A DNA stretch of 64,000 nt from Rufibacter tibetensis (GTDB lineage Bacteria; Bacteroidota; Bacteroidia; Cytophagales; Hymenobacteraceae), in assembly GCF_001310085.1 (NCBI RefSeq), contig NZ_CP012643.1, forward strand, positions 4,160,001 through 4,224,000. Reading direction: 5' to 3'. This document shows, in pieces, positions 1 to 64,000 of this stretch. Within the stretch, counting starts at the first letter, position 1; each line of letters starts with the position of its first letter. The notes beneath the pieces were generated by a model. The model searched no databases. It was given only the letters and a program-made list of their open reading frames with translations, and was not told where the DNA came from. A program made the translations under genes and the position numbers.

Positions 1-588
1 TAGATTAGGTTTTAATTGCAAAGAAAGATCATCACTCACATCAAAGGCTCTCAGGTGGGCATCTACGTGCGCTTCCATGATGTTAAGCCCCCATGCTACC
101 ACTCCCAAAATGATGTCCAGGTCACGGTACTTCCGGTAAAAGTCCCTTGAGCGACGCAAGTTGATAGTGCCTTGGTCATTGGCCCGGGAAGCTCCATAGA
201 TTTGATCCTCCACGTACGGATCTACCGTTTTAGTATCACCGTCCAGCCTGGTTCTTAAGGCTGAGGCAAAATTTTGGTATTGGCGGTTGTTGTCATAGAT
301 GAAAAACCCAATTACGGCACCGGTGGCGTACACCAACGGAATTTTCCAGTAGCTCTTATTATAGGCTTGCCCTAAACCAGGCAAAACGGCTGAATAGAAA
401 GCAGCTTTGGCAGGGCGGCTCCATTCTCTGAAAGGCTTCCATTTAGAGGTATCAGCTGCTTGCACAGTTGAAGCCGGGGTAGGCACCTGCACAGAATCTG
501 GACCAGCGGTAACCACTTGCCCCATACTGGTAAAGCTGGTGCTTAAAGAAATTCCAAGAAAGAGAAACAAGGCCGCGACCTGCCGCAT
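1..588 (-). CDS. DUF5683 domain protein, 3' end outside window
   Basis: The frame stays open from ATG at 588 to the window edge, giving 196 codons without a stop, so the gene continues to the left. The start is one base past the parB stop codon, which indicates translational coupling in the par operon. A hydrophobic N-terminus (VAALFLFLGIS) looks like a signal peptide, and a Thr/Pro-rich linker follows. A segment with KAAFYSAVLPGLGQAYN and YWKIPLVYATGAVIGFFIY matches the DUF5683 family, which commonly follows parB in Bacteroidota. The protein is probably exported or membrane-attached. Its function is unknown. Confidence 0.85.
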   Translation of the reverse strand, partial: MRQVAALFLFLGISLSTSFTSMGQVVTAGPDSVQVPTPASTVQAADTSKWKPFREWSRPAKAAFYSAVLPGLGQAYNKSYWKIPLVYATGAVIGFFIYDNNRQYQNFASALRTRLDGDTKTVDPYVEDQIYGASRANDQGTINLRRSRDFYRKYRDLDIILGVVAWGLNIMEAHVDAHLRAFDVSDDLSLQLKPNL

Positions 589-589
589 G

Positions 590-1510
590 TTAGGCGTAGT
601 TTAAGATTTCCAGAATTCGGTTCAGCTCATCTACTGACACAAACGGGATCTTGATTTCCCCTTTGCCCTCAGGAGAGGCCTTCACGTGAATCCGGGTACC
701 GAAATAAGAAGACAGCCTTGATTCTACGCGTTTTACTTCGTTTTCTAACGGATGAAGATCAAGTTTGGTCTGTGGGTCTGGCTTTTTGTTTGCCAAGTTG
801 ATGTTGCGCACCAATTCCTCCACCTTGCGCACCGACAACTCTTCGTTCACAATCTTGCGGTATACCTCCAGCTGCTTCTCCACGTCATCAATGTTGATGA
901 CGGCACGGGCATGGCCCATAGAAATAAGATTGTCCCTGATGCCAATCTGAATATCAGGCGGTAACTTAAGCAGACGCAGGTAATTGGTTACCGTGGTGCG
1001 TTTCTTGCCCACACGCTCGCCTAATTCCTCTTGCTTCAAATTACACTCAGAAAGAAGACGCTGGTAACTTAAGGCAATCTCTATGGCGTTGAGGTTTTCC
1101 CGCTGGATGTTCTCTATCAGAGCCATTTCCAGCATCTGCTGGTCATCGGCTTTCCGGATGTAGGCAGGAATGGTGTCCAGACCGGCAAGCTTGGCTGCTT
1201 GGTACCGGCGCTCCCCTGAAATCAGCTGATAGGCATCAGCACTTAACTGGCGTACTGTGATAGGCTGAATGATGCCCTGAATACGAATAGACTCAGCCAA
1301 TTCTTCCAGTGCCACCTGATCAAAATGGGTACGCGGCTGGAAAGGGTTGGTCTCAATCTGGGTTAAGCTTATATCTGCGATGGTATTGACAGCGGTTAAA
1401 GTGGTGGGAGAAACAGGGGTTTCAGATTTGCGATCATATTGCCCCGTGATTAATGCATTGAGGCCTCTTCCAAGGCCTCCTGGTTTTTTTTTGGCTGAAT
1501 TATCAGACAT
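590..1510 (-). CDS. parB: Chromosome partitioning protein ParB (Spo0J)
   Basis: A 306-residue ParB/Spo0J protein, the CTPase clamp that loads on parS sites and works with ParA in origin segregation. The N-terminus has the ParB-type GLGRGLNALI box. It is followed by the ParB/Srx nuclease-like domain with GERRYQAAKLAG and the IENIQRENLNAIE motif, a helix-turn-helix segment (ELGERVGKKRTTVTNYLRLL), and a C-terminal dimerisation domain. Length is normal. It lies 23 bp downstream of parA and one base before the DUF5683 start, so all are in one leftward operon. A ParB gene usually lies near oriC, but I see no origin in this window. Confidence 0.97.
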   Translation of the reverse strand: MSDNSAKKKPGGLGRGLNALITGQYDRKSETPVSPTTLTAVNTIADISLTQIETNPFQPRTHFDQVALEELAESIRIQGIIQPITVRQLSADAYQLISGERRYQAAKLAGLDTIPAYIRKADDQQMLEMALIENIQRENLNAIEIALSYQRLLSECNLKQEELGERVGKKRTTVTNYLRLLKLPPDIQIGIRDNLISMGHARAVINIDDVEKQLEVYRKIVNEELSVRKVEELVRNINLANKKPDPQTKLDLHPLENEVKRVESRLSSYFGTRIHVKASPEGKGEIKIPFVSVDELNRILEILNYA

Positions 1511-1533
1511 GTACTTTGTTTAAGCTAAAGGTA

Positions 1534-2313
1534 CTACTGGGCAACGGCCACACCATTCTTCTCCACAATCTCACGGGCCAGGTTCAGGTAGCTGATGGCT
1601 CCCTTGCTTTCCGCGTCATGTAGAATGGCAGGCACTCCAAACGAAGGAGATTCGCTCAACTTCACGTTTCTAGGGATGATGGTGTCAAACACCATTTGCT
1701 GGAAGTGCATCTTCACTTCCTCTACCACCTGGTTTGAAAGGCGCAGACGCACGTCATACATGGTCAGCAACAAGCCTTCAATCTCTAGGTCAGGGTTTAG
1801 GCGTGACTGAATGATCTTGATGGTGTTCAAGAGTTTTCCAAGCCCCTCCAAGGCAAAGTACTCGCACTGCACCGGAATGATGACTGAGTCAGCGGCGGTT
1901 AACGAGTTCACGGTAATGAGGCCCAGAGAAGGAGAGCAGTCAATGATAATGAAATCATACTTCTCCTTCAGCGGCACCAACACCTGCTTCATTTTGTCCT
2001 CGCGGTTAGGAAGGTTGATCATCTCTACCTCAGCCCCCACCAAGTCAATGTGGGAAGGAATCAGATCCAGAAAATCAATAGGGGAGGACATGATGATGTC
2101 TTCGGTTTTCACGCCGTCTACCATGCACTCGTAGATGCTGTTTTCAATGTCTTTTGGGTCAAACCCTATACCAGACGTGGCGTTAGCCTGCGGGTCAGCA
2201 TCTACCAGCAGGGTTCTATATTCTAAAGCGGCTAAGCTTGCTGCCAGGTTAATGGCCGAAGTGGTTTTCCCCACTCCGCCTTTCTGGTTCGCAACGGCAA
2301 TTATCTTTCCCAT
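1534..2313 (-). CDS. parA: Chromosome partitioning ATPase ParA (Soj)
   Basis: A 259-residue Walker-type ATPase of the ParA/Soj family that partners ParB in chromosome segregation. The deviant Walker A motif KGGVGKTT is at residues 11-18, DADPQANAT follows at about 39-47, and the Walker B-like strand reads [12 protein letters not shown]. There is no N-terminal HTH extension, as expected for chromosomal short ParA. The start codon is 8 bp downstream of the metal-hydrolase stop codon, and parB follows after 23 bp. Confidence 0.97.
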
Positions 2314-2321
2314 TCTACAGG

Positions 2322-3002
2322 TTACAGTTCTATGGTTTGACCAATCTCCATCAAAATCAACTCCTTCTGTTGGCGCCGGGCTAATTCCAACGCCTCCACA
2401 TGATCAATTTCTATGTACGGGAAGGTGTCATAATGCATCCCGATGATTTTTTTAGTATTTACGTAATTGGCAGCTACTAAGGCATCTTCCACATCCATGG
2501 TGAAGTTGTCGCCAATGGGCAGCAGCGCAAAATCTAAGTGATAACGCTCGCCAATGAGTTTCATGTCCATGTGCAGGGCAGTATCTCCGGCGTAGTAGAA
2601 CGTCTTCTCTGCACTTTCTATTACAAAACCTGCGGCAATTCCGGCGTAGGTGCCGTCTGGCAAAGAGCTGGAATGAATGGCATTCACCATCTTTACCGTC
2701 CCGAAAGGCAAATGCACTTTTCCGCCGGTGTTCATAGGGTGAACGTTCTCAATGCCCTTATTCTGATACCAGCTAACAATTTCATAGATGGCCACCAGGG
2801 TAGCACCCGTTTTGTTGAGCAGATATTCCGCGTCTGCCACATGGTCTCCGTGCCCGTGGGAGAGCAGGATGTAATCGCATTCTATGGAATCAATATCAAT
2901 CTCTGAGGCTAAAGGGTTGGGGGTAATGAAAGGATCAAAAAGAACTTTGGTACCTCCAATGTCGAAGAGAAAGCAAGACTGTCCGTAATAGGTGATTTTC
3001 AT
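2322..3002 (-). CDS. UPF0173-type metal-dependent hydrolase
   Basis: A 226-residue metallo-beta-lactamase-fold protein of the UPF0173 family (YtkL-like). The metal-binding signature HGHGDH lies at residues 49-54. Further ligands are plausible in [17 protein letters not shown] and IGMHYDTFP. The N-terminus [13 protein letters not shown] is the usual family start. Substrate is unknown. It is the first gene of the leftward operon with parA-parB, only 8 bp from parA, so any chromosome-related role is suggested by context alone. Confidence 0.88.
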
Positions 3003-3210
3003 CTTTGTAAGGCCAAGGTAGACGATTAACTACAAGATCAAGCATACGCTCTTACAAAGATAAGATAATTTGGAGAGAGACTTATTAACACTTTCGCGTT
3101 ATTTATCCCCATTTCAGGGTGAAATACCTGTTGATAAATGGGTTTAGGAAAAACAGGGTAGAAGCCTGACAGCTATCTTTTTAGCTTCTTATGTGAAGAA
3201 ATCCTTTAAC

Positions 3211-3254
3211 CGTGGAATATGCCCGTTAAGAGCCGGTTTTAGGCATGTTCCACG
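3211..3254. repeat. 13-bp inverted repeat upstream of par operon
   Basis: Arms 3211-3223 and 3242-3254 are complementary over 13 bp, with one T-G wobble and an 18-nt spacer. The right arm contains TGTTCCACG and the left arm its near complement, so each resembles half of a ParB box. The repeat lies in the 624-bp gene-free stretch 3003-3626, which otherwise holds only the repeat at 3296-3363 and the yidC terminator. Confidence 0.6.
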
Positions 3255-3295
3255 CTTTTCTGAGGACTAATGTACAGTCTACTGAATGAGTTTGG

Positions 3296-3363
3296 GCTTC
3301 CTTTTTGAACTACATTCAACTTGCTTTTAGCTATGTTGAAGGCTCGTTTTTCAAAAAGGAAGC
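3296..3363. repeat. 14-bp perfect inverted repeat with nested stem
   Basis: GCTTCCTTTTTGAA at 3296-3309 is exactly repeated in inverse at 3350-3363. A nested TTCAAC/GTTGAA pair lies at 3315-3320 and 3335-3340. No open frame covers it. Its CTTTTTGAA sequence recalls the dispersed palindromes found elsewhere in the window, but the loop is much longer. Confidence 0.6.
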
Positions 3364-3577
3364 AGAAAGCCTTAACGACACTCTTTCCAAGCTTAAAATG
3401 CCATTATTATTACTTTGTAGTTTTGAGCCGAATTTTATAAAACACCTCACAAACGGATACTGTACATCTTATAACTAATTTATAATGGAGTTGAAATATG
3501 CTGTAGTATAGTTGTAGGTATGTCAATGTAACGAAATATTAATCAATCACTTATAGATGACAATGATAGAGGTGTAA

Positions 3578-3608
3578 AACAAAAAAGCCCGGTTTATACC
3601 GGGCTTTT
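3578..3608 (-). terminator. Terminator of pyrG-yidC
   Basis: Stem AAAAGCCCGG/CCGGGCTTTT (3583-3592 with 3599-3608) and a 6-nt loop. On the minus strand it is followed by a T run, 19 bp past the yidC stop codon. Confidence 0.9.
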
Positions 3609-3626
3609 CAATTGGTATGAACTGGA

Positions 3627-5450
3627 TTATTTAGTGCCTTTCTTACGTTTAGATTCTTGTTCGGCGGCGGCTTTCATGGCCTCCTGTAAACGCTTCTGGA
3701 AGCCTCCTTTTGGCTCTTTGCCTTTGTTTTTCTCCTGATACTCTTCCAAGTTCTTGCGGATTTTCTCATCGTCTACGAAGCGTCTGATCAATGCTTGCTG
3801 TCCGAAGGTGACAATGTTAGATACGAAGTAGTAGAAGCTCAGACCAGCCGGGAAGCTGTTCAACACGAACATGAAGATAACGGGCATCAGGTACGAGTAA
3901 AACTTCATTGGACCTTGCACGGTGCTCACCTGGTTGTTAGACCACGTGTACAGAATGGTCGAAGCGGTCATGAGCAGGGTGAACATACTCACGTGGTCTC
4001 CATAGAACGGGATGGTGAAAGGCAGCCTGGCAAACACATCATAGGTACTCAGGTCATGGGCCCATAGGAACGGCTCTTGGCGAAGTTCAATAGAGTTAGG
4101 GAAGAAGTTGAACATCGCAAACAGGATAGGCATTTGCAGCAGCATAGGAATACAGCCACTCATGGGGTTCACGCCCATTTTAGAGTAGAGCGCCATGGTC
4201 TCGGCTTGTGTCTTCTGCATGTCGCCGTCGTTCTTCTCTTTGATCACATCAATCTCCGGCTTTAGCACTTTCATCTTCGCCATGGAGATGTAGGACTTGT
4301 AAGTAAGCGGACTTAAGATCAGCTTGATGTATAATACCAGCAGGATGATGATGATGCCGTAGTTAGGAATAAAGTCCTCTAAGAAGTCAAACGCTGGAAT
4401 GATCAGCAATTTGTTTACCCAAGAGAAGATACCCCAACCCAGTTCCAGGTTCTTGTCAAACCCTTCGGCTACGTTCTTCAGCACATCATAATCATTAGGA
4501 CCGAAGAAGTAGGTGAAATGAGCTTTTCCGCTTAAGGCATCCTGAACCGGAATGGCTACCTTGGAGGTAAGTTTCTTTACCTGGGTAGTGTCTGCTTCGT
4601 TATACACGCTGCTCACCTCCGCGTTCGCGAAGCTGTTCTGGGCAATGATAGCAGCCGTGAAGAAGTTCTGCTTGTTGGCTACCCAAAGCACCGGCTCTTC
4701 TATCTTCTCAGTTTCAGCGTCAGTGGAAGAGGCGGAGATGTTGTCAAAAGAACCCTCTGTGGTGTAGAAATTCACGGTAGAGTGGCTGCGGTTCTGTTTG
4801 ATGTCTTTTTCCAAGCGCTTCAGTTCATCGGTCCAGGTAAGTTGGATGGGCTGCTGCGCCACTACACCTTCCATGCCTCTGAAGTTCAACTGGTACCCAA
4901 CTTCATAAGAATCTTCCCGCAACGTGTACACCTGCTCAATAGACTGACCAGGGGCAACCTGAGCCGTATAAGTGATAGACTTAGCTGGTTTATTATCTAT
5001 GGTCAGGTTTGCTACTGCAGAAGGCTGAAAGAACAAGTCAGACAGCCGGATGTTTCGGCCATTTTTGGTCTGGAAAGTAAATTCCTGCTGGCTGGTTACG
5101 GTGTCAAACAAAATCAAAGGCTTTTTGTCCCAGGTTTTGTAATTCTTCAACTCCACTTCCTCTACTTTCCCGCCTTTGCTTCCTAAAGAAACCCGAAGAA
5201 CCTGGTTTTCTAAAACAGTGGTTTGGTTTTGACCTGTGGCCAGGGTTCCAAATTCGCCAAGCTGGGCCACACGTTGCGCAGTAGCTGCTGAATCTTCCTG
5301 GGGTGAAGCAGTAGGTACTGCCGCTGCGCTTGTAGTGGTTTTAGTTGACTTTTTTACCGGCTCTGGAGCCGGCTCTTTCATGAAAAAGATACTGTATACC
5401 AGTATGATAGCAGCAATTAGGCCCATGCCTATTGCGGAATTTTTATCCAT
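3627..5450 (-). CDS. yidC: Membrane protein insertase YidC
   Basis: A 607-residue YidC/Oxa1 insertase that inserts and folds inner-membrane proteins, alone or with SecYEG. An N-terminal transmembrane segment (IGMGLIAAIILVYSIFFM) is followed by a Thr/Ala-rich linker. The large periplasmic beta-domain spans roughly residues 75-340. The five-helix Oxa1 core contains YIKLILSPLTYKSYISMAKM, GVNPMSGCIPMLLQMPILFAMF and LPVIF-type helices, and the tail is basic. Length fits Gram-negative YidC. It starts 14 bp after the pyrG stop, so it is cotranscribed with pyrG. Confidence 0.97.
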   Translation of the reverse strand: MDKNSAIGMGLIAAIILVYSIFFMKEPAPEPVKKSTKTTTSAAAVPTASPQEDSAATAQRVAQLGEFGTLATGQNQTTVLENQVLRVSLGSKGGKVEEVELKNYKTWDKKPLILFDTVTSQQEFTFQTKNGRNIRLSDLFFQPSAVANLTIDNKPAKSITYTAQVAPGQSIEQVYTLREDSYEVGYQLNFRGMEGVVAQQPIQLTWTDELKRLEKDIKQNRSHSTVNFYTTEGSFDNISASSTDAETEKIEEPVLWVANKQNFFTAAIIAQNSFANAEVSSVYNEADTTQVKKLTSKVAIPVQDALSGKAHFTYFFGPNDYDVLKNVAEGFDKNLELGWGIFSWVNKLLIIPAFDFLEDFIPNYGIIIILLVLYIKLILSPLTYKSYISMAKMKVLKPEIDVIKEKNDGDMQKTQAETMALYSKMGVNPMSGCIPMLLQMPILFAMFNFFPNSIELRQEPFLWAHDLSTYDVFARLPFTIPFYGDHVSMFTLLMTASTILYTWSNNQVSTVQGPMKFYSYLMPVIFMFVLNSFPAGLSFYYFVSNIVTFGQQALIRRFVDDEKIRKNLEEYQEKNKGKEPKGGFQKRLQEAMKAAAEQESKRKKGTK

Positions 5451-5464
5451 AAGTGTAAGAAGGA

Positions 5465-7156
<1,692 letters not shown>

Positions 7157-7196
7157 TTAGCTAATGTTCAAAGGGTAAATGGTTACAAGGCACTGC

Positions 7197-7228
7197 TTTG
7201 AGTCCGTTTTACATAAAACAGCCTCAAA
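7197..7228. repeat. Dispersed palindrome, copy between pyrG and CBM48-like gene
   Basis: TTTGAGTCCGTTTT at 7197-7210 faces AAAACAGCCTCAAA at 7215-7228 across 4 nt, with 12 of 14 positions paired. There is no T tract, so it is not an obvious terminator. It is one of the clearest copies of the window-wide family. Confidence 0.7.
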
Positions 7229-7307
7229 GAGCCATAACCTTTTTTCTGCCCTAAGTGAATTTATAGCAGCCGTTTAAATACTTCTGATAAGTAAGCTGTA
7301 AGACGCT

Positions 7308-8795
7308 TTACCTGTTTGCCTCAATCCATATAATGGAATTGCCGGTGTTATGCTCATTTTGCTCCCAGAGCTTGTTGGCTGGGTCAATGATCCATTCACC
7401 ATCTACCACAAACTTGTAGCGGTTTTTGCCCAGGGGCAGGTGTACATCAAACACCCATTCGTTCCCTTCTCTTCTCATGAGCAGGGCCTTGGGATCCCAA
7501 TTATTGAAATCTCCGGCCACGTAAACGGCTTTGGCTTTCTCATGACCCTTCAACCGGAACGTGTAATTAGGCGAAATGATGAGGTAAGAGTTATCGGTAC
7601 CTTCGGCATTGCCCACTTTCAAGGGATTGGCAGGATCTAACACCCACTTCTGGTCTACTTTGAATTTATATTGGTAATTACCAGGGCCAATGGTGTAAGG
7701 AAGCTCCCAACCAGTGGCTGTTTTCTTCATGGGCAACTCAAAATCCCGCCAGTTATTGAAACTGCCCACCAAGAATACCTCTTTGGCCGCAGTATAGCCT
7801 TCCAATTTAAATAACATTGGCTCCCCAATTCTTAGAAAGGAGTTGAACCCGTTGTGCCCGTCTGGGACGGTTTCTGGGTTAGTTGCATCATGGTGCCAGT
7901 TTCCGTCTACAATGAACTTGTAAATATGGGTTCCATGTGCCAGGAATAAAGGTAATTCCCAGCCGTTGGTTTTTTTTACCATAGGCAGTTCCCGCTCACG
8001 CCAATCATTGAAAGAGCCGGCCAGGTAAACGCGTTTGGCATTCTGGAAGGAGGGAAGCCTGAAGACTGTGTTTGGTTTGTAATACACCGAGTTGATGTTG
8101 CCTCTGCCGTCGTTCTCACGCAACTGGTTGTCAAAATCCAGCTCCCAATGGTCATTAATGACAAATTTGTACCAATGTTTTCCAGGAGCCAGATTTACTT
8201 TGGCTATCCATCCGCTGTCTACTTTGGTCATCTTTATAGCGTTGGGTGACCAGTTGTTAAAAGTGCCGGCTAAGTAGACGTGGTTTGCCTTAGGGTTATT
8301 TCTGAGGTAAAAGGTAACCACTGAGTCCCTTTCAGGAAAAGGGTGTTTGTTTTTAAACTTGTTATAGCCAAACACCACCTTCTGGTTTATTAGGGAGTAG
8401 GCATGGGCAAGGCTTGGGTTTTTCTCTGTAAATAGAATGCGATCTACTGGGTTCTTGATGTTGTCAAACACCATCAGTGATTTGGTGATCACTACCAACT
8501 GGTCTGAGTTGTGCTCAATATGCCAGCCTTGCTGTTGAAGGGAGTCAGGGTTGCCGGTTTTGATAAAATGCTTTAGGCCCAGATCTGTGAGGTTGAATTG
8601 GACCAGGAAACTGTCTAAAGAGGCGGTAGTCAGCTGCTTGCTTAGTTCAATTAACATGCGGCCATCGCGCACCACGTATTTTTTACCTACTTCCTGCGCA
8701 TGAAGGTTCACCTGCAGGCAAACTATCATCAAGATAGTGCACCAGCAGAAGCGTAGCCCCTTTTGCGTACAAAGTTGATTGTGGTTTACTTCCAT
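7308..8795 (-). CDS. Secreted protein with four CBM48/AMPK-glycogen-binding-like repeats
   Basis: A 495-residue protein with a signal-peptide-like segment (ILMIVCLQVNLHAQ, residues 21-34), an unassigned N-terminal domain (about 35-160), and four tandem E-set/CBM48-like domains. Each repeat carries a GxFN[ND]W motif (GTFNNW 177-182, GSFNDW 260-265, GSFNNW 344-349, GDFNNW 428-433), with a period of about 84 residues, followed by YKF-V-DG-W. Such domains bind alpha-glucans in glycogen-branching enzymes and AMPK. No catalytic domain is visible, so sugar binding is an inference. The first 10 bp overlap the end of the upstream retropepsin-like gene, implying coupled translation. Confidence 0.85.
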   Translation of the reverse strand: MEVNHNQLCTQKGLRFCWCTILMIVCLQVNLHAQEVGKKYVVRDGRMLIELSKQLTTASLDSFLVQFNLTDLGLKHFIKTGNPDSLQQQGWHIEHNSDQLVVITKSLMVFDNIKNPVDRILFTEKNPSLAHAYSLINQKVVFGYNKFKNKHPFPERDSVVTFYLRNNPKANHVYLAGTFNNWSPNAIKMTKVDSGWIAKVNLAPGKHWYKFVINDHWELDFDNQLRENDGRGNINSVYYKPNTVFRLPSFQNAKRVYLAGSFNDWRERELPMVKKTNGWELPLFLAHGTHIYKFIVDGNWHHDATNPETVPDGHNGFNSFLRIGEPMLFKLEGYTAAKEVFLVGSFNNWRDFELPMKKTATGWELPYTIGPGNYQYKFKVDQKWVLDPANPLKVGNAEGTDNSYLIISPNYTFRLKGHEKAKAVYVAGDFNNWDPKALLMRREGNEWVFDVHLPLGKNRYKFVVDGEWIIDPANKLWEQNEHNTGNSIIWIEANR

Positions 8796-9814
8796 ATATA
8801 AAGTTCGCGCTTCACGAAATTAAAGCCAATTTTAGTATTATTGGCCACCAAAAAGTCAAAGCCCAGCACGCCATTAATACACCCATTGTAAGAGAAGCAC
8901 GTGTTCTCCAGACTGGTGATGAGCACTGGCAAAGAGGCAATGTCTTGGTTCCCGAACCGGAGGTCTTTGAGGTTTCCGCGCAGGGCTTCAATCTTCCTGT
9001 TTCCGGTGCCGGTTAGCATAACCCTGCCTGAAACGGTAACGTTTTCAAAAATCTTGTTAGGCAGCCGGCTGTCCAGAATATTAGTTTCAGCTCCGCAATC
9101 AATGATGAAGTCAATCTTCTTGCCCGCCATCTCTGTATGGGCAATGATCCGGTTGTCTTTGAGGTCAATAGGAACGGTTCTGTACGTGGACGTATCGTTT
9201 AAAAGTTTACTTCGGTACGTGGCAGCCTCCTTTTTCCCTATATGGTGCAGGTAAATGAGATTTTGGTCATAGTCAATGATCATCTCACACTGCCGGAACA
9301 ACTCCATTCCCAACAACCCCAATATTTTAACTCCTTTGCTGTTCTCTAAGTGCCCCAGATTAGCTAAATCTGCTTTGGCCCGGTTGTACCGAAGCGTGCC
9401 GAAGGAAAAGTTCTTGACTATTGTTTTCAACACCGTAGGCGTTGTGCCGGTCACGCTGGTTCTTACTGCCCTTGAATCCTGAATCTTTGGATAATCCCGA
9501 AAATAGGTGAGGTTCAAAACTAAATTCTGAGCGCCTGTGTCCAGAATAAAGTTTCCCACGGTAGTATCCGCTTGGGCTTGAATAAGGATCAGGTTGCCAG
9601 CACGTGTAAAAGGAATAATGCAGGAGGTAGAGTCATTGGCAGCGAAAAAGGAGGGAAGGGCAATACCAGAGGTGTGATGACGAAAGGTGCTAAATTCCAG
9701 ATGTTTGTTCTTTACAACTTTAATTAAGGGGGTTGCCTCTACCCAACTGCTTCCTGTGAATAACAGGACCAGCACCAGCAATCTCACAAATATATGACCT
9801 CCGGCGAAAGGCAT
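8786..9814 (-). CDS. Retropepsin-like aspartic protease family protein
   Basis: A 342-residue exported protein with an N-terminal hydrophobic stretch (FVRLLVLVLLFTGSSW). It has two aspartyl-protease half-domains. The first has ILDTGAQNLVLN, and the second has FIIDCGAETNILDSRL, where Cys replaces the Thr/Ser of D-T/S-G. Hydrophobic-glycine segments such as KILGLLGMELF and GCINGVLGFDFL follow each, as in retropepsin-like proteins. Processing of an envelope protein is possible but the substrate is unknown. The stop codon overlaps the start of the CBM48-like gene by 10 bp. Confidence 0.8.
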   Translation of the reverse strand: MPFAGGHIFVRLLVLVLLFTGSSWVEATPLIKVVKNKHLEFSTFRHHTSGIALPSFFAANDSTSCIIPFTRAGNLILIQAQADTTVGNFILDTGAQNLVLNLTYFRDYPKIQDSRAVRTSVTGTTPTVLKTIVKNFSFGTLRYNRAKADLANLGHLENSKGVKILGLLGMELFRQCEMIIDYDQNLIYLHHIGKKEAATYRSKLLNDTSTYRTVPIDLKDNRIIAHTEMAGKKIDFIIDCGAETNILDSRLPNKIFENVTVSGRVMLTGTGNRKIEALRGNLKDLRFGNQDIASLPVLITSLENTCFSYNGCINGVLGFDFLVANNTKIGFNFVKRELYIWK

Positions 9815-9862
9815 GTAGGATGACTATAAGAATTGTATCTGTATAAGGACTTGGATTTTATC

Positions 9863-9894
9863 TTTTAGGACTGTTTCAAAAAAGGAGCCTAAAA
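9863..9894. repeat. Dispersed palindrome copy upstream of retropepsin-like gene
   Basis: TTTTAGGACTGTTTC is followed by AAAAAAGGAGCCTAAAA, giving an imperfect palindrome of the dispersed family. It lies in the 533-bp gene-free stretch 9815-10347, where I otherwise see only AT-rich sequence and the ltaE terminator. Confidence 0.6.
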
Positions 9895-10275
9895 TGAATG
9901 TTATTGATATTACTTGTGATAAAAACATCAACATAGTAGAAGGAGAGCCAAGAGAGGGTTTACCCCTATTGGATTAACCAATCTTTGTTGTTTTTCTTCA
10001 CCAAGCCTCTAGAGAAACGGGCTCCTTTTAGGTGAATATAGAAAATTTATTATATATAAGGAAACTTAAGATTCTTTAGATAAGCACTCCCATCAAGTTT
10101 AGAATAGAAATCAACTTAGATTATAAAATAGAGGTAAATGCGGTTTCAATGTACAGGTGCAGAATTTAAGTAGGGAGGGGAGCAGCTAAAGAGGAAAATA
10201 GGCTATAGCAATAAAGTCTCGACAGAATCCACCATTTTTATTGTCTACTTAAGTTCGTGTATGTTATTGTAAAAT

Positions 10276-10328
10276 AAAAAATCCCTTGTTTAGAGGCAGT
10301 TTTCACTAAAATGCCTCTAAACAAGGGA
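10276..10328 (-). terminator. Terminator of ltaE, with dispersed-palindrome core
   Basis: A 17-bp stem (10282-10298 with 10312-10328) has the core GAGGCAGTTTTcactAAAATGCCTC. On the minus strand it is followed by TTTTTTATTTT, 20 bp past the ltaE stop codon. The core matches the dispersed palindrome family. Confidence 0.9.
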
Positions 10329-10347
10329 ATAAACATCTATTTATAGC

Positions 10348-11376
10348 TTACCCTTTGTAATCAGATATTGCTTGCAGAATGGCCGAGATCATGTCATCTG
10401 TCAGATCCAGGTGCGTAACAAAACGGATCATCTGTGGGCCGAACGATGTGCCCTGGATTCCGCGTTCTGCCAAATACTCCAGGTATCCATCGGCATTCAC
10501 CTCAGGAGCAAGGGTGAAGATGACAATGTTAGTTTCAACCGGCATAACCGCCGAAACATAGGGTGCTTCATTCAAGGCTTTTTCTATTAGAGCAGCACGG
10601 TCATGGTCTACTTGCAGGCGTTGAATGTTGTTCTGGAGGGCGTACAATCCAGCCGCGGCCAGGAAACCTGCCTGACGCCAGCCTCCACCCAATACCTTGC
10701 GCACCCGCTTGGCTTTTTCAATGAGTGGTTTAGGGCCCAAAAGGAGGGAGCCTACCGGAGCACCAAGTCCTTTGGACAGGCACACAGAGATGGTGTCAAA
10801 ATAGCGGCCATACTCTTTCGCGTCATCGCCGGAGGCAACCAGCGCATTGAACACCCGTGCTCCATCTAAGTGCAGGGCAATCTTGTTTTGGAGGCAAACT
10901 TCTGAAATCTCCGCTATTTCAGATAAGGTATAATAAGCACCTCCTCCTTTGTTGCAGGTATTTTCCAGTGACACCAAGCTGGTCTCGGGGAAGTGGATGT
11001 TATCAGGGTTGATGCAAGCCGCTACCTGATTAGGAGAGATCTTGCCGCGTTGTCCGTCAATTAACTGTACAGAAGCCGCGGAGTTGAAGGCAATGCCCCC
11101 CACTTCATAGAGATAGATATGGCTGGTACGATCACAGACTACCTCAGAAAGCGGCTGCGTATGCATTTTAATGGCAATCTGGTTTGTCATGGTACCAGAA
11201 GGGCAGAAGAGGCCGGCTTCCATGCCAAACAGGCTGGCACCGTAGGCTTGTAATTCATTTACGGTGGGGTCTTCACTATATACATCATCTCCCACCTGGG
11301 CCTGAAACATGGCTTCCAACATGGCAGGAGTGGGTTTGGTCACAGTATCACTGCGGAGATCAATGAAAGGATTCAT
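10348..11376 (-). CDS. ltaE: Low-specificity L-threonine aldolase
   Basis: A 342-residue PLP enzyme of the threonine aldolase/beta-eliminating lyase family that cleaves L-threonine (and allo-threonine) to glycine and acetaldehyde. It begins [17 protein letters not shown]. Asp171 in HLDGAR should contact the PLP ring nitrogen, and Lys202 in [11 protein letters not shown] should be the Schiff-base lysine. Length is typical. It is monocistronic by position, with its own terminator, and diverges from the small gene at 11453. Confidence 0.93.
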
Positions 11377-11397
11377 GTGATTTTTTAAGCTGAACTA

Positions 11398-11428
11398 TTG
11401 AGAATGTAAAAGTAATAACTTACTTTTG
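11398..11428 (+). promoter_or_regulatory. Bacteroidota-type promoter for small gene at 11453
   Basis: ATTG ending at 11400 and TACTTTTG at 11421-11428 are separated by 20 nt, close to the TTTG-N19-TAnnTTTG consensus. Transcription would start near 11435, 18 nt before the ATG. Confidence 0.6.
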
Positions 11429-11452
11429 CGATTCAATTTTAAATATTGACCG

Positions 11453-11632
11453 ATGGCAGTTACTAGATTAAAAAGAAAAGACCGCAAGAATAAAGCAAGA
11501 CAGAACAACAAGCAGCGTATCATCAAGCAATTGTTGTCTACTCCGGTAATTAAAAACGTGGATATTGAAGAGCTGAAGGCTCGCTTCACTACCGCTCCAG
11601 CCGCTAACGCGGAAGTTGCAGCCGCTGAGTAA
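11453..11632 (+). CDS. Small basic conserved protein, 59 residues
   Basis: ATG at 11453 to TAA at 11630-11632 encodes 59 residues. The first half is strongly basic (RLKRKDRKNKARQNNKQR). A second part reads VIKNVDIEELKARF, and the end is Ala-rich. The composition suggests an RNA- or ribosome-associated helix, but I cannot assign a function. Reality is supported by an upstream promoter match at 11398-11428 and a strong terminator directly after it at 11704-11735. Confidence 0.75.
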   Translation: MAVTRLKRKDRKNKARQNNKQRIIKQLLSTPVIKNVDIEELKARFTTAPAANAEVAAAE

Positions 11633-11702
11633 TTCTGCGTTTTTTCGTTCGCCTACTGCCTTTCGGCAAACTGTACGCGATTACTCTTACTACAAGATAG
11701 TT

Positions 11703-11736
11703 AAAAGTGTAACCTGAGCAGGTTACACTTTTTTTA
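11703..11736 (+). terminator. Terminator after small basic protein gene
   Basis: Perfect 12-bp stem AAAGTGTAACCT/AGGTTACACTTT (11704-11715, 11720-11731), GAGC loop, then a run of T on the plus strand. The A run on the other side may let it also serve the leftward phosphodiesterase gene. Confidence 0.92.
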
Positions 11737-12231
11737 TGCCCTTTTGCCTAGCTCAATCACCTGCAGGTGCTGTACCTTACCCTCATGTACTTCAAAGCGC
11801 ATCATGGTGCGCATTTGGTGAAAGCCATGCTTGCCTGCTGCCCCGGGGTTTAGGTGCAGCAGGTTGACGTGCTTAGGGTCTTGCATCACTTTTAAGATGT
11901 GGGAGTGCCCGCAGATAAACAGACCTGGAGGGTTTTCTTTTATAAGGGCACGTACCTCAGGGGCATACCTGCCAGGGTATCCACCTATATGGGTCATGAG
12001 CACATCCAGACCGTTATAGGTAAACCTGAGGTTCTTGGGATGAAGCGCTCGTACATCTCCGGCATCAATGTTCCCATAGACTCCTTTTACAGGTGCAACT
12101 TGGGCTAATTGCTCAGAAACAGCTGCTGTTCCAAAATCCCCGGCATGCCAGATCTCATCACTGCCCTGCAGTAGGGTCAAAATTCGATCATCCAGGTAGC
12201 TATGGGTATCTGAGAGCAGGCCGATCTTCAT
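11734..12231 (-). CDS. Metallophosphoesterase (YfcE/MJ0936 type)
   Basis: A phosphodiesterase-like calcineurin-fold protein of 165 residues when started at ATG 12231 (MKIGLLSDTHSYLDD). Upstream in-frame codons exist to 12330 but precede the natural start of the fold. Metal-site motifs are GLLSDTHSYLD, HAGDFG, YGNID and ICGHSHILKV, with the final His pair region LHLNPGAAGKHG. The likely role is hydrolysis of a phosphodiester or phosphomonoester. The substrate is unknown. Confidence 0.88.
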   Translation of the reverse strand: MKIGLLSDTHSYLDDRILTLLQGSDEIWHAGDFGTAAVSEQLAQVAPVKGVYGNIDAGDVRALHPKNLRFTYNGLDVLMTHIGGYPGRYAPEVRALIKENPPGLFICGHSHILKVMQDPKHVNLLHLNPGAAGKHGFHQMRTMMRFEVHEGKVQHLQVIELGKRA

Positions 12232-12298
12232 ACTGAGTGAGGGTGTAATGAGTGAGGGAGTAAATAGATTTATGCCTTCTTTACGGAGCAATAACCTG

Positions 12299-12332
12299 TT
12301 TAGTGGCTCATTTCTGAAAATAGCTTCCAAAA
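12299..12332. repeat. Degenerate dispersed palindrome between pyrE and phosphoesterase
   Basis: TTTAGTGGCTCATTT-ctg-AAAATAGCTTCCAAAA matches the family layout (GGCT near the left centre, AGC on the right) with several unpaired positions. Confidence 0.4.
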
Positions 12333-12380
12333 GGAAAGAGGTATTTTTACCTCTTAATCACTCCCTCACACATCCTTACT

Positions 12381-13019
12381 CTATTTTCCCCAGGTCTCAG
12401 GCTGTTGGCGCCATTGTTCCAGGGTAGTGATGGCCTCAGGGGAGATGTAGCCTTGAGAAGCAGCGGTATCCAAGAGGGCGTTATAATGGCTCAGCCATAC
12501 CGTGGGGATTCCCGCTGCGGCGAAATTTTCATCTGCCTGCTTGAAGCCATACGTAAAGATGGCGGCCATTCCAATGACCTCGCCGCCTTCGGCTTGTACA
12601 GCCTTTGCAGCCTTCAAAGAGGAGCCTCCGGTAGAGATTAAATCTTCCACCAACACTATCTTCTGGCCTTTTTCTAATTTTCCTTCAATTTGATTGCCCA
12701 TTCCATGGCTTTTTGGCTCGGGGCGTACGTATAAGTACGGCAAGTTCAGTATATCTGCTACCAGTGCACCTTGGGCAATACCGGCTGTGGCTACGCCAGC
12801 AATGGCCTGAACACCTGGGAAACGGTCTTGAATGGCTTGGGCCAAAGCCTCTTTAATATAAGTACGAATATGCGGATAAGAGAGCGTAACACGGTTATCG
12901 CAGTAAATGGGGGAGTTCCAGCCGGAGCTCCATTTAAATGGCTGCTCCGGACGGAGGCGCACCGCTTGACTTTCCAGGAGATAAGCCGCAATCTGGGCGG
13001 CAGTTTGTGTATTTGGCAT
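12381..13019 (-). CDS. pyrE: Orotate phosphoribosyltransferase
   Basis: A 212-residue type I phosphoribosyltransferase that joins orotate and PRPP to give OMP in pyrimidine synthesis. The PRPP-binding loop reads IVLVEDLISTGGSSLKAAK. The catalytic loop region YVRPEPKSHGMGNQIEG and the N-terminal FKWSSGWNSPIYCDNR are diagnostic of PyrE. It is divergent from the Nudix gene with 56 bp between the starts. The sequence CATTTATACTATTTG upstream on the minus strand resembles a -7 element with one extra spacer base. Confidence 0.96.
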   Translation of the reverse strand: MPNTQTAAQIAAYLLESQAVRLRPEQPFKWSSGWNSPIYCDNRVTLSYPHIRTYIKEALAQAIQDRFPGVQAIAGVATAGIAQGALVADILNLPYLYVRPEPKSHGMGNQIEGKLEKGQKIVLVEDLISTGGSSLKAAKAVQAEGGEVIGMAAIFTYGFKQADENFAAAGIPTVWLSHYNALLDTAASQGYISPEAITTLEQWRQQPETWGK

Positions 13020-13075
13020 GGGCGAAATTACACAAATAGTATAAATGTATTCCCCTCTCTTACGACTTGTGCCCT

Positions 13076-13807
13076 ATGAAAATTCTTTCTTATTTTGTAT
13101 CTCCTAACGCTCCGTACATAAGCGATACTTTCATGAATGTCTTTATCAACGACATCCCACTGATTATTAAAAAAAGCAGTGAAAAGATCTTTAAGCACAA
13201 ATATGATTTAGTGCTCGGTAAAGACGATCAGTTTTCTTCAAAAGACCTGGTGGGTGATGTGCTCATCCGCGATGTTGATTCTGTGCTCATTGACCGTTTG
13301 GTACGGCTCATGGAGGTAAAGAAACTAAAGAAGCTGGAGTCCCTTACGCTGGTTACTGACAAGAAGAAGAAGCTCATAGAGCACCTAAAGGATCAGTTCA
13401 AGATCATTAAAGCTGCTGGTGGTCTGGTTATCAAGGATGGTAAAATCCTGATGATTTACCGTCTGGGCATGTGGGATCTCCCAAAAGGCAAGATCAAGAA
13501 ATCTGAAGCCCCTGATTTAGGTGCTCTGCGTGAAGTAGAAGAGGAGTGTAATATCAAAGTAGCCATAACAGGTGAACTGCCTAATACCTGGCACTCTTAC
13601 GCCTATAAGGGAAATAAAATCCTGAAGAAAACCAGCTGGTATACCATGCAATGCCTGGACGATACCTACATGAAGCCTCAGGCCGAGGAGTTCATTGAAG
13701 AGGTTCGTTTTATGACTCCAGATGAAGTGCTGGAAGTACTACCAGAATCTTACACCTCCATCCAATTTGTTATTCGGGATTATTTACAGGCAATGAAGAA
13801 AGGTTGA
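13076..13807 (+). CDS. Nudix hydrolase with N-terminal extension
   Basis: A 243-residue protein from ATG 13076 (MKILSYFVSPNAP). A TTG three codons upstream is less likely. Residues about 1-115 form an extension of unknown fold. The Nudix domain follows, with its box GKIKKSEAPDLGALREVEEE matching G-x5-E-x7-R-E-V-x-E-E. Substrate is not predictable; nucleoside diphosphate derivatives are usual. The 3' end overlaps the convergent coaD gene by 38 bp. Confidence 0.9.
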   Translation: MKILSYFVSPNAPYISDTFMNVFINDIPLIIKKSSEKIFKHKYDLVLGKDDQFSSKDLVGDVLIRDVDSVLIDRLVRLMEVKKLKKLESLTLVTDKKKKLIEHLKDQFKIIKAAGGLVIKDGKILMIYRLGMWDLPKGKIKKSEAPDLGALREVEEECNIKVAITGELPNTWHSYAYKGNKILKKTSWYTMQCLDDTYMKPQAEEFIEEVRFMTPDEVLEVLPESYTSIQFVIRDYLQAMKKG

Positions 13808-14249
13808 AAGGGATAAAATCCTGCACGTTTCCGCCAAACCGGTGAATTTCCCTGATAATAGATGAGTTGATGGCTGCCAGATTAGGAGAGGTGATTAAAA
13901 AAACCGTTTCTAACTCTGGGTTTACGTGTCGGTTGGCTTGCGCAATGGTATTCTCATATTCAAAGTCAGTGGTGTTGCGTAAACCTCGCAGCAAAAACTT
14001 AGCACCCACTTCCTTGGCGAAATCTGCGGTGAGGCCCTTGTATGCCTGCACCCACACCTGGGGATTGTCTTTGAAAACTCCTTCAATGATAGTAACCATT
14101 TCAGGTACCGCAAAGTAGCGGCTTTTGCTGCTGTTGTTCCCAATGGCAATAATGATCTTGTCAAACAATTCACACCCACGCTGCACCACATCATAGTGTC
14201 CGTTGGTGAAAGGATCAAAAGAACCGGGAAAAATAGCAATTCGCTTCAT
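13770..14249 (-). CDS. coaD: Phosphopantetheine adenylyltransferase
   Basis: CoaD catalyses the fourth step of coenzyme A synthesis, transferring AMP from ATP to 4'-phosphopantetheine. The 159 residues equal the family norm. The nucleotidyltransferase signature GSFDPFTNGH is at residues 9-18, with RGLRNTTDFEYE and the late SSIIREI motif. Its last 38 bp are antisense to the end of the Nudix gene. Confidence 0.97.
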   Translation of the reverse strand: MKRIAIFPGSFDPFTNGHYDVVQRGCELFDKIIIAIGNNSSKSRYFAVPEMVTIIEGVFKDNPQVWVQAYKGLTADFAKEVGAKFLLRGLRNTTDFEYENTIAQANRHVNPELETVFLITSPNLAAINSSIIREIHRFGGNVQDFIPFNLSSLPVNNPE

Positions 14250-14423
14250 GGAGGAAGAAGTAAGGGGTAAAGATTAATGGTTTTTCAGCTGTGAAGATGT
14301 TGAAAATATTCCGCACAGGTGAAATACTCCTCCAAAAAGTTTCCCAATTCCCATTTACCGCCAGTTTTTGAAATTAAACCTGTTTTATACTCCCTTTAAG
14401 GTTTATTTACTTTACCATATACC

Positions 14424-14477
14424 AAAGCTCCTGTTTAGTGCCTGATTTTTCAAAATCAGGCACTAAACAGGAGCTTT
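14424..14477. terminator. 26-bp perfect inverted repeat between response regulator gene and coaD
   Basis: AAAGCTCCTGTTTAGTGCCT begins a 26-bp arm (14424-14449) perfectly matched by 14452-14477 across a 2-nt centre. The centre CCTGATTTTTCAAAATCAGG belongs to the dispersed palindrome family. The T tract is on the plus strand (TTTGTTTTTG), while the flanking genes run leftward, so it may end the response-regulator transcript only inefficiently. Confidence 0.75.
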
Positions 14478-14510
14478 GTTTTTGTTCCTCTGGTTCGCGG
14501 GTTGTTCCCG

Positions 14511-15248
14511 CTACTCAGAATGAGCTAATAGCTGAGGTTCAGGTTCCGGGGCAACTAACCTGAAGCCGTTGCCGTGTACGTTGACGATTTCTACTTTTGG
14601 GTCACCTTTGAGGTACTTCCGAAGCTTAGTGACAAAGACATCCATGCTGCGGGCCGTGAAGTAGTTGTCATCTTTCCAGATTTTGCTTAAGGCTACTTCG
14701 CGGGGTAATACATCATTCAAATATTGGCAGAGGAGCAGGAGCAGCTCGGCTTCTTTGGGGGAAAGCTTCTGGGTTTCGTCACTCCGAGTGATCAGCCTGG
14801 TTTTGAAGTTGAAGTGGTAGGAGCCCAGTTGGAACTCGGTGGCGGTGGATTTCTCAGAAGGAGCAGTTATGGCCTTACGATGCAAAATTGCTTTCAGTTT
14901 GCAGAGCAGGATCTCTGAATCAAAGGGCTTGGTGATGTAGTCATCGGCGCCAATCCTGAAACCCTCCAACATGTCAGCTTTCATGGCTTTGGCGGTTAGA
15001 AAAATGACGGGCATCTGAGGGTTTGCTTTCTTGATGTCAGCAGCCAGGGAAAATCCATCCTTCAAGGGCATCATTACATCTAGAATGCAGGCATCAAACC
15101 CTTCTTTCTGGAACATGCGCAGCCCTTGCATGCCATCGGTGCACAGGGTGACTTCGTAGTCATGAAGCTCCAGGTAATCCTTCAGAACCATTCCGAAGTT
15201 TGGATCATCTTCTACCAGAAGAAGGCGGGTGGCGGAAAGTGCTGTCAT
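14511..15248 (-). CDS. OmpR/PhoB-family response regulator
   Basis: A 245-residue DNA-binding response regulator. The receiver domain (about residues 7-120) has the acidic pair in LLLVEDDPNFG, the phosphoacceptor Asp57 in ACILDVMMPLKDG, and the conserved Lys in DYITKPFDSE. The C-terminal winged-helix domain ends with SMDVFVTKLRKYLKGDP and VNVHGNGFRLV. It lies 31 bp downstream of the histidine kinase gene and is its obvious partner. Confidence 0.95.
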   Translation of the reverse strand: MTALSATRLLLVEDDPNFGMVLKDYLELHDYEVTLCTDGMQGLRMFQKEGFDACILDVMMPLKDGFSLAADIKKANPQMPVIFLTAKAMKADMLEGFRIGADDYITKPFDSEILLCKLKAILHRKAITAPSEKSTATEFQLGSYHFNFKTRLITRSDETQKLSPKEAELLLLLCQYLNDVLPREVALSKIWKDDNYFTARSMDVFVTKLRKYLKGDPKVEIVNVHGNGFRLVAPEPEPQLLAHSE

Positions 15249-15279
15249 GGACGTAAGGGATTAAAGGGTAGGAATAGTA

Positions 15280-17451
15280 TTAACTGACATGTTTCTGCGA
15301 AGGGAGCCACAAGGTGAACTTACTGCCTTTCCCTAACTCACTGCGGAGGTGAATATTGCCGGAATGGGCCTCGGCCATGGTTTTGACGTAACTCAAGCCC
15401 AGTCCAAATCCTTTTACATTATGCACGTTGCCGGTAGGCACGCGGTAAAACTTATCAAATACTTTCTTCTGTGCCTCTCTTGACATGCCCACTCCCTGAT
15501 CTTCCACGGAGATGTGCAGGCCTTTGGAAATGGTAGAGGTCTGAATAACTATCTTAGGTGCGCCAGGAGAGTACTTGTTGGCATTGTCTAGGAGATTACC
15601 AATCATGTTGGCTAAATGGCTGGGATCTGCCCAAATGTGTGGCTCCTGTGCATCTAGTTTCAGATCCAGAACACCGTCGCGTTGCTCAATATGAAGCTGA
15701 AATGGCTCGGCAACTTTTGAGATGAGCTGGTGCACGTCTACTTTTTCAAAAGCCAATTGCTGGATTTTACGCTCCATTTGGGCCGTTTGCAGCACTTTCT
15801 CCACCTGTTGGTGCATGCGCTTGTTTTCATCCCTGATAATATGGGCGTAATAGTCTATCCGGGCTTCATCTTTCCGCACTTTTGGGTTCACCAGCGCATC
15901 TAAGGCCAGAGAGATGGTGGCAATGGGGGTTTTGAACTCATGCGTCATGTTGTTGATGAAGTCATTCTTGATCTCTGAGATTTTCTTCTGCCGCAAAATA
16001 GTATACAGCGTGAAGGAGAAGGTAAGAATGATAATCAGCGTGAAAAGCACAGAGATGACAGATGGAATCAGGAGACTCTGCCATACATATAGGCTGCGGT
16101 TTGGCAAACTGAGCAACAGAAATCCTGGTGCTGTCATCACATCATTGGGGAACAACCGTACCACGTACTCGCACTCACCTAAGTTTGTTGGCAGGAGAGC
16201 ATTATTGCTGGAAGCTAAAAGTAAGCTAGGGTTCTCTAATCCATTGGTAGTCTTAACCGAACACCGGTAAGGAGCGGAGATGTTACGGGCCTCTAGCTCA
16301 GAGGCAAGTAACTCATCCAAATTCAACTGGTTCAAACGCTCTGCCAATGGTATTTCCTTCCGGACATACTCCACTGCCATCTGCTGCATCACCTGATTCA
16401 GGTGCTGGGCCTTGGCTTCAGCTTTTTGGTGGGGATTCTTTTCCTGAGCAGGTTTTTTAGAAAAACGGGCTTCAGTGACTTTTTTTTCTGTAGGGACAAC
16501 TGAGGGTGCAAGGGTGGTAGCAAATTTCTTGCCTGAATACACGGTAGTAACCGGCTTTAGAGTTCCTCTTTCTGCAGGTAAATACTGCGTGATAGTATTG
16601 CCTATAGAGTCAACTGCCAGGGTGATGGCTTGGCGCCAGGTTTTACTGGGCATAGAATCTACCAGTATGTCTACTGCTTTGCCATGTACCCTTACTTCAC
16701 GAATGTTTTTGGCTTCTATCTGCCGCAATAGCTTATGTTGCCTTGCGCGGGTTACAGAATCATGGCTCATTCTGAAAACCACCCCTGAATCTGCTTTAGC
16801 TCTGTGAATAGCAATTGCTTTGTTACCAAACAAGGAGTCATGCTGCGGTTTTTGGGAAGCAAGCACTTTCCAGACTACTACTGAATCTGTGATTCCACCG
16901 CCAAAAATTTCCACCGGTTTAGCTGCCCTTGAGGCAGCCCGGGCTCCTCTTACATGGGTTCGCGCCTTAACTTCACTACCAGATGAGTAGGCAATTGCTT
17001 TGCCTTCTGTTACCACCAAGGTTTCCCCTGCTATTGAAACAGAGTGGGACGGTGATGCCGTAACCGGAAGAGGCATCAAAATCATTCTTTGTGGCGCACG
17101 AACTTTAGGGGCGGCAGGTGCCTCCACCACTTTAGAGGACGGGTGTGGTTTGCCTTTTACTAAAATTGGTGCAGGCTCTTCTTTTTTTAACGGAGTTGGT
17201 CCTGGCAAAGCAGGGGTTTCCGGAGAAAGGGCGGCGGCCCTTATTTGGGGAGCCTCTTCTTTTAAGAAATGCACTGCCTCTTTGGTTTCTAACCTACGGG
17301 CTACCTGGTGCAGGGCATCATTCACGTTACGGTCAAAAACTTCCTCCTCCATTTCCACGGCATGGTGAATCCAATAGACTTGGAATCCAATCAACCCAAT
17401 GAGGGAAATAGTCATCAGGAAAATGACCAAAAGCAAAGTTTTCTTTCTCAT
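15280..17451 (-). CDS. Sensor histidine kinase with large periplasmic domain
   Basis: A 723-residue membrane kinase. A first transmembrane helix (about 6-27) and a second (about 458-485) enclose roughly 430 periplasmic residues. The first part of these, about 75-185, is rich in Ala, Pro and Lys and probably disordered. The HisKA phosphoacceptor is His504 in NNMTHEFKTPIA. The ATPase domain has NLLDNANKYS (N box), DQGVGMS (G1) and KGFGLGLSYVK (G2). The signal is unknown. It is divergent from a T9SS-sorted protein gene 147 bp away, which could be a target or part of the sensed envelope process. Confidence 0.94.
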   Translation of the reverse strand: MRKKTLLLVIFLMTISLIGLIGFQVYWIHHAVEMEEEVFDRNVNDALHQVARRLETKEAVHFLKEEAPQIRAAALSPETPALPGPTPLKKEEPAPILVKGKPHPSSKVVEAPAAPKVRAPQRMILMPLPVTASPSHSVSIAGETLVVTEGKAIAYSSGSEVKARTHVRGARAASRAAKPVEIFGGGITDSVVVWKVLASQKPQHDSLFGNKAIAIHRAKADSGVVFRMSHDSVTRARQHKLLRQIEAKNIREVRVHGKAVDILVDSMPSKTWRQAITLAVDSIGNTITQYLPAERGTLKPVTTVYSGKKFATTLAPSVVPTEKKVTEARFSKKPAQEKNPHQKAEAKAQHLNQVMQQMAVEYVRKEIPLAERLNQLNLDELLASELEARNISAPYRCSVKTTNGLENPSLLLASSNNALLPTNLGECEYVVRLFPNDVMTAPGFLLLSLPNRSLYVWQSLLIPSVISVLFTLIIILTFSFTLYTILRQKKISEIKNDFINNMTHEFKTPIATISLALDALVNPKVRKDEARIDYYAHIIRDENKRMHQQVEKVLQTAQMERKIQQLAFEKVDVHQLISKVAEPFQLHIEQRDGVLDLKLDAQEPHIWADPSHLANMIGNLLDNANKYSPGAPKIVIQTSTISKGLHISVEDQGVGMSREAQKKVFDKFYRVPTGNVHNVKGFGLGLSYVKTMAEAHSGNIHLRSELGKGSKFTLWLPSQKHVS

Positions 17452-17598
17452 CTGTACAAAGATAAAAGCTTAAGTGAACCCTTTTCTTACTTTAACTTTT
17501 CATTAACAGACTTTAACCAAGCCTTAACCTCTTTCCAAAAAGATACCCGGTAATATTGTATGAGTCAACTAGATAGCTTCATCTAATGTAACAATGTT

Positions 17599-18669
17599 AT
17601 GAGAAAGAAACAATACTTTCCTTTATGGCTTTTCTCTTTCCTGGTTTTAGGCGGCGCGTCTTTCCTGCCTGCACAAGCCCAGCAAAAAGAGGTGGTGAAA
17701 ACAGGGCCGGGCAAACAGGCAAAAGTCAAGATTTTTAAGCAGGAGGGAGAGGCCTTATATTTGTTAGACACCACTCTTACTATAGTGGAAGGAAAGGCCA
17801 TGATAGACGCAGTCAAAGAAATACAGGCAGACTCTGTTTCCTTTAAAATACTTGGCGCCAAGAAGGTGAAACCCGTGAAAATCTCTTCAGGGAAAGATTG
17901 GAGCAATATTCGGTATTTTCCTGCCAAACCAAATGATTCACTAAGCGCTTCCGTCTTTAGAATCTCCGGCCCAGATTCTGTGCACACTCGTATGAAAGCC
18001 GTTAGGATATTTGGTGCAACAACCCTTCTAGGAGATTCAGTTAGAGGAGCAAAGTCAAAAGGCATCACAATTTACAGAAGCCCAAAAGTGATGTACCATG
18101 CCATCACCCAAGATTCACTAGGCAATCGACAACAGTTCTTTCGCCTAGATACTACGGTGCACCTGAAAGCAGACAAGTTCCTGCTGAGAGAAACGGTGCG
18201 GGTGGAAAACAGTAATGATTCAGATGAGGTGAAGGTCACAAGGCGCAAGAAGAATAGCTCAGACGCAATTCTGGAAACGGGAAACTATGAGGTGATTAGG
18301 TTAAAGCAAGGTGATCATTTCCGAATCATTATTCTCCAAGCAGCTAAAGGGTCACCTGAGACAGCAGGAAAACAGGAGTTTAGAGGAAAGAAAAAGAAGG
18401 ATGCCCTTAAAGCAGCGCATGTAGGTTTACAGTTTTACCCTAACCCCACCAGCGGACGGGTGACAATTTCTTTCTCTTCGCCAAAGAAAGCCAAAGCACA
18501 AGTACGGGTGGTAGACAGCCAGGGTAAAACGGTGTACCATGAGGATTTAGGATCGGTGGAAGGACAGCTCTCCAGGGAATTAAATTTGGCAAGGTTCGGG
18601 AAAGGAATGTATGTAATCCTGGTCCAGATTGGGAAGACAGCGCAATCAGGGAAAGTAGTGGTAGAGTAA
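17599..18669 (+). CDS. Secreted protein with type IX secretion sorting domain
   Basis: A 356-residue protein with a signal peptide ending near ASFLPAQAQ (residue 28). A central region of no recognised family is rich in Lys, Ser and Asp. A T9SS type A C-terminal sorting domain covers about residues 275-356 (LQFYPNPTSGRVTISF, GKTVYHEDLG, GKGMYVILVQ). Such proteins cross the outer membrane through the T9SS and are usually anchored to the cell surface. It is divergent from the histidine kinase gene and followed by another T9SS-sorted gene 99 bp on. Confidence 0.88.
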   Translation: MRKKQYFPLWLFSFLVLGGASFLPAQAQQKEVVKTGPGKQAKVKIFKQEGEALYLLDTTLTIVEGKAMIDAVKEIQADSVSFKILGAKKVKPVKISSGKDWSNIRYFPAKPNDSLSASVFRISGPDSVHTRMKAVRIFGATTLLGDSVRGAKSKGITIYRSPKVMYHAITQDSLGNRQQFFRLDTTVHLKADKFLLRETVRVENSNDSDEVKVTRRKKNSSDAILETGNYEVIRLKQGDHFRIIILQAAKGSPETAGKQEFRGKKKKDALKAAHVGLQFYPNPTSGRVTISFSSPKKAKAQVRVVDSQGKTVYHEDLGSVEGQLSRELNLARFGKGMYVILVQIGKTAQSGKVVVE

Positions 18670-18768
18670 TTTTCTTTACGAATTTGGAGAGGCTTGAGAA
18701 GTAATTTTCAGGCCTCTTTTGCGTTTTCAACCTGCCTTTCTTATTAAGGCTTTCCGTATAGCAGAACT

Positions 18769-20760
18769 ATGAAACAACGCTTTACCGCTTTACAACTCTT
18801 TTCTTTCTTTAAGTTCTACCTGGTTTGCCTTTCCTTTTTGGTTTTCGCCCTTAAAACGCAAGCTCAGAGATTAACCAAAGAGATTCACTCCTGTGCTGCT
18901 GCCAGGATCAGCACAACTCCAGCTTTACTGGCAGATGGCATCACGTCAATTCCACACCGTGAGTTGATGCGGCAATATGACCTGCATTGGTATAAACTGG
19001 ACCTGAACCTGGAGCGCAACTCTCTTAATATAAGCGGCAATGTGACGCTGTTTGCCTCAGCCTTAGTTAATACCGTTTCGCAGTTTGCATTTGAACTTCA
19101 CCCCAACTTTACCATACAACAGGTTTTATTGGATGGGATTCCCTGCACTATTCGCCGAAACAACAGCGAGGTAATTGCGGAACTACCCACTGCCAAACGC
19201 GCGCAAGACAAATTACTGGTCCAGGTGTTTTATGAAGGCAGAGCACCATCAGGAGGAAGCGCGGCAATAGGTAATGGATTCAACACTGCTACGGCCCAGC
19301 CCTGGGGCCAACAGGTAACCTGGAGCTTAAGCGAGCCCTTCGCTGCCTCAGAATGGTTTCCGGTTAAACAGTTATTGTCTGACAAAGCCGATTCTGTGAC
19401 CGTATGGGTAACCACCGATGTCTCTAACAAAGTAGGTTCTAACGGGCTCTTGCAGAGAATTACCCCCATGCCTAACCAGAAGCACCGGTATGAGTGGAAA
19501 TCAAACTACCCCATTGCCTATTACCTAATTTCTGTGGCCGTGGGCCAATATGAAGAGTACTCTTTTGATGTAGCCATGCCCGGAGCACCTAAGCCCGTGT
19601 TAGTGCAGAACTACCTTTATCCCGGAGCATTAGCTACTTTTAAAACTGAGATAGACCGTACTGGTCCATTCCTGCAATTATTTTCTGAGTTATTTGGGGT
19701 GTACCCGTTCCACCAGGAAAAGTACGGCCACAGCATGGCACCTATTGGCGGCGGCATGGAACACCAGACCATGACTACCCAATCTACTTTTGAGTTTACC
19801 CTAACTGCCCATGAACTGGCTCACCAATGGTGGGGAGATGAAGTAACCAATGCTGACTGGAGCCACATCTGGTTGAACGAAGGGTTTGCCTCTTATAGTG
19901 AGTTGTTGGCCCTAGAACGACTTTGGGTTGGCGAAAGGCTTAACTGGCTGAACAAAGCAAACCAGAATGCCCTTGTACCTATGAAGGGGTCTGTTTTTGT
20001 AAAAGACAGCACAAACGTATCCCGTATTTTCAATTCTGCCCTCTCTTATGACAAAGGAGCCTTGGTGCTTCACATGCTTCGCCGCGCCCTGCAGAATGAT
20101 GCTTTGTTTTTCAGGATCTTACGCACCTATCGGGAAGAATATAAATACAAAGTAGCCACTACGCGTGATTTCCAACGGGTGGTTGAACAAGTAAGCGGCA
20201 AGCCTTTCCAATACTTTTTTGACCAATGGGTGTATGGCGAAGGCTACCCCATTTTCGACGTAGCTTGGGCGCAGGAGGGAAGCCAGGTGTATATCAGGAG
20301 CATTCAATCTTCTTCAAGTTCCAACACGCCACTTTTTACTACGGATGTGGAATACAAAATTAGCACCTCCTTGAAAGACACTGTTGTGCGGGTACAGCAT
20401 ACCAAGCAAATAGAAGACTATGCCTTTAAGATCTCAGGTACAATAACAGGAATTGAAGTAGACCCTGACCAATGGCTTTTGAATTCTGTAAGCGGTATCA
20501 GGCAAGATGCTTCTATCATTCCACCCGCTCAGTCTGAAGTGTTAGTGCTTTACCCGAACCCAACCTCAGGCCAGGTCTCCTTAAAAGGAAGAAAAGGACT
20601 TCCCACCCAAATTTCTATATACGATATGATCGGGAGACACATCAGAACTTTTACTCCTTCTGGCTCTTCTTTCTCAATTGCTGATTTGAGTTCAGGGGCT
20701 TACCTCCTGAAACTCATGTATGCAGAAGAGTCCGCCCAAGTTCGTATTTTAAAGTTGTAA
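18769..20760 (+). CDS. M1 family metallopeptidase with T9SS sorting domain
   Basis: A 663-residue exported aminopeptidase-like protein. A signal peptide ends near KTQAQ (residue 33). The M1 N-terminal beta domain is followed by the substrate motif GGGMEHQT (327-334, replacing the classical GAMEN). The zinc site HELAHQWWGD lies at 348-357, with the third ligand Glu371 in NEGFASYSE. The C-terminal 80 residues form a T9SS sorting domain (LYPNPTSGQVSLKG, SSGAYLLKLMY). It probably digests peptides at the cell surface. Confidence 0.93.
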   Translation: MKQRFTALQLFSFFKFYLVCLSFLVFALKTQAQRLTKEIHSCAAARISTTPALLADGITSIPHRELMRQYDLHWYKLDLNLERNSLNISGNVTLFASALVNTVSQFAFELHPNFTIQQVLLDGIPCTIRRNNSEVIAELPTAKRAQDKLLVQVFYEGRAPSGGSAAIGNGFNTATAQPWGQQVTWSLSEPFAASEWFPVKQLLSDKADSVTVWVTTDVSNKVGSNGLLQRITPMPNQKHRYEWKSNYPIAYYLISVAVGQYEEYSFDVAMPGAPKPVLVQNYLYPGALATFKTEIDRTGPFLQLFSELFGVYPFHQEKYGHSMAPIGGGMEHQTMTTQSTFEFTLTAHELAHQWWGDEVTNADWSHIWLNEGFASYSELLALERLWVGERLNWLNKANQNALVPMKGSVFVKDSTNVSRIFNSALSYDKGALVLHMLRRALQNDALFFRILRTYREEYKYKVATTRDFQRVVEQVSGKPFQYFFDQWVYGEGYPIFDVAWAQEGSQVYIRSIQSSSSSNTPLFTTDVEYKISTSLKDTVVRVQHTKQIEDYAFKISGTITGIEVDPDQWLLNSVSGIRQDASIIPPAQSEVLVLYPNPTSGQVSLKGRKGLPTQISIYDMIGRHIRTFTPSGSSFSIADLSSGAYLLKLMYAEESAQVRILKL

Positions 20761-20896
20761 TGGGAGCATTCTTATTTTTTTATAGGTTTTTTCCAACAAA
20801 TCTTTCTTTAATCAGTTTAAAGCTTTGCAAGTGTTTATTAAATAACTGCTTGTCGTTTTCTGCTCAAATTCTATAAACAGTTCCAAAACAATCTTT

Positions 20897-20911
20897 AGAT
20901 TAGTATAATCT
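20897..20911. promoter_or_regulatory. Short dyad upstream of GreA/B-like gene
   Basis: AGATTA-GTA-TAATCT is a perfect 6-bp dyad, 66 bp before the ATG at 20977. It could be an operator. It is short enough to be chance. Confidence 0.3.
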
Positions 20912-20976
20912 GATCCTTCCTCATAAGGAAAGAGCCATCATATATGTAATTGTCATCTGTTGTACCTAATAAAACT

Positions 20977-21453
20977 ATGTCTATGACTACTGAAACTACC
21001 CTCGATTTGGAGATAAAACATAGGTTACTAGAAGAGTGCCTTCGCCAGCAATCTGACTTTGTGGAGAACGCAAGAATGGCCATGGAAGAAGCCCAGGCAA
21101 GTGCAAATGAAAGCCAGGGAGCTATTGAAGATAAATTCGAATCTTTCAGGGAGGCCTGTCACATACAGCGTGATATGTTTGCCAAACAGTTAGACGAGGC
21201 CATTGGGAAGCTAAGTATCTTAAAACGCATTGTCCGGAACAAAGTCAATGAAGATGTTTCATTGGGCTCCGTTGTGCGCACAGATGCTCAGAACTACTTT
21301 ATTTCTGTAAGCCTTGGTGAGATCAACGTAGACGGCGAAAAATTCTTTGCTATCTCGGCGGCTTCGCCTGTTTTCCAGGCCATGGCCGGTAAAACGAAAG
21401 GGGAGTTCTTCACCTTCCGGGAAAAGAAGATCAACATACTGGACGTACACTAA
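20977..21453 (+). CDS. GreA/GreB-like coiled-coil protein
   Basis: A 158-residue protein from ATG 20977 (MSMTTETTLDLEIKHRLLEE). An in-frame TTG nine codons upstream is less likely. Residues about 10-85 are helical and charged, fitting an antiparallel coiled coil. The C-terminal half has SLGSVVRTD and ASPVFQAMAGKTKGEFFTF, which resembles the FKBP-like C-terminal domain of Gre transcript-cleavage factors. It is a divergent paralogue, so action on RNA polymerase is inferred, not shown. The gene ends 22 bp before a 35-bp inverted repeat. Confidence 0.7.
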   Translation: MSMTTETTLDLEIKHRLLEECLRQQSDFVENARMAMEEAQASANESQGAIEDKFESFREACHIQRDMFAKQLDEAIGKLSILKRIVRNKVNEDVSLGSVVRTDAQNYFISVSLGEINVDGEKFFAISAASPVFQAMAGKTKGEFFTFREKKINILDVH

Positions 21454-21475
21454 TCATCACTAGGCAAGCGAGCTA

Positions 21476-21549
21476 AGCAACCACTCTATAAAAGCAAAAC
21501 GGGGACCTCTCATAAGAGGTCCCCGTTTTGCTTTTATAGAGTGGTTGCT
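21476..21549. terminator. Bidirectional terminator, perfect 35-bp inverted repeat
   Basis: Arms 21476-21510 and 21515-21549 pair perfectly over 35 bp around a 4-nt CATA centre. The stem includes GCAAAACGGGGACCTCT. It sits between two convergent genes, 22 bp after one stop codon and immediately before the other. The A/T-rich outer stem supplies T tracts in both directions. The length is well above that of a normal intrinsic terminator. Confidence 0.88.
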
Positions 21550-21550
21550 C

Positions 21551-21979
21551 CTATTTAACCCTTGTCCAGGTTTGTGAGCGACCAATTAAAGAAATACCAA
21601 TGTATCCTTTCACTTCCAGTTTGTCATTGCTTAAAAGCTTCATGTATGAAGAGTAGGTTTTACCTGATTTTGGATCGTAGATGGTTCCATCATCCCACTT
21701 GTCTGAGCCTACAGGGGCAAAGTTTTTCAGGAACACTAACCCTAGTACCGGACGCTTCTGCAGTTTGGGGTCTGGGTTGAACTGATCTACTTTTGGTTTG
21801 CCATCCCGGTCTGGTTCTTTTAGCCAAATGATTTTGCCGCAAAGTTTGTCTCCGCACTGGTAAATTTCAAAGCGGGCTTCCTTCTCTTCGTTGGTCCAGA
21901 CGCCAATGGGAGATTTTTTCTGAGCCCAACTAAGGGTAGCTAAGCAAAGGAAAAAGGCTAACAAAAAGATATTTTTCAT
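21551..21979 (-). CDS. DUF2147 domain secreted protein
   Basis: A 142-residue exported protein with a signal peptide ending at LSWAQ. The remainder matches DUF2147: PIGVWTNEEKEARFEIYQCG, DKLCGKIIWLKEP, LVFLKNF and the terminal GRSQTWTRV. It probably folds as a small beta barrel or calycin-like domain. No function is established. Two Cys residues could form a disulfide. Confidence 0.87.
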   Translation of the reverse strand: MKNIFLLAFFLCLATLSWAQKKSPIGVWTNEEKEARFEIYQCGDKLCGKIIWLKEPDRDGKPKVDQFNPDPKLQKRPVLGLVFLKNFAPVGSDKWDDGTIYDPKSGKTYSSYMKLLSNDKLEVKGYIGISLIGRSQTWTRVK

Positions 21980-22100
21980 ACGTGTTGCTGATTGGTGGTT
22001 TTAGTTTTGGTTATTAAATATAAGCAAATAACTATCCAAAAATATTCTGCGGGTAAAGTTTCTCGTAGAAGGGGCAAAACCACTCTTAAGTCTAAATATC

Positions 22101-22478
22101 ATGCAGAAACGGCTTTTGCTAATACAAGGCGGTTATTTTGGCCTTACCGGTATCTGGCCTTTGCTGCACATGCCCAGTTTTCTGGCAGTGACCGGCCCAA
22201 AGAAAGAGGTGTGGTTGGTGGTTACCGTGGGGCTCCTGATTTTATCTATTGGAGCTGCCTTGCTCACTGCCGCCTTTCAAGCTGTTCAGGAAAGGAGTCC
22301 GGCTGTGTTGGGCTTCTTTAGTGCCGTTAGCATGGGGGCAGTAGATGTAAGGTATGCCTTGAATGATGTAATATTGGATGTGTACCTGTTAGATGCCATT
22401 CCAGAATTTATTTTTTCCTTAGGTTGGGTATGGATATTCTTCAAAAACAAAGACTTACAAAGCCTGAAAAAAACGTGA
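22101..22478 (+). CDS. Small four-helix membrane protein, unknown function
   Basis: A 125-residue protein with about four hydrophobic segments: FGLTGIWPLLHMPSFLAV, VWLVVTVGLLILSIGAALL, AVLGFFSAVSMGAVDV and FIFSLGWVWIFF. It ends in a basic tail (KNKDLQSLKKT). It resembles unnamed small membrane proteins of Cytophagales, but I assign no role. It is followed by the candidate RNA gene in the same direction. Confidence 0.7.
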   Translation: MQKRLLLIQGGYFGLTGIWPLLHMPSFLAVTGPKKEVWLVVTVGLLILSIGAALLTAAFQAVQERSPAVLGFFSAVSMGAVDVRYALNDVILDVYLLDAIPEFIFSLGWVWIFFKNKDLQSLKKT

Positions 22479-22494
22479 ATTTTTTCTTTAAAAC

Positions 22495-22525
22495 TTTTGA
22501 ACTTACCAACCGTTTTTTAACTTTA
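22495..22525 (+). promoter_or_regulatory. Bacteroidota-type promoter of candidate RNA gene
   Basis: TTTTG at 22495-22499 and TAACTTTA at 22518-22525, 18 nt apart, fit TTTG-N19-TAnnTTTG with one mismatch. The predicted start is near 22531. Confidence 0.6.
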
Positions 22526-22530
22526 TAGAA

Positions 22531-22825
22531 CGGAAGCGAGTGCTCCGGGCCCTTCTTAAACAACCATAAGTTACTTGGAAGTTTGGTTGGGTTTATGTCG
22601 GACTTAAAGAAAGGAGGTAAAAGTGTCTAATCCCAGTAAAAATGTATTAAGCCTAGCTCATGTGTCAACCGTTAACCGTGTTGAAGCTTGCTAACTAGAC
22701 TTTGTCTACTGGCGAATCCGGCATGAGGTAGCCCAATGCGACTGAGAGGCAGTTCTCTTTCGTGTCGCTTGATACCATTTCAAAGGATTCCGTACCCGGC
22801 TACTGCAGTGGCCGGGTATTTTTTT
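22531..22825 (+). ncRNA. Candidate structured non-coding RNA, about 295 nt
   Basis: No convincing open frame covers this stretch, yet it has a promoter match, consistent helices and an intrinsic terminator. Helices: CAACCA 22561-22566 with TGGTTG 22584-22589; CTAGCTCATG 22653-22662 with CATGAGGTAG 22722-22731 (9 of 10 pairs), closing a multi-branch loop that holds TCAAC 22665-22669/GTTGA 22680-22684 and TAGAC 22696-22700/GTCTA 22704-22708; and GCGAC 22738-22742 with GTCGC 22764-22768. The terminator stem is TACCCGGC 22793-22800 with GCCGGGTA 22811-22818, followed by seven T. Nothing downstream runs in the same direction, so it is not a leader. I do not see tmRNA, RNase P or SRP RNA signatures. 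Confidence 0.6.
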
Positions 22826-23035
22826 GCCCATTTAATGCGCTTAATATACTGTATATATACTGGTATTCAGGTAATTGGGTTTTGAAGGAATTTAATGTTA
22901 GGCTTTTGTCTCCTAACATCTGTTTGCTTCTAAATGTACAGAAAGGCTATCTGTTTAGGTGGAAGTAGCTTTAATTTTGTAGATTCTGAAGGTGTACCTT
23001 TTGATAATCTTTAGCAGTAATGTTCAAAAGTTTGC

Positions 23036-23066
23036 TTCAAAGCAGTTTATAGAAAACTGCCTTTAA
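23036..23066. repeat. Dispersed palindrome copy after NlpC/P60 gene
   Basis: The core GCAGTTT-atag-AAAACTGC (22-nt centre at 23042-23060) is extended by partly paired A/T flanks. It is 14 bp past the leftward stop codon at 23080. The minus strand has no T tract after it. Confidence 0.65.
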
Positions 23067-23079
23067 ACAATAAATGAAT

Positions 23080-23676
23080 CTAAGGCAGTACTCTCCGGAT
23101 GTCCAAAAACCGTTTCTGGTACAAGGTGCCTTCTGCTTCACTTACTTTCACGCCCCCGTTAGAGGAAGAATGCACAAACTGAATGGCTTTGGGTGGGTTG
23201 GTAATGACAATTCCTATATGTCCTGGGGTGCGGTCTTCCAGGTTAGTACCGGTGAATACAATCAGGTCTCCCTTTTTAGCTTCCTGCATAGAAACACTCT
23301 CGCCTAGTTTTGCCTGATAGGTGGTGCCATGGGGAATGCTCATTCCAAATTGTTGAAAGACATAGGTGATGAACCCAGAGCAATCAAACCCTTCTTCTGT
23401 AACCCCACCGTACGTATAGTCTGCTCCGTAACGTTGCAGGGCAAAGGCTACTACACTATCGGCTTTGGTCGCATACTTTCCTTCCAGAACTCCTAGTGAA
23501 GCAGGATGGGCATCAGCCAGAGTGGTTGCCACGGAATCCTGGTGGAAGACTTTGTCGCCTCCGTCTGAACTGATTTGTCTTACTTTATCGCCCAGCAGGT
23601 CACCTTGCCCGAAAATAGTTTTGTACAGTACCAGCGCAGATAGGAGCACCCCAAAGATGATCCATATTTTTTTCAT
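23080..23676 (-). CDS. NlpC/P60 family cysteine peptidase
   Basis: A 198-residue membrane-anchored or secreted peptidase. An N-terminal hydrophobic segment (IWIIFGVLLSALVLY) is uncleaved by appearance. The NlpC/P60 domain occupies about 70-198, with catalytic Cys99 in GFDCSGFITYVF, His153 in PGHIGIVI, and a later polar residue in IQFVHSSSNGG. Such enzymes cut gamma-D-glutamyl-diamino acid bonds in peptidoglycan stem peptides. It probably acts in wall turnover in the periplasm. Confidence 0.92.
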   Translation of the reverse strand: MKKIWIIFGVLLSALVLYKTIFGQGDLLGDKVRQISSDGGDKVFHQDSVATTLADAHPASLGVLEGKYATKADSVVAFALQRYGADYTYGGVTEEGFDCSGFITYVFQQFGMSIPHGTTYQAKLGESVSMQEAKKGDLIVFTGTNLEDRTPGHIGIVITNPPKAIQFVHSSSNGGVKVSEAEGTLYQKRFLDIRRVLP

Positions 23677-23803
23677 ATTTTGATTCTTTCACCTCCTTAC
23701 GTTTAAGCCTTGGCCTATGGTTACCCCTAGGGGGCAATTCCTTGGAAAGCCAGCTTTTTAGCCGTATCATTAAAGTTTAAAATTAATTTCCCAAAACAAG
23801 TTT

Positions 23804-25606
23804 ATGCAAAAAACAATCCAATCCTGGGCGTTTGGAGTGCTACTGCTTCTGGCAATGGCTCTCTCATCTTCCGCTGTTGCTGCGCCTTCTATTTCTTACC
23901 GCCTTTCAATGCCTCAGCCCCACACGCACTATTTTGAGGTAGAGATGAGGCTGGCGGGTTTTAAAGGAAAAAACCAGGAAGTGACAATGCCAGTATGGGC
24001 CCCTGGTTCTTACCTGATCAGAGAATTTCCTAAAGACGTAGAAGCCTTTCAGGCCTTTGTGGGAAACACTGCGGTAAAAGCTGAGAAGACCGACAAGAAC
24101 ACCTGGCGCGTAGCCACTGGTGGCAAAGACGTTACGGTGAAGTACAAAGTGTATGCGTATGAACTGAGCGTGCGCACCAGCTTTATTGACGCAAGCCATG
24201 GTTACCTGAACGGAACCAGTGTCTTCATGTACCCTGAAGGCCACAAAGACCTACCTTCCACCTTGACGGTGGTTCCTTTCAAAGGGTGGAGCAAGGTGTC
24301 TACCGGGTTACCGCAAGTTTCGGGTCAACCTTTTACCTACCGGGCTCAGAATTATGATGTGTTGGCAGATTCCCCTATAGAGATTGGAAACCACGAAATC
24401 CTTTCCTTTGAAAGCAATGGGGTGAAGCATGAGGTGGCCATGTACGGCGAAGCCAACTATGACCCCAAAAAGCTCACTGCTGACATGAAGCGGGTGACCG
24501 AAGAGGCTACAAAGGTTTTCGGAGAACTTCCGTTCAACTATTACTTGTTCATTGTCCATAACCTGGCAAGCGGCGGGGGCGGTCTGGAGCACTTGAACTC
24601 TACAACCCTGCACGCTACCCGAACGGCTTACGGCTCTGAAAGGACGTACGAAGGCTTCCTGAACCTGGTGGCCCATGAATACTTTCACCTTTGGAATGTA
24701 AAGCGACTTAGGCCAATTGCCTTGGGCCCGTTTGATTATAACCAGGAAAACTACTCCCGCATGCTGTGGGTTTCTGAAGGATTCACCACCTATTATGCAG
24801 ATTTAATCATGCGCCGTGCGGGCTTTACCTCTGAGCGGGAGCACTTGGATAGAATTGCCAGCAGCATTACCAGCGTGGAAAATACCCCCGGTAATAAAGT
24901 AGTTTCAGCGGCCCAATCAAGCTTTGATGCCTGGATCAAACAGTACCGCCCCGATGAGAACTCTTACAACACGCACCTTTCCTACTACAGCAAAGGCGCT
25001 TTATTAGGCATGTTGCTGGACATGGAGATTCTAAGAGCCACCAACGGAACCAAAAGCTTAGATGACGCCATGAAAGCGCTATATGACCAATACTATAAAA
25101 AGCAGAATCGCGGCTTCACTGATAAAGAGTTTCAGCAAGGCATAGAGAAGTTCACTGGTAAGTTAATGGATGAGTTCTTTCAGAAGTATGTGTACGGTGT
25201 GGAGACCCCAGACTACAATTCTTTCCTGAGCACCGTTGGCATCACTCTCACTGACGTAAACAAAGGCACTAATCAACCATTGTTGGGAGCAGGAATTTCT
25301 ACTGCTTCCGGAAGACCCATCGTTACTACAGTGACCAGAAACGGAAGTGCGTGGCAAGCTGGTCTTAACGTGAATGATGAAATCATTGGCATAAACGGGT
25401 ATCGGGTCTCTGATGACATCAACAAATCCATTCCGGCGTATGCCGTGGGAGATATAGTAGAGTTGGTAGTGAGCAGAGCCGGGCAATTGATGATTTTGCC
25501 AGTCACGTTGCTGAAAGACCAGACTCTCAGATACCAAGCTTCAATGGTTAATCCTCTTACTGAAGCTCAGAAAAAGAACTATCTTAAATGGGTGAGTAGC
25601 AAATAA
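23804..25606 (+). CDS. M61 family glycyl aminopeptidase with PDZ domain
   Basis: A 600-residue exported metallopeptidase. The signal peptide ends near SSSAVAAP. The M61 N-terminal domain contains APGSYLIREF. The catalytic domain has the zinc motif HEYFHLWNVKRLRP starting at residue 291 and VSEGFTTYYADL carrying the third ligand. A C-terminal PDZ domain (about 500-575, NGSAWQAGLNVNDEIIGING) follows. The family removes N-terminal glycine or alanine from peptides. Length and domain order match the family. Confidence 0.93.
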   Translation: MQKTIQSWAFGVLLLLAMALSSSAVAAPSISYRLSMPQPHTHYFEVEMRLAGFKGKNQEVTMPVWAPGSYLIREFPKDVEAFQAFVGNTAVKAEKTDKNTWRVATGGKDVTVKYKVYAYELSVRTSFIDASHGYLNGTSVFMYPEGHKDLPSTLTVVPFKGWSKVSTGLPQVSGQPFTYRAQNYDVLADSPIEIGNHEILSFESNGVKHEVAMYGEANYDPKKLTADMKRVTEEATKVFGELPFNYYLFIVHNLASGGGGLEHLNSTTLHATRTAYGSERTYEGFLNLVAHEYFHLWNVKRLRPIALGPFDYNQENYSRMLWVSEGFTTYYADLIMRRAGFTSEREHLDRIASSITSVENTPGNKVVSAAQSSFDAWIKQYRPDENSYNTHLSYYSKGALLGMLLDMEILRATNGTKSLDDAMKALYDQYYKKQNRGFTDKEFQQGIEKFTGKLMDEFFQKYVYGVETPDYNSFLSTVGITLTDVNKGTNQPLLGAGISTASGRPIVTTVTRNGSAWQAGLNVNDEIIGINGYRVSDDINKSIPAYAVGDIVELVVSRAGQLMILPVTLLKDQTLRYQASMVNPLTEAQKKNYLKWVSSK

Positions 25607-25661
25607 TGTTTAAGGCGTATTTTCCTAAAACAAGCTTAAATCAGGATTTCCCACTTACTTT

Positions 25662-25709
25662 CCTTAAAACAGAACAGCCACCCAAAAAGGTGGCTGTTCT
25701 GTTTTAAGG
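25662..25709. terminator. Bidirectional terminator between M61 and kup genes
   Basis: A perfect 21-bp stem (25662-25682 with 25689-25709) starts CCTTAAAACAGAACAGCC and has a 6-nt loop. It lies between convergent genes. The outer stem TTAAAACAG/CTGTTTTAA repeats the letters of the dispersed palindrome family, though as flanks rather than as the centre. Confidence 0.92.
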
Positions 25710-25756
25710 CTATTATAAAAAAATGCTTTTTTAATGCTTTATCTAAATAGCGTACA

Positions 25757-27700
25757 TCAAATTCTTTTCAGCTCTATTTCACGAGCTGGTTTAATGATCA
25801 ACGGCACTTTCTCTATTTTAACAGAGCTGGTATCCAGACCAAACCATTTGCCTTCAGAAGTGGTAAACTGCTTTATACTGAAATAGGACTGCATAATGGT
25901 GTTCTCCCAGAAAGGAAGGTCATTTTCATAACTCAGGAATTTCTCCAGCACCACAAACCGGAAATCCCCAATTAGATTTTGCTTGTTCAAGGAACTGTAG
26001 CGGCTGGTGATGTCTACCTCTTTGTTCTTCACCAAATCTTCCACCACTTTCCGGAAGAAAAGGTTAATGCGTTGCTCTACCCGGAAACCTAGGTTGAAGT
26101 CGATTCGCACTACATCCTGGCTTGCCAGCACCTTTACTTTGTATTCCATGGTATACGGTTCATCTACGGTGTTCACGTGAATGAACCAGTAGATGTCTGC
26201 CCGTTTTGGTCGCTTTTGGAAGATAGAGTAAATAATCTTTGATTCTATGTCAGTGGTGCGGTCTGCGCTGGTCATGAACACCAGGTGCGTGGCATATTTT
26301 GGAATAGAATCGTCCTCGCTTAATTCCCTTAAGGCAGGCACATATTCCGGCAGTGACACATACTCGGTCAGGCGCCGCTTAATATAGAATGCCTTCAGCC
26401 AGATGTACATCACTGAGATTAGAAGAAACCCTATTACTAAAGTAACCCATCCGCCGTGCGGAAATTTGATGAGGTTAGCTATCAAGAAGGAGCCTTCAAT
26501 TGCCAGGTAAACCGCTAAGAACAGCCATACCCAAACTTTCGCCACTCTTTTGGTGATGAGGTAAAAGCTTAGCAGGGTAGTGGTCATCAACATGGTCATG
26601 GTAATTGCCAAACCATAGGCTGCTTCCATATTGTGGGATTCCCTGAAATACAATACCACGCCCACACAACCCAGTAAAAGCAACCAGTTCATGCTGGGTA
26701 CATACAGCTGGCCTTTTACGTTAGTAGGGTAGATGAGCCGTACCTTCGGCCACATGTTCAATCGTATGGCTTCGCCAATCAAGGTGAAAGAGCCTGTAAT
26801 TAGGGCCTGACTTGCAATGATGGCAGCAATGGTAGCAATGATAATCCCTATAAGCAGGAACCACTCTGGCATGATACCATAGAAAGGGTTATTGGTAGAA
26901 TGCCCCACCAATTGTCTACCTTCAAATTGCATTAGCCATGCCCCTTGCCCAAAGTAGTTAAGCAGAAGACAAGTTTTGACAAATACCCAGCTGATCCGGA
27001 TGTTTCCTTTTCCGCAATGGCCTAGGTCTGAGTACAAGGCTTCGGCCCCGGTGGTACAAAGGAAAACTGCCCCTAAAAGCCAGAACCCACCCGGGTAGTT
27101 GACGAGCAGGTCATAGGCATAATAAGGATTCAAGGACTTTAGTACTTCAGGGTGCTGAAGCACTGAGTTTACCCCTAAAGCAGCCAGCATACTGAACCAG
27201 ATAAACATCACCGGTCCAAACGCCTTACCTACAATCTGGGTCCCGAAGCTCTGCAGCAAGAAAAGGAGCACCAAAATGCCAATCACAATAGGTACCGTTG
27301 GAATGTCTGGGTTTAGGATCAGCAGACCCTCTACCGCCGAGGAGACGGAGATTGGCGGCGTAATGATTCCATCTGCCAGCAGGGCACTACCTCCCAGAAT
27401 GGCGGGAACAGTGAGCCATTTGGCGTGTCGCCGCACTAAGGCATAAAGGGAAAATATACCACCTTCCCCTTTGTTGTCGGCCTGTAAAGTAAGCACTACA
27501 TACTTGATGGTGGTTTGAAGGGTGAGAGTCCAGACTACACAGGAAATGCCGCCATACACTAATGTTGCGTTGATAGGGGTTGACCCTATAATGGCCTTCA
27601 TCACATAAAGAGGGGAAGTTCCTATGTCACCGTAGATGATTCCAAGGGCAATCAGTAAACCTGCTCCTGATACTCGTTGAGCGTGGTTAGAATTATTCAT
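25757..27700 (-). CDS. kup: Kup-type potassium uptake transporter
   Basis: A 647-residue KUP/HAK/KT transporter, a proton-coupled potassium importer in the inner membrane. The hallmark GIIYGDIGTSPLYVMKAI is near residue 18. Around twelve hydrophobic helices follow up to about residue 450 (for example ALLADGIITPPISVSSAVEG), then a cytoplasmic C-terminal domain. Length matches Kup (about 620-650). It stands alone, with a 361-bp AT-rich gap upstream in which I see no other feature. Confidence 0.95.
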   Translation of the reverse strand: MNNSNHAQRVSGAGLLIALGIIYGDIGTSPLYVMKAIIGSTPINATLVYGGISCVVWTLTLQTTIKYVVLTLQADNKGEGGIFSLYALVRRHAKWLTVPAILGGSALLADGIITPPISVSSAVEGLLILNPDIPTVPIVIGILVLLFLLQSFGTQIVGKAFGPVMFIWFSMLAALGVNSVLQHPEVLKSLNPYYAYDLLVNYPGGFWLLGAVFLCTTGAEALYSDLGHCGKGNIRISWVFVKTCLLLNYFGQGAWLMQFEGRQLVGHSTNNPFYGIMPEWFLLIGIIIATIAAIIASQALITGSFTLIGEAIRLNMWPKVRLIYPTNVKGQLYVPSMNWLLLLGCVGVVLYFRESHNMEAAYGLAITMTMLMTTTLLSFYLITKRVAKVWVWLFLAVYLAIEGSFLIANLIKFPHGGWVTLVIGFLLISVMYIWLKAFYIKRRLTEYVSLPEYVPALRELSEDDSIPKYATHLVFMTSADRTTDIESKIIYSIFQKRPKRADIYWFIHVNTVDEPYTMEYKVKVLASQDVVRIDFNLGFRVEQRINLFFRKVVEDLVKNKEVDITSRYSSLNKQNLIGDFRFVVLEKFLSYENDLPFWENTIMQSYFSIKQFTTSEGKWFGLDTSSVKIEKVPLIIKPAREIELKRI

Positions 27701-28061
27701 CTGTATGTTTCGTAAAAAAGCTTTTCCAGCCCTTCTTTTAATTCAAAGTAACCGGATGTTCAACTTCACAGAAGGATGAAATGCTCTTTCTAAAATGTAA
27801 AGTGGGCAAAAGTAATAGCTGTAGCTCAATTAAAACACTCTTGTTGATTTAAAATTTTAAGTAATTAAAAAGGTGAAGCGAGATTAATAAAATACAATTC
27901 AAAGTAAAATTTCTTCTTTGTAGGATAAATTAATTGCATTAAGCTAATAAAATTTTGGAAATTAAATATTTAAAGTATCTTTATACCTGAATAGAAAAGA
28001 CATAGCATACATTTTATATCACAACCAAATTCAAATAAATACACCCTATAAAAAGACCATT

Positions 28062-28484
28062 ATGGATCCTGTTGAGACGGAGTCTTTCAAGGTTTTACTA
28101 AATGAATCACATCAAATAGGAATTCTAATCTGGAAGAGAGAGATAAGCTTAGAAGAGTGTCAGCAAGGGCTTCGAGAACTATTTTATTTACTAGATGAGC
28201 ATGAGTTAGGCAAATGCCTCATTGATACTAATCACCGGGGTGAATTGTCCTCTGAGGCAGAGGAGTGGGAAATAAGTTTGCTCCAGAATGACAAATTGAC
28301 CTTCAAAGCCAAGGAACTCCACATTGCTTTACTTATGTCTGAGGAAAAGTATCAGAAGATGATACATGATTATTCCCTTGACCGGGTTTGTAAGTACAAT
28401 CTTCCCATTAAGATAAACTACTTCACACATAACGAAGAGGCCATGGATTGGCTGATTCATGAACCCCCTGTAAACTCTAAGTAG
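28062..28484 (+). CDS. STAS/SpoIIAA-like domain protein
   Basis: A 140-residue soluble protein of the small STAS-like type common in Hymenobacteraceae. It has an N-terminal beta strand (IGILIWKREISLEECQQGL), a central strand-helix (KCLIDTNHRGELSSEAEEW) and the C-terminal signature NEEAMDWL. The same layout and the ending MEDQAMEWL occur in the protein at 55505. A signalling role is possible, but no kinase or phosphatase gene is adjacent. Both flanking gaps are AT-rich. Confidence 0.6.
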   Translation: MDPVETESFKVLLNESHQIGILIWKREISLEECQQGLRELFYLLDEHELGKCLIDTNHRGELSSEAEEWEISLLQNDKLTFKAKELHIALLMSEEKYQKMIHDYSLDRVCKYNLPIKINYFTHNEEAMDWLIHEPPVNSK

Positions 28485-28674
28485 CGTTCAAATAGTTGTT
28501 TACAAGGATAATATTCAGTGAGTTCTGATATAAGCTAGAATGTACCCTTAACCTGCTTTTTTTCACATGTTAGTACCTCCGTTTTCAAGGTAATTCTTTA
28601 AAAGGAGCAGTAAACGGTTCAAATAGCCAGGTTAATTAAAAAATGGTCAAGATGTACCTTTTCCGATAGCCTTC

Positions 28675-28717
28675 AATGAAAAAAGGGAAGTGCAACTACA
28701 GTGCACGCCCCTTTTTT
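28675..28717 (-). terminator. Terminator of FKBP gene
   Basis: AAAAAAGGG and CCCTTTTTT enclose a GTGCA/TGCAC stem. On the minus strand it ends in a T run, about 20 bp past the stop codon at 28737. Confidence 0.8.
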
Positions 28718-28736
28718 ACTTAATAATTCAATATTA

Positions 28737-29360
28737 TCAGTTATTCACTGTGATTAGCTCAACGTCAAAAATCAACGTGGCATTTGGTCCTATATCTGCA
28801 CCGGCACCACGAGAACCGTAAGCCAGGTTGCTAGGAATGAATAAACGCCATTTATCACCTTCTTTCATCAACTGCAACGCTTCTGTCCAACCTGCAATCA
28901 CCCCATTTACCGGGAAAGAAGCAGGTTCGCCACGCTCGTAAGATGAGTCAAATACGGTTCCATCTATCAGAGTGCCATGATAATGAGTGGTCACGTTTGA
29001 GTTTCTGGTTGGTGTTTTACCTGAACCGCTTTCAAGCACCTGGTACTGAAGGCCGCTAGGCAACGATTGTACCCCTTCTTTATCTTTGTTGGCTTCTAAG
29101 AAAGCCTCACCTTCTTTTTTGTTTTGCTCTCCGGAAGCACCGGCAGAAGCTTGTTGCTTTTCCTGCATTTGCATCTGCAGTTGCATCATGGCCTGTTGAA
29201 CTTCGTCCTGGTTCAATTTAGATGGGTTGCCACTAATGGCTTCTTTCAACCCGAAAAGCAAAGCCTCAGGCTCTACTTCAATTCCTTGTTTTGCAAAATT
29301 GGCTGCCATGTCACGGCCAATGATGTAGCTGATTCTTTGGGAAAGGTCTCTTAACTCCAT
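28737..29360 (-). CDS. FKBP-type peptidyl-prolyl isomerase (FklB/Mip type)
   Basis: A 207-residue proline isomerase. The N-terminal helical dimerisation domain (about 1-75, SQRISYIIGRDMAANFAKQG) and a Gln-rich coiled linker (MMQLQMQMQEKQQ) precede the FKBP domain. That domain has VTTHYHGTLIDGTVFDSSY, GVIAGWTEALQLM, IPSNLAYGSRGAG and ATLIFDVELI. No signal peptide is visible, so it is probably cytosolic like FklB rather than FkpA. All main active-site aromatic residues are present. Confidence 0.93.
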   Translation of the reverse strand: MELRDLSQRISYIIGRDMAANFAKQGIEVEPEALLFGLKEAISGNPSKLNQDEVQQAMMQLQMQMQEKQQASAGASGEQNKKEGEAFLEANKDKEGVQSLPSGLQYQVLESGSGKTPTRNSNVTTHYHGTLIDGTVFDSSYERGEPASFPVNGVIAGWTEALQLMKEGDKWRLFIPSNLAYGSRGAGADIGPNATLIFDVELITVNN

Positions 29361-29422
29361 AATATATCTTTTGTAGAGTAAAGGTACGGTTTCTGTAACA
29401 TTTTGATCACCTAAAATAGAAA

Positions 29423-29451
29423 ACCCCGCACTAGGCGGAGCTTTCTGTTTT
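29423..29451 (-). terminator. Terminator of small peptide gene
   Basis: On the minus strand, CTCCGC-ctagt-GCGGGG is followed by TTTTC, 9 bp past the stop codon of the gene at 29460-29588. Confidence 0.7.
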
Positions 29452-29459
29452 AAAATAGT

Positions 29460-29588
29460 TTATAGATACATGTGTATGTCTTCATCAGAAAGATCAACGT
29501 GCATATTTCCTGGAGTTAACCACGTGGTGGCCAGAAAACCTAAGGCGCCTATCAATAGCAAGGAGGAAATTGTGGTGATCTTTTTCAT
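29460..29588 (-). CDS. Small exported or membrane peptide, 42 residues
   Basis: ATG at 29588 to TAA at 29460-29462 encodes 42 residues. A basic start (MKK) and one hydrophobic helix (SSLLLIGALGFLATTWL) are followed by an acidic tail (DLSDEDIHMY). An AGGA box about 9 nt upstream and a terminator directly downstream support expression. A single-pass peptide or a secreted short peptide are both possible. No function is inferred. Confidence 0.65.
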   Translation of the reverse strand: MKKITTISSLLLIGALGFLATTWLTPGNMHVDLSDEDIHMYL

Positions 29589-29710
29589 AACTCGTTTCCT
29601 AAATCATTTATATTCATAACGTAAAATACTTCAATTTAGTTAAACTGGAGGTTACCTAATGATTACCTTTAGGTTAACCTTCTAAAAGGTTGTATTCAAG
29701 AATGTTAATG

Positions 29711-29742
29711 CAAAAAGGGAGCCAACTTTCGGTGGCTCCCTT
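29711..29742 (-). terminator. Terminator of icmF
   Basis: AAGGGAGCCA (29715-29724) pairs with TGGCTCCCTT (29733-29742). The minus strand continues with a T run, about 60 bp past the icmF stop codon. Confidence 0.88.
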
Positions 29743-29803
29743 CTATTATTCTGCAATTTGTAAGTAACACCTCAAAGGTGTGCTGTTCAAGTTGGATTTT
29801 AAA

Positions 29804-32800
29804 TTACATATTCCTGCGGTACTGTCCACCAACGGCAAAGAGAGCATTGGTGATTTGTCCTAAGGAGCAGTATTTGGCAGTTTCCATGATGGCCTCAAAG
29901 ATGTTTCCGTTTTGCACTGCAACTTCCTGCAACTGCTTCAGACGGGCTGGGGTGTCAGATGCATGACGGGCATGTAATTCCTGGAGCATTGAGATCTGGT
30001 ACTGCTTCTCTTCTTCGGTAGCCCGAATCACTTCAGACGGAATCACAGTAGGAGAGCCCTGGCTGCTAAGGAAGGTGTTCACCCCAATAATGGGGTATTC
30101 ACCGGTATGCTTCAGAGTTTCATAGTATAAACTTTCTTCCTGAATCTTGCCGCGCTGGTACATGGTTTCCATAGCCCCCAACACGCCACCGCGCTCAGTG
30201 ATACGGTCAAATTCCAGCAATACCGCTTCTTCCACTAAATCCGTTAGTTCTTCAATAATGAAAGAGCCTTGCAGCGGGTTCTCGTTTTTGGCTAAGCCCA
30301 ACTCGCGGTTGATGATGAGCTGTATGGCCATGGCGCGACGTACCGATGCTTCAGTAGGTGTAGTTATGGCCTCATCATAGGCGTTCGTATGCAGCGAGTT
30401 ACAGTTGTCGTAAATGGCATACAGCGCCTGTAGCGTAGTCCGGATGTCATTAAAGTCAATTTCTTGCGCGTGCAAGGAACGCCCCGAGGTTTGGATGTGG
30501 TACTTCAACATCTGTGAACGGGCATTAGCACCGTATTTCAGCTTCATGGCTTTCGCCCAGATTCTTCTGGCAACGCGCCCAATCACGGCATATTCCGGAT
30601 CAATGCCATTGGAGAAGAAGAAGCTCAGGTTAGGCGCAAAGGCGTTGATGTCCATGCCGCGGCTCACGTAGTACTCCACAAAGGTGAAACCATTCGCCAG
30701 CGTGAACGCCAGCTGTGAAATCGGATTTGCCCCAGCTTCGGCAATGTGGTAGCCCGAAATAGACACCGAGTAGAAGTTCCGAATGTTGTGGTCAATGAAG
30801 TATTGCTGCACATCACCCATCAAACGCAGCGAGAACTCAGTACTGAAAATACAAGTATTCTGCGCCTGGTCTTCCTTCAGGATATCTGCTTGAACGGTAC
30901 CGCGTACCGAAGCTAACGTTTTCTCTTTGATTTGGGCGTAAATGTCTGCCGGCAATACCTGGTCGCCGGTTACTCCCAACAGCATCAATCCCAGGCCATC
31001 GTTCCCTTCTGGTAACTCACCCTGGTAACGAGGACGTTTCTGACCTTTTTCCTGGAAAATAGCCTCAATCCTGGCGTTCACTTCATTTTCCAATCCATTT
31101 TCCCTGATGTACACTTCGCACTGCTGGTCAATGGCAGCGTTCATGAAGAAGCCCGTTAAGATGGCAGCCGGACCATTGATGGTCATCGACACGGAGGTCA
31201 TAGGATGCGCCAGATTGAAACCGGAATACAGTTTCTTGGCATCATCTAGGCAGCAGATGCTTACGCCGGAGTTGCCTATTTTACCGTAAATGTCAGGGCG
31301 TAAATCTGGGTCTTCTCCATATAAAGTAACGGAGTCAAAGGCCGTTGATAAACGCTTGGCTGGTAGTCCATTACTTACGTAATGGAAGCGTCTGTTTGTA
31401 CGCTCCGGTCCACCTTCTCCCGCGAACATACGGGTGGGATCTTCGCCTTCGCGTTTGAACGGGAAAACACCCGCAGTATATGGGAATTCGCCGGGAACAT
31501 TCTCTTGCAGGTTCCACTTCAACAAGTCACCCCAAGCTTCATAGCGGGGCATGGAAACCTTAGGGATCTTCAGGTGCGAAAGGCTCTCAGTGTGGGTAGC
31601 TATCTTCAGAACTTTGTCCCGCACCTTGAACTCGTAAAACTCATTTTTGTAGCTCTGGCGTTTCTCAGGCCAAATCTCCAACAGTTTCTTGTTCTGCCCG
31701 TCAAGTCTTAATGCCGTTTCTTCATAGGCATACTCTAGTCCTTTAATCAGGCGGTCTTTATCTTCCACCTCAATGGCTTGAATCGCTTCAATGGACTGAC
31801 GAATGCCATACAATTTCTGCGCAATGGATGCCTGGTCCTGCACCCACTTGTCATAGCCGCGGTTGTTTTCTGCAATCTCAGAAAGGTAGCGGGTACGGGC
31901 AGGAGGGATGATGTACACTTTCTCTGACATCTCGCCGGTAGCCTGAATCTGGGAATCAAAGTTCACCCTTGACTTATCAGAGATTTTGGCCATCACCGCT
32001 TTGTACAGGCGGTTCATGCCCGGGTCGTTGAACTGCGAGGCGATGGTCCCGAATACCGGAATCTCGTCATCGCTTACGTCCCACAACTGGTGGTTACGCT
32101 TGTACTGTTTTTTTACATCACGCAGCGCGTCCAAGGCACCACGCTTGTCAAACTTGTTAAGGGCAATAATATCTGCAAAATCTAGCATGTCAATTTTCTC
32201 CAGCTGGGTGGCTGCGCCGTACTCAGGCGTCATCACGTACAAGCTGGCATCTGAATGCTCAATGATCTCAGTGTCTGACTGGCCGATACCGGAAGTCTCC
32301 AGTATGATCAGATCAAAGTTGGCGGCTTTCACCACGTCCACTGCATCCTGCACGTAACGGCTTAAAGCCAGGTTACTTTGGCGGGTAGCCAAAGAACGCA
32401 TGTACACGCGGCTGTTGCTGATGGCATTCATCCGGATACGGTCACCTAGCAAAGCACCACCGGTTTTCCGCTTAGACGGATCTACTGAGATGATGGCAAT
32501 TGTCTTGTCCTGGAAATCCATCAGGAAACGACGCACCAACTCGTCTACCAAAGATGACTTACCAGCCCCACCAGTACCAGTAATTCCTAGCACGGGAGTG
32601 GCTTTAACATCTTTTTGCTGGTCAATACCTGAAACTAACTGCTCCTTTACCCGGGCAAATTCCTCAGGGAAGTTCTCTGCAGCTGAGATCAGGCGGGCAA
32701 TGGACTTGATGTCTTTTTCTTTCAGGTGCTTCACCTCACCGTTCAGGTTCTGACCGGTAGGGAAGTCACACTTCTGCAGCATGTCGTTGATCATACCCTG

Positions 32801-33202
32801 TAAACCCATGGCGCGTCCGTCATCTGGGGAGTAGATGCGGGCAATGCCGTACCCGTGCAGCTCTTCAATCTCAGTAGGCAGGATTACCCCGCCGCCGCCG
32901 CCAAAGATGCGCACATGGCCGCACCCCCGCTCGTTGAGCAGGTCATACATGTATTTGAAATACTCTAAGTGGCCGCCCTGGTAAGAGGTGATAGCGATGG
33001 CTTGGGCATCTTCCTGGATGGCGCAGTCCACAATCTCCTGCACGGAACGGTTATGGCCCAGGTGAATGACCTCAGCGCCCGATGCCTGAATGATGCGGCG
33101 CATGATATTGATAGACGCATCATGGCCGTCAAACAAAGAAGCGGCGGTGACAATGCGAACGTGGTTAACCGGTTTGTAGGGTTGTACAGTAGTAACTGAC
33201 AT
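29804..33202 (-). CDS. icmF: Fused isobutyryl-CoA mutase IcmF
   Basis: A 1132-residue adenosylcobalamin enzyme combining a mutase with its own GTPase chaperone. The B12-binding domain (about 15-140) has DGHDAS at 25-30, supplying the cobalt-ligand His27. The MeaB-like G-protein domain carries the P-loop GTGGAGKSS at 209-217 and [12 protein letters not shown]. The remaining C-terminal part is the methylmalonyl-CoA-mutase-type barrel ([20 protein letters not shown]). This order, B12-GTPase-mutase, defines IcmF, which interconverts isobutyryl- and n-butyryl-CoA; some members act on isovaleryl-CoA. I cannot settle substrate choice by reading. Confidence 0.93.
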
Positions 33203-33285
33203 TTGTTAGGTTAGCTAGTGAACGGTATGCGAAAGTACGAATTTTCAGATAGAGTGGAGGAGGAGGCGTGAATTCTCTTCGGCTC

Positions 33286-33320
33286 TTTTAGGTGCTCTTT
33301 TCCTGAAACAGCCTCAAAAT
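33286..33320. repeat. Half-degenerate palindrome in icmF/TRIC divergent region
   Basis: TTTTAGGTGCTCTTTT-cct-GAAACAGCCTCAAAA keeps the right arm of the dispersed family and a weak left arm. It lies between two divergent starts, so it cannot be a terminator. Confidence 0.45.
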
Positions 33321-33389
33321 AGCTTTCGTTCAGAAACGGGTACCTTCTACTAAGCCGGTTTTGCGTAGTTTACCAAAAAAAATCTGCCT

Positions 33390-34016
33390 ATGCCTGATCT
33401 GCCCGCCCCCGCCCTTATTCCTTTTATTGACGTGGTAGGCACTTTTGTATTCGCCATCAGTGGCACGCAAACTGCAATCGACAAAAAGCTAGACCCCTTT
33501 GGAGCGTCTGTCATTGCATTTGCCACGGCGCTTGGGGGCGGAACCGTGCGAGACTTACTCCTAAACCTGAGACCCGTCTGGATTCAAGAGGAACGGCTTT
33601 TGGTGACGGTATTTGTTGCCGTGGTGGTGACGCTGCTGTTCAGAAAGGAAATAGGGCGTTTCAGGAGGACCATGTTTTTGTTTGATACCGTGGGTATTGC
33701 CTTGTTCACGGTGCTGGGCATGGAAAAAGCGCTTAGATTAGGCGTACCGCCGCTCATTGCCTTGGTGATGGGAGTGGTGTCTGCGGTATTTGGCGGAGTG
33801 GTGCGCGATATTCTATGTAATGAAATACCGCTTATTTTCCGGCGGGAGGTTTACGCTACTGCATGCCTGGCAGGAGGAGTGGCTTATTTACTCATGCGGT
33901 TGGCACCGGTGCCCCCAGGGGTGCCCGTATGGATTGCTATTGCAATCATCATCTTAATCCGGATACTGGCCGTTCGACTAAAATGGGCTTTCCCGAATCT
34001 TAACCCGGAGGAATAG
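33390..34016 (+). CDS. TRIC-type cation channel family protein (UPF0126)
   Basis: A 208-residue membrane protein with about seven helices, made of two related repeats. The first is GTFVFAISGTQTAIDKK with ALGGGTVRDLLL. The second is DTVGIALFTVLGMEKAL with FGGVVRDILCNEIP. The GGGxxRD and GGVVRD glycine-rich motifs are those of bacterial homologues of trimeric intracellular cation channels (YicG/UPF0126). It is monocistronic. Confidence 0.92.
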   Translation: MPDLPAPALIPFIDVVGTFVFAISGTQTAIDKKLDPFGASVIAFATALGGGTVRDLLLNLRPVWIQEERLLVTVFVAVVVTLLFRKEIGRFRRTMFLFDTVGIALFTVLGMEKALRLGVPPLIALVMGVVSAVFGGVVRDILCNEIPLIFRREVYATACLAGGVAYLLMRLAPVPPGVPVWIAIAIIILIRILAVRLKWAFPNLNPEE

Positions 34017-34094
34017 CAAGGGGACCATTCAGACCTAATTTATGATACTCTGTATAGGTGTAGATACTGCAGTTTTAAACTAATTCATTTTAAA

Positions 34095-34155
34095 TAATAA
34101 GCCAAGAGATTTGAGACATGTTTTTGGTTTCAGTCTCAGTTCTCTTGGCTTATTA
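34095..34155 (-). terminator. Terminator of outer-membrane protein gene
   Basis: TAATAAGCCAAGAGA (34095-34109) pairs with TCTCTTGGCTTATTA (34141-34155). An inner TGAGAC/GTCTCA stem sits at 34112-34117 and 34133-34138. It lies 16 bp past the leftward stop codon at 34171 and could also end the rightward TRIC-type gene. Confidence 0.75.
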
Positions 34156-34170
34156 CAAAATTTTTTTCCT

Positions 34171-35448
34171 TTATTTTTTCAGTTTATATCCTATTAAGAA
34201 ATGATGGCGAGTTGTGGAAGAGTTAACTCCTATGTAATCTGATAAGCCATTCCCTATTTCGAAACGTGCTTCTCCCATAAACCTTTGAAAGTGGAATCCT
34301 GCACCCATCACTAAGCTTTGCTCATGGTTTCTTGTTTTTCTAAGCGATACCCCTTCCTGAACCGACCTGGTTCCAGTGTACATACTATCAATGACCCGTT
34401 TGTTTTTAGAATAAACAGAAAACCCATTCCCCACGCCCGCTTTCAGATAAATAGCATAGCTATTGGAGGCAGTCAGCTTATAGGTGAGTAGATTGTAGAG
34501 CTTAAGGTAGGCCTGGTCAAATGAAGTCTGGATAGTTTCGTAAAAGTCCTGATTTGGTACAACATAACTTCCAGAAACAGAATAAGAAGAAAAACCCACT
34601 TCGTTATAGATCGATAATTTTTTCTTGTAAGCAGGGAGGATAATGTCTAAGAATAAGCCCCCATACACATCAGTAGATCTATTATAGCCTGCATTTTGCA
34701 GGTACAGGAATCCAGGACTAGTAAAGCTGAAGTCAGTGAAGGTAACTCCGGTGACAGCACCAAGTTCCACTCCAACTTTAGGGGTGGTCTCTACACGTGC
34801 AGTGTCATTATTAGTGCAGGCAAAGTACGTTTTGAGCAGTTTCTCAAAACTTTTTCTGGTATAAGAAATGGCACTCACGTTAGCTTGAATAGCTGAGCAA
34901 TCTGAAAAATACAAGGCCAGTTGACCTACATACTTTTTGTTTTCAGCTGCAGCCCTTCTGCCGTTATCGCTTATCAAAAAGCGTTTGTAGACAAGTAATT
35001 CAAATTGATCTTCAGCTTTAAGATAGAATTGTTCTTTGCCGACGCTATTGACAAAGAAATAAATGTTTTTAGGGCCTACTGCCAAGGGCAGCAAGAAAGT
35101 ACTTTCTGTTTCCAACTTCAGCTCTGGAAAAGGACGTAATTTTCTAGTATCTGCAGAACTAATCTCCGTTTTGACGACTGCACTTTCATACACCTTACCC
35201 AATATGCCAAACCTTTTTAATTGGCTAGGGAAGTAGTTGATATTAGTATCTGAAGGTTTTTGCTTAAAGGAGACCTTTGAAAAGTTGTGGTCTAAATATG
35301 TGTCGTCAATGAGACCGGTAAGGCTATCGCCTTTCACGGTAATCACGTAACCAGGTTTGTAATTCGTTTGGGCAAGAACTACCTGAGGTAAGGCTAACGT
35401 AATCAAAATCAAAAGAGCACGTAAGCAGAATGGAGTTAAATGATCCAT
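34171..35448 (-). CDS. Predicted outer-membrane beta-barrel protein, unknown
   Basis: A 425-residue protein with a signal peptide (LLILITLALPQVVLAQ). The first half (about 27-200) is a soluble-looking domain with KPGYVITVKGDSLTGLIDD and SSADTRKLRPFPEL, typical of unannotated Bacteroidota surface proteins. The second half has alternating hydrophobic strands and ends in HHFLIGYKLKK, consistent with a PorT-like beta barrel. The base composition is more AT-rich than in neighbouring housekeeping genes. No specific function can be given. Confidence 0.7.
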   Translation of the reverse strand: MDHLTPFCLRALLILITLALPQVVLAQTNYKPGYVITVKGDSLTGLIDDTYLDHNFSKVSFKQKPSDTNINYFPSQLKRFGILGKVYESAVVKTEISSADTRKLRPFPELKLETESTFLLPLAVGPKNIYFFVNSVGKEQFYLKAEDQFELLVYKRFLISDNGRRAAAENKKYVGQLALYFSDCSAIQANVSAISYTRKSFEKLLKTYFACTNNDTARVETTPKVGVELGAVTGVTFTDFSFTSPGFLYLQNAGYNRSTDVYGGLFLDIILPAYKKKLSIYNEVGFSSYSVSGSYVVPNQDFYETIQTSFDQAYLKLYNLLTYKLTASNSYAIYLKAGVGNGFSVYSKNKRVIDSMYTGTRSVQEGVSLRKTRNHEQSLVMGAGFHFQRFMGEARFEIGNGLSDYIGVNSSTTRHHFLIGYKLKK

Positions 35449-35708
35449 AAAAGATATAAATATTAGATTAGTTCAATTTATTATAGAGTAACAAATCAAA
35501 TATATTAGTTAATTTATAAATAAAGAAAGGACTATATATTAATTTTTACTAATAGTATAACCATTTGCCCTCTGAGCACCAATAGGGATTTATTCGTTCT
35601 TCTCCGGTGTGCTTCTAGGTTGAGTAGGCAATGTTTTCCAACAGCCTAATGAGTTACATTGCTAAAGAAATGAAGTAGACAATGTAAAAGAAAGATAGAA
35701 GAAAGTCA

Positions 35709-35742
35709 TTTTGGACTTAATTTTCCTGAAACAGGCCTAAAA
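35709..35742. repeat. Half-degenerate palindrome upstream of lepA
   Basis: TTTTGGACTTAATTTT-cctg-AAACAGGCCTAAAA keeps the right arm of the dispersed family. It lies in the divergent 379-bp gap 35449-35827, which is otherwise AT-rich and featureless apart from the lepA promoter. Confidence 0.45.
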
Positions 35743-35809
35743 CTATCTGTATATTGTAAAAAGTACCTCCCGACTCCCCGTTACTTTCCAGAGGCTCGTT
35801 TTTCTTTCT

Positions 35810-35817
35810 TATCTTTG
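35810..35817 (+). promoter_or_regulatory. -7 element of lepA
   Basis: TATCTTTG matches TAnnTTTG exactly, though the -33 box is weak. A start of transcription near 35824 would leave 4 nt before the ATG at 35828 or 13 nt before the ATG at 35837. Confidence 0.45.
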
Positions 35818-35827
35818 TTGATTGTAA

Positions 35828-37624
35828 ATGAATTCTATGAAGAACATCCGCAATTTTTGCATCATTGCGCATATTGACCACGGCAAGAGTACCCTAGCTG
35901 ACCGTCTGTTGGAGTTTACCTCCTCGGTGACCGCGCGGGAAATGCAGAACCAACTTTTAGATAACATGGACCTGGAGCGGGAACGCGGCATCACTATCAA
36001 GAGCCACGCCATCCAGATGAACTATAATTACAAGGGGGAAGATTATATTCTGAACCTGATTGACACGCCGGGCCACGTGGACTTTAGCTACGAGGTTTCT
36101 CGTTCCATTGCCGCTTGTGAAGGCGCGTTGTTGATTGTGGACGCGTCACAGGGGATAGAAGCCCAGACCATTTCTAACCTTTACTTGGCTATTGGAAATG
36201 ACCTGGAAATCATTCCGGTGTTGAACAAGATTGACTTGCCTCACGCCATGCCTGAAGAGGTAAGTGACCAGATCATTGACCTGATTGGCTGCGAAAAAGA
36301 AGACATCATTCATGCCTCGGGGAAGGCAGGTATTGGCATTGAAGACATTCTGGCTGCAATCTGTGACCGTATTCCGGCTCCTAAAGGAGACCCAGATGCT
36401 CCATTGCAAGCCTTGATCTTTGACTCCGTATTTAACTCGTACCGCGGCATTGAGGTGTATTTCCGGATCATGAACGGTACATTGCGCAAAGGCGATAAAG
36501 TAAAATTCATAGCCACCGGCAAGCAGTACGAAGCCGATGAAATTGGCGTTTTGAAACTAAACCAGGAACCTAAGCAGGTGATGGGTGCGGGTAATGTAGG
36601 GTACCTGATCTCGGGTATTAAAAACGCAAAAGAAGTAAAAGTAGGAGATACCATTACCCACGCTGCCAATCCAGATACCATCCAGATTCAAGGTTTTGAA
36701 GAGGTAAAACCGATGGTATTTGCGGGTATCTACCCGGTAGAAACCACTGAGTACGAAGAACTGCGTTCCTCTATGGAGAAGCTTCAGTTGAACGATGCCT
36801 CCCTGGTATGGGAACCGGAAACTTCAGCGGCATTGGGCTTCGGGTTCCGTTGTGGCTTCCTGGGCATGCTCCATATGGAGATTGTGCAGGAGCGTCTTGA
36901 GCGAGAGTTTGACATGACAGTGATCACCACGGTGCCCAGTGTGCAGTTCAAGGCCTTTACCACCAAAGACGGCGAGATCAAAGTGAATGCGCCGTCTGAA
37001 ATGCCGGAGCCAAACTACATTGACCACATTGAGGAACCATTCATCAAGGCGCAGATCATCTCCAAAGCGGAGTACATCGGTCCGATCATCTCTTTGTGTA
37101 TGGACAAGCGTGCTATTCTTAAGGCTCAGAACTTCCTGACTTCAGACCGGGTGGAGTTGATCTTTGAGATGCCCTTGGCCGAGATCGTGTTTGACTTCTT
37201 TGATAAACTAAAAACCATCAGCCGCGGCTATGCCTCTCTGGACTATGAACTCATCGGGTTCCGTGAGTCGCACATGGTGAAGCTGGATATCATGCTCAAT
37301 GGGGAGAAGGTAGATGCCCTGAGCGCAATTGTACACCGTGACAAAGCTTATGACTGGGGCAAACGCCTGTGTGAGAAATTGCAGGAGTTATTACCGCGCC
37401 AGATGTTTGAGATTGCTATTCAGGCAGCCATAGGGCAGAAGATCATTGCCCGTGAGACCGTGAAGGCACTTAGAAAGAACGTTTTGGCTAAATGCTACGG
37501 GGGTGATATCTCTCGTAAGCGGAAGCTTTTGGAAAAACAGAAGAAAGGGAAGAAGCGTATGCGCCAAGTAGGCAACGTGGAGATTCCGCAGGAAGCCTTC
37601 CTGGCAGTTCTTAAACTCGATTGA
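35828..37624 (+). CDS. lepA: Elongation factor 4 (LepA)
   Basis: A 598-residue translational GTPase that back-translocates or remodels stalled ribosomes. G1 is [10 protein letters not shown]2/G3 include [10 protein letters not shown] and DTPGHVDF, and G4 is NKIDLPHA. The C-terminal LepA-specific domain carries [20 protein letters not shown]. Length matches the family. Two in-frame ATGs (35828 and 35837) are possible. The second gives [14 protein letters not shown], the usual family start, and fits the promoter position better. Confidence 0.97.
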
Positions 37625-37630
37625 TCTCAG

Positions 37631-37662
37631 AAAGCCCGGTGCAGCAGTGCCGGGCTTTTTTG
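37631..37662 (+). terminator. Terminator of lepA
   Basis: AAAGCCCGG (37631-37639) pairs with CCGGGCTTT (37650-37658), followed by a T run, 6 bp past the stop codon. Confidence 0.92.
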
Positions 37663-37683
37663 TTTCTTCCTTAGCTTCATTGT

Positions 37684-38415
37684 ATGCCATTCACGTTTTC
37701 CCACCCCGCGGTCATACTCCCCTTAAAATCTGTCTCAGGAGAGAAGGTCTCCTTAACAGCTTTAGCTATTGGCAGCATGGCACCAGATTTTGAGTTCTTT
37801 TTCAGAATGAGGGCCGAAACGGACATCAGCCACACGCTTAAAGGCATATTCCTGTTTGACATTCCGGTGGTTATACTGATGGCCTTTCTATACCACTGCT
37901 GGGTAAGGAATCCTTTGATAGACCATCTGCCTCCTTTTATTCGCAACAGGTTTTCAGTGTACAAAGGCTTTGATTGGCTAACCTACTTCAAACAAAACTG
38001 GCTGATTGTGATCACCTCAGCCTTTTTGGGCACAGTGACCCATTTCCTTTGTGATGATTTTACCCATCATTATGGCTGGACGGCAAATAACTTTGCCCTT
38101 CTAAACTCATCTTATACACTATTAGGGTACTCTATTCCAGGTTATCACATTTTACAGTACTTCAGCAGTTTAGTTTTGGGGATTTTCTTAATTGTGGAAG
38201 CTTTGAAGCTGCCTCTTGCCTCAAAAGAAGGGTTGCAATCAACCTTTTTCCTCTACTGGGGAATTGTCGTGCTTATCACCGTGCCAACCTTTATATTAAG
38301 GTTTGCCATAAGAGACCGAGAATTGACCATGGATGACACCATCATGACCGCCATTGCCGCCGGGTTGCTGGGGTTACTTGTGTCTACGTCAGTGATTAAC
38401 TTTTCTAAAAAGTAG
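37684..38415 (+). CDS. DUF4184 family membrane protein
   Basis: A 243-residue integral membrane protein. The N-terminus MPFTFSHPAVILPLK and the segment IGSMAPDFEFFF are the DUF4184 hallmarks. Conserved His and Asp residues (SHP, APDFE, FLCDDFTHHYGW) could bind a metal. About five hydrophobic helices follow. The family is unassigned; its motifs resemble metal-dependent membrane hydrolases of the YdjM/DUF457 type. This likeness is only suggestive. Confidence 0.85.
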   Translation: MPFTFSHPAVILPLKSVSGEKVSLTALAIGSMAPDFEFFFRMRAETDISHTLKGIFLFDIPVVILMAFLYHCWVRNPLIDHLPPFIRNRFSVYKGFDWLTYFKQNWLIVITSAFLGTVTHFLCDDFTHHYGWTANNFALLNSSYTLLGYSIPGYHILQYFSSLVLGIFLIVEALKLPLASKEGLQSTFFLYWGIVVLITVPTFILRFAIRDRELTMDDTIMTAIAAGLLGLLVSTSVINFSKK

Positions 38416-38563
38416 GGGAGTATCCCACATTAAAGGAGTGATTTGTCTAAAACAGGTTCAAAACGCAGCTGCTTATTTACCTCCAATAGAAGGTGTCAAT
38501 CACAAGACCAGTCCTATATTCTAAATAACTTATAAAAGCCGAGGCACTTTCCGCAATGGCTTG

Positions 38564-38571
38564 TACTTTTG
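38564..38571 (+). promoter_or_regulatory. -7 element of folD
   Basis: TACTTTTG matches TAnnTTTG. The predicted transcript start near 38578 falls after the in-frame ATG at 38556 and before the ATG at 38604, which favours the latter as start codon. No good -33 box is visible. Confidence 0.45.
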
Positions 38572-38603
38572 CGCTTTGTAACATTTCTCAATCCAAAGTA
38601 CCC

Positions 38604-39485
38604 ATGACCCTTTTAGACGGAAAGAAAACTTCTGAGGCCATTCAAAGTGAAATTGCTGCGGAGGTAACCGAAATCAAAGCAAAAGGTGGCAAGGCTCCAC
38701 ATCTAGCGGCCATTCTGGTTGGCAAAGATGGTGGTTCAATGACATATGTAAATAACAAGGTGTTGGCGTGTGAGCGCGTAGGTTTTGCCTCCACGTTGCT
38801 CCACTACGGGGATGACATCACAGAAGAAGCCCTTCTGACCAAGATAAAAGAGATCAACGAAAACCCAGACATTGACGGGTTGATTGTTCAGTTGCCGCTT
38901 CCAAAACACATCAGTTCAGATAAAGTGCTGGAGGTCATGGACTACAAAAAAGACGTAGACGGTTTCCACCCAGTAAACGTGGGCCGTATGGTAGCAGGTT
39001 TACCGGCCTACCTGCCTGCTACCCCGTACGGCATCATGCAGCTGCTGGAGCGGTATAACATTGACACCAAAGGCAAGCATTGTGTGGTAGTGGGCCGCAG
39101 CAATATTGTGGGTACCCCCATCAGCATCTTAATGAGCAAGTGCACCCTTCCTGGCGAGGCCACGGTGACCATTTGCCATCGTAATACCGTAGATCTGGCC
39201 AGTCATACCCGTCAGGCTGATATCTTGATTGTAGCTGTGGGTAAACCAGGGCTTATTACAGCCGACATGGTGAAGGAAGGAGCTGTAGTAATTGACGTGG
39301 GAACTACCCGCGTAACAGATGCCACTCGTGAAAGAGGCTGGCGTTTACGTGGGGATGTGGACTTTGAGAACGTTGCGCCTAAGTGCAGCTACATCACTCC
39401 TGTGCCGGGAGGCGTAGGACCGCTAACCATCTCCATGTTGTTAAAGAACACCCTGCGAGCGGCCAAAAAAGAAGTATATTCTTAA
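38604..39485 (+). CDS. folD: Methylenetetrahydrofolate dehydrogenase/cyclohydrolase
   Basis: FolD interconverts 5,10-methylene-, methenyl- and 10-formyl-tetrahydrofolate using NADP. The chosen start [14 protein letters not shown] gives 293 residues, the family norm. An upstream in-frame ATG at 38556 would add 16 unlikely residues and precedes the promoter element. Motifs: [11 protein letters not shown] (with the catalytic Lys), [41 protein letters not shown] for the dinucleotide fold and [11 protein letters not shown] near the C-terminus. Confidence 0.96.
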
Positions 39486-39502
39486 ATTTAGGCATAAAAG
39501 GG

Positions 39503-39537
39503 AAAGCCTCACTTACACATGGTAGGTGAGGCTTTTC
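39503..39537 (+). terminator. Terminator of folD
   Basis: AAAGCCTCAC (39503-39512) pairs with GTGAGGCTTTT (39526-39536), ending in a T run, 17 bp past the folD stop codon. Confidence 0.88.
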
Positions 39538-39539
39538 TG

Positions 39540-39572
39540 TTTATAGGCTGTTTATAGAAAACTACCTTAAAA
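39540..39572. repeat. Dispersed palindrome copy after thrC
   Basis: TTTATAGGCTGTTTA-tag-AAAACTACCTTAAAA is an imperfect palindrome immediately beyond the leftward thrC stop codon. It probably contributes to termination there, although no T run follows on the minus strand. Confidence 0.5.
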
Positions 39573-39573
39573 G

Positions 39574-40893
39574 CTATAGAGTACCTTCTTTATGTTCCTG
39601 CATCAAGAGCATCTTAAAACCAGCAAAGTCATTGGGCATATCGGTAACCTGTTTCTGTCTGCCTTTAAATACCTTTAGTTGCTCTGGTAACTCAATTTCC
39701 TGCCCTAAAACTTCTTCCATGCTTTTCTTGAACTTGGCCGGATGCGCCGTTTCCAGAAAAATACCGGGTGTCTTCAGGTCTGGAAGTAACTGCTGTAAGC
39801 TTAAGTATCCAATAGCGCCATGCGGGTCTAACATATAGCCGTTTTCCTGGTGCACCAGTTTGATGGTGCTTTTGATTTTTTCGTCATCGACCCAAAAACC
39901 TTTCACTACTTTCTGCAGGGCCTCCAGGTCATCTCCAAAAAGCTCCTGTATGCGGGGGAAATTATTCGGGCTACCCACATCCATGGCGTTGGCGATGGTG
40001 CATACCGAAGAAGCAGGAGTGTACACCCCAGTCTCCAGATAATCCGGAACAATCTTGTTGCGGTTGGTGGCCGCCACAAAGTACGTCACCGGCAGACCCA
40101 TTTGGCGGGCCAGCAAGCCAGCCGCCAGGTTCCCGAAGTTTCCGCTAGGTACGGCAATGGTCACTTCCTCTGCTTCAGGGTTTAGGTTTTTCCATTGTCC
40201 CCAGGCGTGGAAGTAGTACACCATCTGAGGGAGCCAGCGGGCCACGTTGATGGAGTTAGCCGAAGATAGGTTCTTCTTTTGGTTTAGCTCTTCGTCTGAA
40301 AAGGCCTGTTTCACAAGGGCTTGGCAATCATCAAAGGTACCTTCAATCCCTACCGCGCTGGTGTTTTGCCCTAGCGTGGTGAACTGCATTTCCTGGATTT
40401 CGCTTACACCTAACTGTGGGTACACCACTACCACGTCAATGTTTTCCAAACCTAAGAACCCGTTGGCCACTGCGCTGCCGGTATCTCCGGATGTTGCTAC
40501 CAAGACAGTTACGGGTCTGTCCGGCTCTGCAAAGGCTTGCAGGCATCTTGACATAAAGCGAGCACCCACATCTTTGAAAGCGCAGGTAGGACCGTGAAAG
40601 AGCTCTAAGGAGTAGATGTTTTTCTCTACTTCCACCAGCGGAATAGGAAACGTAAACACCTCGTCGCAAATTTTCTGCAAGTCTTCAGCCGTGATATCTG
40701 GTGCTACAAAAGGCTGTAATACTTCAAAGGCAATGGCTGGCAGGGAGAGGGAAGGCAGCTGCTCAAAGAAAGAAGCAGGTAAGGAGGGAATCTCCTTTGG
40801 GAAGAAGAGGCCTTTGTCATGGGGCAGTCCCTTGATGACCGCTTCTTTGAAACTCATCTCCGCTGCGGAGTCGTTGGTGCTATAGTAGTTCAT
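39574..40893 (-). CDS. thrC: Threonine synthase
   Basis: A 439-residue PLP enzyme that turns O-phosphohomoserine into threonine. The Schiff-base lysine is Lys107 in GPTCAFKDVGARFM. The phosphate-binding segment is VATSGDTGSAVANGF, with VVYPQLGVSEIQEMQ and the SGNFGNLAAGLLA loop of the long ThrC class. It begins with the family pattern MNYYSTND. Its ATG overlaps the thrB stop by 4 bp (ATGA), so the two are translationally coupled. Confidence 0.97.
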   Translation of the reverse strand: MNYYSTNDSAAEMSFKEAVIKGLPHDKGLFFPKEIPSLPASFFEQLPSLSLPAIAFEVLQPFVAPDITAEDLQKICDEVFTFPIPLVEVEKNIYSLELFHGPTCAFKDVGARFMSRCLQAFAEPDRPVTVLVATSGDTGSAVANGFLGLENIDVVVVYPQLGVSEIQEMQFTTLGQNTSAVGIEGTFDDCQALVKQAFSDEELNQKKNLSSANSINVARWLPQMVYYFHAWGQWKNLNPEAEEVTIAVPSGNFGNLAAGLLARQMGLPVTYFVAATNRNKIVPDYLETGVYTPASSVCTIANAMDVGSPNNFPRIQELFGDDLEALQKVVKGFWVDDEKIKSTIKLVHQENGYMLDPHGAIGYLSLQQLLPDLKTPGIFLETAHPAKFKKSMEEVLGQEIELPEQLKVFKGRQKQVTDMPNDFAGFKMLLMQEHKEGTL

Positions 40894-41855
40894 AAAGGCA
40901 AAGCAGGTTGGAAAGTTGATTGTGCCACCAGGCGAACACCTTGTTCCGGCACCTGTGATACGTACGTTTTGGTTTCAATGCCGCTTCCGGCGTAAATAGC
41001 TTCCATTGCTTCTTTCACCGCCTGTGCTTGTTGCATTGAGGCAGACAAAGCGAAGATAGAAGGGCCCGATCCAGAGATACCGCCACCTAATGCCCCAGCT
41101 TTTATAGCAGCGGCTTTCACTTGCTTGAATAGGGGAATGAGCACGGAACGTTCTGGTTCAAAGATTTCATCGTGCAAACTGCGGCCAATTAAATCGTAGT
41201 CCTTTTTCAATAAACCAGCCATTAAACCAGCCAGATTGCCCCACTGCCGGATGCCTTTTTTTAAAGGGATCTCCTGTTTCAGAATACTGCGGGAAAGAGA
41301 GGTTTTCAGTTCTATCTGCGGGTACAAGATGGTGCAGTATAGCTCCAGGGGAACACCCAGGGGCACCACATCTAAAGGTTCATAGTCGCGCACCAACACA
41401 AAGCCACCCAGCAGGGAAGGAGCCACATTATCAGCATGAGCTGAGCCAGAGGCTTTGCGTTCCCCCTCCATAGCATAGGTAACTAATTCCTGCACGGTAA
41501 AGGGGGAGCCCAGTACTTGGTTTACTGCAAAAGCGGCGGCGGCTGAACTGGCAGCACTGCTGCCCAAGCCGCTGCCTACCGGCATTCCTTTGTGCAACTG
41601 CAGTTCTATTCCGGTAGAAAGGCCCAAGGTGTCCAGCATTTTCTGGGCCACCACTCCAATTACGTTTTCCTTCGGGTCAAATGAAAGATTTTCTATGCCC
41701 TTAATGTCTGAGATGGTGATGCCGTGAGTTTCTGATTTTCGGGCCCAGACTTCATCACCGGGTTGGTCCAGGGCGAACCCCAATACGTCAAAGCCGCAAC
41801 ACACATTGGCTACGGTAGCTGGCGCATAGGCTTTGACAAATTCATTCTCGTTCAT
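40890..41855 (-). CDS. thrB: Homoserine kinase
   Basis: A 321-residue GHMP kinase that phosphorylates homoserine. The ATP loop is MPVGSGLGSSAASSAAAAF, with an N-terminal YAPATVANVCCGFDVLG and a C-terminal GALGGGISGSGPSIFAL. It lies between the aspartokinase and thrC genes, 107 bp after the former and overlapping the latter by 4 bp. Confidence 0.97.
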   Translation of the reverse strand: MNENEFVKAYAPATVANVCCGFDVLGFALDQPGDEVWARKSETHGITISDIKGIENLSFDPKENVIGVVAQKMLDTLGLSTGIELQLHKGMPVGSGLGSSAASSAAAAFAVNQVLGSPFTVQELVTYAMEGERKASGSAHADNVAPSLLGGFVLVRDYEPLDVVPLGVPLELYCTILYPQIELKTSLSRSILKQEIPLKKGIRQWGNLAGLMAGLLKKDYDLIGRSLHDEIFEPERSVLIPLFKQVKAAAIKAGALGGGISGSGPSIFALSASMQQAQAVKEAMEAIYAGSGIETKTYVSQVPEQGVRLVAQSTFQPALPL

Positions 41856-41903
41856 AAAACAGTAGTTGTGAACAGGAGGCGAGTGGGTAAGCTTCCTCTT
41901 AGG

Positions 41904-41938
41904 TTTTAAGGTTATTTTGATGAAAATGCCTTTGAAAA
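41904..41938. repeat. Dispersed palindrome between aspartokinase gene and thrB
   Basis: TTTTAAGGTTATTTT-gatg-AAAATGCCTTTGAAAA belongs to the dispersed family. It sits inside the presumed operon and could attenuate or process the mRNA between the kinase gene and thrB. Confidence 0.5.
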
Positions 41939-41962
41939 GGCTTTCCTGGTATTCATTGGTTT

Positions 41963-43381
41963 TTACGCCAGTGCCACTTCTGAGTCCTCTGAAATCGGTA
42001 GAAAAAAGCGATCGTGAAGTAAATTTACGGCTCTATGCGCATCTGGGGAGTTAAGGACTACAGAGATAATGCGCTCAGTGGCTCCTTGCGCGATGGCCCT
42101 GATGTTAATGCCATTGTCTCCCAGCAGGGAAAAGGCTTTGCCGGCAATGCCAGGTTGTTTGATCATGCCGTTCCCCACAATGGCCACAATGCTCATTGGC
42201 GTTTCTAGGCTTACGGGGTTTAACAACTCCTGCGCAATATCGTCGGCAAACTCCTGGGTGATGGCCTGCACCGCTTTTTCTCCTTCCGCCTCAGACAAGC
42301 CTATGGTGATGCTTTGCTCTGAAGAGGACTGGGTAATGAAGTAAATGTTAATGCACTCTTGGGCCACTGCTTTAAACAAGCGCATCGCCACGCCGGGTAC
42401 GCCCACCATTCCGCTTCCGCTTACAGTAAGCACCGCCATGTGGTCAATGCAGGAAATCCCTTTCACGTTCTGTGGGCTTGGAGCCGGAGTAGAAGAGATA
42501 AGGGTTCCTTTATGCGCCGGGTTAAACGTGTTCTTCAGCACCAATGGGATTTTAGCAGCCACCAGCGGCGCAATGGTAGGAGGGTACAACACCTTCGCAC
42601 CGAAGTAGGCTAACTCCATGGCCTCCTCGTAACTCAGTTCCTCTATAGAATAAGCGGCACTGGCTTTCCGTGGGTCTGTGGTGTACATACCGTCTACGTC
42701 AGACCAGATTTCAAGCAAATCAGCTTGCAGGGCGGCGGCATATAAGGAGGCAGTGTAATCAGAACCTCCCCGGCCCAACACAGTGGTTTTACCATCTTGC
42801 GAACGGGAAATGAACCCAGGGGCTACAATGAGCTCTACCTTTGGCAATTGCTCCTGCATGAGGCCGTAGGTAGCCTTCAGGTTCACCTTAGCATTCAGGT
42901 AGGTATTGTCTGTGACAATGTAATCGCGGCTATCTACCAGTTCATTAGGCAACCCATGGTGCTGAAACGCTACTGAAACAATAGCCGAAGACAATCTCTC
43001 GCCGTAGGCCATGACCCGTGCTTTAGTGCTGTCGCTGAGTTCATCCAGCAAATAAACGCCCCGGCACACATCCTCCAGTTCCCTGAAAATCATCTTGATC
43101 CGGCCCTTGATATCGATTTGCTGGCTCATGGGCACCAGGTCTTCAATGGCCTCCATGTGCTTTGCCTCCAGTTGGGAGAGCAGTTCCAGGTAAGACACAT
43201 CATGAGATGCCGCTTTCTGGTAGAGGCTAATGAGCATATCCGTGACTTTAGACATGGCAGAAACTACCACCAGCATTCTTGGGTTTTGCTTCTCCTGCAG
43301 AATGGAGATGAGTTGACGGATGGCGCCAGCATTGGCAACGGAGGTACCTCCAAATTTTAAAACCAGCATGTGATCAGGCAT
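41963..43381 (-). CDS. lysC: Aspartate kinase, monofunctional
   Basis: Aspartokinase catalyses the first step of the Lys/Thr/Met pathway. From ATG 43381 (MPDHMLVLKFGGTSVANAG) it has 472 residues; ATG 43369 is an equal option. The kinase domain contains KFGGTSVA, APGFISR and TVLGRGGSDYTASLYA. Two ACT-type regulatory regions follow (GSGMVGVPGVAMRLFKAVAQ and GNGMIKQPGIAGKAFSLLGD), so feedback control is expected. It heads the operon with thrB and thrC but lacks the homoserine dehydrogenase half found in fused ThrA. A Thr/Ile/Val-rich leader peptide lies 99 bp upstream. Confidence 0.93.
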   Translation of the reverse strand: MPDHMLVLKFGGTSVANAGAIRQLISILQEKQNPRMLVVVSAMSKVTDMLISLYQKAASHDVSYLELLSQLEAKHMEAIEDLVPMSQQIDIKGRIKMIFRELEDVCRGVYLLDELSDSTKARVMAYGERLSSAIVSVAFQHHGLPNELVDSRDYIVTDNTYLNAKVNLKATYGLMQEQLPKVELIVAPGFISRSQDGKTTVLGRGGSDYTASLYAAALQADLLEIWSDVDGMYTTDPRKASAAYSIEELSYEEAMELAYFGAKVLYPPTIAPLVAAKIPLVLKNTFNPAHKGTLISSTPAPSPQNVKGISCIDHMAVLTVSGSGMVGVPGVAMRLFKAVAQECINIYFITQSSSEQSITIGLSEAEGEKAVQAITQEFADDIAQELLNPVSLETPMSIVAIVGNGMIKQPGIAGKAFSLLGDNGINIRAIAQGATERIISVVLNSPDAHRAVNLLHDRFFLPISEDSEVALA

Positions 43382-43480
43382 TTGAGAATATGATTTTTTA
43401 CTACGGTGATTTCCGGCCACAAGCCGAAGAGCCAATTTAAAATTGACCTGAAGAAAGGACGATATGTGCAGCTAAACCCC

Positions 43481-43594
43481 CTAAGGGGTAATGGTAATAA
43501 TGCCTGTGATGGCAGAGGTTGGCACAACAACAGTAGCGGTCTCCCTCAGGAAAAGGGAGTTTGCAGAAGACGCTATGTTGTGATTTTTAGCCAT
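43481..43594 (-). CDS. Thr/Ile/Val-rich leader peptide of threonine operon
   Basis: ATG at 43594 to TAG at 43481-43483 encodes 37 residues. The second half reads ETATVVVPTSAITGIITITP, and the whole peptide holds six Thr, five Ile and three Val. This is what is expected of a peptide whose translation senses threonine- and branched-chain-aminoacyl-tRNA, as in the ThrL leaders of enterobacteria. It lies 28 nt after the predicted transcription start and 99 bp before the aspartokinase start. Stems can form in and after it (CTCCC/GGGAG at 43541-43559, TGCC/GGCA at about 43501-43514, ACCCC/GGGGT at about 43476-43489). No strong U-tract terminator is evident, so the exact mechanism is open. Confidence 0.7.
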   Translation of the reverse strand: MAKNHNIASSANSLFLRETATVVVPTSAITGIITITP

Positions 43595-43628
43595 TGATGC
43601 CACCAATATCTGAAAAGTTTTGAAAGAA

Positions 43629-43636
43629 CAAACCTA
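43629..43636 (-). promoter_or_regulatory. -7 element of threonine operon
   Basis: On the minus strand this reads TAGGTTTG, an exact TAnnTTTG match. Transcription would begin near 43622 and the leader ATG at 43594. No clear -33 TTG is seen at the right distance. Confidence 0.5.
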
Positions 43637-43807
43637 AAAGCTGAAAAATATTTAAAATACCCCCTCTTCAGAGAGGTAAAACCTCGCCCGCGCTTTGTGA
43701 ATTGTTATGGTTATCTTTGCAGATTGAGACAATGCAAAGCTTTGGCAAGATAGAAGCCACAGTGGCAACTTATACCGGCTAAACCTTGTTTCGTTTTTAA
43801 CATTCAT

Positions 43808-43849
43808 GCTGTTTAAGGGCAGTTTTTCTAAAAATACCCTTAAAGCAGC
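43808..43849. repeat. Dispersed palindrome upstream of queE
   Basis: TTTAAGGGCAGTTTTT-ct-AAAAATACCCTTAAA, extended by GCTG/CAGC, forms one of the best-paired copies of the family. It lies 50 bp before the probable queE start, so an ATG at 43806 within its edge is not a credible start codon. Confidence 0.65.
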
Positions 43850-43898
43850 ACTACATATTTTGACATTGGAAGCTATAGTAGATAGAAAGATTGCCTCT

Positions 43899-44519
43899 GT
43901 GTACACCGTACCCAAAGACGGAACCAAGCTGCCTTTGATGGAGCACTTCTACACCATACAGGGAGAAGGCTACCACACTGGCAAGGCTGCTTATTTTATC
44001 AGGTTGGGGGGCTGTGACATTGGATGCCACTGGTGCGACGTAAAAGAATCCTGGGATGCCAACCTGCACCCACTCACCGATACTGACTGGATTGTACAAC
44101 AGGCAGAACAGTATCCGGGTAAGGCGGTAGTGGTAACCGGTGGGGAACCCCTGCTTTATAACTTGGACTACCTTACCTCAGAATTACAGAAAAGAGGCAT
44201 CCAGACGTTTATAGAAACCTCAGGCGCTTATCCTTTAAGTGGCACCTGGGACTGGATTTGTCTTTCCCCTAAAAAATTCAAGGGGCCACACCCAACGGTG
44301 CAGCCGCAGGCGGGTGAATTGAAGGTGATCGTGTTCAACAAAAGCGACTTTGCCTGGGCTGAAGAACATGCCGCACAAGTAGGTCCTGAAACGCGTCTGT
44401 TCCTGCAACCTGAATGGAGCAAGGCTGATCAAATGATGCCGCTTATTGTAGAGTATGTGAAAAACAACCCTAAATGGCGCATCTCTTTACAAACCCATAA
44501 ATTCCTGAACATACCCTAG
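43899..44519 (+). CDS. queE: 7-carboxy-7-deazaguanine synthase (QueE)
   Basis: A radical SAM enzyme of queuosine/7-deazaguanine synthesis that forms CDG from CPH4. The cluster motif is CDIGCHWC (C-x3-C-x2-C), preceded by EHFYTIQGEGYHTGKAAYF. Later come VVTGGEPLLY and FIETSGAYPLSG. The start is uncertain: GTG 43899 gives 206 residues, close to family length. ATG 43938 (MEHFYTIQ) would trim the conserved LPL before it, and TTG 43866 is also open. The stop is 3 bp before the next gene. Confidence 0.88.
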   Translation: MYTVPKDGTKLPLMEHFYTIQGEGYHTGKAAYFIRLGGCDIGCHWCDVKESWDANLHPLTDTDWIVQQAEQYPGKAVVVTGGEPLLYNLDYLTSELQKRGIQTFIETSGAYPLSGTWDWICLSPKKFKGPHPTVQPQAGELKVIVFNKSDFAWAEEHAAQVGPETRLFLQPEWSKADQMMPLIVEYVKNNPKWRISLQTHKFLNIP

Positions 44520-44522
44520 TTT

Positions 44523-46448
44523 ATGCTGCTTTTCTCACGTCTATGCCTTTTTCTTCTTCTGTTTATTGGGGTAACAAGTACTTCGGTAGGTCAGAAAGCA
44601 GCTGGTGGTTCTGTCAATTCAAAGGCGCAAAAATCCTTTGACGAAGGTATCAAGTACGTGCAGGCCCGCAACTTTGAAAAGGCCCTGGAGTCTTTTAATG
44701 AGGCAACTAAGCGTGACACCACGTTTGGCGAGGCATATGTGCAGGCAGCAGGTTTATACCGCATTCTACAAAAGGAAGAAGAAGCGTACCAAAACTACCG
44801 TCGCGGCTTGCCGAAGATGGAGGTCAAGCCCTCTATGTACGCTGACTTTTTCAACTTCGCGGAACTAGCTTTTGCCCGGGGCCGGTATGACGAGGCTTCC
44901 ACCTTTTATGATCGATTTCTGCAGTTCGGAAAAAAGAACACTCCCCAGGCCCGGCATGCAGCCCAACAGCTCAAGAATGTCACCTTTGCCCAGAAAGCCA
45001 TCAAAGAACCGGTGAACTTCAATCCCAAACCTTTGGGTGACGTGGTTAACAAATTCGGGCTGCAGTATTCTCCTGTTTTAACCACCGATCAGAACGCGCT
45101 TTTGTTTACTGCCCGTGAGGGAAGTGGCCCCTTAGACGATGAAGATTTGTTTTTGGCTTACCGAAAAGAAGGACAGTGGCAGGCACCGGTTTCTGTTTCC
45201 ACGGCCATTAATTCAGAGCTGAATGAAGGAGCCGCCTCCCTTTCCGGCGACGGCCGGGTGCTGGTATTTACGTCTTGTAACCGCCAGGACTCTTACGGCT
45301 CCTGCGACCTGTACATCAGTTACCGTGAAGGCAATGAGTGGAGCAAGCCCAAGAACATGGGACGCAATGTCAATACCTCTTCCTGGGACTCTCAACCCAC
45401 GCTCTCTGCTGACGGCCGCACCATTTACTTTGCCTCTAACCGAAAAGGTGGTTTGGGCGGCGAGGACATCTGGCTAACAAAACAACAGGAAGACGGCACC
45501 TGGAGCATACCCTTGAATCTCGGAAAAAATGTGAATACCCCGGGCCGGGAAAACTCCCCGTTTCTTCATGCCAGTGGCAATACTTTGTACCTTTCTTCTG
45601 ATGGACGTGAGGGCATGGGTGGATTGGACTTGTTCAAGGTAAACCGGGAGAAAGACGGCTGGGGCATTCCGCAGAACATGGGCTATCCTTTGAACACCCA
45701 TCGTGATGAAAGCTCTATCTTCATTTCTCCAGATAATAAAACCGGGTATTACTCGGGGCAATCAGCTGCAGGTGGTAAAGTAGAGGTAGCCTTGCTGCAG
45801 TTTGAGGTGCCTGAAGTCTGGAAAGGAAAAACCATTTCTTCCTTTGCACAAGGCCGCGTTTTTGATGCTGTTTCTAAAAAACCGTTAAAAGCGACCGTGC
45901 AGGTGTATGACCTGGACTCAGCGGGGGTGATCACGCAACAAGTACGTTCAGACGGAACTTCAGGGGAATACACCATTGTGCTGAACCAGAAGCAACGGTA
46001 TGCCTTGTATGTAACCGCTCCAGACCACGTGCTGGAAAGCCGCCATATCTCGGGTACCTCCACCTCAGCACCGCTCGCGTTAGACTTCTACCTGCAACCT
46101 TTAAGCAAGGGAGCCAAAGCCGTGCTCAGCAACATTTTCTTTGATACAGGCAAAGCCGAACTGCGTCCAGAGTCACAGACGGAGTTAGACAAGCTTTTCC
46201 AGTTTCTGAAGGCAAATCCTAAAATAAAGGTGGAAATAGCTGGCCATACAGATAACGTAGGCCAAGCCGCCGCAAACCAGAAACTTTCTGAGGCCCGCGC
46301 AAAAGCGGTAGTGAAGTACCTGGTTTCGAAAGGCGCACCAGCCACGCTCTTCCAAGCCAAAGGTTATGGTCAAACCCAGCCCGCAGCGCCAAATACCTCA
46401 GACGAAAACCGGCAATTGAACCGCCGGATTGAGCTTCGAATTCTTTAA
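44523..46448 (+). CDS. OmpA family protein with TPR and PD40 repeats
   Basis: A 641-residue envelope protein. A signal peptide (LCLFLLLFIGVTSTSVGQ) is followed by a TPR-like region (GIKYVQARNFEKALESFNEA, about 35-150). A PD40/WD40-like propeller covers about 170-430 (DGRTIYFASNRKGGLGGEDI, GNTLYLSSDGREGMGGLDLF). A carboxypeptidase-regulatory-like domain (about 440-520) and an OmpA peptidoglycan-binding domain (NIFFDTGKAELRPESQTELD, IAGHTDNVGQ, NRRIELRIL) complete it. This layout resembles the T9SS accessory PorE and related anchoring proteins. It lies 3 bp after queE, so it is probably cotranscribed. Confidence 0.9.
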   Translation: MLLFSRLCLFLLLFIGVTSTSVGQKAAGGSVNSKAQKSFDEGIKYVQARNFEKALESFNEATKRDTTFGEAYVQAAGLYRILQKEEEAYQNYRRGLPKMEVKPSMYADFFNFAELAFARGRYDEASTFYDRFLQFGKKNTPQARHAAQQLKNVTFAQKAIKEPVNFNPKPLGDVVNKFGLQYSPVLTTDQNALLFTAREGSGPLDDEDLFLAYRKEGQWQAPVSVSTAINSELNEGAASLSGDGRVLVFTSCNRQDSYGSCDLYISYREGNEWSKPKNMGRNVNTSSWDSQPTLSADGRTIYFASNRKGGLGGEDIWLTKQQEDGTWSIPLNLGKNVNTPGRENSPFLHASGNTLYLSSDGREGMGGLDLFKVNREKDGWGIPQNMGYPLNTHRDESSIFISPDNKTGYYSGQSAAGGKVEVALLQFEVPEVWKGKTISSFAQGRVFDAVSKKPLKATVQVYDLDSAGVITQQVRSDGTSGEYTIVLNQKQRYALYVTAPDHVLESRHISGTSTSAPLALDFYLQPLSKGAKAVLSNIFFDTGKAELRPESQTELDKLFQFLKANPKIKVEIAGHTDNVGQAAANQKLSEARAKAVVKYLVSKGAPATLFQAKGYGQTQPAAPNTSDENRQLNRRIELRIL

Positions 46449-46546
46449 AAAATATTTTCAGGAATAACTAAACAAACAATGAAACTTCTGGTTCTACCTA
46501 TAGAAGTACACGTTAGGTTTAGTTGTTAATTGATTTTTAGTAGAGC

Positions 46547-46580
46547 AAAGGTGGTCAGGGTTTCTCTGGCCGCTTTTGTT
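46547..46580 (+). terminator. Terminator of queE-OmpA transcript
   Basis: AAAGgtGGTCAG pairs with CTGGCCgCTTT around a 7-nt loop, followed by TTTGTTTT. A degenerate dispersed-palindrome copy (AGCTGTTTTCAAAAAATGTA) follows at 46584-46613. Confidence 0.75.
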
Positions 46581-46656
46581 TTATAGCTGTTTTCAAAAAA
46601 TGTACTGAAAAGGTTCTGCAGCCCTGTAATTACAAAGAGTAGAAGAATTTTTCCGC

Positions 46657-47634
46657 TTATTTGCTTACGGTGCTTTCTATGGCTTTAACAGCGTTTGCGT
46701 CTGCACTTTCCAGCACTTCCAGTGCCTGGTCTTTGGGTTGGGCCAAGGCATTTTCCATATCCGGAGCTTCAATTTGCCTGTTCACTTCGCGTGCTTTCTG
46801 AACTAGGGCTTGAAACAAGCGACGTTGCTCCACACGACTGGGCAGGTATTCAGGATGCCACTGCACACCCAATAGGAACTCTTTACTTGTGTGCTCAATG
46901 GCCTGCACTACGTTGTTGGCCTCCCAAGCTACTATCTCCAGCCCTTTACCAGGAGTGTGCACCGCCTGGTGATGCAAGGCATTTACTTTTAGTTTTTGGT
47001 GTCCTATTATTTGCGCCAGTTTGCTGTCTGGTTTGAAAGTGACTTTTTTGACGGGGAACACGCTGGACGGATTAGGCTCCTCGCGGTAAAAACAGTTGAT
47101 GTCCTGGTGCAGGGTGCCTCTGAAATATACATTCAAAAGCTGTGACCCCCGGCAGATGCCCAACACCGGTAGATTCATTTTTACTGCCTGATCTATCAAC
47201 TGAAATTCCAAATGGTCCCGGTCCTGGTCTAGCGACCATTGCGGTTTGTTCCGGCTGAAAAGCTTCCGGACATAAAATAGAGCGGGGTAGTAGATCCAGC
47301 GGGTAAAGCGCCATACCCTTTGGAAGAAGTTTTTTCTGGGGTGCTGCAGGGTGCGTTGCAGGTATTCTGTGAATACAGATTCCTGTTGGTAGGTTTGCGG
47401 GTCTACATCGGCTCCGCCGCCAATGATGAGCCCTTGCAGACCATCAGCGGTGCGGGGGAAGGAAGGAGTGATGTGCACCGGTTTTCCGCCTGCCAGCAAA
47501 ACACCAAAGGCCGTAAAGAGCCAGGCCACCTCGCCGCCCTTGTCGGGCCCGGAGACGCCAATGGTTGGGCGTTTGCGGTTTATTGAGTACTTCTGTTGGT
47601 TTGCGTTAGCCACTGTTCTGTTTGTTTGCACCAC
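46657..47634 (-). CDS. Class I glutamine amidotransferase-like hydrolase (peptidase C26/PuuD type)
   Basis: A 325-residue protein related to gamma-glutamyl hydrolases. Nucleophile Cys161 is in VLGICRGSQLLNV, with His260 and Glu262 in LLGVQWHPEYLP. GLIIGGGADVDPQTY forms the oxyanion-side loop. Residues about 90-140 are an insertion rich in Arg, Phe and Trp (RVWRFTRWIYYPALFYVRKL) that may bind membrane. The GTG start at 47634 puts the first 55 bp over the amidoligase gene; GTG 47613 is an alternative. The pairing with an amidoligase suggests removal or transfer of a glutamyl-type group. Confidence 0.85.
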   Translation of the reverse strand: MVQTNRTVANANQQKYSINRKRPTIGVSGPDKGGEVAWLFTAFGVLLAGGKPVHITPSFPRTADGLQGLIIGGGADVDPQTYQQESVFTEYLQRTLQHPRKNFFQRVWRFTRWIYYPALFYVRKLFSRNKPQWSLDQDRDHLEFQLIDQAVKMNLPVLGICRGSQLLNVYFRGTLHQDINCFYREEPNPSSVFPVKKVTFKPDSKLAQIIGHQKLKVNALHHQAVHTPGKGLEIVAWEANNVVQAIEHTSKEFLLGVQWHPEYLPSRVEQRRLFQALVQKAREVNRQIEAPDMENALAQPKDQALEVLESADANAVKAIESTVSK

Positions 47635-48608
47635 TTTCTCTCAAACCCAAGGAGGGTGTTTTCCTTCATGTTCAGGAACTCAAGGCTCATTTCTCTGATT
47701 CTGTCTGGGTTTGCAGCCAATTCCTCAATGACCACCCAGTTGTTCCATTCCTGGGCCAAGGTCCAGTCAGGATCAGAAACACACGAATTAGGCAAACGGT
47801 AGTGAAAGGTTTTTCTGGCTTTCACGCTGCCCAAATTGGTGTAGCTGTTGACCTGCTCTTCCCTTACATACGCAAACAAGGGGTACATGTCTAAAGGCCG
47901 GTTGCGGTCTGGGTTATACTGGTGGTAGTCGTCAATGAGTTGTTCCAAACCAGGTGCATACGAAGGGTCTAGCACTAACTGGCTGTACTCATCCGGAAAA
48001 GGATTGATGAAAGAGGTAAGGTTTCTGCGGGCAAAGTCGGTTTCACCAGCCTCAAGAAGCCACGGGTACAACAGCAGGAAAGCCCTAATGTACCTCAGAA
48101 TAGTAGCTGGTTCAGTGTCTGGAATTTCAGTGTTGATGTGGGTACCGAAGGCATTGGTAAAGAACGCCTCCGTTCCTTTGGCATGGTGCTCGAACAAAGC
48201 CTGTCGCAAAGCCTCCAATTCCTCTAACTGATGGTACGGAAGAGGAGGGCATCCAATCTCGTAAGGGATTACTTTTTGAATAACAGATTCCAGCGCGTCA
48301 TCAATCATGTTCTCCAAGGTGTCCTGGCCTATTTTAACGCTCTGGATGTCAATATTGAGTTTATCAAAAAGGGTTTTGTATTGCTTTTCGGTTAGCAGCT
48401 TCAGGTCTATTTCAACACTGAAGCTACCAATACGGGTATCTACCACCTTGGCCGAAAACCTGTTTTCCATTTCTACCCGGCCGCCATATAAGTCCTGCAC
48501 AATCTGAAGGCATTCTCCAATTCCTACGTTGGCAAACTCAAGCTCAAAGCCCACGGTCCGCACCTTTCCTTCCTGATTTCTCTCTACTGGTAGTGGCTTG
48601 AAAGACAT
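47580..48608 (-). CDS. Putative amidoligase (Amidoligase_2-like)
   Basis: A 342-residue protein from ATG 48608 (MSFKPLPVERNQEG). The N-terminal strand RTVGFELEFANVG, with Glu22 and Glu24, and the later FGTHINTEIPDTEP match the glutamine-synthetase-like amidoligase fold, in which acidic residues bind metal-ATP. ILRYIRAFLLLYPWLLE is the usual helix after it. The family is predicted to form amide bonds between an amino group and a carboxylate. The overlapping amidotransferase-like gene supports a linked function, but the substrate is unknown. Confidence 0.82.
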   Translation of the reverse strand: MSFKPLPVERNQEGKVRTVGFELEFANVGIGECLQIVQDLYGGRVEMENRFSAKVVDTRIGSFSVEIDLKLLTEKQYKTLFDKLNIDIQSVKIGQDTLENMIDDALESVIQKVIPYEIGCPPLPYHQLEELEALRQALFEHHAKGTEAFFTNAFGTHINTEIPDTEPATILRYIRAFLLLYPWLLEAGETDFARRNLTSFINPFPDEYSQLVLDPSYAPGLEQLIDDYHQYNPDRNRPLDMYPLFAYVREEQVNSYTNLGSVKARKTFHYRLPNSCVSDPDWTLAQEWNNWVVIEELAANPDRIREMSLEFLNMKENTLLGFERKWCKQTEQWLTQTNRSTQ

Positions 48609-48890
48609 AGTTTTAAATTTCTGGACCAAACTAACTTTAACAAGTACACCAACGAGAATTGCACCTAAGCGTTACACCCCTTTTGTGCTATTTTAAGAAA
48701 AGCAGGCAAAAACGGGAGTCATACCTTGAAATAGCATGTATGGGCTTTATTTATTTGGTCAAAACCAAATCATCGGATACGGTACTATCCCAATAAAGTT
48801 TAAAGAAGGTTAAGTGATGCTGTTCTTAGTCTGTTTTTACAGAAGCGAGGCTAAAGGGCGAGCTGGTAAGTGCATAGTCGGGATAAGTAA

Positions 48891-48927
48891 AAGGGAGAGG
48901 CTGTACCTTTTTGGTTTAGCCTCTCCC
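48891..48927 (-). terminator. Terminator of ligA
   Basis: GGGAGAGGCT (48893-48902) pairs with AGCCTCTCCC (48918-48927), with TTTT next on the minus strand, 45 bp past the ligA stop codon. The rest of the 48609-48971 gap shows no further gene. Confidence 0.88.
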
Positions 48928-48971
48928 TCTATAGGTCTTATTTTTTACGCAGCCTTACTTGCTCTATATTC

Positions 48972-51035
<2,064 letters not shown>

Positions 51036-51284
51036 TTAATCTAGGAGTAAAGGTAAGAAAAACGATGTTTGTGTTTTCCCCACTCCCTAACTCTAAGTGA
51101 CATCTTCTAGTTGAATATATTTGTTTAAAGCCAGCTATAATTTAGAGCAAATGAAGGTTTTCTGTAACCCTAGATGTGAAATAACCCTCTTCTAGTGAAA
51201 ACTCTATAATATTCATTTCAGATTAAGGTCATGGTAAGTACCTTTTGTTTTGAGGTAAACCTATAGGTAGAAACTATTTATTTC

Positions 51285-51314
51285 TTTGCCAGTAACCTTA
51301 ACCCTTTATCTTTG
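51285..51314 (+). promoter_or_regulatory. Bacteroidota-type promoter of gluconokinase gene
   Basis: TTTG at 51285-51288, an 18-nt spacer and TATCTTTG at 51307-51314 give the best promoter match in the window. The transcript would start near 51321. The 372-bp gap 51024-51395 shows nothing else. Confidence 0.7.
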
Positions 51315-51395
51315 GAAAAGACACAGTATGCGTATTTATAGCAAAGTGGCTTGAGAGAAAAGGGAACTATCAGAAACCTATCAAAGAAAAAGAGT

Positions 51396-51917
51396 ATGTC
51401 ATACATCATCATGGGAGTATCAGGGAGCGGCAAAAGCACTGTAGGTGAACTTCTGGCGAAACGCCTCAAACTGCATTTCATAGATGCTGATGACCATCAC
51501 CTGGCACCCAGCATCGCCAAGATGGCCAGTGGTATCCCGCTCACCGATGAGGATCGGGCAGAATGGCTTAGAAAATTAAATCACCTCTTACTGCAAGCCG
51601 AGGCTACCGGACAAGAAGTAGTCATGGCTTGCTCAGCCTTGAAAGAAAAGTACCGACAGGTTTTACAGCAGGATCTAAAAAACACCCTTAAAATAGTTTT
51701 CCTGCACGGAGACGAAGCCCTGCTCAAGAGCCGCATGGGTGCCCGCACCGCCCACTTCATGCCAGAAACGTTGCTAGCTTCTCAGCTGCAAACACTAGAA
51801 AAACCGTCAAAAGCTTTAAACTTAGACATCATCCATGCTCCAGAAGAACTAGTCCAACAAATCATGCAGCACTATGGATCGACAGATCCTTCTTTTTTGG
51901 AAGAGAATAAAAACTAG
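51396..51917 (+). CDS. gntK: Gluconokinase (GntK type)
   Basis: A 173-residue P-loop kinase that phosphorylates gluconate to 6-phosphogluconate, from ATG 51396 (MSYIIMGVSGSGKSTVGELL). Walker A is GVSGSGKST (residues 7-15). FIDADDHHLAPSIAKMASG, GIPLTDEDRAEWL and ACSALKEKYRQVL are GntK hallmarks. Codons upstream to 51351 are open from a TTG but add no conserved residues. No gluconate transporter or Entner-Doudoroff gene is adjacent. Confidence 0.95.
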   Translation: MSYIIMGVSGSGKSTVGELLAKRLKLHFIDADDHHLAPSIAKMASGIPLTDEDRAEWLRKLNHLLLQAEATGQEVVMACSALKEKYRQVLQQDLKNTLKIVFLHGDEALLKSRMGARTAHFMPETLLASQLQTLEKPSKALNLDIIHAPEELVQQIMQHYGSTDPSFLEENKN

Positions 51918-52004
51918 TGTCTGTCTTGAAGGCTATTTACAGCCTCCTTTTTGAAAACTTGCTTTATCTGCTTTCTTCTATGCATTCCCATTTTCAATCC
52001 TTTT

Positions 52005-52117
52005 GCTTGAGCGCCTAGATGTCTGCGGGGGCGGGCAGAGCCCGGCAGCCGAGGCTTTAGCCGAAGGCAGCTGAACTATAGGCGCGAGTGTGGAAGGCGG
52101 GGCCCCGCAGGCTTGAG
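52005..52117. repeat. GC-rich structured element A
   Basis: A 113-bp GC-rich island in the 321-bp gap after gntK, bounded by direct GCTTGAG repeats (52005-52011, 52111-52117). Inside are GCGCCTA/TAGGCGC and CTGCGGGG/CCCCGCAG pairs. It shares blocks with element B at 60141: GAGCGCCT, GCCGAAGGCAG, GCGAG, GGAAGnCGGGGCC and CGC. No open frame fits it. It resembles a REP-like intergenic repeat. Confidence 0.6.
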
Positions 52118-52206
52118 TAATTACGTGAAAAGATGCAACAACATAGCTCATGCGCCTACTCCAAGGTAACTAAAACCCACCTTCACCAAAACCCATGTAA
52201 TACCTG

Positions 52207-52214
52207 TACCTTTG
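52207..52214 (+). promoter_or_regulatory. -7 element of helicase gene
   Basis: TACCTTTG matches TAnnTTTG. A start near 52221 leaves an 18-nt leader before ATG 52239. The -33 box is not recognisable. Confidence 0.45.
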
Positions 52215-52238
52215 CCCCATCAAAATACCTTTACTTTT

Positions 52239-53384
52239 ATGTCCTTTTCAGAATTAGGCTTATCTCCTGCTATTGTCAAAGCCGTTGCTGCCCAAAAATA
52301 CCCGCACCCGACCCCTGTGCAACAAGCCGCCATACCTGAGATTCTGAAGGGGAAAGATGTTTTGGGTATTGCGCAAACCGGTTCGGGAAAGACAGCTGCC
52401 TATGCCTTGCCGCTGCTGGACAAAATGCAGACCAACCGGGCATTCAGAAACAGGTATGTGAAAGCTTTAGTATTGGTACCCACGCGTGAATTGGCCTTGC
52501 AGGTAGGAGAGGTGTTCCTTTCATTCAGTGCGCATATACCCATCAGCATTAAAACATTAGCGGTGTTTGGCGGCGTTTCCATCAACCCGCAGATGATGAA
52601 ATTGCAGGGAACCGATATTCTGGTAGCCACTCCCGGAAGACTCTTAGATTTAGTTGAGTCCAAAGCGGTTCATTTGTCTGAAGTAGAAACGTTGGTATTA
52701 GATGAGGCAGACAAGATGCTGAACCAGGGATTTGAGGAAGAGATGCGCCAGATTTTAGCTCTTTTACCAAAAAGACGCCAGAATCTCCTGTTCTCAGCTA
52801 CCCTGGACAACAAAGTGAATGCAATACAGGAAACGTTGCTGCGCGAGCCGGTGACCGTAGAAATAAAAGCCGAGGAAACGAACCTGGACTCCCTTATTTC
52901 AGAAGTAGCCTACCTGGTTGACACTGAAAGAAAAGGACCATTCCTGCGCTACCTGATCAAGCACCACCAGATGCAGCAGGTGCTAGTGTTTGTTTCCGCC
53001 ACTCAGCGCGCCGACCACCTGGTAACGAAATTAAGCAACAACGGAATCAAAGCCGTTGCCCTTCATAGCGGGAAAAGCCAGGGCGCCAGAACCGAAGCTT
53101 TGGCATTGTTCAAGAAAGGAAAAGTAGCCGTGCTGGTTGCCACAGATCTGGCCTCCAGGGGCATTGATGTGCAGTACCTGCCGTATGTCATCAACTACGA
53201 TTTGCCACGCTCTTCCAAAGACTACATCCATCGGATTGGCCGCACGGGTAGGGCAGAGTCAGCGGGAGAAGCTATTACCCTGGTAACGCCAGAAGATGCT
53301 CACCACTTCAAAATAATCCAGAAACAAACCAAACGGGTGATTCCTACGCAAGAAACCACAGACATCGACCTAAAAGGTTTCTGA
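52239..53384 (+). CDS. DEAD-box RNA helicase (RhlE-like)
   Basis: A 381-residue ATP-dependent RNA helicase from ATG 52239 (MSFSELGLSPAIVKAV). Motifs in order: Q motif PTPVQQAAIPEI, I AQTGSGKT, Ia PTRELALQ, Ib TPGRLLDL, II DEAD (VLDEADKML), III SAT, IV LVFVSAT, V ATDLASRGID, VI HRIGRTGRAE. There is almost no C-terminal extension, unlike most RhlE proteins. It probably assists ribosome assembly or RNA decay. Confidence 0.95.
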   Translation: MSFSELGLSPAIVKAVAAQKYPHPTPVQQAAIPEILKGKDVLGIAQTGSGKTAAYALPLLDKMQTNRAFRNRYVKALVLVPTRELALQVGEVFLSFSAHIPISIKTLAVFGGVSINPQMMKLQGTDILVATPGRLLDLVESKAVHLSEVETLVLDEADKMLNQGFEEEMRQILALLPKRRQNLLFSATLDNKVNAIQETLLREPVTVEIKAEETNLDSLISEVAYLVDTERKGPFLRYLIKHHQMQQVLVFVSATQRADHLVTKLSNNGIKAVALHSGKSQGARTEALALFKKGKVAVLVATDLASRGIDVQYLPYVINYDLPRSSKDYIHRIGRTGRAESAGEAITLVTPEDAHHFKIIQKQTKRVIPTQETTDIDLKGF

Positions 53385-53416
53385 ATTTTATATTATTCCT
53401 CAACCTGATAAAAAGC

Positions 53417-53465
53417 AAAAAGCGTTTGGGGCCTGTTTTAGATAAACAAGCCCCAAACGCTTTTT
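53417..53465. terminator. Bidirectional terminator, dispersed-palindrome core
   Basis: AAAAAGCGTTTGGGGC (53417-53432) pairs with GCCCCAAACGCTTTTT (53450-53465). The centre CTGTTTTagatAAACAAG repeats the family core. It lies between convergent helicase and SDR genes, with T tracts on both strands. Confidence 0.93.
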
Positions 53466-53489
53466 AAAACGGGAAGACAACTTCTCAAA

Positions 53490-54206
53490 TTAAGGGTTGG
53501 TGGACCAGATACCCGCTTCCTTCAGGAATATGCGGCGGTTCAGTTTTAGCTGGCTCACCACAAACTCGGCAAAATCTTCAGGCTGCATGACTTTTTCTGG
53601 GTTACCGTCAGTAAGTTTTAACTCTACCGCTAAATCGGTGGCGACAGTGCTTGGGGTAAGGGTTGTGACCCTGATGTTGTGCTTCCGGACTTCTTGCATC
53701 AGAGACTCTGACAAACCAATCAACCCAAATTTTGAGGCGCTGTAGGCACTTGTCACGGCGGATCCCCGTTGCCCGGCTGTGGAAGAAATATTCACAATGT
53801 CACCGGTCTTTTTAGAGATCATGGCAGGTAGAACAGCGCGGGTCACGTAGTAAGGACCCAGCAGGTTTACCTTGATGATGTGCTCCCATTGATGGGGTTC
53901 CAGGTCCAGAAATTTTCCGAAGGCGGCGGTTCCGGCATTATTGATCAGAATGTCAATAAACCCCAGCTCATGCTGAGCATGCTCTACGGCTTCATTCACG
54001 CTATTTATGTCGGTCACATCGGCGGTGACAATGGAGGTTTCTACCCCGTGAGCCTCTACCTCTGCGGCCACTTTCTGTAAATCACTCTCGGTGCGGGATA
54101 ATAAAGCAATGTTTACTCCTTCCTGGGCCAAAGCGATGGCTATGGCGCGCCCTATCCCTTTTCCTGCCCCTGTGATCAGGGCGTTTTTTCCTTTCAAAGA
54201 TTCCAT
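53490..54206 (-). CDS. Short-chain dehydrogenase/reductase (FabG-like)
   Basis: A 238-residue classical SDR. The cofactor loop is [15 protein letters not shown] (TGxxxGxG). NNAG is in [11 protein letters not shown]. The catalytic Ser is in [11 protein letters not shown] and the Tyr-Lys pair in YSASKFG. It resembles 3-ketoacyl-ACP reductase-like proteins, but no fatty acid genes are adjacent, so the substrate is open. It is monocistronic. The 439-bp gap upstream shows only small stems such as GCAGGA/TCCTGC near 54277-54296. Confidence 0.9.
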
Positions 54207-54645
54207 AAGTACTTCAAATTACTGTTCAAAACTAGCAGACATGTTTCTGCCCACCATGGATCCGGATGGTATCCCGCAGGAAACGAATCTCCTGCCCATG
54301 GGTTTAACGGGCAAACTTTTGGGTGGTTCTCTTTCTTTTTTGGAACAGTGGAGGAGGGAGGAGTCTGAAGCAGATACTGGAGGTAGGGGAAGTATAAGTT
54401 TTAAGTGTGTAGCTTTGGTTAGTTAAATAGGTGTAAATCAAACTTTAAGCTAGGTGCAACCTTTAAAATGAGTTTACAGATTTAAAGCACTACTTCCTAA
54501 AATATTTTTAAAACTTGGCAGCTGAATTGTATTTAGTTTGGAGATTAAAGGTATAAAACGGCGAATTTGAAATTATGACTCGTATCTTTAGGTAAAATTA
54601 GAGCCGAAACTTGTCTATTTGGGCCATTTATCACACCCCCTCACA

Positions 54646-55434
54646 ATGAATGCACTCAAAAGAAACAACGTTACCATACTAGGAAAAGGAGAAACCCCCA
54701 TGCTGTTTGCCCATGGGTATGGCTGTGACCAGAACATGTGGCGCTTTATCACCCCTGCTTTTGAAGAAGACTACAAGATTGTCTTGTTTGACCATGTGGG
54801 TTTCGGCAAAGCAGACACTTCAGTCTATACCTTAGAGCGGTATTCTTCACTTCAGTCTTACGCAGTTGACATCCTGGAAATCTGTGAGGAGCTGAATCTA
54901 AAGGACGTTATTTTTGTGGGGCACTCAGTTAGTGCTATGATTGGCGTATTGGCTTCTATCTTAGCGCCTGATTATTTTTCAAAGCTGGTTTTGATTGGCC
55001 CTTCTCCCCGGTATATCAACGATGAGAACTACGAGGGCGGCTTTACCCAGGAAGGCATAGACAGCCTGCTGGAGTCTTTGGACAGCGATTACTTAAGCTG
55101 GTCTGCAGCCATTGCGCCCGTTATTATGGGTAACCCACAAAAAGCTGAACTATCACAGGAGTTGACGCAAAGCTTTTGCAGAAGTAACGTAGAGGTAGCT
55201 AAAGATTTCGCCCGGATTACCTTCCTTTCTGACAATCGTGCGGACTTGCCTAACGTGAAAACCCCGGCCTTAATCCTGCAATGCACCGACGACGTTATTG
55301 CCCCTTTGCCGGTAGGGAAGTACATGCATGAGCACCTGCCTAGCAGCTCTTTTAAAGTATTAAATGCCACGGGCCATTGCCCTAACTTAAGCGCTCCTGA
55401 GGAGACTATCTCCGCCATTAAAGAATTTCTGTAA
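54646..55434 (+). CDS. RsbQ-like alpha/beta hydrolase
   Basis: A 262-residue serine hydrolase from ATG 54646 (MNALKRNNVTILGKGETP). It closely follows the RsbQ/karrikin-receptor layout: FAHGYGCDQNMWRFI oxyanion region, nucleophile Ser94 in VGHSVSAMIG, Asp in LQCTDDVIAP, His in NATGHCPNLSAPEE. RsbQ in Bacillus produces or carries the small hydrophobic signal that activates the RsbP phosphatase in the energy-stress pathway. Here the next gene, 70 bp on, encodes a small STAS-like protein rather than RsbP. Confidence 0.88.
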   Translation: MNALKRNNVTILGKGETPMLFAHGYGCDQNMWRFITPAFEEDYKIVLFDHVGFGKADTSVYTLERYSSLQSYAVDILEICEELNLKDVIFVGHSVSAMIGVLASILAPDYFSKLVLIGPSPRYINDENYEGGFTQEGIDSLLESLDSDYLSWSAAIAPVIMGNPQKAELSQELTQSFCRSNVEVAKDFARITFLSDNRADLPNVKTPALILQCTDDVIAPLPVGKYMHEHLPSSSFKVLNATGHCPNLSAPEETISAIKEFL

Positions 55435-55504
55435 TCTTTCCTTTAACTAACCATATAGAAAGTTGAAGATCAACGTAAGGAGTACAGGACCTAATAAGGT
55501 GCTT

Positions 55505-55918
55505 ATGGATAGAAAGGAACTCAAGAAAGCAAACGGTGATGTCTTTTTTGAAGCCTGGAGAATGCCAGAGGAGCTCTTCATTAGGGTAAACTGGATTGGA
55601 ATCCAAACTTTGGAAACTGTGGTGATGGGAGGGAATCAGTTATTGGCAATGCTTAGAGAAAAGCCTTGTCGCGGAATTCTGAACAGTAACCGTGAACTGA
55701 TTGGACCCTGGGAAAGCGCTGTCCCCTACATGGCGTATAAGTGGGCTCCTACCGCTGAAATCTTAGGGCTTAAGTACTTTGCCCATGTACTATCACCGGG
55801 TATTTTCGGGCAAAGGTCGTATGAAGTTTTCAACCAACAATTAAAAGGGCAGTTGCGGACCAGAGCTTTTGAGATGGAAGATCAAGCTATGGAGTGGCTT
55901 AACCGTCACCTGGACTAA
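55505..55918 (+). CDS. STAS-like small protein next to rsbQ-like gene
   Basis: A 137-residue protein from ATG 55505 (MDRKELKKANGDVFFEAWRM). A TTG at 55463 in frame is possible but less likely. It has strand-helix alternation (LFIRVNWIGIQTLETVVMGG, CRGILNSNRELIGPWE) and ends MEDQAMEWLNRHLD, like the C-terminus NEEAMDWL of the protein at 28062. I place it tentatively in the STAS/SpoIIAA-like group. Cotranscription with the rsbQ-like gene is likely from spacing and direction. Confidence 0.65.
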   Translation: MDRKELKKANGDVFFEAWRMPEELFIRVNWIGIQTLETVVMGGNQLLAMLREKPCRGILNSNRELIGPWESAVPYMAYKWAPTAEILGLKYFAHVLSPGIFGQRSYEVFNQQLKGQLRTRAFEMEDQAMEWLNRHLD

Positions 55919-55966
55919 GATGCCTTTATTTTCTTTTGCCTTGTCCGCAGCCCTGCCAAAACAGAA

Positions 55967-56014
55967 AAAATCCGTTTTAAGCCCCTTCTTTAGAAAAGAA
56001 GCTTAAAACGGATT
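55967..56014. terminator. Bidirectional terminator, dispersed-palindrome relative
   Basis: AATCCGTTTTAAGC (55969-55982) pairs with GCTTAAAACGGATT (56001-56014) around an inner TTCTT/AAGAA stem. It is between convergent genes. Confidence 0.88.
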
Positions 56015-56036
56015 CAACTTAATGGAGTACCTGTTC

Positions 56037-56552
56037 TTAGTTGTCTTTTGCCTCACCCTCTTTTACCTGAACGCCCGAAGCGACAAACGTAATAGAAGGC
56101 TTAGGTTTGGTGATGGCGGCAATCTCTTCTTTTGACTTACCTGCATCTTCAGCGAAGTGACGCTGATCTTCCACTGAGATGGTGTCTTTAAGTGCCACTC
56201 CTTCAAAAACCACTTCTTTGCCTACAATGTCTTTGGGCATAAAGAACCCATAGTTCTTGAATGTTACGCGCATAGGTTCCTGGCCCTCTACAGCCACCTT
56301 CATCCAGCAGCCTTTTGCCTGGCAAACCTCAAGCACATTGGTAGCTACTTTGGCCTTGGCAGAGTCCTGGCTTGCCAGAAGCGAGGGTAGTTTCTCAGCA
56401 GTGATTGCACCCTCGGCGGTAATGGTATCTCCGTAAGTAGCTACTTTTTCTGTTGGAGCCTGCGCAATGGCTTGCGGGGTTTCTGCGTTTTTGGTGCAGC
56501 TGCCTACTATAAGGGTAAGGGCCACAGCGGCAGGGAGCAGGTGCTTTTTCAT
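56037..56552 (-). CDS. DUF4920 lipoprotein
   Basis: A 171-residue predicted lipoprotein. MKKHLLPAAVALTLIVGSC gives a signal with lipobox and Cys19. The DUF4920 domain includes YGDTITAEGAITAEKLPSLL, VCQAKGCWMKV, VTFKNYGFFMPKDIVGKEVV and DQRHFAEDAGKSKEEI. The VC-x3-GCW motif is typical of this family, which resembles OB-fold domains. It probably faces the periplasm. The function is unknown. Confidence 0.9.
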   Translation of the reverse strand: MKKHLLPAAVALTLIVGSCTKNAETPQAIAQAPTEKVATYGDTITAEGAITAEKLPSLLASQDSAKAKVATNVLEVCQAKGCWMKVAVEGQEPMRVTFKNYGFFMPKDIVGKEVVFEGVALKDTISVEDQRHFAEDAGKSKEEIAAITKPKPSITFVASGVQVKEGEAKDN

Positions 56553-56619
56553 GACAAAGACATCTTGGTTCAGGACCTAAAGCTACTGAATGCCGCTTAA
56601 AGTGCAAGAATAGAACTTT

Positions 56620-57363
56620 TTATTTCTGCAAAGCCTGTGCTGGGTTTCGTTTGGAGATTAGCTCTAACCCTTTTGCTTTCTTTCCGCGTTTGGTAGAGAA
56701 CTGGCATTTAATTAAGCCATGCTCCAGGGAGAAATACTCTTCCACATTGAAAACATCGCGCAAGGGCAAGCCCATGGCATCTATGTACACCACATATTGG
56801 TAACTTATCTTGTAGGTGTCAAAAGTGCCGGCTGGGGTGGTGATTTTCTCCATGGCCTCTACCTTTCGGTTAGTGGCCACCATAGAAAGTTGGGTTATGT
56901 TCACGTTGGCAGATCGTACCCGAACGCCTAGTTTTCCATCGGGAAGTTTTTGGCCAACCTGCATTTGTTGCGGATAGGCAATGTCAACGGGGAAGTAGTC
57001 AAAGTCCTTGCCTTCAAAAGATTTTAACACCTGCTCTCTGAGCAGGAGCATGGCATCAAGGTAAATGGTATCTCCCGAACACTTAATGCGGTACTCGTCT
57101 GAGGTTTGGGTGCGGTTGGTCTTACCTAGTCGGGCACTCTTGAAGGTCGTCACATAAGCTCCTTTTTTATCGGTCATTTGCTGCACCACCTTATTGCTGA
57201 GCGTGCCTTGAGGGCGGCCTTTGTCAGTGACTTTGAAGACAAACTCGGTATTCTTGGCTAGTCCCAGGGGCTGAAGGCAATCTTGTGCTTTAACTTCCAA
57301 AGGCGAGATACTGGCTCCTATAAGCCAGATGATACCTAAGGCATAGAAGAAGGATTTTTTCAT
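56620..57363 (-). CDS. Secreted DUF3108/TapB-like protein
   Basis: A 247-residue exported protein from ATG 57363 (MKKSFFYALGIIWLIGASIS), where a signal peptide begins. Sequence upstream to 57543 is open but lacks such a signal. The mature part is a beta-rich domain with NTEFVFKVTDKGRPQGTLS, EKITTPAGTFDTYKISYQYV and a final YFSLEHGLIKCQFSTKRGK, similar to DUF3108 and TapB-like proteins of Bacteroidota. The role is unknown. It is divergent from the pair at 57517-58067. Confidence 0.75.
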   Translation of the reverse strand: MKKSFFYALGIIWLIGASISPLEVKAQDCLQPLGLAKNTEFVFKVTDKGRPQGTLSNKVVQQMTDKKGAYVTTFKSARLGKTNRTQTSDEYRIKCSGDTIYLDAMLLLREQVLKSFEGKDFDYFPVDIAYPQQMQVGQKLPDGKLGVRVRSANVNITQLSMVATNRKVEAMEKITTPAGTFDTYKISYQYVVYIDAMGLPLRDVFNVEEYFSLEHGLIKCQFSTKRGKKAKGLELISKRNPAQALQK

Positions 57364-57516
57364 ATTAAAAGTTACCTCCATTATGAGAGATAAACCGTTA
57401 TTTATACGTATACCTGAATACTTTGATATATTGGATTCTTTAAACCAGAAATCAAAAAGAAACGGGCTATAATAGGGTCCGTAATTCTCTTTTAATACTT
57501 CTATCCTACAAACCCT

Positions 57517-57723
57517 ATGGAAAACACTACCCAACCCGTTCAAAAGTTGTCTGACGTGGCAAAGCTTTTGTTAGAAAAACTGAAGGCAGACCAGACTGAC
57601 ATTACCCTTGATTTTCAGGATGTGTCTGTACAAGGACCAGGACCGCAGGGAACCCCGGGCCAATGGAAACTCAATGGTACACTTACCTTGAAGACAAAGT
57701 CTACTGGTACCAAGCAACCTTAA
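57517..57723 (+). CDS. Unknown 68-residue protein, first gene of a pair
   Basis: ATG 57517 to TAA 57721-57723. An N-terminal helix (KLSDVAKLLLEKLKADQTDI) is followed by a Gly/Pro-rich turn (GPGPQGTPGQW) and a short beta segment (LNGTLTLKTKS). The next start codon is 2 bp after the stop, arguing for a genuine translated pair. I recognise no family. Confidence 0.6.
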   Translation: MENTTQPVQKLSDVAKLLLEKLKADQTDITLDFQDVSVQGPGPQGTPGQWKLNGTLTLKTKSTGTKQP

Positions 57724-57725
57724 GC

Positions 57726-58067
57726 ATGATGACGTTCCCCTTTGAGATATCGGGTAAACTGGTATTTACCGTCCTCCAGGATCAGGTACTGGTTGTGGCC
57801 GAAAAGAATTTTGTGATTGCTAATTTTAAAGACCACGCAGCATTTGAACGGGTGTTAAAGAATGTGTTGCCTCCTTCTAAAGGAAGCGGTATTTTAGAAA
57901 GCCTGGAGAAGGCGAAAGAGCTAAATCAGAAATTGGGTAAGTTGGGGGTAGTGCTGGACCTGCGTGTCAATAATTATACCTATGTAGAGTTTGGAACCGG
58001 TCCAACGCCTCGCATCACCGCGAACGCGGTATTTGGAAAAGTGGGTTCCTGGTTCAGGAAAAGTTAA
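57726..58067 (+). CDS. Unknown 113-residue protein, second gene of a pair
   Basis: The start is one of two adjacent ATGs (57726 or 57729), giving about 113 residues and leaving 2 bp to the previous stop. The frame is open upstream to 57663 but that would overlap the first gene. It shows strands and helices (FEISGKLVFTVLQDQVLVV, HAAFERVLKNVLPP, LDLRVNNYTYVEFG) and no signal peptide or membrane helix. I do not recognise a family. A joint function with the 68-residue protein is inferred from spacing. Confidence 0.6.
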   Translation: MMTFPFEISGKLVFTVLQDQVLVVAEKNFVIANFKDHAAFERVLKNVLPPSKGSGILESLEKAKELNQKLGKLGVVLDLRVNNYTYVEFGTGPTPRITANAVFGKVGSWFRKS

Positions 58068-58260
58068 GATCCTGCTTAAAAAAGAGAGTACCAATCCTGT
58101 TATTTTGATACACTCAGAGGAGTAGGCAATGTTAAGTTTTAAAACCGCATCAAATATGTAAAACCCTTAAACATTCTGTTGATTTTCAGGGTAGTACATA
58201 GAAGATAGTTTTATTAGTTTGGGGTAGGCAATGCAAGTTGGGCCGAAGAATTAGTGAGTC

Positions 58261-58893
58261 ATGAAATCAGAAAATCAAAATAAGATAGGGGCTGGGCAAA
58301 TGTCCAGCTTTGAGAAGATAGAGAAGGTGCCACCGCTCAAAATGCTGCTGTATGTAAGTATGGCTGGCATGGGCATGTTGTTTTTGATGTTAACGGTCAT
58401 GTTTCTGTACAAGTCAGGCGTGGAGACCACCACTTCTGATTTCAATTTACCTAAGCTTTTCTCCGTAAGCACCGTGCTGATTCTAGTAAGTGGCTTCTTT
58501 ATGCAGCAGGTGCCCACGTTTTATGCCCAGGATGACCTGGTGAGCATGAAGAAACGTCTGGTGTGGTCGCTCCTCTTAGGAGTGGCTTTTGCTTTTGCGC
58601 AGATTGTTGCTTGGTATGAAATGGCCGAAGCAAGGGTGTTCTTTGATGGGCACCCTTCGGGCACGTTCCTGTACCTTTTATCAGCGTTGCATTTGCTGCA
58701 CATTGCGGGTGGTTTGGCTTTCGCCTCTTACCTTTTCCTGAAGGTGAACCGGGCATCCTCAGATCCAATTCGTTCGCTAGTGTTTAACCGTGATCCTTAC
58801 CGCCTCATGCAGGTACAGATGCTTCGGACCTACTGGCACTTCCTGGATGCCCTTTGGATTGTTCTTTACTTTATCTTCCTCTTCACGCTGTAA
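58261..58893 (+). CDS. Heme-copper oxidase subunit III-like protein
   Basis: A 210-residue membrane protein with five helices, matching the short subunit III type. The helices include LLYVSMAGMGMLFLMLTVMF, LFSVSTVLILVSGFFM, LVWSLLLGVAFAFAQIVAW, FLYLLSALHLLHIAGGLAFA and FLDALWIVLYFIFLF. LHLLHIAGG and RTYWHFLDALWIVLY are subunit III signatures. No catalytic oxidase subunit is adjacent, so it is an orphan or serves a distant operon. Confidence 0.88.
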   Translation: MKSENQNKIGAGQMSSFEKIEKVPPLKMLLYVSMAGMGMLFLMLTVMFLYKSGVETTTSDFNLPKLFSVSTVLILVSGFFMQQVPTFYAQDDLVSMKKRLVWSLLLGVAFAFAQIVAWYEMAEARVFFDGHPSGTFLYLLSALHLLHIAGGLAFASYLFLKVNRASSDPIRSLVFNRDPYRLMQVQMLRTYWHFLDALWIVLYFIFLFTL

Positions 58894-58923
58894 AGTTGGT
58901 TCAGGAGTAAGCTTAAGTTTAAT

Positions 58924-58993
58924 AAAAGGAAGAGGGCTGTCAATGATGACGGCCCTCTTCCTTTTAAGCCTGTTTTGTCAAAAAGGTATAAAA
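58924..58993 (+). terminator. Terminator after subunit III-like gene, plus palindrome copy
   Basis: AAAAGGAAGAGGGC (58924-58937) pairs with GCCCTCTTCCTTTT (58952-58965), with GTC/GAC inside. A dispersed-family copy (TTTTAAGCCTGTTTT-gtc-AAAAAGGTATAAAA) overlaps its 3' edge at 58962-58993. Confidence 0.85.
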
Positions 58994-59015
58994 CTATCAC
59001 ATGCTTTATCGCATT

Positions 59016-59903
59016 CTAATCACAAAAATGGAGGCTGTACAAGTCAAAGTTTCTATGGTTGAATAGGGCATCAAATCGGTAGCTGAACCCTACTCCAGAA
59101 AGCTTCTTTCCGAAATGTACGTTCCGGATGTAGGTACGCAGCACTTCAGATAGTTCAGAGTCTAGCATGAGTTCTCCCCAGACGGTCACCTGGTCCTGGT
59201 CTGGGTTCATCTTCTTTTCCTGTAACACAAACAGTACGTAGTAGATAAAGTCTTCTGAGGAGGCGAAGAAAAAGGAATTGCAGAACTCCAGTTTCAAGCC
59301 TTGTAAGACCACCAGCGTGACATAGTTTTTGTCAACGTAGACGTAGAGTTGCGGACGGGTACTGCGCTCAGCCATGTGCAGGAAGCCTTCCATCAGGGCA
59401 GAGGTCTGGTGCACAAACTCCACCGGGGTATCCAGAAACTGATTGTCCAGCCAGTATTGCAGAGCGGCTGGTATTGTGAACACATTCACCAGTTCTAACC
59501 TGGGGTGCTCATGATGTTCTACCACTTCCTGCTCCGGCTCCAGTACGGCGTTCAGTTTCAGGTATTCTTCCCGGGCATTCAGGTCAAATAACGTTTCAGG
59601 AATCAGGGTGAACTGCTGGTTCTTGATGCCAACGCGTACCTGTTCCCACTTTCTTTCTTGTAGCAAAGGATTGGAGGAGCTCATTTCCTGAAGGGTGGCA
59701 ATGGCATTCTCAACAGTGGAGGGCATTTCTGCCTCATAATCTTCCAGGGCTACAAACTTGTTGCGCTCCGCATCCAAAACGCCTAACCTAATCCGGTGAG
59801 CCCCAAAACTGATGTACAGGTGAGCGCTGGCACTAGTGCTAGGGTCAAAAGCATCGTCTAAGACGCGCTGCGTCTGTTTAAAAGCCGGCACGGACGTATT
59901 CAA
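59016..59903 (-). CDS. DUF3822 family protein
   Basis: A 295-residue protein of the Bacteroidota DUF3822 family, which has an actin/ASKHA-like appearance (AHLYISFGAHRIRLGVLD, LYVYVDKNYVTLVVLQGLKL). Family members usually lie beside coaD and rsmD; here coaD is about 45 kb away. No ATG is available near the N-terminus. TTG 59903 or GTG 59891 must be the start, since an in-frame stop lies about eight codons upstream. The function is unknown. Confidence 0.85.
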   Translation of the reverse strand: MNTSVPAFKQTQRVLDDAFDPSTSASAHLYISFGAHRIRLGVLDAERNKFVALEDYEAEMPSTVENAIATLQEMSSSNPLLQERKWEQVRVGIKNQQFTLIPETLFDLNAREEYLKLNAVLEPEQEVVEHHEHPRLELVNVFTIPAALQYWLDNQFLDTPVEFVHQTSALMEGFLHMAERSTRPQLYVYVDKNYVTLVVLQGLKLEFCNSFFFASSEDFIYYVLFVLQEKKMNPDQDQVTVWGELMLDSELSEVLRTYIRNVHFGKKLSGVGFSYRFDALFNHRNFDLYSLHFCD

Positions 59904-60140
59904 GGGTAGAAAGAAATGGGTTTAGTTTACAATATTACTCAAATTATGCCTACTACCCATGCCGCTCATCCATATTGCGGGAGTTTAATACAGCCATGCT
60001 TAAGTTAAATTCCTGAATATCTAAAATATGCCTTCAGAAGACAGCAATGCATAGCTGAGACAAGGCAGTGCCTGTCGTCTCTACAAGGGGTTCTCCCCAC
60101 CACTTCCATTACTACTTTCCTTTATTCCAGTCTTTACCTA

Positions 60141-60246
60141 GAGCGCCTCGCTTTTGGCCATAGATAGACCGTAGCAAAAAAGACAGACAGTTCAGGCCGA
60201 AAGGGCAGTGCGAGAGGGGAAGACGGGGCCTCGCGGCCGTGAGCGC
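60141..60246. repeat. GC-rich structured element B
   Basis: A 106-bp element in the 485-bp gap 59904-60388, bounded by GAGCGC at both ends (60141-60146, 60241-60246). It contains GGCCGAAAGGGCAGTGCGAG, GGGGAAGACGGGGCC and TCGCGGCCGTGAGCG. It aligns in blocks with element A at 52005. The same gap holds a GAGAC/GTCTC hairpin (60057-60081) and GGGG-TTCT-CCCC (60087-60098). No gene is seen in the gap. Confidence 0.6.
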
Positions 60247-60388
60247 ACGGAGGGTAGCTATGAAACAATCATAAAGGCACCGCATCAATCCCTCAATACG
60301 CTAGCAACGGCATAAGGCGTACACCCGCCATCCGCAATGTTGTGTCTAAAATAAAAGTTAAATAAAGGACCACATATTTTGAAGTAAC

Positions 60389-61525
60389 CTAAAAATCTAC
60401 AGAGTACACTTTCTCCAGCTGTTTGTCATTGACCCAGGAAGGAAGGTGCCGTAAGGCAAAATTACGGAGAGGAATGAAGAGCGGGTTATGAGACTGGGCC
60501 ACTTCACCCAGAAATCTAGACTGGCGGGTGATCCAACTGGTGCGGGGCTTCCGGCGGGTTTCAAATCGTTTGGCTGCCAGGTTGAAGTTGAAGTCTTTTC
60601 TAAGTTCGTCGGCAAAGACAGCGGCATCTTCTACCGCCTGGCAGGCACCCTGTCCCATGTTGGGCGTGGTGGCATGTCCCGCATCGCCCAGCAGCAAGAT
60701 GTTCTGGAATGCGAATTGGGAGAGAGGGGCTATGTCATAGAGGTCGTGCCAGAGCAATTGATCCGGATTGGTGTGGCGGAACAACCCTGGGATGGGCGAA
60801 TGGTAGTGCTGAAAGTGCCGGTGCAGGTCTTCCACTTGCATTGCCTTCATGCGGGGGCTGTTCTGGGGAGCGTTGATGCAGGCAAACCAATAAATTTTAT
60901 TTCCCTTCAGGGGAGTCCAGCCCACCCGTCCGGCTTTGCCCCAGGTTTCTGAGGCGTAGATGCTTTCCAGTCCAGGGTTGTCAATGATGGCCCGCCAACA
61001 GGTATACCCGGCATAGCGTGGCGTAGACCAAGGCACCAGTTGCTGCCTGATGGCCGAATTGATTCCGTCTGCCACCAGCAAGTGGTCAAACGTTGCCTCT
61101 TTGCCGTCCTGAAAATAAACGGTAACTCCTTGCTCAGTAGCAGTGGTTTTGAGCGCTCGTTTTTCGGGGTGCAGGGAAGAAGCGGGCAGATGGTTAACCA
61201 GCACTTTATGCAGGGAGGCTCTATGAATGACAAAATTATCCAGCCCGTACTTTTCACTCATGGCCCGGCTGTCAGTTCGGTTGATGAGTCGACCCTGGTC
61301 ATCAAAGATATGGAACCCGTCCAGGCAGTTGCCTTCCGAAATTATTTCGTCCGCTATGCCGATGTATTTGAATCCTTTGATTGCATTGGCCGCCAGGGCC
61401 AGGCCGGCACCTACAGGTTCAAACTTTGGAGCCGCATCAAATACCTGGGCCTGAATGCCTATTTTTTGTAACGCAATAGCCGTTGTTAATCCAGCGATTC
61501 CTCCACCAATTATCCCGATGTTCAT
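60389..61525 (-). CDS. FAD-dependent monooxygenase
   Basis: A 378-residue class A flavin hydroxylase. The FAD loop is IGIIGGGIAGLTTAIALQKI (residues 3-22). LLVADGINSAIR is the DG motif, and NILLLGDAGHATTPNMGQGA is the GD motif, both contacting FAD/NADPH. It resembles aromatic-ring or urate hydroxylases (HpxO-like). It follows the KAS III-like gene by 79 bp on the same strand, so both may act in one pathway on an aromatic or polyene product. Confidence 0.92.
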   Translation of the reverse strand: MNIGIIGGGIAGLTTAIALQKIGIQAQVFDAAPKFEPVGAGLALAANAIKGFKYIGIADEIISEGNCLDGFHIFDDQGRLINRTDSRAMSEKYGLDNFVIHRASLHKVLVNHLPASSLHPEKRALKTTATEQGVTVYFQDGKEATFDHLLVADGINSAIRQQLVPWSTPRYAGYTCWRAIIDNPGLESIYASETWGKAGRVGWTPLKGNKIYWFACINAPQNSPRMKAMQVEDLHRHFQHYHSPIPGLFRHTNPDQLLWHDLYDIAPLSQFAFQNILLLGDAGHATTPNMGQGACQAVEDAAVFADELRKDFNFNLAAKRFETRRKPRTSWITRQSRFLGEVAQSHNPLFIPLRNFALRHLPSWVNDKQLEKVYSVDF

Positions 61526-61604
61526 GCTGTAAAATAAAAAACAAAGGGCGAGAAGCTGCTCTTTTTCCCTCTTTTTTAGGAAAAGCAGCTAAACATCTAT
61601 TGGG

Positions 61605-62690
61605 TTACGGCACCTGGTAGATCACCGCATTAGCATTCATCCCGGCGCCTACTGAAGCAAAAACCACGTGATCACCGCTATGTAGTTCCTGGCCCTCCAG
61701 TTCTCCTCTTGCGACAAGGTCATACAACACTGGCAAGGTGGCTACCGAGTTATTCCCAAGGGTGGAGATGGTCATAGGCATGATGTCCGCTGGGATGGTG
61801 TCTTGCCCATATAATTTGAACAGACGCTCCAGCATGGCCTCGTCCATTTTCTCATTGGCCTGGTGAATCAGAACCTTCTTAATGGCTGAAAGGGGCAGGT
61901 TGGCTTTGTCTATACAGTCTTTGATCAACTGCGGAACGGTGGTTAACGCGTACTCATAGATTTTGCGGCCATCCATCTTGATGTACAACTCTTCGCGGGG
62001 AAGGGCCTGGTTATAGGAAGGGGAGGAGTTTAACCAGAAGGTTTGCGTAAGCGTGTCTGACACCGTGAGGTGCTTCAAAACACCTATTTTGGAATCCCCT
62101 TCCCGCGCTTCTACAACCACTGCGCCGGCACCATCTGAATAGATCATGCTATCCCGGTCATAAGCATCAGATACCCTGGACAAAGTTTCGGTACCAATCA
62201 CCAAAATTCTTTTGGCGTCGCCGGACTGCAGGTAATAGTGGGCCTGGATGAGGGCCTGCAGCCAACCGGGGCACCCGAAGGGCAAGTCATACGCCACCGT
62301 GTACGGGTTGGCGATTTTGAGTTTGTGCTTGATTCTGGCAGCCAGCGGAGGCATCATGTCTACCCTGCGGGAGCAGGCTTTCACGTCTCCGAAGTTGTGG
62401 GCTACAATGATGTAATCTAATGTTTCAGGGTCAATGCCCGCGTTCTGGATGGCTTCCTGCGCCGCCAAACACCCTAAGTCTGAGGCTACCTGGTCTTCGG
62501 CGGCGTACCTTCTTTCCTGAATGCCGGTAATCTGCTGAAATTTCTGGATGATGACCTCGTTTGCGTTGGGCAATCTTTTCCCGGTGGCATCAAAGAATTC
62601 ATTTTCAAGGAAGGCCTCGTTGGCCACAACATTGACTGGAAGGTATCTTCCAGAACCGGTAATAACAGTAGAAAGCGTATGCGGTGACAT
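61605..62690 (-). CDS. 3-oxoacyl-ACP synthase III-like condensing enzyme
   Basis: A 361-residue thiolase-fold KAS III homologue. The catalytic triad is Cys140 in YDLPFGCPGWLQ, His in VLIHQANEKMDEAM and Asn in STLGNNSVATLP. It is longer than housekeeping FabH (about 315-330), with extra N-terminal residues (EFFDATGKRLPNANEVI), as in the secondary-metabolite and DarB-like groups. It probably primes or joins acyl chains. The next gene is an FAD monooxygenase. Confidence 0.9.
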   Translation of the reverse strand: MSPHTLSTVITGSGRYLPVNVVANEAFLENEFFDATGKRLPNANEVIIQKFQQITGIQERRYAAEDQVASDLGCLAAQEAIQNAGIDPETLDYIIVAHNFGDVKACSRRVDMMPPLAARIKHKLKIANPYTVAYDLPFGCPGWLQALIQAHYYLQSGDAKRILVIGTETLSRVSDAYDRDSMIYSDGAGAVVVEAREGDSKIGVLKHLTVSDTLTQTFWLNSSPSYNQALPREELYIKMDGRKIYEYALTTVPQLIKDCIDKANLPLSAIKKVLIHQANEKMDEAMLERLFKLYGQDTIPADIMPMTISTLGNNSVATLPVLYDLVARGELEGQELHSGDHVVFASVGAGMNANAVIYQVP

Positions 62691-63012
62691 AAAGGGTGGT
62701 ATGGTGTAATGGAACGGGCAACAGAATTTATAGCCGCAGGAAACCTTTTATTTCAAGACTATACACTATTGGTATATAACCGTAGGCTCAAGTCTTTGGC
62801 TCTGCAACCTCAAAGTGCAGATTATTTTTCAGAATGAGAAATGAGGGTAGGCTTAAAGTAGTAGCCTAAGAGGTACCAGTGGCATGTTGTTTTTCTGGTA
62901 ATTCAACAAAAACGCCTTTTAAACAAGAACAGAAAGTAATTCTGTGGTATCTAACAGAAGAAAATTTGAAAGAAACGAGCTTGAGATTCTAAAAATATGG
63001 ATGAAATGCCAC

Positions 63013-63132
63013 TTAGTCAAAAATTAGCTTTGCGCCACCCAAAAAGATGAAAATCCATATTAAGCCTTTGATCAGGAAAAAGAGAAAACCTGCCATTCCC
63101 ATCCGTTTTAAGCCTTTTTTCCAGTTTGACAT
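63013..63132 (-). CDS. Small membrane peptide, 39 residues
   Basis: ATG 63132 to TAA 63013-63015. A basic start (SNWKKGLKRMG) leads to one long hydrophobic helix (MAGFLFFLIKGLIWIFIFLG). The pattern of a short K/R-rich start, G-FLFFLIKG-WI and one helix recurs in tiny Bacteroidota proteins that I know only as uncharacterised. It is the only gene-like feature in the 680-bp gap 62691-63370. Confidence 0.65.
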   Translation of the reverse strand: MSNWKKGLKRMGMAGFLFFLIKGLIWIFIFLGGAKLIFD

Positions 63133-63330
63133 GGTTTTGAAAGTAAATAGTAGTTAAAAAGAAACCCAAGCATTACGAAGAAACACGTTTTACGTCAATT
63201 TTTCAAAAAGGGCTTTGTAATAGAGGAGAGTGGAAGTGCCTTTTCAGAGGCTACTGGAACTAACCAATTTTCTTATGCCCTTTTGATTTTCTTAGAACGA
63301 AGCAGCAGCTCAGGTTTATGTATTTAAACG

Positions 63331-63360
63331 AAAAGGGCACAACTTCAGGTAAGTTGCGCC
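63331..63360 (-). terminator. Terminator of TonB-dependent receptor gene
   Basis: GGCACAACTT (63336-63345) pairs with AAGTTGCGCC (63351-63360), one mismatch. The minus strand continues CCTTTTCG, 11 bp past the stop codon at 63371. Confidence 0.8.
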
Positions 63361-63370
63361 TTCCTCATAT

Positions 63371-64000
63371 TTATAACTTGTACGCAATGGTAGCCATAAA
63401 CTGCCGAGGAGCAATCGGGTTGATGCTGTTGTCGTCGTGGCCATTGTAGGTGAACTTGTCCAGCAGGTTCGTCATTTTTAAGCGCAGGGAAAGCCGTTGA
63501 ATGCTGTAGCCTACGTGAGCATCAAACAAGACATAATCGGGTAAGGCAATCAGGCGGTACACATCATTGGCTACCGTGAGTCGGGTGTTTCTTCCGGCCA
63601 GACGCTCTCCAGCGTAAAAGGAGCTAAGTCCCAGGTTAAGGCCGCTTAATCGTGCGTTTTGGAACGTGTAGTACACACTGGCATTGGCGGTATGGGCCGG
63701 GTTGTAACGTAGTCGGTCATTCTCATAGTAGATGTTGCTTTTGGTATATCGGGTATCATTGTAGCTATAGCCTCCAATAAACGACAAGCCATTGATGCTT
63801 TTGCTCATCAGGTCCACTTCAACGCCCTTGCTCGTGATTTCACCTGCCAGTTCTCTAATGTTTGTGTTGGTGTTTGAGGTGCCATCAGCGGTAAATAAAG
63901 CAATTTGTGGAAAAGCGCTGTTCTTGATCTGGTACAAGGTAAGGTTAGCAGAAAGCAGCCCGTTGAACAACTCATTCTTCATACCTACTTCATATTGGTC
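63371..64000 (-). CDS. TonB-dependent receptor, C-terminal part
   Basis: The frame is open to the window edge (209 codons before the stop), so the gene begins outside. The visible part is the C-terminal beta barrel of a siderophore-type receptor: YEVGMKNELFNGLLSANLTL, SKGVEVDLMSKSINGLSFIG, NPAHTANASVYYTF, GLSSFYAGERLAGRNT, and the closing strand NPIAPRQFMATIAYKL with a terminal hydrophobic residue. Substrate is probably a ferric siderophore, by family likeness only. Confidence 0.93.
   Translation of the reverse strand, partial: DQYEVGMKNELFNGLLSANLTLYQIKNSAFPQIALFTADGTSNTNTNIRELAGEITSKGVEVDLMSKSINGLSFIGGYSYNDTRYTKSNIYYENDRLRYNPAHTANASVYYTFQNARLSGLNLGLSSFYAGERLAGRNTRLTVANDVYRLIALPDYVLFDAHVGYSIQRLSLRLKMTNLLDKFTYNGHDDNSINPIAPRQFMATIAYKL

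Follow-up and report, generated by a model that had tools for sequence, protein, structure and literature searches.

In the published study of Flavobacterium johnsoniae (PMC9976891), the 3' tail of 16S rRNA is described as sequestered by bS21, bS18 and bS6, and bS21-free ribosomes as initiating better on rpsU via its extended Shine-Dalgarno sequence (SD). The same study attributes an extended-SD rpsU to about 20% of Cytophagales, mainly Cyclobacteriaceae, and gives the extended SDs of Bacteroidia rpsU as 9-13 bp long, with energies of -14 to -21 kcal/mol (PMC9976891). Within a 64,000-nt window of the Rufibacter tibetensis genome (assembly GCF_001310085.1, contig NZ_CP012643.1, positions 4,160,001 to 4,224,000 of the forward strand), we analysed an RNA locus that resembles these rpsU genes in having an SD of 11 bp with a computed tail duplex of -17.7 kcal/mol in a phylum mostly avoiding SDs, but that differs from them in being a stand-alone RNA whose 18-23 codon ORF lies within a long-range fold and encodes no ribosomal protein. 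Among the features that define the rpsU type, an SD of about 9-13 nt at initiation spacing is present here (11 nt, with 3-5 nt between it and the start codon in 47/47 loci), whereas the encoded product is a 23-residue peptide in place of bS21, and rpsU lies elsewhere. Other described systems are comparable in part. Dual-function small RNAs such as RNAIII and SgrS carry a short ORF (sORF), as does the stand-alone, regulatory-size RNA of the window, which is set apart from them by its extended SD in an SD-poor phylum and by the lack of any Rfam relation found. Leader-peptide attenuators likewise combine a short ORF with alternative pairing near a terminator, both of which have a likeness here, but the RNA is not followed by a consistent same-strand gene. 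Finally, tmRNA (RF00023) is a structured RNA of similar length that holds a short frame, the difference being that the window RNA has an SD and a start codon where tmRNA has a resume codon.

Judged by its signals, the unit is a real stand-alone one, with a Bacteroidota-type promoter, a length of about 296 nt and a terminator (all elements of the RNA lie on the + strand and are given in window coordinates). The sequence contains a -33-like box, TTTTGAAC (22495..22502), which we take to be the Bacteroidota -33 element, and a -7-like box, TAACTTTA (22518..22525); the promoter claimed in a preliminary description of this DNA, TTTTG at 22495-22499, an 18-nt spacer and TAACTTTA at 22518-22525, is exact in every part. 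In the family alignment, TTTTGAAC/TTGTGAAC was repeatedly found upstream of the RNA, as was a TA(A/T)CTTTA-like -7 box. With the start set by the -7 box, the predicted transcript spans 22530..22825 and ends in an intrinsic terminator (22793..22825), whose 8-bp stem (22793-22800 with 22811-22818) is as perfect as had been described and is followed by seven T (22819-22825); a comparable hairpin and T-rich run was seen in relatives. By DNA similarity the RNA region occurs as a single copy, in one place of its own genome, and it had no blastn match in the plasmid collection.

Upstream, a 125-residue ORF on the same strand (22101-22478, +) stops 16 nt short of the -33 box and had no match in the Pfam look-up, which covered the window's genes; further out is a DUF2147 gene in divergent orientation (21551-21979, -; Pfam). 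ORFs like 22101-22478 (..GIWPL.HM.SFLAVTGPKN..) stand in the same place in several relatives, and several genera share a DUF2147-like divergent gene (SP.G.WTNE) on the upstream side of the RNA. Downstream, the next longer ORF (23080-23676, NlpC/P60 match in Pfam) is convergent, bearing out the earlier claim that no same-direction gene lies just downstream. Downstream ORFs of relatives are mostly convergent as well, co-directional ones being the minority and of more than one kind, and a leader-peptide attenuator was rejected on these grounds. In one genome of family f23, a cobalamin riboswitch (L303:792-1018) directly follows the terminator of the RNA.

The RNA family is not recognised by Rfam 15. 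At gathering scores Rfam found nothing in the window, nor did ARAGORN, in agreement with the earlier failure to fit known families by eye; six Rfam matches at E<=10 in 22480-22880, SorY among them, lay far below gathering scores and mostly on the terminator hairpin, and were rejected. A literature search found no description of the RNA. The suggestion that it might be 6S-like was not supported, as RF00013 exceeded its cut-off in 0/8 genomes, gave two weak matches elsewhere and was absent from the E<=10 matches. A divergent version of one of the known housekeeping RNAs (6S, tmRNA, RNase P or SRP) would fit in length and stand-alone structure only, and with Rfam and ARAGORN blank and 6S unsupported it is extremely improbable. 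It is largely refuted for tmRNA, since the window RNA had no match to the RF00023 model and the tmRNA of the genome lies at C1:1338130-1338502; RNase P and SRP RNA, judged by Rfam searches of the window and region, had no gathering match in the window and none at E<=10 in 22480-22880.

The best conserved block of the RNA comprises the extended SD, the start codon and the short ORF. To read the 16S tail we used the pattern GGCTGGATCACCTCCTT, which was present in five of seven genomes tried and not found in G000 or G012; another search of G000 for its own 16S 3' end likewise found none. Eight loci were read, of which seven were 16S ends (from five relatives) and one a coding gene. All seven 16S ends carry GGATCACCTCCTTTCT and then diverge, so that the extended SD AGAAAGGAGGT (22608..22618) is an exact 11-nt complement of the tail; the mature end is presumably ...UUUCU. 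AGAAAGGAGGT, followed after 3-5 nt by (A/G)TGTCTA and an open frame, was found in all 47 DNA-similar loci, and the 17 homologues fetched with a model of the 5' part had an exact SD in 13 cases, one change in three and a severely broken SD in one (G138). As a bare 11-mer it occurs 1-7 times per genome in 60 family genomes, against 0-14 for the reversed control, and 30 fetched occurrences comprised 12 of this element, seven antisense 16S ends, four with another start codon nearby and seven with none. The SD in the window sequence is partly paired on average (0.40), and an unstructured AUGU-N3-AC segment before it is conserved.

A GTG at 22623, starting 4 nt after the 11-nt SD, opens an sORF of 23 codons (22623..22694, encoding VSNPSKNVLSLAHVSTVNRVEAC, TAA stop at 22692-22694 included), and a frame of 22-23 codons is open in 47/47 DNA-similar loci. 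The statement in the preliminary description that the RNA has no credible open frame is thus wrong, and is its main error. GTG is the sORF start codon at all 16 loci of the window's genus (g1, L083); most relatives use ATG. Across 87 distinct ORFs (71 peptides of 18-23 residues), 472 pairs showed 710, 758 and 1858 differences at the three codon positions, and 237 distinct single-base codon changes comprised 95 synonymous (67.5 expected) and 142 non-synonymous (169.5 expected) ones; this signal supports coding without proving it, because the sequence pairs are interdependent, the ORF is base-paired in part and one unrelated alphaproteobacterial ORF (L141) was included in the count.

These counts bear on two alternatives. 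The first is a small-protein gene in which the peptide is the product, the folded mRNA tunes its expression and the SD is a strong or bS21-regulated site; the frame kept in 47/47 loci, the third-position bias with synonymous changes above expectation, and 3-nt insertions that stay in frame among the sORFs of relatives speak for it. Against this, the conserved N-terminal residues (MSSP/MSNP) overlap paired RNA, the remainder, including the C-terminal half, varies between families, and 142 of the 237 distinct single-base codon changes are non-synonymous, so we regard it as unlikely, if well short of negligible. Less likely still is a ribosome decoy or 30S assembly/storage RNA, in which the anti-tail segment would bind free 16S tails and the ORF would be incidental: such an RNA would suit a stand-alone unit present in all family genomes listed, with the 11-nt anti-tail segment among its best conserved parts, but not a properly spaced start codon with an open frame in 47/47 loci, nor the synonymous bias of the sORF.

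The fold of the window RNA was moderately better than that of shuffles when a single sequence was used (z -2.26; three of 100 shuffles as good), and RNAalifold on four genera indicated one architecture. Covariation was scored on an alignment of 49 family sequences (A3; 49/50 used, L046 being dropped beforehand for a mis-set 3' end), against shuffles that do not keep relatedness. The 36-pair structure was paired in 85.4% of cells, compared with 75.1% in shuffles (0/500), and the covariation score was 0.325 against 0.179 (0/500). Sliding the partners by 1-3 columns reduced pairing to 29-48%, a control that leans towards the structure because the latter was drawn on a family member. The preliminary description had proposed to look for conservation and compensatory changes in related genomes, and both were found: the RNA region had DNA similarity in 47 of 98 relatives, and 25 of the 36 pairs were doubly changed, compared with 16.6 in shuffles (0/500).

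The main helix, missed in the preliminary description, joins codons of the ORF to the strand just before the terminator. This long-range helix A pairs 22640..22652, inside the ORF, with 22767..22780; over 15 columns it is paired in 88.2% of cells, 11 columns have double changes, and its 3' strand is indicated by covariation within the family and by predicted duplexes outside it. Just after the start codon, AAUCC (22629..22633) has a proposed partner, GGAUU (22785..22789), before the terminator; the former is indicated by a constrained fold and by predicted duplexes in several families and the latter is conserved in the sequences read, with GGAAU as its counterpart at three of four f23 loci and GGAAAU at the fourth. 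This pairing was left out of the covariation count because its columns are misaligned in A3. Duplexes between the ORF start and the pre-terminator strand were better than base-shuffled sequences (<=10/200 as good; shuffles keep base composition only) in 20 of 27 parsed sequences, 15/21 outside the family and 5/6 inside, whilst for the window's own sequence (L001) 11/200 shuffles were as good; a wrong 3' anchor had been used in at least some of the misses (L246, L248, L249, L154), and L130 and L237 were not parsed. When the window sequence is folded by itself, including helix A costs 1.2 kcal/mol relative to the optimum (-91.6 against -92.8 kcal/mol), although helix A does appear in the optimal fold computed for a slightly different stretch.

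Further elements are arranged around this helix. A 5' hairpin, P1, with a GAGU loop (22531..22547; five pairs, 96.7% of cells paired, two pairs with double changes in the 49 family sequences), is followed by a predicted variable hairpin, P2 (22549..22592), whose closing stem has double changes in 29 sequences. The 10-position helix claimed earlier between 22653-22662 and 22722-22731 stood for the most part: as inner helix C (CTAGCTCATG, 22653..22662, with CATGAGGTAG, 22722..22731) it pairs at 9/10 positions, with one G-G mismatch, and its family counterpart shows double changes and is paired in 70-83% of cells. Inside the ORF lies hairpin P4 (22666..22683; five pairs, four with double changes, 81.6% of cells paired), and the 3' domain has a predicted hairpin, P6 (22738..22766, approximate ends), whose counterpart in the family pairs in about 79% of cells. 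A bistable switch, in which the 3' strand of helix A would alternatively pair with a AAGGUCUUACC-like segment (helix B), was considered and rejected as having little if any support: its covariation score was 0.115 against 0.106 (41/500 shuffles as high), with seven doubly changed cells against 2.7 (0/500).

The distribution of the RNA was surveyed with two models. The model of the 5' part (R1, with P1 and P2) found matches at E<=0.01 in 96 of the 390 genomes of the order, and 17 of 20 regions fetched after it were homologues, L250-L252 being judged otherwise on reading. A sequence-only core model from 46 sequences (R2) matched 106/390, with 88 strong matches (E<1e-11) from the window's family (79), f5 (7), f17 (1) and f20 (1); the 18 weak genomes (E>1e-3) were not counted. 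All 79 family genomes listed are strong R2 matches, and the 20 listed of the 284 unmatched genomes of the order all belong to other families. In a class sample of 395 genomes R2 matched 22, namely four of the family, four of f23, one of f51 and 13 weak ones that were not counted; the five non-family loci (E 7e-9 to 2e-4) showed on reading a hairpin, SD, short ORF and terminator, the f23 peptide (..FITIN..) differing from the family type. A pattern scan of named genomes gave at least 34 loci with the family-type peptide among 80 listed, and the loci with this peptide include Hymenobacter, Pontibacter, Adhaeribacter, Chryseolinea, Ohtaekwangia, Chryseosolibacter, Parachryseolinea, Cesiribacter, Nafulsella and other Cytophagales. 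A lineage-specific RNA, as the preliminary description had thought possible, is apt in that the RNA is conserved in the lineage, stand-alone and without an Rfam family, but the lineage is broader than Hymenobacteraceae, given the model matches in the order and class.

We also compared the RNA with rpsU in the genomes that carry it. In 16/16 carriers examined (ten of the family, four of f5, G075 and G185), rpsU had no strong SD (-0.5 to -6.9 kcal/mol), and Tyr54 of bS21 was kept in all 16. Among parsed non-carriers 24/26 likewise had no strong rpsU SD; the strong ones were G083 (-17.9) and G092 (-18.8), with G085 at -10.9, the remainder weaker and two more genomes not parsed. The RNA is thus not simply an alternative to the rpsU SD, and the strict rule of one instead of the other fails, as those 24 have neither. 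The rpsU leader was also the one candidate target tried for a trans-acting antisense small RNA, whose sORF would be a by-product or second function. Its own promoter and terminator, its stand-alone setting and the conserved unstructured AUGU-N3-AC segment before the SD are what such an RNA might have, but pairing with the leader was convincing against shuffles in only one of 13 genomes (2/60 as good), the other 12 falling short of this (13-58 of 60 as good; shuffles keep base composition only), and we give this explanation a low probability, level with that of the decoy.

A second set of short ORFs, mostly of 18 residues (for example, VSRVILERGVGTVRG..), was observed in alphaproteobacterial loci (L118, L125, L128, L131, L142, L147, L176 and others) behind AGAAAGGAGGTG, which in some of these loci we take to be a 16-nt match to the bacterial 16S end. 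In 15 of 32 hand-picked loci, ACCTCC lies 109-130 nt downstream of the SD, resembling an internal anti-SD, and five of the loci had no Rfam match. These loci may represent an unrelated RNA built on the same principle.

Overall, comparison across genomes indicates that the RNA is real, conserved and structured, with an initiation signal, and it supports the stand-alone unit, the complementarity of SD and 16S tail, a conserved start codon and ORF, and the long-range helix. That this is a conserved structured RNA with an sORF entered by ribosomes is, in our judgement, highly probable. We infer that the unit is transcribed, entered by ribosomes and translated, with a dependence on bS21 and an effect of the opened RNA or of the peptide. 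Because an unusually strong landing site occurs in a group where such sites are seldom used, the RNA may report the state of ribosomes, and our preferred but tentative explanation of the whole is that a structured RNA standing on its own doubles as a very short mRNA and turns ribosome status into a change of fold, lifetime or peptide. Without initiation, the first codons would stay paired with the strand that immediately precedes the terminator. The extended SD would engage the free end of the 16S tail over its full length and, since the tail of Bacteroidia is normally held by bS21, bS18 and bS6, entry would be mainly by tail-free 30S subunits, such as bS21-deficient ones. Once a ribosome had initiated and translated some 18-23 codons, the helix between ORF and 3' strand would be opened, so that ribosome status would lead to an altered RNA fold, lifetime or peptide output. 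That the purpose is to sense a free tail or missing bS21 is somewhat more doubtful than the explanation as a whole. More speculative again, and on balance rather unlikely, is the fullest form of the proposal, namely a new class of RNA in Cytophagales and other Bacteroidia that would act as a ribosome-status sensor, its extended SD capturing tail-exposed 30S subunits for a throw-away peptide whose translation unzips the ORF from the terminator-proximal strand and switches RNA activity, and that would carry free-tail sensing where rpsU lost or never had an extended SD.

Bacteroidia keep their anti-SD mostly unused, and rpsU is the gene in which use of an extended SD has been studied. The same signal is found here in a single-copy RNA of every listed family genome, whilst rpsU of the examined carriers is without it, and the sORF behind it is too short for the usual ORF cut-offs. 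The RNA would thus provide a concrete object for testing specialised (bS21-free) ribosomes outside ribosomal-protein control.
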